Positions 1-32,463 of a stretch of DNA of 32,463 bases are shown piece by piece. The stretch is taken from NCBI GenBank assembly GCA_946630035.1, contig CAMOYN010000004.1, positions 1 to 32,463 on the forward strand, written 5' to 3'. The translations under genes and the position numbers were made by a program. Within the stretch, counting starts at the first letter, position 1, and every line of letters starts with the position of its first letter. Below the pieces are notes generated by a model that was not told where the DNA came from, ran no database searches, and saw only the letters and a program-made list of their open reading frames with translations. Source of the stretch: an uncultured Lachnospiraceae bacterium. Lineage in GTDB: Bacteria > Bacillota > Clostridia > Lachnospirales > Lachnospiraceae.

Positions 1-2
1 TC

Positions 3-47
3 ATCATCTGCGCCGCCTACAACTTCATCGTAGCCTTTATCTTGTAA
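3..47 (+). CDS. 3' end of a truncated CDS (hydrophobic C-terminus ...IICAAYNFIVAFIL*), probably a membrane protein
   Basis: Open frame from the window edge to TAA at 45-47; hydrophobic translation; convergent with the next gene. Confidence 0.45.
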   Translation: MICAAYNFIVAFIL

Positions 48-58
48 AAATCAAGTAG

Positions 59-175
59 AGAGACAGGGGACGGTCCTTTGTCTCCCTATCCCAACAAGAC
101 ACCGGAGACAGGGGTCTGTCCCCTGTCTCCGGCATCTTGTTGGTGTAAGGAGACAAAGGACCGTCCCCTGTCTCT
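59..175. repeat. Nested palindromic element cluster: 27-nt inverted repeat 59-85 / 149-175 enclosing a second palindrome (91-143) with a 27-nt core palindrome 104-130
   Basis: agagacaggggacggtcctttgtctcc (59-85) is the exact reverse complement of 149-175; 104-130 is ggagacaggggtctgtcccctgtctcc. Confidence 0.95.
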
Positions 176-179
176 TTGA

Positions 180-1673
180 TCAAGCCTCTTCCTGTTTCAT
201 GGATTTGCGGAAGGAAGAAATCAGAATATAAAGAATTACAATAATCAGAACGATGCAGATCGGTCGCTTCATCATGGCCATCACGATGTTCAGCGGTGAT
301 TTCTGGATTTTGTAGGCCTGCAGAAGAGATTTCTCTGCCAGTGGACCAAGTATGAATCCGAGTACCAGCGGCACGGCGCTGAAGTTGAAGCGCTCCATGG
401 CATATCCTACGAAGGAGAAGATGAGCATAATGTAAATATCCACCATGTTCTTCCCGGAGGCATACACGCCTGCGACGCAGAGAACAACGATGCCGGCCAC
501 CAGAATATTATCCGGAATTTTCAGGACCACAAGGAAGTATTTTGAGAAGAAATACCCCAGCAGCAGCATCAGGACATTTGCCACAATCAGGCCCACCATC
601 AACGTGTTCATAATATCGCCGTTTTTCTCAAAGAGCTGATAGCCTGGCTGAAGGCCTACGATCAGCAGCGCTCCCATAAAGACTGCCATGGAGGGGGAAC
701 CGGGAATACCCAGTGTCAGCGTCGGAATCATGGCACCGCCTGTTACGCCATTGTTGGCGGATTCCGTACAGGCAATTCCCTGACGGGCACCATTGCCAAA
801 TTCCTCGGGATGTTTCGATCGTTTTTTCCCCTGGTCATATGCAATAAATGTTGCAACATTGCCCGCAGCGCCAGGAATAATTCCGATAACGGTTCCAATC
901 AGTCCGGAGCGGATATAATCCACAGGGTACATAAACAGATCCCTGAAAAGATTATATTTAATTTTTACATCCGTTTTTCCCTGAAGATTTGTCTTTCCAT
1001 GATCTGTCACATTGTGGATGATACGGGCAATAGAGAACACACCGATCATCGTTGGCAGAAGAGTCAGACCGGAACTCAGGCGCAGTACTCCGAACGTATA
1101 TCTCTCGGTTGCCGTAAAGGGGTCGGTTCCTATACATCCCAGGGCCATGCCAAACGCTCCGGAGATGAGGCCTTTCATCATATCTTTCTCACTGAGGGAG
1201 GCAATCAGTGCCAGGCCAAAGAGTGCCAGCAGAAAATTTTCCAGAGAAGCAAATTTCAGGCTGAACTTTGCCAGCACCGGAGCCAGGAAGATGAAAGCAA
1301 GGGCGCTGATCATTCCACCCCAGAATGACGCAACTACGGCTTCATTCAGTGCTTCTCCTCCCCGACCGTTCAGTGTCATTTTATATCCTTCAATGGTCGT
1401 AGCTACTGCGGAAGGTGTTCCCGGTGTATTCAGCAAAATAGCCGTAATAGATCCACCGTATTGCGTACCACAGTAACAGGCTGCCAGGAAAATCAGTGCG
1501 GCGGCAGGTTCCATGGAATAGGTAAAGGGAAGCAACAGCGACATACCAATCGTTGGTCCCAATCCAGGCAAGGCACCGACGATAATGCCTTCCAACGTCG
1601 CCAGCAGAGCCGCCAGCAGAGTCATCGGCTGGAATGCGTGCATAATTGCAGGCAAAATCGTTTCAAATGACAT
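180..1673 (-). CDS. tctA: Tripartite tricarboxylate transporter large permease (TctA family)
   Basis: MSFETILPAIMHAF...LEGIIVGALPGLGPTIGMSLLLPFTY...YGGSITAILLNTPGTPSAVATT is typical TctA; adjacent TctB and TctC. Confidence 0.95.
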   Translation of the reverse strand: MSFETILPAIMHAFQPMTLLAALLATLEGIIVGALPGLGPTIGMSLLLPFTYSMEPAAALIFLAACYCGTQYGGSITAILLNTPGTPSAVATTIEGYKMTLNGRGGEALNEAVVASFWGGMISALAFIFLAPVLAKFSLKFASLENFLLALFGLALIASLSEKDMMKGLISGAFGMALGCIGTDPFTATERYTFGVLRLSSGLTLLPTMIGVFSIARIIHNVTDHGKTNLQGKTDVKIKYNLFRDLFMYPVDYIRSGLIGTVIGIIPGAAGNVATFIAYDQGKKRSKHPEEFGNGARQGIACTESANNGVTGGAMIPTLTLGIPGSPSMAVFMGALLIVGLQPGYQLFEKNGDIMNTLMVGLIVANVLMLLLGYFFSKYFLVVLKIPDNILVAGIVVLCVAGVYASGKNMVDIYIMLIFSFVGYAMERFNFSAVPLVLGFILGPLAEKSLLQAYKIQKSPLNIVMAMMKRPICIVLIIVILYILISSFRKSMKQEEA

Positions 1674-1713
1674 AGTATTTCTCCTCGTATCTCAAGACTT
1701 TATGCCGTACTCC

Positions 1714-2169
1714 TTACAATATTCCTTTCAGAATTCCGGGCGGGAAATTTGTGTGAAGAGTCACAGAAAAAATGATATAGATCACTAAGGTAGTAGCCAC
1801 GGAGACAACCAGATATTTCAGCCACTTTTTCTTTTCTCCAAAACGTAGCTCAAACAGAAAGAAAAAGACGATACTGGAGATTAAAAAACCAACCGGTTTC
1901 ATGACCAGGCAATAGATAGAAACCATGGCGAAGGCATGAATAATTTCTATGGTGTCCTTTTGGGGATAGGCTTTCACTTCGCGAATTGGTCTCTTCTTCA
2001 CCTCCATCATACAGACCCAGATAAACATGGCCGCACTGCACAGCATCCCCAATCCAGATACAAATACCGGCATTATTTTCGCGACGTCACGGAACTGTAT
2101 CGCCGAAACCATCATCAGAGCAAAGAACAGAAATATAATGAAGGCCTGTATTTTGTTCTGTTTGTACAT
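1714..2169 (-). CDS. tctB: Tripartite tricarboxylate transporter small permease (TctB family)
   Basis: Small multi-TM protein between TctA and TctC; conserved operon position. Confidence 0.85.
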   Translation of the reverse strand: MYKQNKIQAFIIFLFFALMMVSAIQFRDVAKIMPVFVSGLGMLCSAAMFIWVCMMEVKKRPIREVKAYPQKDTIEIIHAFAMVSIYCLVMKPVGFLISSIVFFFLFELRFGEKKKWLKYLVVSVATTLVIYIIFSVTLHTNFPPGILKGIL

Positions 2170-2271
2170 AAGATCCTCCTGTTCATATCCATCCGTCTGT
2201 CATCCGAAGATATGCCGACTGCCCTACTCATACAATCGGCATATCCTGACTTAGGAATCATAGGTATCTAT

Positions 2272-3267
2272 TTATTTCGTAGTGAAGCTATTGTAACCTT
2301 CTACGACCTCATCAATAGCTGCCTGGAATGCTTCGCTGTCCATATAATCTACGGCATATCCATAACTTGTCTGGCTGTCCAGATATTCCTGGCTGGAAGT
2401 GATCTGCTGATACATATCATCCATGTAATCTACAATCGCCTGATCCGTTCCTTTCTTTACAAACATGCCTCTGCGCATAACGGCAACAAAGTCAAATCCT
2501 GCTTCTTTGAATGTCTTAATATCAGGATAAGCGGCATCTGGTTCTTCTGCCGCATACCCAAGGCAGGTCCAGTCTTCACCAACATTAGCTGCCACCGTAG
2601 CGCACATGACATCAATATCACCGCTCAATACAGCTGCCTGGTTCTCAGGAGTGGAATCATAATAAACATCGTTGATATCCCAGTTGAATTTATTCATCAA
2701 AGTCTGCAGCATCAGGCCACCATTTCCGGAAGCACCTGTGGCGCCAAAAGAAACCTCACCAGGATGTGCCTGTACATACTCACCCAGCTCTTCCAGAGTC
2801 TGGAAACGTTCTTCTGTCTTCGGAACAAACATAGCCGGATAATCTGTATTTACCTGGGATACCGCCGTCATCTGTTCCCCGATCTGCAGATCGGCCTTTA
2901 CCAGACTGGCTAACAGTTCCGGATCAAAATATTCAAAATCTGCTACCGTGGGAATCGTGCAGGAATATATGCAGGCAGTTGTGCCATCGGCATCCCGGCT
3001 GAAAACATCATTCACCATAATCAGTCCGGATCCCCCGGTAATATTATCTACGACATAATCATTCCCGGTGATTTCCGCCGCAAAACGAGCCAGATCTCTC
3101 ACCATCAGATCCTGGGTACCACCTGCGTTATAACCGCACTCATAGGTAATCGTCCCCTCGGGCCAGGACGCCGGTTTTTCCAATGCTGCACCAGACTCAG
3201 CCAAAACCGATCCGCCGGTGCTCAGCATCATCACGACTGCCATACCTGCTGCTAATCTTTTCTTCAT
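2272..3267 (-). CDS. tctC: Tripartite tricarboxylate transporter substrate-binding protein (TctC/Bug family)
   Basis: Signal peptide MKKRLAAGMAVVMMLSTGGSVLAES; ...ECGYNAGGTQDLMVRDLARFAAEITG...VDNITGGSG pattern of TctC/Bug proteins. Confidence 0.9.
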   Translation of the reverse strand: MKKRLAAGMAVVMMLSTGGSVLAESGAALEKPASWPEGTITYECGYNAGGTQDLMVRDLARFAAEITGNDYVVDNITGGSGLIMVNDVFSRDADGTTACIYSCTIPTVADFEYFDPELLASLVKADLQIGEQMTAVSQVNTDYPAMFVPKTEERFQTLEELGEYVQAHPGEVSFGATGASGNGGLMLQTLMNKFNWDINDVYYDSTPENQAAVLSGDIDVMCATVAANVGEDWTCLGYAAEEPDAAYPDIKTFKEAGFDFVAVMRRGMFVKKGTDQAIVDYMDDMYQQITSSQEYLDSQTSYGYAVDYMDSEAFQAAIDEVVEGYNSFTTK

Positions 3268-3375
3268 GTTCCTTGTCCTCCTTATTTGTTCTCTATTTAA
3301 TTTAATATATATTAGTTTTTTATTATTTAAAAGTGTAATTCCAATTCTTCAATCTGTTCCTGTACTTTACTGTTC

Positions 3376-4359
3376 CTATTTTTTGGCTACTACAACATCT
3401 CTCGGATCTATGGATTCCCCTTTTGAGAATTTCTCGATATTTCCGTAGGCATGTTCTGCACGCGGGAAAACGTTATCAATAACACTGCCCGCATGATGGG
3501 CCGTCAGAACAACATTGCTCAGTGTCAGGAGTGGATCATCAATCTTAACCGGTTCTTCTTCATAGGCATCGATTCCGGCCCCGCGAATTTTACCGTTTCG
3601 AAGTGCATCTACCAGTGCATCGTGATCAATGATAAATCCTCTGGCCGTATTTACAATAATCGATGTAGGCTTCATCAAACCGATCTGGTCCTTTCCGATC
3701 ATGCCCCGAGTTTCCTCTGTCAGGGGAACGTGTACGGAGATCACATCGGCTCTTGCCATCATGTCATTCAGCGGGCAGAACCGGACGCCCAATTCCGCTT
3801 CCTTCTCTGCTGACAGGGGGAAAACATCGTAATACAGAATTTCTGATACACCGAAGCCCTTCAATCGCTGAGCTACCTGCTTTGCAATATTGCCGATGCC
3901 TACCAGTCCGATGACTTTGTTATACAGCATGTAGCACTCTCTGCGCATCTGTTCCTTTGGCCACTCCCCCCGGCGCACCGCTTTGTCAACCTTCGGAAGC
4001 TGCCGATTTACAGCCAGCATCAGCGCAACAGCCATTTCCGATACAGGAACCGAATTCGCTCCGGCGGTAATATAAACCGGAATGTTCAGTTCTTTTGCCG
4101 TTTCTGTGTCAATCTTATCCACACCCACGCCAAATTTCTGGATCATTTTCAACTTTTTTGCCCGGCGAAGCTGATCTCCCGTCACATAAATACTCTGTGT
4201 GATCAGATAATCGGCCTCTTCGATCAGACGGGTATGCTCTTCCACATCCGTTTTACTGGCAGGATAAACTACTTCAAATCCTTCCGGCAAGGCCCGATTT
4301 GCCTCCTCTTTCACTGCCTGTTCCATCACCTGCAGCCAAACAATTTTCTGTTTTTCCAT
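3376..4359 (-). CDS. D-isomer-specific 2-hydroxyacid dehydrogenase (NAD-binding); start placed at MEKQKIVWL
   Basis: GLVGIGNIAKQVAQRLKGFG Rossmann motif, NTARG and TAHHAG catalytic motifs. The ORF-track start at 4419 would overlap the upstream gene; the internal ATG is more likely. Confidence 0.92.
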   Translation of the reverse strand: MEKQKIVWLQVMEQAVKEEANRALPEGFEVVYPASKTDVEEHTRLIEEADYLITQSIYVTGDQLRRAKKLKMIQKFGVGVDKIDTETAKELNIPVYITAGANSVPVSEMAVALMLAVNRQLPKVDKAVRRGEWPKEQMRRECYMLYNKVIGLVGIGNIAKQVAQRLKGFGVSEILYYDVFPLSAEKEAELGVRFCPLNDMMARADVISVHVPLTEETRGMIGKDQIGLMKPTSIIVNTARGFIIDHDALVDALRNGKIRGAGIDAYEEEPVKIDDPLLTLSNVVLTAHHAGSVIDNVFPRAEHAYGNIEKFSKGESIDPRDVVVAKK

Positions 4360-4415
4360 AATTTTTACCTCATCAACTGTCCTATGGCATTTCCGCTCTT
4401 TATCAGGAACCCCTG

Positions 4416-5126
4416 TCAACAGATGCCCTTTTTTTTCAGAATTTCATCTACATCGCCTTTTACCAGCTGACCTGCTTCGATCTCTGCATAGCTGTTCTTT
4501 TCCTTCGCCAGCTTTTTTTCTACGCCATCGATCACCTGGTCTGCACAATCCTTCGGGATGCAGACAATTCCATTATCATCCGCAAGAATAATATCGCCCG
4601 GATTCACAACCACACCCCCACAGGCAATCGGGAAATTACATTCACCCGGGCCAGCCTTTCCACCGCCCTGGGCAACGACTCCCCGTGCAAAAACCGGCAT
4701 TCCGATCTCCCGGATGTCTTCAATGTCCCGTACACTGCCATCCACGATGATCCCCTGAACGCCCAGTTTAAACATCCGGAGCATCATGATTCCTCCACAG
4801 GCAGAAAAGGTAGTGCATCCCTGAGCATCTACAACCAGGATATCGCCCGGTTTTACCAGTCCCAGTGCCTTATGAAGCATAAGGTTATCTCCCAGAGAAA
4901 TCCTCACGGTAACTGCCGGTCCGCAGATCTTGTGTGTCGGCGCCACGGGTTTGATCCCTGCATCCATCGTATACATTTTTTTCATTCCATCCGCACAGTT
5001 GCAGGTAGAATATTCACGAATCTTTTCGATGTCATCCGTGGATGCCCGTTCAATCTCACTGCGATAACGAAAACCAATCACACCCGTATAATCTTTCTTT
5101 ATTTCGCCCATTTTTTTTGTCCTCAC
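4416..5126 (-). CDS. RraA / HMG-CHA aldolase-like family protein
   Basis: VDGSVRDIEDI, CNFPIACGGVVVNPGDIILADDNGIVCIPKD: RraA/class II pyruvate aldolase family motifs. Confidence 0.88.
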   Translation of the reverse strand: MRTKKMGEIKKDYTGVIGFRYRSEIERASTDDIEKIREYSTCNCADGMKKMYTMDAGIKPVAPTHKICGPAVTVRISLGDNLMLHKALGLVKPGDILVVDAQGCTTFSACGGIMMLRMFKLGVQGIIVDGSVRDIEDIREIGMPVFARGVVAQGGGKAGPGECNFPIACGGVVVNPGDIILADDNGIVCIPKDCADQVIDGVEKKLAKEKNSYAEIEAGQLVKGDVDEILKKKGIC

Positions 5127-5187
5127 TCATTACGAACGAATTAATCCCTTGATATTTAATAAGTTTCGATAATTCTGTACTCTTCAT

Positions 5188-6048
5188 TTACTCTGCTATC
5201 AGTTCCAGAGGATTACAGCTCATCATCTGCCGTATATCTTCCTCCTCCACCCCGTTCGCCAGCAGATTCTCACCGAATGTCCTCAGATACTCCTGGGGCT
5301 GTGCGAACCGGATGGCACCGGCATCGGTCGAAAGTACGATGTTATCCTTTCCGAACTCTCCGATCCACTGAACACATTCCCCGATCTGACGTTTGTGGGT
5401 ATATCCTCCAAAAGTTACCGCTGTCAGTTCGATATGAGCTCCCAGAGCCAAGGCAGCTTTTCCTAATTCCAGATCGTACTGCGGGCACCATCCCAGATGT
5501 GTTACCAGGCACTTCACCTGTTCCCTCTGGCAATAGGCTGCCATCGCAAGAATTTCTTCCGGAGACATATGGGAAGTGGCCAGCACAGCATTATGTTCTT
5601 TAATCAGCGAAATGACTTCTTTACAGTCTTCCGTCAATTCTCCCTTCTCATCCAGTACCGTGATCCCTTCGGCCTTTCGTGGATTGTAGTAATACAGCAG
5701 TCCGGATCCTTTTCCAAGTTTCCCTTTCAGTCCGGCATGGAACCGGGACTGAAGTGTCGGCATCCAGACGATTCTCCCCCCTGTTCGCAGACAGGTATCT
5801 ACAGCAGATGGGTTAATGCCCCCAACCGGATAATTGAGTGTAATTCCTCCAACCATCCGGAAGTCCGGCAAAAATTTATTTACATAATAGGCTCTGCTTG
5901 TTGTACTCTCCTGCATACCCTTTACTGCAATACCAACCATTCCGGCCTCTTTACATCTCCGGGCCGTTTCAAAATCATCCGCCAGACGTTCTGTCACATC
6001 CGGAAACGCATGGATGTGCATATCAAAAAGACCTTCCAGTGAAAACAT
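5188..6048 (-). CDS. DUF6282-like amidohydrolase-superfamily protein; start placed at MFSLEGLFDMHIHAFPD
   Basis: DMHIHAFPD metal-binding motif, VTHLGW, LSTDAGA; AGGAGG-type RBS (GATAGGAGGGACTCAGATATG) upstream of the internal ATG at 6048. Confidence 0.75.
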   Translation of the reverse strand: MFSLEGLFDMHIHAFPDVTERLADDFETARRCKEAGMVGIAVKGMQESTTSRAYYVNKFLPDFRMVGGITLNYPVGGINPSAVDTCLRTGGRIVWMPTLQSRFHAGLKGKLGKGSGLLYYYNPRKAEGITVLDEKGELTEDCKEVISLIKEHNAVLATSHMSPEEILAMAAYCQREQVKCLVTHLGWCPQYDLELGKAALALGAHIELTAVTFGGYTHKRQIGECVQWIGEFGKDNIVLSTDAGAIRFAQPQEYLRTFGENLLANGVEEEDIRQMMSCNPLELIAE

Positions 6049-6127
6049 ATCTGAGTCCCTCCTATCTATGGACACATTATACATAGAAACCAGCCACAGT
6101 AAAAACACTTATATTTTTAAATTTTCA

Positions 6128-6173
6128 ACAGTCATTTGACTGTACCTTATATTTATGATACATTGTATATAAG
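6128..6173. promoter_or_regulatory. Candidate operator(s) in the divergent LysR/catabolic-operon intergenic region
   Basis: Perfect dyad ACAGTCA-TT-TGACTGT (6128-6143) and CTTATAT...ATATAAG (6146-6173) between divergent genes. Confidence 0.5.
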
Positions 6174-6211
6174 TTTTCAATAGTAAGTCTCCTTCCAACG
6201 GGAGGTCCGAT

Positions 6212-7159
6212 ATGAATTTCCTGCAGCTCTATTATTTCACGGTTGTTGCTGAAGAGCAGAATGTATCCCATGCGGCACAAAAGCTCTATATTTCTCAGCA
6301 GTCACTCAGCAACCACATCAAGCATCTGGAAGAAGAACTTCAGGTAAAACTGTTCGAACGTACCCCTCGCCTGTCTCTGACATATGCAGGCCAGTGTACA
6401 CTTCGTACGGCCAGAGAAATACTGAAACTCCAGAAACAGTTATACGACACAATCGACGATATTAAAGACGAAAAGATCGGCAGTCTGATCATAGGAACGA
6501 CCCATGTACGCGCCAGGACTTATCTGACAGAAATTATTCCGTCTTTTCTGAATATCTACCCACAGGTTCAGCTGGAGACGGTAGCAGATCGGCGCATGAA
6601 GGTCTGGGAAATGCTCCTGCAGGAAAAACTGGATCTGATTATCCTGAATCAACCACCGGAAAATGCTTTCGTGGAACGGGTTCCTTTAATTGAGGATCCT
6701 TTCTGTGTTGTAATTCCGCATAATCTTATGGTCCGGCATTTCCCGGACAACTACAAACAACTGCTAGATTACTGGAATCATGGCGGAGAATTTCATGCAG
6801 ACCTGCTCACCGGTGTCCCCGTCATAATCCCGAAGGGCACTACCATTTCAGAAAAAGCTCATCTGTATCTCGGAAGAAATCAGATGAGCCCTCATATCGC
6901 TATGCAGATCAATGATGTAGAATCCACTTTTCGTCTCTGTCAAAAAGGCGTTGGCATTACATTTTCCTATGAGCGATACGCCAACACCATGATCCGTAAT
7001 TACTCCGATTCAGAGATGCCGATCCACATCATTCCCATTCCGGATCCGGATATGATCGGAAATGTCATGCTCTGTTTTCTGAAAAACCGGTATCAGACAA
7101 AACTGATGCGTTCCTTTATTCAAATTGCCAAGGACACTATGAGCAGAAAATCCGAATGA
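6212..7159 (+). CDS. LysR family transcriptional regulator
   Basis: MNFLQLYYFTVVAEEQNVSHAAQKLYISQQSLSNHIKHLEEELQVKLFERTPR wHTH; LysR substrate domain. Confidence 0.95.
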   Translation: MNFLQLYYFTVVAEEQNVSHAAQKLYISQQSLSNHIKHLEEELQVKLFERTPRLSLTYAGQCTLRTAREILKLQKQLYDTIDDIKDEKIGSLIIGTTHVRARTYLTEIIPSFLNIYPQVQLETVADRRMKVWEMLLQEKLDLIILNQPPENAFVERVPLIEDPFCVVIPHNLMVRHFPDNYKQLLDYWNHGGEFHADLLTGVPVIIPKGTTISEKAHLYLGRNQMSPHIAMQINDVESTFRLCQKGVGITFSYERYANTMIRNYSDSEMPIHIIPIPDPDMIGNVMLCFLKNRYQTKLMRSFIQIAKDTMSRKSE

Positions 7160-7226
7160 GCATCCGGTATGCTTCTTCTCGGCGGCGGGTGTACGGGAAT
7201 ACTGGTTCGTCCCTATACGCTTGTTT

Positions 7227-7246
7227 AAGAATCACACGTGATTCTT
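7227..7246. repeat. 20-nt palindrome AAGAATCACACGTGATTCTT
   Basis: 9-bp perfect arms; same AAGAA...TTCTT frame as 18874-18893 and 28859-28878. Confidence 0.8.
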
Positions 7247-7273
7247 CTATGTAATACAAAGGAGGTATGAAAA

Positions 7274-9307
7274 ATGACAACAAAACTTTTCTTTCACCGC
7301 ATATTTTCAGCCTGCATCCGCCTGATGCTGGTGCTTATGATCGCGGGAATCTGCCTGATGCCGGAACGCGTTACCGCCGATTCAGGGAAAACCGTGGATC
7401 TGACGCTCGTGGCCTGGGGAGATTCCCTCACCGGGATCGGCGGCAACCAGGGGCACGCCTTTTTGATTATTACCAATAATTCTTCGGAAACACTCAGTTT
7501 CTGTGGCTATCCCATCTATCCCGGAACCTCCATTACGGTTTCGATCTGGCCGGACAGCAACGGCCTCGGCGGCGTTTATATCAACCGGGAGATGTATACC
7601 GGGGCCGATCAGACCTGTACCGCCTGCACGATATCTATTACCCCGGGGCAGCTGGCAGAGATTGCCGCTGCCACACCTGCTGAAAGCTACTACCACGACG
7701 GTCAGAACGATGAAAAAATCGATCTCCATGATGACATATTCCACAACTGCACCACATATTCCGTGATGATGTGGAATAAGGTGGCCGATGAGGATCACCA
7801 GATTGAAGACGATTTCATGGGAATCGATGCGCCTAAGTGGTTATCCAAAAAACTGGCCAATTTCCCCGAATGTAAATATTTCGACTTCCCTAAGGGGCAG
7901 ATCCAACACAAGGATATGTATTACCTGTCATCGGACGGGGAACTGATTCCACGGGAGATTGAAGTACCCAAACTGACGGCTGACCTGGAAGGAGAAACCC
8001 ATGTCCGGATGGTCTGGTATCCGGAATTTGTGGAATTTCTGAACGGGCAGAAAAGTGTAAATGCCTATGGTGTGGTCTATTATAATACCAGTACACCTTC
8101 CGATGTCGTCGAAAAGACAATCGCGGATTCCACCAGTTATACTACGCCTTCTCTGGAACCTGGATACACATACGGTTTCCAGGTCGCTGCAGCTTTTCTT
8201 GCCAAAAATCCGGAACACTCCTTCCGTTCTGAGTATTCAGATCCGGTTACCGTCACGGTTTTCGGTGACCTGAAAGAAGCAGCTGTTACGATCAAAAAAG
8301 AATCTTATTCCTATACAGGCCTCCCCATCTCACCCAAACCGACGGTAGTATTCCGGGGGCGGACATTAACGAAAGACAAAGATTACACGGTTTCCTATAC
8401 CAACAATCAGTTCGCAGGAACCGCCACCATCACACTCTCCGGCATAGGCAATTTTAAAGGAACGGTAACGAAGACCTTTAAGATCACTCCGGTCTGGGGC
8501 CTATCTCCCACCTCGATGACCCTTCTTGAGGGCGACAGCCAGAAGATCGGCGTCACCGTTGCCGGATTCAAGACGAATGCGGAAGCCCAGAATTTTGTCA
8601 AAAAGATCTTATGGACCTCCCGTAATTCCAGGATTGCTTCCGTTGCCGGCGGCAAGGTAACGGCCGGAAAGAAGGGAAGTACCACGATCACAGCCACGGC
8701 GGAGGGCAAATCCAAGACCTGCAAGGTCACCGTAAAGAAGAAAGATTACAAATCCCTGTACAAGGCTTTCCTGGAGAAAGGCACGTACAGGGTGAAATCC
8801 GGGAATTATCCTTATGATCTGACACTTACATCCTATCAGATTCTCGATATCAACCAGGACAAGACACCGGAACTGATCGTAAAATCCAGCGAACCTTCCG
8901 TCGGTCCGGCCTTCGATGAGCACTATGTCTTCACCATCCGGAACAAGAAAGTGGCTTTTTGCGAATCCTACATGAAGAGGGGCGAAGCCTCAATCCAGTA
9001 CAGCAAGAAATACAAAGCCGTGCGAAACAGCGGCTGGACCAACTTCGTCGGCGGCACCTGGTATCACCTGTTCCAGCTGAAGAATAATAAAAAGATCGTA
9101 CAGTATAAGTATGTATGGGAAGGATATGCAGACCAGGAAAATACCAAATACGTCTACTACATCGGCGACAGCGACGCCAAGGCCAAGCAGGTCAGCAAGG
9201 CAAAATATACCGCCTTCTTAAAAAAATACTTCAACAAGAAACTGTTCAAAACCTATAAATTCCTGAAGAATACAGCCCAAAACCGGAACAAAACCTTTGG
9301 GAAATAA
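7274..9307 (+). CDS. Secreted multidomain protein: N-terminal GHAFL...NCTTYS domain (possible permuted NlpC/P60/PPPDE-like), FN3-like and bacterial Ig-like (Big_2) domains, C-terminal Ca/EF-like or unknown domain
   Basis: Signal peptide; TPTSMTLLEGDSQKIGVTV...KILWTSRNSRIASVAGGKVTAGKKGSTTITATAEGKSKTCKVTVKK is Big_2-like; KDYTVSYTNNQFAGTATITLSGIGNFKGTVTKTFKI resembles the gut-bacterial Ig-like repeat. Confidence 0.8.
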   Translation: MTTKLFFHRIFSACIRLMLVLMIAGICLMPERVTADSGKTVDLTLVAWGDSLTGIGGNQGHAFLIITNNSSETLSFCGYPIYPGTSITVSIWPDSNGLGGVYINREMYTGADQTCTACTISITPGQLAEIAAATPAESYYHDGQNDEKIDLHDDIFHNCTTYSVMMWNKVADEDHQIEDDFMGIDAPKWLSKKLANFPECKYFDFPKGQIQHKDMYYLSSDGELIPREIEVPKLTADLEGETHVRMVWYPEFVEFLNGQKSVNAYGVVYYNTSTPSDVVEKTIADSTSYTTPSLEPGYTYGFQVAAAFLAKNPEHSFRSEYSDPVTVTVFGDLKEAAVTIKKESYSYTGLPISPKPTVVFRGRTLTKDKDYTVSYTNNQFAGTATITLSGIGNFKGTVTKTFKITPVWGLSPTSMTLLEGDSQKIGVTVAGFKTNAEAQNFVKKILWTSRNSRIASVAGGKVTAGKKGSTTITATAEGKSKTCKVTVKKKDYKSLYKAFLEKGTYRVKSGNYPYDLTLTSYQILDINQDKTPELIVKSSEPSVGPAFDEHYVFTIRNKKVAFCESYMKRGEASIQYSKKYKAVRNSGWTNFVGGTWYHLFQLKNNKKIVQYKYVWEGYADQENTKYVYYIGDSDAKAKQVSKAKYTAFLKKYFNKKLFKTYKFLKNTAQNRNKTFGK

Positions 9308-9316
9308 GCGACCGGA

Positions 9317-9350
9317 AGCCCCGCGGCAGATTTCTGCCCCGGGGCTTCTC
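9317..9350. terminator. GC-rich hairpin gaagccccgcggcagatttctgccccggggcttc after the secreted protein gene
   Basis: Imperfect palindrome just after stop codon 9307. Confidence 0.5.
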
Positions 9351-9381
9351 CATTAGTCTGCCAACGGGAACAGATCCAGGA

Positions 9382-9408
9382 GGAGACAGGGGACAGACCC
9401 CTGTCTCC
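9382..9408. repeat. Palindromic element, GAGACA-arm class
   Basis: ggagacaggggacagacccctgtctcc is the exact reverse complement of 104-130 (27/27). Confidence 0.95.
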
Positions 9409-9426
9409 CTTGTATCCGCCACCTTG

Positions 9427-9465
9427 AAGGAGAGGCCGCAGCTTGTGCTGCGGCCTCTCCTTTTT
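9427..9465. terminator. Bidirectional rho-independent terminator between convergent genes
   Basis: aaggagaggccgcagc-ttgt-gctgcggcctctcctt followed by T-run; 16-bp perfect stem. Confidence 0.9.
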
Positions 9466-9476
9466 CCGTCTTCTTA

Positions 9477-10355
9477 TTACTGTTTTCCGCCCTTGATGGC
9501 TGCCACCAGTTCTGCCAGGTTCGGATTTTTCCTTTTGATCTTCTCCATGGTCTGGAACTGCAGCATGCCGTCGTATTCTTCGTGGGTCAGTACATAGAAC
9601 TGATCTTCTTCGATGGCTTTGAATACTTTCTCGCCGAATCCTTCCAGGGGGCGTCCGGTCTCGATGACATATTTGGCTGCGGCCTGACCCTTGGCGAATT
9701 CTTCGCTCTTGTAGTAAGGATCATTTTCGTCTTTGAAGCGTTCCGGACGATACCATTCGCTGTGATCCAGGTTGGTCTGTACATAGCCGGGGCAGAATAC
9801 GCCCATGGCGATGTCGGCACCCATGGCCTGCAGTTCGTAGTTGGTGCTCTCGCTCAGTGCCACAGCGGCATGTTTGGTCGAGAAGTAAGGCACCATGCCG
9901 GTGAAGTTGATCACGCCGGCTACGGAGCAGGTGTTCATGATGTTGCAGTGGGTTCCCTGTTTGATCATGATCGGAATCACCTGGCGCATGAAATAAATGT
10001 GGGACATGAAGTTGGTCTGAACGATCCATTCCCAGTCGCGCAGCGGCAGATTGATGCCGGCGCCTGGTACTGCCACACCTGCGTTGTTCATCAGCAGGTC
10101 GATCCGTCCGAACTTCTCCATAACACAGGCAACGACCTTCTCTGTCTCCTCATAGATACCGACATCCGCCTTGATGGTGACGATATCCTCTGCGCCAAGT
10201 TCTCTGGCCAGAGGTTCCACCTTCGCCAGCTCTTCTCCCATGATATCCACGGCTACGATCTTCATACCACGCTGAGCTGCCTGTTTCACGAATTCCTTAC
10301 CAAAACCATAGGCTGCACCGGTGATCAGCGCAACTTTTCCCTTAAACTCTTTCAT
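9477..10355 (-). CDS. Short-chain dehydrogenase/reductase (SDR) family oxidoreductase
   Basis: GKVALITGAAYGFGKEF (TGxxxGxG), NNAG, YFSTKHA (YxxxK). Confidence 0.95.
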   Translation of the reverse strand: MKEFKGKVALITGAAYGFGKEFVKQAAQRGMKIVAVDIMGEELAKVEPLARELGAEDIVTIKADVGIYEETEKVVACVMEKFGRIDLLMNNAGVAVPGAGINLPLRDWEWIVQTNFMSHIYFMRQVIPIMIKQGTHCNIMNTCSVAGVINFTGMVPYFSTKHAAVALSESTNYELQAMGADIAMGVFCPGYVQTNLDHSEWYRPERFKDENDPYYKSEEFAKGQAAAKYVIETGRPLEGFGEKVFKAIEEDQFYVLTHEEYDGMLQFQTMEKIKRKNPNLAELVAAIKGGKQ

Positions 10356-10373
10356 TTCTTCATCCTTTCACAG

Positions 10374-10506
10374 GTGGAACGAGGGGACGGTTCCTCCGTT
10401 CCATTTCTCTATCTTTCTCGATGTATGGAACGAAGGAACCGTCCCCTCGTTCCATTCTGCTATGTCTATCGATATGTGGAACGGAGGAACCGTCCCCTCA
10501 TTCCAC
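10374..10506. repeat. Three palindromic elements of the TGGAAC-arm class (10375-10403 +, 10426-10454 -, 10477-10505 -)
   Basis: tggaacgaggggacggttcctccgttcca and two inverted near-identical copies (1 mismatch each). Confidence 0.95.
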
Positions 10507-13316
10507 TAGCGGCGGCCGCCTTCCATGAAGGTGGTGCGGTCGTACCAGGCCGGCAGGATCATCGGCATCAGTTTCTCGGGATCCACATCCTCCAGATACT
10601 GCAGGGATGTGATCAGCAGGTTGTTCTCTGCATAGGCTCCGCCGACGATGGTGTTGATGGGCAGGCAGCCCCACGGGTCGTCGATGCTGGATTTCAGTTC
10701 GAGTTTCTTTACGAAGCCGGGGGTCCAGGAATCGTAGGTGTAGTTTACGATATTGCGGATCAGACCGGTATTGGTGAATCTCCATTTGCCGTTCTCGTCG
10801 GGCAGGCGGTCGAAGTGGAAATAGTATCCGCTGCCAGCGGTCTTCTTTCCGGCGGCCGGTGCCTGGTAGAGCACGTGGGTCAGAGGATGGTTGTAGCATC
10901 CCAGCTCCATTTCCACATTTACGATCTGGGTGCCGCGTCTTGCTACGCTGACGGCCACCTTGCCGTCGTTCTTGCGGATCACGAACTCGGCATCCAGTTT
11001 CTTCGGAATGGCGGAGTTGTCGCGGCCCAGCTGAGTGGCCATCTCGGCGCCCTGTCCGCCCAGAAGGAGGCTGATGGGATACATGCCGAGCTGTCCCTTG
11101 TAGGTGCAGTATACGCCAAGGATCGTCTCATAGTAATTATCCGCGAAGGTCGGATTCTTGATATGACATACGGACAGCGTCACCACCGGAATGGAGAAGG
11201 GCTCCAGCGGGGCGGGAAGGATCTTCCGGATCGCTTCGGGCTGTGTCAGATAAGCCAGGTAAATGCCTTCCTGACCGCGCATATCGGAAATCTTCGCGAA
11301 ATTCGCCACCTCTTCTTTCGGAATTACGAAGCTGGGCTCTGCGGGTTTGAAGAGTTCCGCTCCGACTTCGTAACCGGTGCGGGTGGCCGGAGCGATGGTG
11401 CCGTCCACGATGGCGGATCCAACCAGTTTCACCGGGATTCCCTTCTCCTCCAGGCCGGCCTTGAGGCTCTGATCCGGACGATAACCCAGGGACAGAACCA
11501 CGGCATCCGCTGTGATCTTCTTCTCTTCCTGCGTATCTACGTTGGTTACGATCACGCCGTCGGGAGTAATTTCCTTCAGGGCATGGCCCAGCTCCCAGGC
11601 GATATCCATCTTTTTCAGACGGGACATAATATCGGCCACATTGGTCTTGTAAGCATTGGTTCCGGCGGCCTTCAGCATATCCACGAAGGTGACTTTCAGG
11701 CCCTTGGCGCCGAGGAATTCACCGGTCTCCAGTCCGGTCAGGCCAGCGCCGATCATAGCCACGGATTTGCCGGTGATCTCTCTCTTGCCTGTCAGCACCT
11801 GTTCGATGGTATATACGTTCTCTCCATCAATGCCGGGGATGGATTTCGGAATGATGGAGGCAGATCCGGTGGCCAGTACCACGGCATCCGGCTCCAGGGC
11901 TGCGATTTCTTCCACCGTGGCTTCCTTGCCCAGACGAATGTCTACGCCGAGGCGCTTCAGGTCACCTCCCAGATAATCGGCAATCCACTGCATTCTCTCT
12001 TTCAGCGGAGGTTTCTTCGCCAGATTTACGGTACCACCCAGTTCTTCCTGACGGTCAATCAATGTCACCTTCACGCCGCGTTTCGCCAGCGTCTGAGCTG
12101 CCGTCATTCCGCCGGGGCCTCCGCCCACGACCACCGCTTTGTGTCCGGCGGTATCCGGTACCAGATCTCCGTAACGATATTCGTTACAGGTACGGGGATT
12201 AACGGCGCACTCAAACGGCAGGCCCTGTGCATTCAGGCCCAGCAGAGTCTCGAAGCAGCGCAGGCAGGAAATACATTTATTCAGCTCGTCCACACGGCCT
12301 TCCTGTACTTTCTTGCCCCACTCGGGCTCTGCCAGCCAGGTTCTTCCGAAGGCCACGAAGTCGGTCACACCATTCTCCAGGAAGGCTTCCGCCACTTCCG
12401 GTTCACGAATTGCGGAAACCGCGATCACGGGGATATTTACCTGATCCTTGACGGCCTTGATGAAATCCTTTCTCCAGCCCTGAGGGAAGGAAATAGGTTC
12501 CACGCTGACAATACCGGTCTCATAGAGTCCGCAGCTGACATCCACGAAATCAATGCCGGCGGCTTCCAGGGTCTTCACGATCTGGATACCGTCTTTCAGA
12601 TGAATGTAATCCTCGGTCACACCGATGTTGCTGAGGAATTCATCCACGGTTACACGGCAGCCCAATACATAGTCTTTGCCGCATTTTTTGCGGATATCTT
12701 CGATGATTTCCAGGACAATGCGCATCCGGTTCTCGAAGCTCCCGCCGTACTCATCGGTTCTCTTATTGGTATAGGGGGACAGGAACTGCTGCAGCAGATA
12801 GCCGTGGGCGCAATGAAGTTCCACGCCATCGATGCCGGCTTTCTTGCAGCGCAGTGCGGCATCACCGAACTGTCCCACCAGTTCATGGATCTCATCCAGG
12901 GTCATGGGGCGGGTTTCCTGCTGGGATACCTGACAGACACGGTCCGAAGCCGAGACGCAGGGCTGGCCGCCGATCAGAGAGGAGACGCCTTCTCTTCCGG
13001 GATGGTGCAGCTGGATAAAGATCTTCGATCCATGTTTGTGCACGGTCTGGGCCAGTTTCGCCAGCCCGGGAATATGACGGTCGCTGGTGGCCGAGATCTG
13101 ACGCAGCATACCGGCACCGGTCTTCTCATTCACCCGGCAGATTTCCGGCATGATCAGTCCGCAGCCGCCGATGGCACGGGCTTCAAAATAGGCCAGCATC
13201 GCAGGTCCGGGGGTTCCGTCCAGCTCCGCAAGATTCGTCCCCATGGGAGTCATCACCAGGCGGTTTTTGAGCTCTACGTTACCGATCCGCCCCTTTTCAA
13301 ACAACTTGTCGTACAT
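10506..13316 (-). CDS. OYE-type/2-enoate-reductase-like flavoprotein (FMN TIM barrel, Fe-S Cys cluster, FAD/NAD(P) domain) with C-terminal acetoacetate-decarboxylase-like domain
   Basis: MYDKLFEKGRIGNVELKNRLVMTPMG; HCAHGYLLQQFLSPYTNKRTDEYGGSFENR; CISCLRC..CAVNPRTC; VVVGGGPGGMTAAQTLAKRG; C-terminal IRKILPAPLEPF..YYET..GRDNSAIPKKLDAEF. Confidence 0.92.
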   Translation of the reverse strand: MYDKLFEKGRIGNVELKNRLVMTPMGTNLAELDGTPGPAMLAYFEARAIGGCGLIMPEICRVNEKTGAGMLRQISATSDRHIPGLAKLAQTVHKHGSKIFIQLHHPGREGVSSLIGGQPCVSASDRVCQVSQQETRPMTLDEIHELVGQFGDAALRCKKAGIDGVELHCAHGYLLQQFLSPYTNKRTDEYGGSFENRMRIVLEIIEDIRKKCGKDYVLGCRVTVDEFLSNIGVTEDYIHLKDGIQIVKTLEAAGIDFVDVSCGLYETGIVSVEPISFPQGWRKDFIKAVKDQVNIPVIAVSAIREPEVAEAFLENGVTDFVAFGRTWLAEPEWGKKVQEGRVDELNKCISCLRCFETLLGLNAQGLPFECAVNPRTCNEYRYGDLVPDTAGHKAVVVGGGPGGMTAAQTLAKRGVKVTLIDRQEELGGTVNLAKKPPLKERMQWIADYLGGDLKRLGVDIRLGKEATVEEIAALEPDAVVLATGSASIIPKSIPGIDGENVYTIEQVLTGKREITGKSVAMIGAGLTGLETGEFLGAKGLKVTFVDMLKAAGTNAYKTNVADIMSRLKKMDIAWELGHALKEITPDGVIVTNVDTQEEKKITADAVVLSLGYRPDQSLKAGLEEKGIPVKLVGSAIVDGTIAPATRTGYEVGAELFKPAEPSFVIPKEEVANFAKISDMRGQEGIYLAYLTQPEAIRKILPAPLEPFSIPVVTLSVCHIKNPTFADNYYETILGVYCTYKGQLGMYPISLLLGGQGAEMATQLGRDNSAIPKKLDAEFVIRKNDGKVAVSVARRGTQIVNVEMELGCYNHPLTHVLYQAPAAGKKTAGSGYYFHFDRLPDENGKWRFTNTGLIRNIVNYTYDSWTPGFVKKLELKSSIDDPWGCLPINTIVGGAYAENNLLITSLQYLEDVDPEKLMPMILPAWYDRTTFMEGGRR

Positions 13317-13337
13317 TCCTTCCTCCTTTCTTCACGT

Positions 13338-13387
13338 CAGCCATCTTGTGGCTGTCTGTGAAACAACGGCACCAGAATGCGGTGCCG
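13338..13387 (-). promoter_or_regulatory. Two consecutive hairpins in the 5' leader of the ene-reductase gene
   Basis: CAGCCA-TCTTG-TGGCTG (13338-13354) and CGGCACC-AGAATGC-GGTGCCG (13367-13387), 22-71 nt upstream of the start codon. Confidence 0.4.
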
Positions 13388-13670
13388 AGATAACTATACT
13401 TTTTAATGATACCCGGATTGTTTTGTGCTTCTCAACCCGGTATTCCGGATTGTAAAATTTTTAACATATTTATTGTAATTATAACCCATTTCCCCTCTCA
13501 TTTCCACGTATATCATATATAAAAATCCATTGACTTTTTGTGCACCATATACTATTGTGAAATCAGATTCTGACAGAATACTCATACGTGCGCTTCCACG
13601 GGCTGTCTATACATGTGAAAGATTAATTTTCCGTTAAAAGGCTATTGGAAAAACTACAGGAGAGTTCGCC

Positions 13671-15200
13671 ATGAAATTCGCAGATATCGTCCAGATTCTT
13701 TCAAAAGATTTCGACATTCATCCAGCCATAATAGACGGAGAAGAGGAGATCCTGGAAATAAAACTGATCGATCCCAGAGACGTCTCCGCCTCTCCCGGAA
13801 CCCTTTTCTTTGGTTATGATAACCAATCCATGACTTTGCCTATGAACTGTATCCTGGCCGGAGAGCAGCCCAGGACGGTTTCGCTGCCGGAGATGAACCA
13901 TCCGGCCGGGGAGCCGACCGGGACAGATGCATTGCCGCAGCTGAAAAATCTGGCCTGGATCCGCCCCGAGGATTTCAGCAGTATTTTCAATGAGGTGCAG
14001 GATCTGCTGACCAACCGGAAGCAGAATGCTTTTTATGCCTATATCATGGATGTCGCCGACCGGGTCCACAGCGTGGACACCCTGATCGATGTCGCCTCCC
14101 AGTCCTTTGGCGCTTCCCTGATCTTCATCGACCGGGATTTCCGGATCCTCAGTTACTCCACCCAGGTTCCGGTCACCGATCCTCTCTGGTCCAACAATAT
14201 CAGCCGCGGCTACTGTGACTATGAATTCATCACCGAGGTCCGGAAGCTGAAAGCAATTCAGATGGCAGATTCCAGTTCCAATCCCATCGAGGTGACCTGT
14301 AAATCCTCGCCCTTCCGCAAGCTCGCCAGCCGGGTTTATTGCCGTGACACCTGGACCGGTTTTATCATTCTGATTGAGAATGATGATTCTTACCGGCCGT
14401 CCCACGTGGAGATGCTGCGGATCCTGAGCGGGGTCATCGGCTATTCTGTCATGAAATATTCCCCGGAAATGCTCTATCACACCAACGCTTACCGCAGTTT
14501 CCTTCACAGTCTCCTGATCGGGGCCCCTCTCAGCGCCCAGCCGGAAGCTTATCAGAAACTCCCCTTTCCGGACCGGATCCAGCTTTTTTATATGACGGCT
14601 GAAAGCAAAGAAAAAGCACTTCCCTCCGAGGCCTATCTCTCTTCCCGGCTAGGTGAAATACTTCCGAACTGCCACATCCTTTCCAGCCGGGATTACGCCA
14701 TCGTCATCGGCAGCGCCGATGATCTGACCGACCCTCATTGTATCCTTACATTATTTCCTCCCCAGATCCAGGTCTGTACCGGCATCAGCAATGTTTTCCA
14801 CGACATCCGTAATCTGCGGACCGCTCTGAACGAAGCGGAAGACGCCCTGGAAGCCGGCATGTCCGTCGATCCCGGCCGCCGCTTTTATTATTTTGAGGAA
14901 TTCGGCGTCTATGTCATGATTCGCAATCAAAAAAAGCGGGAGGATATCCGCCGGTATATACATCCGGCAATCCCCCTGCTCAAAACTTACGATAACGAAA
15001 ATGATTCTCAGCTGGTCGAGACCCTCTCCGAGTATCTCAGATGCAACAACAGCATCAAAGACACCGCTGACGCCCTCTTCCTCCACCGCAACAGCGTCAT
15101 TTACCGCCTGAAAAAAATCGAGGAAGTAGGGCAGATCCGTCTCGACGACGTCCACACCCGCTTCCTCCTCCAGCTCTCCTTCCTGATTCTGACCACATAA
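13671..15200 (+). CDS. PucR/CdaR-type transcriptional regulator with C-terminal HTH_30
   Basis: C-terminal LVETLSEYLRCNNSIKDTADALFLHRNSVIYRLKKIEEVGQIRLDDVHTRFLLQLSFLI is the PucR HTH signature. Confidence 0.92.
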   Translation: MKFADIVQILSKDFDIHPAIIDGEEEILEIKLIDPRDVSASPGTLFFGYDNQSMTLPMNCILAGEQPRTVSLPEMNHPAGEPTGTDALPQLKNLAWIRPEDFSSIFNEVQDLLTNRKQNAFYAYIMDVADRVHSVDTLIDVASQSFGASLIFIDRDFRILSYSTQVPVTDPLWSNNISRGYCDYEFITEVRKLKAIQMADSSSNPIEVTCKSSPFRKLASRVYCRDTWTGFIILIENDDSYRPSHVEMLRILSGVIGYSVMKYSPEMLYHTNAYRSFLHSLLIGAPLSAQPEAYQKLPFPDRIQLFYMTAESKEKALPSEAYLSSRLGEILPNCHILSSRDYAIVIGSADDLTDPHCILTLFPPQIQVCTGISNVFHDIRNLRTALNEAEDALEAGMSVDPGRRFYYFEEFGVYVMIRNQKKREDIRRYIHPAIPLLKTYDNENDSQLVETLSEYLRCNNSIKDTADALFLHRNSVIYRLKKIEEVGQIRLDDVHTRFLLQLSFLILTT

Positions 15201-15215
15201 CCAGAAGCGCCAGCC

Positions 15216-15240
15216 GCCACCGGGGACAGGTCCCGGTGGC
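15216..15240. repeat. Palindromic element, CCACCGG-arm class
   Basis: GCCACCGGG-GACAGGT-CCCGGTGGC, 9-bp perfect stem, 15 nt after stop of PucR gene. Confidence 0.9.
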
Positions 15241-15256
15241 AGCTTTCTGTCTCATT

Positions 15257-15736
15257 TCAGTTGCGTCTTGCGGCGAATTCCCGGATTCGCTCCCGGGTTT
15301 CGTCCTGGTTTTTCAGTGGATTTTTCAGGCTGAGGGTTCCCAGGATTGTATTCCCCTGGAGTTTACGGGTCAGTTTGTCGAAGGCACCGGATGCATTTCC
15401 GCTGGCGGAGCAACCGATCAGGTATACATTTCTGCCGGTAAAGGGATTTGCTTCCAGGAAAGCGCCGATCGCCGGCGGATAGCTGCCGGCCCACACCGGA
15501 AATGCGATGATGATATCGTAGTAGTCTTTTACATTGGCTGTGATCGGTTTTAACCCAGGATCTTCCTGGAACAGAGCGCTCTTTCCTCCCCGCAGGAACT
15601 TCCCCAGACCGCTGCGGGGCGGCTCATTTGTCACCTGCAGCCGCTCTACATCGACTTTCAGTTTTTCCGTCAGGGTCTTAGCCACAAATTCCGTATTTCC
15701 TTCAAAGCTGTAATATATCAGCAGTGTATCATTCAT
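15257..15736 (-). CDS. Flavodoxin-family protein
   Basis: MNDTLLIYYSFEGNTEFVAKTL FMN-binding loop; FPVWAGSYPPAIGAFL. Confidence 0.88.
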   Translation of the reverse strand: MNDTLLIYYSFEGNTEFVAKTLTEKLKVDVERLQVTNEPPRSGLGKFLRGGKSALFQEDPGLKPITANVKDYYDIIIAFPVWAGSYPPAIGAFLEANPFTGRNVYLIGCSASGNASGAFDKLTRKLQGNTILGTLSLKNPLKNQDETRERIREFAARRN

Positions 15737-15775
15737 ATGAATTTCCTCCCTTTTTCCCGGTGGCGGGGGCCTGGG

Positions 15776-16522
15776 TTAGTGGTTTTTCAGTTCTTCGACC
15801 TGCTGCAGGATGCCTTCGCGTTCTTCTTCCATGATTTCGTCCCAGCCGTCTTCGTAGTCGAAGACCGGGCCGTCGAGGCCTTCTTTCTCAATCAGGCGGA
15901 CGTAGTTGTCCAGCATCTGGAAATCTTTTTCGTAGCAGTGGTAGCTGTTGGCGCGGTGGGTGTAATCGCCGACAGTGACTCCCAGGGATTCTGCGATCCG
16001 TTTCTGCAGCTGTATCAGGGCAAAGGCGTTCATGAAGGATGCCTTGCAGGCGTCGTTGGAGCGGAACATGACTTTGCAGCACAGTTTCCCGTCCCGGATA
16101 AAATACTGAATGTGCTGGAGGCAGGCGGGGTCTTCGCTCCCCATGTCGGCCTCTTTGTCCCGGATGGTCATGACGGCCCGGCGGCTGGAGGGGTTGCGTT
16201 TCAGTTCGTCAATGATGAAGGGTACCTGGTCTGCGTAGCGCAGGTGGTAGGTGTAGGCCCAGTTCCCCTTAGCCACTTCGAAGTCCAGGATTCCGTCCAG
16301 CATCTCCATCCGATACTGCTCCAGTTCCCGGGGGCCTCCGATGAAACACTTGGAAATAGCCGGTTCCGCCAGGGGTTCCAGCACGTGCATGGTCATGGAT
16401 ACTTCTTTCTGGGTAGTGTTCCAGTCGGCGCAGTCGGTCACTTCCCCGTCCCGGTGAAGGGCCAGCAGCGCCTTATGATATGTCTCGGGCAGCGTTCTGC
16501 CTTCCACTAATATTTCTCTCAC
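15776..16522 (-). CDS. Divergent thymidylate synthase-fold family protein
   Basis: RRAVMTIRDKEADMG..DPACLQHIQYF..CCKVMFRSNDACKASFMNAFAL..GVTVGDYTHRANSYHCY parallels TS motifs PCH...QF, RS.D...G.PFN and H.Y. Confidence 0.7.
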   Translation of the reverse strand: MREILVEGRTLPETYHKALLALHRDGEVTDCADWNTTQKEVSMTMHVLEPLAEPAISKCFIGGPRELEQYRMEMLDGILDFEVAKGNWAYTYHLRYADQVPFIIDELKRNPSSRRAVMTIRDKEADMGSEDPACLQHIQYFIRDGKLCCKVMFRSNDACKASFMNAFALIQLQKRIAESLGVTVGDYTHRANSYHCYEKDFQMLDNYVRLIEKEGLDGPVFDYEDGWDEIMEEEREGILQQVEELKNH

Positions 16523-16573
16523 GAAATAATCTTCCTTTCTCTAACCAAGAATACCGGGGGGATCTTCTCTATC

Positions 16574-17038
16574 TTACAGAAGCTCTGCGAGTACGTCGCC
16601 GCTTACCGATCCGCGGATCAGTTTACCGCCGACAAAATCCAGAGCCGGGTACTGTTTCTTCAGGTCGGTTACACATTTGTCAATACCACTGCCGCCGGAG
16701 GTGGCAAACAGAGCGATCTTTTTGCCGGAAAAATCATAGGCTTCCAGGAAGGTATTGATGATGCGGGGAGCGGTGTACCACCAAACCGGGAAACCGATAT
16801 AAACCGTATCATAAGCAGAAACGTCAGCGGATGTATCCGCCATTTCCGGGCGGCAAGCTGCATCATTCATTTCCAGTGAACTGCGGCTCTTCTTATCCAT
16901 CCAGTCCAGATCAGCGGAGGTGTATTTTACCTTCGGAGCAATCTCCAGCAGGTCGCCACCGGCTGCTTTAGCCAGCTGCGCGGCCGCTTTTTCTGTCACG
17001 CCACTTGCGGAAAAATATGCTACCAATGTCTTACTCAT
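16574..17038 (-). CDS. Flavodoxin
   Basis: MSKTLVAYFSASGVTEKAAAQLA; VYIGFPVWWYTAPRIINTFLE; start moved from 17077 to the internal ATG. Confidence 0.92.
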   Translation of the reverse strand: MSKTLVAYFSASGVTEKAAAQLAKAAGGDLLEIAPKVKYTSADLDWMDKKSRSSLEMNDAACRPEMADTSADVSAYDTVYIGFPVWWYTAPRIINTFLEAYDFSGKKIALFATSGGSGIDKCVTDLKKQYPALDFVGGKLIRGSVSGDVLAELL

Positions 17039-17415
17039 TGTTTTATTCCTCCTTAACATATAGAGATATAATCCCAATTTACTGAAATCTTAGCACAGTC
17101 CCCCCAAAAGAGCAACCGGATATTCCTCTGACACTTCCTCGTATTGCACCACGGAAACGCCCATCTCTACGGGTATTTATGAACTGCCCTGCAATAAAAA
17201 TGTAAAAAACAAGTAAGATATTTCCCCTTTACAACCAGCGGGTATTATAAGTATAATTATATTTACTGCAGCAATGCGGTTTAAATTTTGCAAAATATAA
17301 GTGCACTAATCCATTGTGTGCTATCGTATAGATTTACACTTTCCAATAATCAAAATCAGACGATGATTGGTTCTGTCCTGTTACATTTTGGGACGATTAT
17401 TAAAAGGAGTTTCCC

Positions 17416-18861
17416 TTGGCTGAAAATACTACAAAAATCATTATAGGAACTGTCTCTGCTCTCGTTGTCGGTGCCGCTGCTGCCGGGTATATTTATTATT
17501 CTCAGCAGTACAAGCAGACATTTCTTCCCGGCACCACGGTGAATGGCATAGATGTTGCCGGGCTTACCGTTTCGGAGGTAGAGGATAAGCTTGCGCAGAA
17601 TTACGAAGGATATACCCTGACCGTTGCCTTCCGCGAAGATCAGAAGGAAGTGATCGACGGTAAGGATATCGATTATCAGTATCATAAAGACAGTGGAGTT
17701 CAGACGGCGCTGTCCATGCAGAATCCGTACCTCTGGCTTCCCGCCATGCTGGGAGCCGCCACGGACTACCTGGTGCCTACTTCCTCCCAGTACTCCGAGG
17801 AGAAACTGGAAAATGCCATCCGTTCCCTGCCGGAGCTGAATCCGGATAATATGGAACCCGCCGTACGTTCCTATCTCACCTTCCGGGATGACTCCTATGT
17901 GATCATTCCCGAGGAGGAGGGTACCACTCTGGATCCGGACACCGCTGCGGATGCCATCATAAATGCCATCGGCAGCGATGAAACGACACTGGATATTACG
18001 ACGGTCCCGGATCTCTACACCGAACCCCGGGTTCGTTCCACCGATGAGACCCTGCAGGAAAACTGCGAGCAGCTGAATGACCTGGCCGTGGCCTCCATTA
18101 CTTATACCATGCCCAGCGGCGATACCCGGGTGCTGAACGGAAACACCCTGCGGGACTGGCTGGTCCGGGACGAAGAAGGGAATTACTATAAAGACGATGA
18201 AGTCTGGAATCAGCATCTGCAGGAATATGTAGATAATCTGGCAGCCGAAGTGACCACCCTGGGAAAAGAGAGGCCTTTCAAGAACCACGCCGGGGATATC
18301 ATCATGGTACCGCCTTCGGATTACTATGGTTGGAAGCTGGATACCGAAGCTGAACTGGCGCAGCTGAAAGAGGAGCTTGCCAATAATGCCATCGTAGAGC
18401 GTGAGCTTAACTTCGCCAAGAGGGAAGCTACCACCTTGGATGACAATTATGGCTACGGTAGTTTCTACGTGGATATCGATCTGGGCGAACAGCACCTCTG
18501 GGTATTCAAAGACGGCGAGATTCTCTTTGATACGGATGTCGTCTCCGGAAGAAATACCGATGAGCGCAGGACTCCCGGAGGATCCTTCTTCATCTATGAT
18601 AAGCAGAGAAATAAGGTACTGAAAGGCAACCGTCAGCCCAACGGTAAATACGGTTATCAGACGAAGGTAAAATACTGGATGCGTCTGACCAATGACGGCG
18701 TCGGTCTCCACGATGCCAGCTGGCGCGGACGCTTCGGCGGATCTATCTGGCGCCGCAGCGGCTCCCATGGCTGCATCAATCTGCCCCCGAAGGCCGCAGC
18801 CACTCTTTACGACATGTTGCCGGAACACACCCCGGTCATTGTATACTACACAGACAATTAA
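17416..18861 (+). CDS. L,D-transpeptidase (YkuD) with N-terminal TM helix and putative peptidoglycan-binding domain; TTG start
   Basis: AAAAGGAG RBS before TTG; single TM; LDLGEQHLWVFKDGEILFDTDVVSG; HDASWRGRFGGSIWRRSGSHGCINLPP catalytic motif. Confidence 0.95.
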   Translation: MAENTTKIIIGTVSALVVGAAAAGYIYYSQQYKQTFLPGTTVNGIDVAGLTVSEVEDKLAQNYEGYTLTVAFREDQKEVIDGKDIDYQYHKDSGVQTALSMQNPYLWLPAMLGAATDYLVPTSSQYSEEKLENAIRSLPELNPDNMEPAVRSYLTFRDDSYVIIPEEEGTTLDPDTAADAIINAIGSDETTLDITTVPDLYTEPRVRSTDETLQENCEQLNDLAVASITYTMPSGDTRVLNGNTLRDWLVRDEEGNYYKDDEVWNQHLQEYVDNLAAEVTTLGKERPFKNHAGDIIMVPPSDYYGWKLDTEAELAQLKEELANNAIVERELNFAKREATTLDDNYGYGSFYVDIDLGEQHLWVFKDGEILFDTDVVSGRNTDERRTPGGSFFIYDKQRNKVLKGNRQPNGKYGYQTKVKYWMRLTNDGVGLHDASWRGRFGGSIWRRSGSHGCINLPPKAAATLYDMLPEHTPVIVYYTDN

Positions 18862-18873
18862 TGTTTGGAAATT

Positions 18874-18893
18874 AAGAACGCCCCGGCGTTCTT
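18874..18893. repeat. 20-nt palindrome AAGAACGCCCCGGCGTTCTT
   Basis: 9-bp arms; 19/20 match to 28859-28878. Confidence 0.85.
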
Positions 18894-18943
18894 GCCGCAG
18901 CCGTTGTCCTAGTTGGCTTAGACAACGGCTGCGGCCTTTTTTT
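18894..18943 (+). terminator. Rho-independent terminator of the L,D-transpeptidase gene
   Basis: GCCGCAGCCGTTGTC...GACAACGGCTGCGGC followed by CTTTTTTT. Confidence 0.95.
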
Positions 18944-18973
18944 GTGCACGTTATTGCGAATCCCTGTCACCCG

Positions 18974-19822
18974 CTATACTTCGATCTCATACAAATCCCC
19001 TATCTTCTCGAATATCATCGCGAAGTCCACTTCACATCGTCCTTCCCAGATTCCGACGGGGATTTTCTGTGTAAAATCATATACTTTGGGTTCCAGAACA
19101 GCAGGAAGGTTCGGATACACCAGTACCTGTTTCTGCTTTGGATCGACGATCCAGTACTCCCGCACGCCGGCCTTTCGATATTTTCCCAGCTTCAGTATCA
19201 GGTCCCTCTGTGCGGTGGAGGGGGAGAGGATCTCGATCACCAGATCCGGAGCCCCAAAACAGTTCCTGTGCGTGAGCTTCTCCCGGTCGCAGATAACCAT
19301 CAAATCCGGCTCCACCATGGTGCGGTTATCCCGATCCAGCTGCACGTCAAACGGTGAAATAAAGACTCTGCAATTTCCTTGATTTTGCTCTATGGCATCG
19401 GACAACCTCCTTCCCAGTTCCAATACGATAGCCTGGTGTAATGCAGAGGGTGACGCCATATCATAGAATACGCCATCGATCAGTTCCCGCCGCTGGTCAT
19501 CATCCAGAGCATAGTAGTCCTCTACCGTATATTTCCCCTGATTGTCATAGGTATGTAAATGTCCTGATTTTTTCTTGTGAACATATGAATGCGGATGGCT
19601 GTCGGACTCCTTAAAATACTCCTGTTCGGCGTTTTCCGCCAACGGCGTCTCCGAGACCCTGTCTGCATCCCCGTACTGCAGTGCCCGCCGCCGGAAGGCG
19701 GCGACCGCAATTTTCTCATGCTCACGCTCTGCCCTTCGTTTTTTATCTTTCATTTCCATACTCTTCCGACACTCCGAATCTACCTTGTGTAAATCATCTG
19801 CATTCTTCGGCCTACTGCTCAT
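18974..19822 (-). CDS. Uma2 family protein (DUF820, PD-(D/E)XK nuclease-like)
   Basis: YTVEDYYALDDDQRRELIDGVFYDMASPS..VEPDLMVICDREKL..GAPDLVIEILSPSTAQRDLILKLGKYRKAGVREYWIVDP. Confidence 0.92.
   Translation of the reverse strand: MSSRPKNADDLHKVDSECRKSMEMKDKKRRAEREHEKIAVAAFRRRALQYGDADRVSETPLAENAEQEYFKESDSHPHSYVHKKKSGHLHTYDNQGKYTVEDYYALDDDQRRELIDGVFYDMASPSALHQAIVLELGRRLSDAIEQNQGNCRVFISPFDVQLDRDNRTMVEPDLMVICDREKLTHRNCFGAPDLVIEILSPSTAQRDLILKLGKYRKAGVREYWIVDPKQKQVLVYPNLPAVLEPKVYDFTQKIPVGIWEGRCEVDFAMIFEKIGDLYEIEV
19640..19723. repeat. 84-nt exact direct repeat shared with 20497-20580 (within the tandem Uma2 genes)
   Basis: caacggcgtctccgagaccctgtctgcatccccgtactgcagtgcccgccgccggaaggcggcgaccgcaattttctcatgctc at both places. 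Confidence 0.9.
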
Positions 19823-20673
19823 CCTGCATCACCTTCTTCGGCCTCATACAGATACCTTATACTCTCGTATATCTCTGCGAAATCCACTTCGCATTCTCCT
19901 TCCCAGATGCCGACGGGGATTTTCTGTGTGAAATCATATACTTTTGGCTCCAGAGCAGCAGGAAGATTCGGATATACCAGTACCTGTTTCTGTCGTGGAT
20001 CGACGACCCAGTATTCCCGCACGCCGGCCTTCCGGTATTTTCCCAGCTTAAGAATCAGGTCTCTCTGGGCGGTAGAGGGGGAGAGGATCTCGATCACCAG
20101 GTCCGGCGCTCCGAAGCAGTTTCTGGGCGTAAGTTTCTCCCGGTCACAGATGACCATCAGATCTGGCTCCACCATTGTACGATTATCTCGATCCAGCTGA
20201 ACATCAAACGGCGCATACAGCACCTTGCAGCCGCCTTTGTTATTACTGATATAATTCTTCAGCCTCCAGAATAATTCTCCGGAAATCATCTGGTGTGTAA
20301 TCGAGGGTGACGCCATATCATAGAATACGCCGTCGATCAGTTCCCGCCGCTGGTCATCATCCAGAGCATAGTAGTCCTCTACCGTATACTTTCCCTGATT
20401 GTCATAGGTATGTAAATGTCCAGATTTTTTCTTGTGAGCATATGAATGCGGATGGCTGTCGGAATCCTTGATATACTCCTGCGCGACAGCTTCCGTCAAC
20501 GGCGTCTCCGAGACCCTGTCTGCATCCCCGTACTGCAGTGCCCGCCGCCGGAAGGCGGCGACCGCAATTTTCTCATGCTCCCGCTCTGCCCGGTATACTT
20601 CATCCGCAGAATCCGTGCCATTCTGTAATTCTGTCTCAATCCCGTGCGAATCATCCTTCCATTTCTCTGACAT
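19819..20673 (-). CDS. Uma2 family protein, tandem paralogue of the downstream gene; start placed at MSEKWKDDSHG
   Basis: Same motifs as 18974-19822; ATGA overlap with the downstream gene; GGAGG/GGGAG RBS before ATG at 20673. Confidence 0.9.
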   Translation of the reverse strand: MSEKWKDDSHGIETELQNGTDSADEVYRAEREHEKIAVAAFRRRALQYGDADRVSETPLTEAVAQEYIKDSDSHPHSYAHKKKSGHLHTYDNQGKYTVEDYYALDDDQRRELIDGVFYDMASPSITHQMISGELFWRLKNYISNNKGGCKVLYAPFDVQLDRDNRTMVEPDLMVICDREKLTPRNCFGAPDLVIEILSPSTAQRDLILKLGKYRKAGVREYWVVDPRQKQVLVYPNLPAALEPKVYDFTQKIPVGIWEGECEVDFAEIYESIRYLYEAEEGDAG

Positions 20674-20929
20674 CTCCCTGCGCCTCCATTTCTCTACATA
20701 TCGAAACATTCCGTATTTACCCTATTGTATCACCGCCGGGAGAAGTGTCAAGAAAAATATTTTATGGTTGTACAGATTCTGTGACGGATTGTTTTTCAGT
20801 TCAGCACCAGATATCGCTCCGACACCGGGAAAACTCATTTCAACCCGCGCAGTTCCGTCCTTTTGGCTTCTTCCCACGTATGAAGCCTTCATACATTTTT
20901 CTGTGAAAAATGTTCCAGATAGAATAAAA

Positions 20930-20970
20930 ACCGGTATGCCGCGCATTCCATGCGCAACATACCGGTTCTT
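20930..20970 (-). terminator. Rho-independent terminator of the solute-binding protein gene
   Basis: Minus strand AACCGGTATG..(TTGCGCATGGAATGCGCGG)..CATACCGGTTTTTA. Confidence 0.85.
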
Positions 20971-20977
20971 ATCTTCT

Positions 20978-22258
20978 TTAGAATTTCTTGATTACCACGG
21001 AACCGTCATCGTATTTGATCTCCCAGTAGCCGTGGCCGCTGCCGTCGCAATCCATGTATTTCTTCTTGCTGACGACTTTCTTCTTAGCCTTCTTTTCTTT
21101 CTTAGTTTCTTTCTCTTTCTTTTCTTCTTTTGTCTCTTTCTTCTTTTCTGCCTTAGTCTCTTTCTTCTTTTCCGCCTTGGTTTCTTCTTTTGTTTCTTTT
21201 TTCTTCTTTTCCGCCTTGGTGGTTTCTTCTTTTGTTTCTTTTTTCTTCTTTTCTGCCTTAGTCTCTTTCTTCTTTTCTTTCTTCTTTTCTGCCTTGGTTT
21301 CTTTCTTTGTCTCTTTCTTGGTCTCTTTCTCGGTGGCCTTTACCGTGGTTTCTTCCTCGGTGGACTCAGCGGCGGTTTCTTCCACAGCGGTTTCCTCTTC
21401 GGTGGCAATCACGCCGCCTTCAATGACCAGCTGGTCTTCGAATTCTTCGCCATAGGTTTCCAGCAGGGTTGCTTCATAATCTTCATGGAAGAACTGTTCG
21501 TCGGCCAGGCCGGTGATCTCTTCGTTGATCCAGGTCAGGAGGGTCTCATTTCCCTTGGATACAGCGGGGGCGATGGTGTCCTGACTGCCCAGGGTCGGGA
21601 TTCCTACAACGAAGCCGGGGTACTGGTTGGCGTAGGCGATGACTTCGGTATTATCATTTGCCCAGGCAACGCCGTTGCCATTCTCCAGGGCATTCTTTGC
21701 ATTTGCATAGGAATCGTATTTCTGAAGGGTGATCTCCGGATGATTCTCAATGAGGTAAGTTTCCGCTGTGGTTCCGGAAATGACGATCACCTGGTCCTCG
21801 GCGGTGAGCTGGGTCAGATCGGTGATCACGCGGCTCTCGGGAGAGACCACGCCCAGGGAGACGTTCATGTAAGGCAGTGCAAAATCTACCTTCTCCGCTC
21901 TCTCCTCGGTCACGGTGAAATTCGCCAGGATGATATCCACCTTTCCGGTCTCCAGGTACTCGACTCGGTTGGCGGCTTCTGTGGATACATAGTTGACTTC
22001 CACGCCCAGGTCCTGTCCGATCCGCTGTGCGAAATAAACATCGTATCCCTGATATTCGCCGTTTTCATCCACATAGCCAAATGGATTTTTGTCGGAGAAT
22101 ACGCCGATGTTGATGGTGCCGCTTTCCTTGATCTCATCGAGGGTGCGGTATACTGCGTCGGAAGCTGCTTTTGCTTCACCGGCTGCCAGTGTCATGGCAG
22201 CTGCGGCCAGAGCGGTCAGACCGAACGCAATGGTTTTCTTCAGAATATTTTCTCTCAT
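20978..22258 (-). CDS. Amino-acid-type ABC transporter substrate-binding protein (family 3 SBP) with long K/E/T-rich C-terminal region
   Basis: TINIGVFSDKNPFGYVDENGEYQGYDVYFAQRIGQDLGVEVNYVSTEAANRVEYLETGKVDIILANFTVTEERAEKVDFALPY; low-complexity KKKETKEE tract encoded by 21054-21350. Confidence 0.93.
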   Translation of the reverse strand: MRENILKKTIAFGLTALAAAAMTLAAGEAKAASDAVYRTLDEIKESGTINIGVFSDKNPFGYVDENGEYQGYDVYFAQRIGQDLGVEVNYVSTEAANRVEYLETGKVDIILANFTVTEERAEKVDFALPYMNVSLGVVSPESRVITDLTQLTAEDQVIVISGTTAETYLIENHPEITLQKYDSYANAKNALENGNGVAWANDNTEVIAYANQYPGFVVGIPTLGSQDTIAPAVSKGNETLLTWINEEITGLADEQFFHEDYEATLLETYGEEFEDQLVIEGGVIATEEETAVEETAAESTEEETTVKATEKETKKETKKETKAEKKKEKKKETKAEKKKKETKEETTKAEKKKKETKEETKAEKKKETKAEKKKETKEEKKEKETKKEKKAKKKVVSKKKYMDCDGSGHGYWEIKYDDGSVVIKKF

Positions 22259-22357
22259 GGTTTTTGTCCCTTTCTGTTGAGTTCTGACGAGGGTTTGTAT
22301 CCTGCATCAACGAATGATTCTGGTATCATTATATCACCTGTGTCAAGGTATGCCGAA

Positions 22358-23701
22358 TCAGGCGTATTTTACCTTCCTCTGAATCGTGTGTCGGATGCGG
22401 TATCTTCCGCTGCCGTAGCAGCCGCGGTACCAGCCGGCGAACTGTCCTTCAGGGTCGTAGTGGGCTCCGCCGATGGTCACCCAGGCGTGACGGGTCAGGC
22501 CGTCTCTGGCATGATCCCGGGAGCCGGATACCCGGCCGCAGATGACGTAGGGTTCATAGCCGATGGTGTGGGCCATCGCTGCGAAGGCGCAGGCGAAGCT
22601 GTAACAGTTGCCGGAGTGGGTTGTCAGCATGTTCCAGGCCGTCTCTTTCTGCCATCCGGATTTGTTCAGGTTCGGGTAGCGCAGGCGATAGCGGAAATTC
22701 TTCCTGGTCACGAGGTAGTTCCAGCAGGCGCGCAGCTTCTGCGATTTGGACATGTTGTCTGTCACCAGGGAATCCACCCTCTGTGACACGACGCTCTGCC
22801 ATGTGGCTGCATCCGTATCCTTCGCGGCTCCGTCCTCTCCCAGCGCGATCCCCTCGAAGGTCTGATCCCTAAGAATCTCACCATTCTCTCTGGCATAGTA
22901 AAGTTTATCCTCAATCACATGCCATCCGGTCAGTGCTTTGCCGGAAGGATCCACGTAATATCTGTCTTTTCCGACATCGACGATGGATTTTTTCTCCGGC
23001 TTCTGCAGGGCGCCATTCAGATCAAATACATAGTAGGTGTCTCCGACCTTCCGGCTTCCCACCAGCATGGAATTATCCGGATAGATATAATAGGTATTCC
23101 CGTATTTATTTTTCCAGGATCCTTTCAGGCCTTTTCGGGACTCATCGTCCGTCACCGGATCCAGGATCACAAATTTACAGGAGATCCGGGAATTGCCGAT
23201 CACCGCACGCACCTTGGCTGTACCGGAATGAATTCCGGTCACTCTTCCTTTTCGTGTGACGGTGAGAACCGAAGTGTCGGTGCTCACCCAGCGATCCACC
23301 TTTTTATTCCCGCTGAATATCAGCGTGTGTCGGTTCCCTGTCGCCAGGATTTTTTCTGTAACATCCAGGTTTCCCGCAAATACTTCCACTGCACAGGACA
23401 ATGTCGTCTTGCCTGCCGTGGCAGTAATCGTGGTACTCCCCTCCGAAACGGCTTTCACCTGTCCGGTCGTTGTCACAGAAGCCACCGCCTTGTTGGCCGA
23501 TTTCCATTTCACCTTTTTATCGGTGCCCTTTACCCGCAGCTGAACCGTCCAGCCCTCCAGAAGAGACAGCTCCGTTTTGTTCAGCTTGGCTTCTGCCTTC
23601 ACCGATACCGAAAACGGCAGCAGGGTGCCAACCAGCACCAGAAATCCCAGTAATCCCCCAAGAAGGATTTTCTTTCTACATCGATATTCTGTTTTCATCA
23701 T
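22358..23701 (-). CDS. Secreted protein with bacterial Ig-like domain, cell-wall-binding-like repeats and C-terminal transglutaminase-like domain
   Basis: Big_2-like repeats; YYIYPDNSMLVGSRKVGDTYYVFDLNG..YYVDPSGKALTGWHVIEDKLYYARENG; GNCYSFACAFAAMAHTIGYEPYVICG...TRHAWVTIGGAHYDPE Cys-His-Asp core. Confidence 0.88.
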   Translation of the reverse strand: MMKTEYRCRKKILLGGLLGFLVLVGTLLPFSVSVKAEAKLNKTELSLLEGWTVQLRVKGTDKKVKWKSANKAVASVTTTGQVKAVSEGSTTITATAGKTTLSCAVEVFAGNLDVTEKILATGNRHTLIFSGNKKVDRWVSTDTSVLTVTRKGRVTGIHSGTAKVRAVIGNSRISCKFVILDPVTDDESRKGLKGSWKNKYGNTYYIYPDNSMLVGSRKVGDTYYVFDLNGALQKPEKKSIVDVGKDRYYVDPSGKALTGWHVIEDKLYYARENGEILRDQTFEGIALGEDGAAKDTDAATWQSVVSQRVDSLVTDNMSKSQKLRACWNYLVTRKNFRYRLRYPNLNKSGWQKETAWNMLTTHSGNCYSFACAFAAMAHTIGYEPYVICGRVSGSRDHARDGLTRHAWVTIGGAHYDPEGQFAGWYRGCYGSGRYRIRHTIQRKVKYA

Positions 23702-23840
23702 TTCCCCCGTTTCCTAACTTAATTTAGTTCAGACATTCTATGCTCCTGCATAGTACGCCACTATGGTTTAGTATACCGATATTACTTCAATTGTGCAACG
23801 GAAAAATATCCGGAGCTTACAGTCCCCCACCAAGCCACCG

Positions 23841-23877
23841 CCACCCGCCACCGGGACCTGTCCCCATTGGCGGGTGG
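23841..23877. repeat. Palindromic element, CCACC-arm class
   Basis: CCACCCGCCA-ccgggacctgtccccat-TGGCGGGTGG, 17 nt from stop codon of the 23895-24218 gene. Confidence 0.9.
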
Positions 23878-23894
23878 CTGATTGTTTCGCTGGT

Positions 23895-24218
23895 TTACTC
23901 GATGATCTCGGGCATGGAGAGCGCCAGGGCTTCCAGCTCTTCATCTGTCAGTTCTTCTGTCTCCTCGAAGACTCCGGCAACGCGAAGGATTCCGACCGCG
24001 AGTTCTGCGTCTTCCGGATTGATCAGAATCTCCACTCCTGTCATTCCATTTACATGATTGTATCCGGTCAGTTCCAGTTCCGGCTCAGCGCTTCTATCCC
24101 GGAGCACGGAGCGGATCCCGTCCTGCTGCAGCATATTCTGGATCTGCTCTGCCTCTTCCCTGGTTTCCGTCACCGTCAATGAAATTATCTCCGGCTGTTT
24201 TTTTCTACGTGAAAACAT
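23895..24218 (-). CDS. Small DUF2007-like (putative signal-transducing) protein
   Basis: EIISLTVTETREEAEQIQNMLQQDGIRSVLRD..GVEILINPEDAELAVGILR. Confidence 0.7.
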   Translation of the reverse strand: MFSRRKKQPEIISLTVTETREEAEQIQNMLQQDGIRSVLRDRSAEPELELTGYNHVNGMTGVEILINPEDAELAVGILRVAGVFEETEELTDEELEALALSMPEIIE

Positions 24219-24322
24219 ACCTTATCCTCCCCTTTTCCCAGTGGGATCCCCTGAATAAGAGGAGCCGTCTTCCACTGAGATATCTTTGCATGTTTTCAGT
24301 ATACCTTTTGCGCAAGTAACTG

Positions 24323-24871
24323 TCAAACCCAAGCCGCCCGGAGTTTCTGTATTCCGGCGGAGATTTCCGCAAAATCCAGTGCACAGTCTCCTTCCCATAA
24401 CCCCACAGGAATCGTATCTGTGAATGCATAGACCACCGGGTTCAGCTCAGGAAGATCTGCGTACACCATCACTCTCTTCTGCTTCGGATCCACCAGCCAG
24501 TATTCCTTTACTCCGGCGCGCTGATACTTCCCGAGTTTCAGGATCAGATCTCTGGAAGCGGTGGAAGATGACAATATTTCGATCACAAGATCCGGCGCCC
24601 CGAAACATTTTTTCGGAGTGAGAATCTCCGGCCGGCAGACCACCATAAGGTCTGGCTGTACCATGGTCCGGTTATCCTGATCCAGCTGTACATCGAAGGG
24701 AGCCATCATCACCCTGCATTTTCCCTTCTTTTTATTTATATAGGCACGCAACGCCACCGCCAGTTCCAGCAGCAGAATCTGATGTACCGCTCCGGGAGAG
24801 GCCATATCGTAAAATGTACCATCGATCAGTTCCCGCCTAACGTCATCCTCCATCGCATAATAATCTTCCAC
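24323..24871 (-). CDS. Uma2 family protein (third copy), GTG start or N-terminally extended
   Basis: VEDYYAMEDDVRRELIDGTFYDMASPG..VQPDLMVVCRPEILTPKKCFGAPDLVIEILSSSTASRDLILKLGKYQRAGVKEYWLVDP. Confidence 0.85.
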   Translation of the reverse strand: MEDYYAMEDDVRRELIDGTFYDMASPGAVHQILLLELAVALRAYINKKKGKCRVMMAPFDVQLDQDNRTMVQPDLMVVCRPEILTPKKCFGAPDLVIEILSSSTASRDLILKLGKYQRAGVKEYWLVDPKQKRVMVYADLPELNPVVYAFTDTIPVGLWEGDCALDFAEISAGIQKLRAAWV

Positions 24872-25332
24872 GGTATAAGACCCCTGACGTTCATAGTTGA
24901 TCCCGTTTTGGTCTCTCCTCCGAAATTTACTTCCATCGTCTTTCCACTCGCTGTCACAATCTGCATTTTTGTAAGCCGGAATACCTTCTCCTACACGATC
25001 CGATCCGGAATCTCCCAGGGCGGCTCTTCGGAACCGTATCTCCTCCCGATGAATCCCCTGAAAATCCTTTGTCTGCTCTTGAAGACTATGTTCTTTCGTC
25101 GTATTTTATCCTCTCTTTCTGTAGAATTGATATGTACCAGAGAGTATAACACGGAAAAGGACAGGTGACCACAAACTGGCAGTTTGCTTTTTACTAAACA
25201 TTCAATGAATATTTTATAAAGTATCTATAAACTCGATGCGAGCCATTATACGGATCCTTTTCTGCAGGCATTGACAATGTTCTACGGAAATGATATAAGC
25301 AAAATTACCAATTTTAACTTGGAGGATCCCTT

Positions 25333-27123
25333 ATGTCTACCACATTAAAAGAAATCGCCCGTTACTGCCGGGGGGAGAATACCTTTGGCGCCCTGCTTCT
25401 CTGCGGAGAATGGGGCTCCGGCAAGACGCATTTGCTGGAGAAGGATCTTCCGGCTGAGCTTGGGGTTGGCTATATATTACTTCGGATTTCTCTTTTCGGG
25501 GAGGAATCTCTGGATGAGATCCGGAAAAAAATCCGCCGGGAGTATCTGGAGCATTTTCTCATGATTCTGCGGGAAGAGTCTGCAAATCCGGTATCTGGCT
25601 CTGCCGAAACTGCCACCGCGCCTTCTGCCAATGACTGGGTCTACCGGATCGGGGAGGAGAGTCCCTGGATGAGCATGTATCTGCAGGACCCTTACGAGTA
25701 TATTCAGCCGGAACCTGTGATGGCCGGGCGGCGTGTGATCCTGATTTTCGATGATCTGGAGCGCACGAACCTCTCCCAGGTGGAGATTCTCGGCTGTATC
25801 AATGAATATTGTGAGAATCTTCACATCAAGACCATCATTGTGGCCAATGAGGAAAAGATTGAAAACCGGAATTCGTCGGAGGCCGGAAGTTCAGCGGACC
25901 GGAAAAGAGAATTTCTGAATTATTCGGAAATGAAGGAGAAACTGATTGAGCAGACGGTGCGTCTGCACGTAGACGAAACCGCGGTCATCGACAGTATTCT
26001 GAAGCAGTACCGCACTTCGCTGAAGGGATATAAGGATTTTCTGCAGAATACCCGGCAGGAACTCTATGCCTTGCTGGCGAGCTGCGAAGTTCACAATATC
26101 CGCAGCCTGCGAAGCGGACTTCAGGATTTTGAGCGCATCTTTGAATTCTGCCGGGAGGAGCAGATGCCGGAGACGGATATCCGTCCGGTCTTTACCTCCT
26201 TTGTTCTGTTCACCATTCTGTCCAAAAACGGACGCATTTCCCGCAGTAAACTGTACGGATATGGACTGAACAAGCTTCAGCAGAAATATCCCGAATTTTA
26301 CCAGGACCGCTGCCTGCCTCTCTGTCTGAAGGACAGTATCACTTCCGGCAACTGGGACGATGACATCCTCCGCCCTCAGATTCACCATATGAAAGAGGCT
26401 TTTCAGGGAATGTCACGGCCGGAGAACCGTCTGCGGTCTCTGTCTTTTGCTGAAATCGACGATTCCGTGCTGGCGGAAGGCTGGAGTACGTATCTTCATA
26501 TGGCCGAGGAGGGAGTTCTTGCACCGGATGAATATATTGTATTGATCCGGAACCTGATTTTGGCCAGAGAATATGAAGGATTTTGCTGGCCGGAAACACC
26601 GGATATGAGAAAAATAAAGAAGGGACTGGAGATTTCCCTGGCACAGGCAAATGATGCACAGTCCGCCCCGGAATTTCGGGCAGAGCCACTCACGGAAAAG
26701 GAACTCTCCGCCTGTACCGAGGCCGAGCAGACTATATATCAGAAGATTCTCACCTATATGGAAGGCGGAGAATACCGCCGGCGCGCCGACCGGAATCAAC
26801 TGCTGGCCGCCTGCCGCAGTCATGACGAAAAGGCAATCCGTGCCTGCCGCCACAGCGTCCTCTCCGGCCTCGACGAAGAGCTCATCCAGGCTGTCATAGA
26901 TCATTTTGACTCTCTGGAAAACAATCAGCGCCGGATCACCTTCGCCGATCTGATCGCAAAAATCGTCTCCGCCAGCAAACGGGAACTTCCCGACAGCGCC
27001 GAAGACCTACTGGAAGGACTCCCCCAGCTGACAGCAATACTCCGGGAGAAAGCGACCGAGGCAGACCAGGACGGCCAGCCCATGAAAGCCGTCACCCTCC
27101 GCCATTTCCTGCACCTTCTGTAA
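25333..27123 (+). CDS. KAP-like P-loop NTPase
   Basis: Walker A GEWGSGKTHLLEKDL; Walker B VILIFDDLERTN; IIVANEEKI. Confidence 0.8.
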   Translation: MSTTLKEIARYCRGENTFGALLLCGEWGSGKTHLLEKDLPAELGVGYILLRISLFGEESLDEIRKKIRREYLEHFLMILREESANPVSGSAETATAPSANDWVYRIGEESPWMSMYLQDPYEYIQPEPVMAGRRVILIFDDLERTNLSQVEILGCINEYCENLHIKTIIVANEEKIENRNSSEAGSSADRKREFLNYSEMKEKLIEQTVRLHVDETAVIDSILKQYRTSLKGYKDFLQNTRQELYALLASCEVHNIRSLRSGLQDFERIFEFCREEQMPETDIRPVFTSFVLFTILSKNGRISRSKLYGYGLNKLQQKYPEFYQDRCLPLCLKDSITSGNWDDDILRPQIHHMKEAFQGMSRPENRLRSLSFAEIDDSVLAEGWSTYLHMAEEGVLAPDEYIVLIRNLILAREYEGFCWPETPDMRKIKKGLEISLAQANDAQSAPEFRAEPLTEKELSACTEAEQTIYQKILTYMEGGEYRRRADRNQLLAACRSHDEKAIRACRHSVLSGLDEELIQAVIDHFDSLENNQRRITFADLIAKIVSASKRELPDSAEDLLEGLPQLTAILREKATEADQDGQPMKAVTLRHFLHLL

Positions 27124-27129
27124 CCTCAC

Positions 27130-27273
27130 CCGCCGCCGGGGACAGGTCCCGGTGGCGGATCTTCCCCTGAGTTAGCAATACCCGCCACTGGGGACCTGTC
27201 CCCAGTGGCGGGTATTTTCGTTAGCGTCCAGGTCCCTGCGGCTGCGCCACCGGGACCTGTCCCCATTGGCGGG
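27130..27273. repeat. Cluster of three palindromic elements between convergent genes: 27130-27158 (+), 27177-27216 (18-bp perfect stem, 4-nt loop), 27244-27273 (-)
   Basis: ccgccgccggggacaggtcccggtggcgg; aatacccgccactgggga-cctg-tccccagtggcgggtatt; gcgccaccgggacctgtccccattggcggg. Confidence 0.95.
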
Positions 27274-27303
27274 ATGTCCCCGCTGGCGGGTGCTGGCGGG
27301 TAT

Positions 27304-28785
27304 TTACAGTAGTTCTCTCACGCTGGCTGCGTCGAATACTACTTCGGAAACGTGGTTTACTTCGATCTGATACAGTGCGTTGGCGGCCAGATGCTCGGCG
27401 GCCTGTTCCAGATCGCGGATGCCGGTGGTATCGGCGTAGCGTTCTACGACAGCTTCCAGGGCTTCTCCTTCCACGATGCACTCGGAGGGTTTCATTCCCA
27501 TCCGGGACAGGACCCGGGGAAGGGCAAATTTTGAAAAAATGATCTTTTTCTCTTCCGGGGTGTAGTCCGGAATATCAATTACGGCGAAGCGGGACATCAG
27601 CGGGGCGCTGATCTGACTCTTGTCATTGGCTGTGGCGATGGGATAGACACCCGACGTCGGAATCATGCACTCGATGTAATTGTCCGTGAATCCCAGGTTG
27701 TCCAGCAGCGTCAGCAGCACATCCGCCGGATTGCCATTCCCTTTACCGGCTGCGGCCTTGTCCAGCTCATTGATAATGAATACCAGGTTCGACTCGCCTG
27801 CCATGGAAAATGCTTCCATGATAATGCCCGGTTTGGCATTGGCGTAGATCCGGGAACTGCCCGTCAGCTGCTCCGGGTCGTTGATGGAGCTCATGTCCAA
27901 GGTCGTCCAGGGCAGTTTCAGAATCCGGGCCACGGCGTAGGCCACCTGGGATTTTCCGGTACCGGCCGGTCCCACCAGCAACAGACCATAGGCCGGCAGG
28001 GTATGTGTCCGGTTAATCTGAATAATCGTCTCGATAATTCTCTGTTTCACCCGCTCCATTCCATAGAGCTCTTCGTCCAGAATCCGCCGCGCTTCCACCG
28101 GATCAATGGATTCGAAATAATCATTTTTCCACTGTATATTCATCATAATGGACAGCGCCCGCTGGGCATGGCGGCGTTCCTCCGGGGTCACCTCATGGGA
28201 ACGGGCCACCGCCAGATTTCTCCTGGCCCAGAGACGGATATTGTCCGGCAGCGTCCGGCCGGCGCAGTTCATGAAATCTGTGATGCTCTGAAGACTGGTG
28301 AGTTTCATGTCATCGCCGTCTTCATCCGCCTCCTCATCCACGCTCTCCGCGGAGGGCGCCGGGCTGGCCAGCAGACGTTCAATCATAAACTGCAGGAAAC
28401 CGTCCTCCGCCGACAGCTTCGTCCCGCCGCCGAAGGCCATTTCCCGAATTCGGTACACGGCATAGCCCTCCGGACGGTTCTCCCCGGAAAGGCAGACCAG
28501 GATATGGTTCTCTCCGAGCCATTTCAGCAGACTGGTGAAACGGGCGTCAATAGTGAGAATGTCCGCCTGATCCGCCCCGTCCTCTTCCTGGAATTCAAAT
28601 GACGTTCTCTTGATCGGATTGGTGAAAATTCCATGGGAATGGTGCCGCCACGACCGTTTCTTATTATCCAGCACAAGAATCGGATGCTCCGGCGAGGGAT
28701 TCCCTTTATCTGTGTAAAAAACCGTGTAGGTACATTCCGACTGGACTCCCGGTTCCGGAGTGTTTGAAAAATCAAATACAGGCAT
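27304..28785 (-). CDS. Lon-like AAA+ ATPase lacking the Lon protease domain; start placed at MPVFDFSNTPE
   Basis: GLLLVGPAGTGKSQVAYAVAR Walker A; LVFIINELDKAAAG Walker B region; PIATANDKSQISAPLMSRFAVIDIPDYTPEEKKIIFSKFALPRVL; upstream ORF extension is translated repeat DNA. Confidence 0.88.
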   Translation of the reverse strand: MPVFDFSNTPEPGVQSECTYTVFYTDKGNPSPEHPILVLDNKKRSWRHHSHGIFTNPIKRTSFEFQEEDGADQADILTIDARFTSLLKWLGENHILVCLSGENRPEGYAVYRIREMAFGGGTKLSAEDGFLQFMIERLLASPAPSAESVDEEADEDGDDMKLTSLQSITDFMNCAGRTLPDNIRLWARRNLAVARSHEVTPEERRHAQRALSIMMNIQWKNDYFESIDPVEARRILDEELYGMERVKQRIIETIIQINRTHTLPAYGLLLVGPAGTGKSQVAYAVARILKLPWTTLDMSSINDPEQLTGSSRIYANAKPGIIMEAFSMAGESNLVFIINELDKAAAGKGNGNPADVLLTLLDNLGFTDNYIECMIPTSGVYPIATANDKSQISAPLMSRFAVIDIPDYTPEEKKIIFSKFALPRVLSRMGMKPSECIVEGEALEAVVERYADTTGIRDLEQAAEHLAANALYQIEVNHVSEVVFDAASVRELL

Positions 28786-28858
28786 ACTATTCTCCGTTCT
28801 GTTGATTGTATTGTATATCGGAAATATTGTACGGTATCCCGGACCGCAAGTCAACAGC

Positions 28859-28878
28859 AAGAACACCCCGGCGTTCTT
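28859..28878. repeat. 20-nt palindrome AAGAACACCCCGGCGTTCTT
   Basis: 19/20 identical to 18874-18893. Confidence 0.85.
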
Positions 28879-28881
28879 ATC

Positions 28882-29034
28882 CCACCAGTGGGGACAGGTC
28901 CCCCGTCGGATACGCCGCCGCCTCGCAAAACTCACCACCGGGGACAGGTCCCTCTGGCGGTTCATTGGTGGTTCACCGGCAAAAAGCCGCCACCGGGACC
29001 TGTCCCCGGTGGTGGGCGGTTCGGTGGCGGCTTT
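28882..29034. repeat. Cluster of three palindromic elements (28882-28909 +, 28933-28960 +, 28986-29013 -) with an alternative outer stem 28983-28995/29022-29034
   Basis: ccaccagtggggacaggtcccccgtcgg; caccaccggggacaggtccctctggcgg; gccgccaccgggacctgtccccggtgg; aaagccgccaccg/cggtggcggcttt. Confidence 0.92.
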
Positions 29035-29039
29035 GGGGT

Positions 29040-30803
29040 TTATTGTTCGGTGATGGTGCCGGCGCCGGTGACATCGGTTTCTGTGGTGTAGCTTTCTACT
29101 GTGATGGTGTACTCGCTGTCGCCTTCTACGTAGGTGGTTCCGTCGGTGCCTGTGATGGTTACGGTGTGGCCTTCGGTGTCGGTGATGGTGCCTGCGCATT
29201 CCAGTTGGGTGACGGTGCTGTCGCCGGTGACGATCCAGGATGAGGTCTCGTCGATCACGACCCGACAGTATCCGTCTCCGCCCTCGCCGGCGCAGGATTC
29301 GTCATCGATGATGGCTCCGGTCAGGACGCTGCTGTCGGTTACGTAGAGGTCGAGTTCGGAGATACTGTCCCAGAGAATGTCGCCGTTCATCTCCTGCTGA
29401 ATGGCGGTGAAGGTGCTGTCGGCGCCGTTGCTGCCGGTGGTGCCCCAGCCGCGCTGGTTGGCATTTCCGGTGGCGCGCAGGAAGTACTCGCTGTCTTCGG
29501 AGGCTTCGATGGTCACGTTGCGGATCACGAAGGTGCTGTCCGTGTTGGTGGTGTAGAAGAGGCCGCCGTTCTGGCTGACTAATGTCCCGCCGTCCATTTC
29601 AAAGCTGCCTTCGCCTACTTCGGAGTCGCCGGACATGCTCTGGTAGAGAATGACCGTCCAGGTATTGTCATTCTGCTCCTGATCAGGCATATTGCCGGTC
29701 AGTGTGCAGTCGTACAGTCGAACGGAGTTCAGTCCTTCCAGGCAAAGGGCTTCGGAACCGGTGGCTGTCAGTTCGGCGTCACGGATTGTGATGTCCGCGG
29801 TCACATAGACTGCCGGAGAGCCCTGGCCGTTGGCGGTATAGCTGCCGCCGTCCACCACCATGGTACCACTGCCCCGGTCGGAGCGGATCGCTGCAGAGGA
29901 TGCGCCGTCTGTATTTACGGTGAGGTTTTCTGCATATAATGTGCCGCCGCCTGCCACATGAATTCCTCCGGATGTGTCCTGGGTTGTGTTGATGGTGGAA
30001 TTGCTGACGTATACCACGCCGTCGCCGTAGCTGAATACACCGGCACCTCCGGCGGCATCGGTATCTATGGTCAGATTGTCCAGTGTCAGTGTTCCGCCGG
30101 TGGCCAGGATGGCAGCACCGACGCCGTAAAAGCTGGCGCTGTCCCCGCCGGTAGAATCCGTGGAAGTTCTGGTTACGGAAGCGTCTGTGAGGGAAACCTC
30201 ACCATCTGTCACCAGCAGTGCATTTTCGTCGGTGCCGGTGGATGTGATGTCTTCGGTCAGGATTTCATCCGAATCCACGGTTGTCACGGCATCATAGCTT
30301 TCCGGAGCTCCGCCGGAACCACCGCCGGGCATTCCGCCGGGGCCACCGTTTCCTCCGTCGGGAGGCGTTCCCATTTCACCGTTCCCGCCGGGAGGGGTTC
30401 CCATTTCGCCGTCGCCACCGCCGGGAGGGGTTCCGGGGCCTCCATTCTCACCATCCGGAGGCGTTCCCATCTCTCCGTTCTCTCCCCCGGGGGGCATTTC
30501 CGGTCTTCCCTCTTCCCCTTCGGAAGCGGCACTATCCCCGGCGGCTCCGTTTTCCCCGGAGACTGCGCCTTCGCTCGCGGCGGCTCCGTTTTCTCCGGAA
30601 GCCGTTCCGCTTTCTTCCACATCCGCCGCAGTCTGGGCGGTCGTCTGTTCCGCCGCAAAGGTGGTTGTTCCGGCACTTCCGGCGACCATCGCTGCCATCA
30701 GCATCCACACAAGCCATTTCTTACGATTAACACATTTTTTACTGTTGTTCCTGTTACACGGATTATTCTTATCAAGGATATTATTGTCGCTCGTTCTCAT
30801 CAT
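29040..30803 (-). CDS. Secreted Gly/Pro/Glu-rich, beta-helix-like surface protein
   Basis: Signal peptide KKWLVWMLMAAMVAGSAGTTTFAAEQ; PPGGENGEMGTPPDGENGGPGTPPGGG low-complexity repeats; T/S/G-rich beta-solenoid-like remainder; ATG at 30803 with upstream GAGG. Confidence 0.75.
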   Translation of the reverse strand: MMRTSDNNILDKNNPCNRNNSKKCVNRKKWLVWMLMAAMVAGSAGTTTFAAEQTTAQTAADVEESGTASGENGAAASEGAVSGENGAAGDSAASEGEEGRPEMPPGGENGEMGTPPDGENGGPGTPPGGGDGEMGTPPGGNGEMGTPPDGGNGGPGGMPGGGSGGAPESYDAVTTVDSDEILTEDITSTGTDENALLVTDGEVSLTDASVTRTSTDSTGGDSASFYGVGAAILATGGTLTLDNLTIDTDAAGGAGVFSYGDGVVYVSNSTINTTQDTSGGIHVAGGGTLYAENLTVNTDGASSAAIRSDRGSGTMVVDGGSYTANGQGSPAVYVTADITIRDAELTATGSEALCLEGLNSVRLYDCTLTGNMPDQEQNDNTWTVILYQSMSGDSEVGEGSFEMDGGTLVSQNGGLFYTTNTDSTFVIRNVTIEASEDSEYFLRATGNANQRGWGTTGSNGADSTFTAIQQEMNGDILWDSISELDLYVTDSSVLTGAIIDDESCAGEGGDGYCRVVIDETSSWIVTGDSTVTQLECAGTITDTEGHTVTITGTDGTTYVEGDSEYTITVESYTTETDVTGAGTITEQ

Positions 30804-31112
30804 AGTCGCTGTCCTCACTTTCTATTTCATTGCGGAGCCATGCACATTGCGGCGCTTTGCCGGGTTCTCTCAGCGGATTTCTCTTACTACATTAAGTTAT
30901 CCGCTTTGCTTTTGGATGATTTCCTCTTGCTGACTATAGACTACGGCTCGTTCCTTAAATATACCTTAAACCAATTGTGTTCTATTTGTGTTTTCTCTAT
31001 CCTTGCTTAGTGTCCGCGCTTATGATACTATACTAAATAGTTGGCGGGCAAGATGTTTCTTAAAAACTCAGCTTGCGTCTTTTCACCAGAAAGGGATTCA
31101 GGTTCCATTATT

Positions 31113-32321
31113 ATGAACACACAACAGAACACACATCGTTTTCGCAATCAGCTCCTGGCTCTGGCGGCCTGCGCCGCCGTTGTCTGCCTGGTAGTTATGC
31201 TGTTCTTCCGCACGGAGATCTTCACCGCGGGGGTCAGCAAGGCATTAAATATTCTCATGCCTTTCATTTACGGCGCCATCATTGCCTATCTGATCCGCCC
31301 GACCTGTGAATGGGTGGAGCATATGCTGGAGCGCCTCCTGGGGAATATTTCCCCGAAAAAAAAGGAGCGGTCTTTCCGCTTCCCCGCCATTCTGATTTCC
31401 ATGATACTGTTGTTCGTCGTCATCATTCTTCTGCTGCTGGCAGTACTGCCGGAAATGATCAACAGCCTCTCCCGGATTCTTTCCCAGCTTCCGACCGCAG
31501 CGCAGAATTTCAGCGCCTGGATCGAGACCCTGGATACCGGCGAGACCAGCCACGAACTGGTGAGTCAGATCCAGCAGACCCTGGCTACCGTCACCGATTA
31601 TGTGCAGAATTTCCTGCAGACAACGGTACTGCCGAACCTGAAAACCATGATTTCCAATGTCACTTCCAGTTTCAGCAACCTGCTGGGGGTTGTAAAAAAC
31701 TTCGGCCTTGGTTTTATCATTTCCGCGTATATTCTGGGCAGCTGGGAGAAATTCGCCGCGCAGATCCGCGTAGCTGTCTATGGATTTTTCCCCCAGGCAG
31801 CGGCCGACTGGATCTTCCGGGAAGCGGACTTCTCCAACCAGATGTTCCGCGGTTTCATCAACGGAAAACTTCTCGACTCCCTGATCATCGGCATCCTCTG
31901 CTTTATTTTCATGCTGATCGCCCGGATGCCCTACGCCATCCTGATCGCCATCATCGTCGGGGTAACCAATATCATCCCCTTCTTCGGGCCTTATCTCGGC
32001 GCCATCCCCTCCGCCCTGCTGCTGCTGACCATAAGTCCGATCCGATGCCTGATCTTCCTGGTCTTCATCATTATACTGCAGCAATTTGACGGAAATGTAC
32101 TGGGACCCAAGATTCTGGGCGACAAGCTCGGCATCTCCAGTTTCTGGATTCTCTTCTCGATTCTGGTATTCGGTTCCCTGTGGGGCCTGGTGGGCATGCT
32201 CATCGGCGCACCGATCTTCGCCGTGATCTATGACATCATCCGCACCTTCCTCAAGAACAGCCTTCGCCGGCGCGGCCGCGAAGACATCCTCCGGGACTAC
32301 CAGAAACACCACTCCTCGTGA
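31113..32321 (+). CDS. AI-2E family transporter / putative permease
   Basis: Multi-TM; NILMPFIYGAIIAYLIRPTCEWVEHML..NIIPFFGPYLGAIPSALLLLTISP..LQQFDGNVLGPKILGDKLGISSFWILFSILVFGSLWGLVGMLIGAPIFAVIYDI. Confidence 0.92.
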   Translation: MNTQQNTHRFRNQLLALAACAAVVCLVVMLFFRTEIFTAGVSKALNILMPFIYGAIIAYLIRPTCEWVEHMLERLLGNISPKKKERSFRFPAILISMILLFVVIILLLLAVLPEMINSLSRILSQLPTAAQNFSAWIETLDTGETSHELVSQIQQTLATVTDYVQNFLQTTVLPNLKTMISNVTSSFSNLLGVVKNFGLGFIISAYILGSWEKFAAQIRVAVYGFFPQAAADWIFREADFSNQMFRGFINGKLLDSLIIGILCFIFMLIARMPYAILIAIIVGVTNIIPFFGPYLGAIPSALLLLTISPIRCLIFLVFIIILQQFDGNVLGPKILGDKLGISSFWILFSILVFGSLWGLVGMLIGAPIFAVIYDIIRTFLKNSLRRRGREDILRDYQKHHSS

Positions 32322-32349
32322 GTCAGAAGGGACGGTTCTTTTTGACTCA
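32319..32349. repeat. Palindromic element, TGAGTCA-arm class, overlapping the stop codon of the upstream gene
   Basis: tgagtcagaagggacggttctttttgactca; TGA 32319-32321 is the stop codon. Confidence 0.9.
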
Positions 32350-32378
32350 TTGCAAACAATTGAGAGGCAGGGGACGAG

Positions 32379-32460
32379 GGAGACAGGGTGGAGACAGGGG
32401 ACGGACGTGTGTCTCCCGTTTGGGAGACACACGTCCGTCCCCTGTCTCCACCCTGTCTCC
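32379..32460. repeat. 39-bp perfect inverted repeat with 4-nt loop built from two inverted GAGACA-class elements
   Basis: ggagacagggtggagacaggggacggacgtgtgtctccc (32379-32417) / gttt / exact reverse complement (32422-32460). Confidence 0.97.
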
Positions 32461-32463
32461 TTC

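Follow-up and report, generated by a model that had tools for sequence, protein, structure and literature searches.

A probable REPIN-like repeat family at the stop codon of an AI-2E-type permease gene in an uncultured Lachnospiraceae bacterium

TIRs with the motif GGGGWSAS adjoin genes for tyrosine transposases (TIRYT genes), as described for the TIRtrons by Di Nocera et al. (2013; PMC3733652). REPINs are inverted doublets that carry compensatory changes (Bertels and Rainey 2011; PMC3116915). Furthermore, the termini of GTAG REPs have been reported to act as the stop codons of flanking ORFs (PMC3733652). Here, we investigated a locus at the end of a 32,463-nucleotide stretch of DNA, referred to as the window, which is the entire contig C4 (G000:C4) of a 262-contig, 67%-complete genome. 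At this locus a short stem-loop ends an AI-2E-type permease gene and is followed by a 39-bp inverted repeat. The stem-loop and the repeat fall within a single superfamily of short palindromes. We consider its elements to be, very probably, miniature mobile elements akin to REPINs, of the kind linked to REP-associated tyrosine transposases (RAYTs), and to come from the GGGGWSAS TIRYT branch. A literature search for the letters of the motif returned nothing on topic.

The permease stop and the adjoining inverted repeat

The features of the locus, along with three unrelated features of the window, are listed in Table 1. The permease gene ends in a 31-nt stem-loop, TGAGTCAGAAGGGACGGTTCTTTTTGACTCA, whose first three bases are the in-frame TGA stop of the ORF, as the first-pass annotation of this DNA had claimed. 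As single-stranded DNA the stem-loop folds at -5.1 kcal/mol (z -3.1). It represents one half of a unit that normally is an inverted pair. At the permease stop, this class A half and its spacer are intact and are followed by a degenerate class-B-like sequence and a class B pair, with no second A half. The same composite design, with one A half and its spacer, class B sequence joined on the loop side and the other A half missing, was found at L122:7239-7332, L130:4207-4308, L131:12600-12665 and L184:3105-3161 as well as here at 32319-32460.

Table 1. Features of the permease locus and other features of the window
Feature	Position	Strand	Details and evidence
AI-2E family permease gene	31041..32321	+	ORF of 426 codons; AI-2E_transport PF01594, E 2.4e-53; orthologue C-terminus; TGA 32319-32321 is that of the element
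Class A half-element TGAGTCA-GAAGGGACGGTTCTTTT-TGACTCA	32319..32349	+	7-bp stem, tag GGGACGG in loop
12-nt spacer ATTGCAAACAAT, normally between two inverted A halves; second half absent here	32349..32360	+	ATTGNNNNCAAT spacer in nearly all same-class A pairs
Degenerate class-B-like sequence TGAGAGGCAGGGGACGAG in place of second A half	32361..32378	+	Sequence comparison
Left arm of class B inverted pair, GGAGACAGGGT + GGAGACAGGGGACGGACGTGTGTCTCCC	32379..32417	+	
Loop GTTT	32418..32421	+	
Right arm of class B inverted pair	32422..32460	-	Perfect complement of left arm
936-aa protein	10506..13316		NADH:flavin oxidoreductase (Oxidored_FMN), pyridine nucleotide-disulphide oxidoreductase and acetoacetate decarboxylase-like domain
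Tandem Uma2-family gene pair	18974..20709	-	Two compared 300-bp stretches 86% and 93% identical
592-aa ORF	29040..30818	-	Internal repeats, no Pfam match

The inverted repeat begins 29 nt past the class A half-element, and its arms are paired at 39/39 bp. The longest arm in 20 shuffled windows was 7-11 bp. As single-stranded DNA the hairpin folds at -56.5 kcal/mol (z = -14.6). The contig continues for 3 nt past the hairpin, which should therefore be confirmed by reads; this position is also what might be expected of a fold-back produced during assembly. However, the mirror symmetry is broken at position 40 (G vs A). Furthermore, the inner class B pair recurs mid-contig at L132:11547-11606, and the extended outer arm recurs mid-contig, in slightly imperfect form, at G000:C101:7195-7277. 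Tags were also not enriched at contig ends (5/61 ends, against 7% of random 150-mers). Therefore, a fold-back origin is unlikely, and we give an assembly artefact a slim chance.

A common tag, several stem classes and matched arms

The members of the superfamily share a constant tag, GGGGACGG or GGGGACAG, along with variable complementary stems, and the units often form inverted pairs. The pattern GGGGACGGW occurs 279 times in the genome, while the reversed pattern, used as a control, occurs 44 times. In the contig stretches read, the common tag is combined with four main stem classes: class A (TGAGTCA..TGACTCA), class B (GGAGACA..TGTCTCC), class C (TGGAACG..CGTTCCA), and class D (CCGCCACC..GGTGGCGG). 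Classes A, B, and C carry GGGGACGG, and GGGGACAG is found in class D and part of class B. The spacer within A-A pairs is nearly constant at 12 nt, with the form given in Table 1 in 14/15 cases. In 726 kb there are 33 hairpins whose arms reach 22 bp or more; most of these carry the tag, are inverted pairs, and sit mid-contig. REPIN/RAYT elements of the TIRYT branch are dispersed short palindromes in many copies, with a unit of two inverted copies at fixed spacing, and both of these features are present in this genome; the permease locus itself holds one A half and a complete B pair. Within the window, further copies of classes B, C, and D, several of them inverted pairs, lie at 56-176, 9358-9413, 10374-10506, 15209-15249, 23843-23878, 27127-27297, and 28857-29019.

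Class A is present as 106 half-copies in this genome and was absent from all ten congeners searched, which points to a recent expansion of the class in this species. Elsewhere in the family we counted 12 in one other genus and 14 in one further genus. Class A was also found in several Bacillota MAGs, with record titles that give sheep or cattle gut or rumen sources.

The elements are located mostly just downstream of genes, and their long hairpins would be stable in RNA. Both observations are compatible with host regulatory RNA or terminator structures that are retained at 3' ends to stabilize the mRNA or to bring about termination and are not mobile. However, there was no terminator-like match at the 32319 element, and no Rfam family matched in the window at gathering score. 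The restriction of class A to this species among its congeners also speaks against such a function, as do the copies of the same elements that flank transposase genes in other genomes (see below). We therefore regard a purely regulatory origin as highly improbable. A secondary role in mRNA may still be played by elements that are mobile.

The perfect identity of the 39-bp arms had been read in the first-pass annotation as a mark of recent formation or active homogenization. However, matched arms are the norm in this family, as 14/25 of the A-A pairs listed have identical arms over 34 positions. Therefore, the perfect arms at 32379-32460 are no special sign of youth. The recent expansion of class A, confined to this species within the genus, does agree with that claim, as does the covariation of arms: a variant in one arm of a pair is mirrored in the other more often than random re-pairing gives (A outer and B inner arms; 0/5000 permutations). 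Such mirroring could also be produced by palindrome correction through template switching at the replication fork (quasipalindrome mutation), for which no transposase is needed and which is compatible with the REPIN-like explanation. However, the same pattern is predicted if whole pairs are copied and selected for their ability to form a hairpin, compensatory changes are known in REPINs too (PMC3116915), and template switching leaves the dispersal of the elements unexplained. Whole-pair copying with hairpin selection and template-switch correction both fit the covarying arms, and our data do not separate them; we consider template-switch correction a possible contributor to arm upkeep, if a rather doubtful one.

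Stop codons provided by the elements

The insertion could have left the permease intact or truncated it, and replacement of the native C-terminus had been one of the options raised from the sequence. This option did not hold up in our alignment. In the nearest permease orthologue (G009, 54% identity), the C-terminus can be aligned gap-free up to the same last column, and the stop is TAA with no element there. No orthologue was seen that has the same C-terminus and the same TGA but lacks the element. As the nearest orthologue ends at the same column, there is no sign of lost permease residues, judging from the alignment, and a swap of the last few residues would be possible at 54% identity. Truncation is not without precedent among the elements, as there are 11 further cases of incoming ORFs in other frames running into class A elements, so insertions into coding ends occur; some permease homologues are also 10-40 residues longer. 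However, besides the G009 orthologue with its TAA, several other genes that are ended by an element's TGA or TAA cover their family profile all the way, or nearly all the way, to its end. Thus, we consider it fairly unlikely that the element truncated the permease.

The permease gene of G009 (L052) is itself followed, 15 nt past its stop, by a palindromic pair that is similar in design but different (GACAGAGGGACGTTTATGACAGA...). This pair apparently was inserted independently at the corresponding end of the gene.

Class A edges carry TGA or TAA in 64/72 cases in the stretches read, and in 14/72 an incoming ORF of 100 codons or more takes its stop from the edge. The permease stop is thus not a singular event. 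Compared with random TGA trinucleotides near incoming ORFs (121/746), the elements show a modest excess of such stops (14/48, p 0.02). We preferred this null because the element edge itself is mostly TGA; a uniform null for the coincidence (14/37, p 4e-17) was dropped on the same ground. The ability of REP ends to provide stop codons is already published (PMC3733652). Separately, an 880-aa UvrA-like protein at L170:3189-5828 (G000:C101) is ended by a class A TGA and scores 703.8 bits against a UvrA model cut-off of 729.8 bits; a second UvrA-like gene is present on C176.

RAYT genes, a proposed mechanism and known systems

Elements of the family flank RAYT genes in other genomes. Class A elements lie on both sides of a RAYT gene in G333 (L188), upstream of a RAYT gene in G339 (L187), and, in G338 (L158), just upstream of a RAYT fragment with which a contig ends. 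In the congener G006 (L098), class B elements (GGAGACA) stand on either side of a RAYT gene. The G006 protein matches PF01797 (Y1_Tnp) above cut-off (E 4e-13) and NF047646 (REP_Tyr_transpos) below the cut-off of that model (E 7e-19); no solved structure was matched to it by sequence. Across the loci compared, a tagged stem-loop was present within 700 bp of 12/22 RAYT-type loci, one of which (L099) is weak, and of 0/20 IS200-type loci (Fisher p 6e-5). The remaining 10/22 RAYT-type loci are without tagged elements. The best Y1_Tnp matches in the relatives are plain IS200 transposases that do not have the elements. Beside different RAYTs the tag is invariant and the stem differs on both sides, with the full pairing of these stems being partly due to their selection as stem-loops.

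No RAYT was found in the 67%-complete assembly of this genome, and the flanking copies come from other genomes (L188, L187, L158, L098). This is one of two main weaknesses of a RAYT-based explanation. The other is G019, where no Y1 transposase was matched at all. In that genome, which is 96% complete (L165-L168), GGGGACGGW occurs 137 times against 17 for the control, and class A pairs have a much longer spacer. Thus, a RAYT in the same genome is not needed for the elements to be kept, or perhaps even to move. Neither an empty site nor a transposition event was seen.

From the family, its tag, the covarying and paired stems, the species-specific amplification and the RAYT linkage elsewhere, we infer a route of cutting, a single-stranded DNA intermediate and an order of events at the permease locus. 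Each half would be a short stem-loop with its constant tag, and two inverted halves would form the mobile unit, which as a single strand could adopt one long hairpin or two short ones. A RAYT of the HUH type, supplied in trans, would recognize the tag and the matching stem on single-stranded DNA, then cut and rejoin the pair and insert it elsewhere, mostly just behind genes. At the permease, a class A unit would have landed at the 3' end of the gene with its terminal TGA becoming the stop codon; the second A half would have been lost later, and the class B pair now occupies its place.

More tentatively, and as a suggestion we would ourselves back with little confidence, a RAYT may read a two-part address. 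This would consist of the invariant tag and an interchangeable stem that differs by RAYT lineage and is matched on both arms. A genome might then hold several separately mobilized REPIN families, each rewritten as a perfect palindrome on copying. What appeared to be an oddity at one stop codon is one member of an extensive repeat family that has expanded recently and is tied to RAYT genes through flanking copies elsewhere. With one tag, several stem classes, and RAYTs with known flanking stems, it becomes testable whether a RAYT reads the stem too, and how REPIN arms stay matched.

The IS200/IS605 subterminal hairpins resemble these elements in that a transposase of the HUH Y1 superfamily acts on hairpins. 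However, the IS200-type loci of the relatives, as counted above, are without such elements. GTAG and CGTC REPs (PMC3733652) are likewise short dispersed palindromes near gene 3' ends. Unlike these, the present elements have no terminal GTAG or CGTC tag, and the stop codon provided is TGA or TAA. In the elements read, the stem does not have the constant GTAG that marks its 5' foot in a canonical GTAG REP, and the terminal unpaired CGTC of CGTC REPs was absent, with CGTC occurring solely in the sequence complementary to the internal tag.

The likeness to REPINs and their RAYTs (PMC3116915) is closer. In both, inverted doublets form one long hairpin, halves that occur singly are decayed remnants, the arms carry compensatory changes, and there is linkage to RAYT genes. 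In REPINs, GTAG is at the foot, whereas here the tag GGGGACGG lies inside the palindrome, enclosed by the short stem of each half. With the TIRtrons and TIRYT TIR families (PMC3733652), the elements share a G-rich conserved motif within inverted repeats that flank RAYT-like tyrosine transposase genes, and a dispersal as singles, pairs, and clusters. The main tag here, GGGGACGG, is one position off GGGGWSAS, whereas GGGGACAG fits it. The host here is a MAG, and the class A relatives are in Bacillota MAGs. Unlike in those families, a single genome here holds hundreds of copies and several stem classes.
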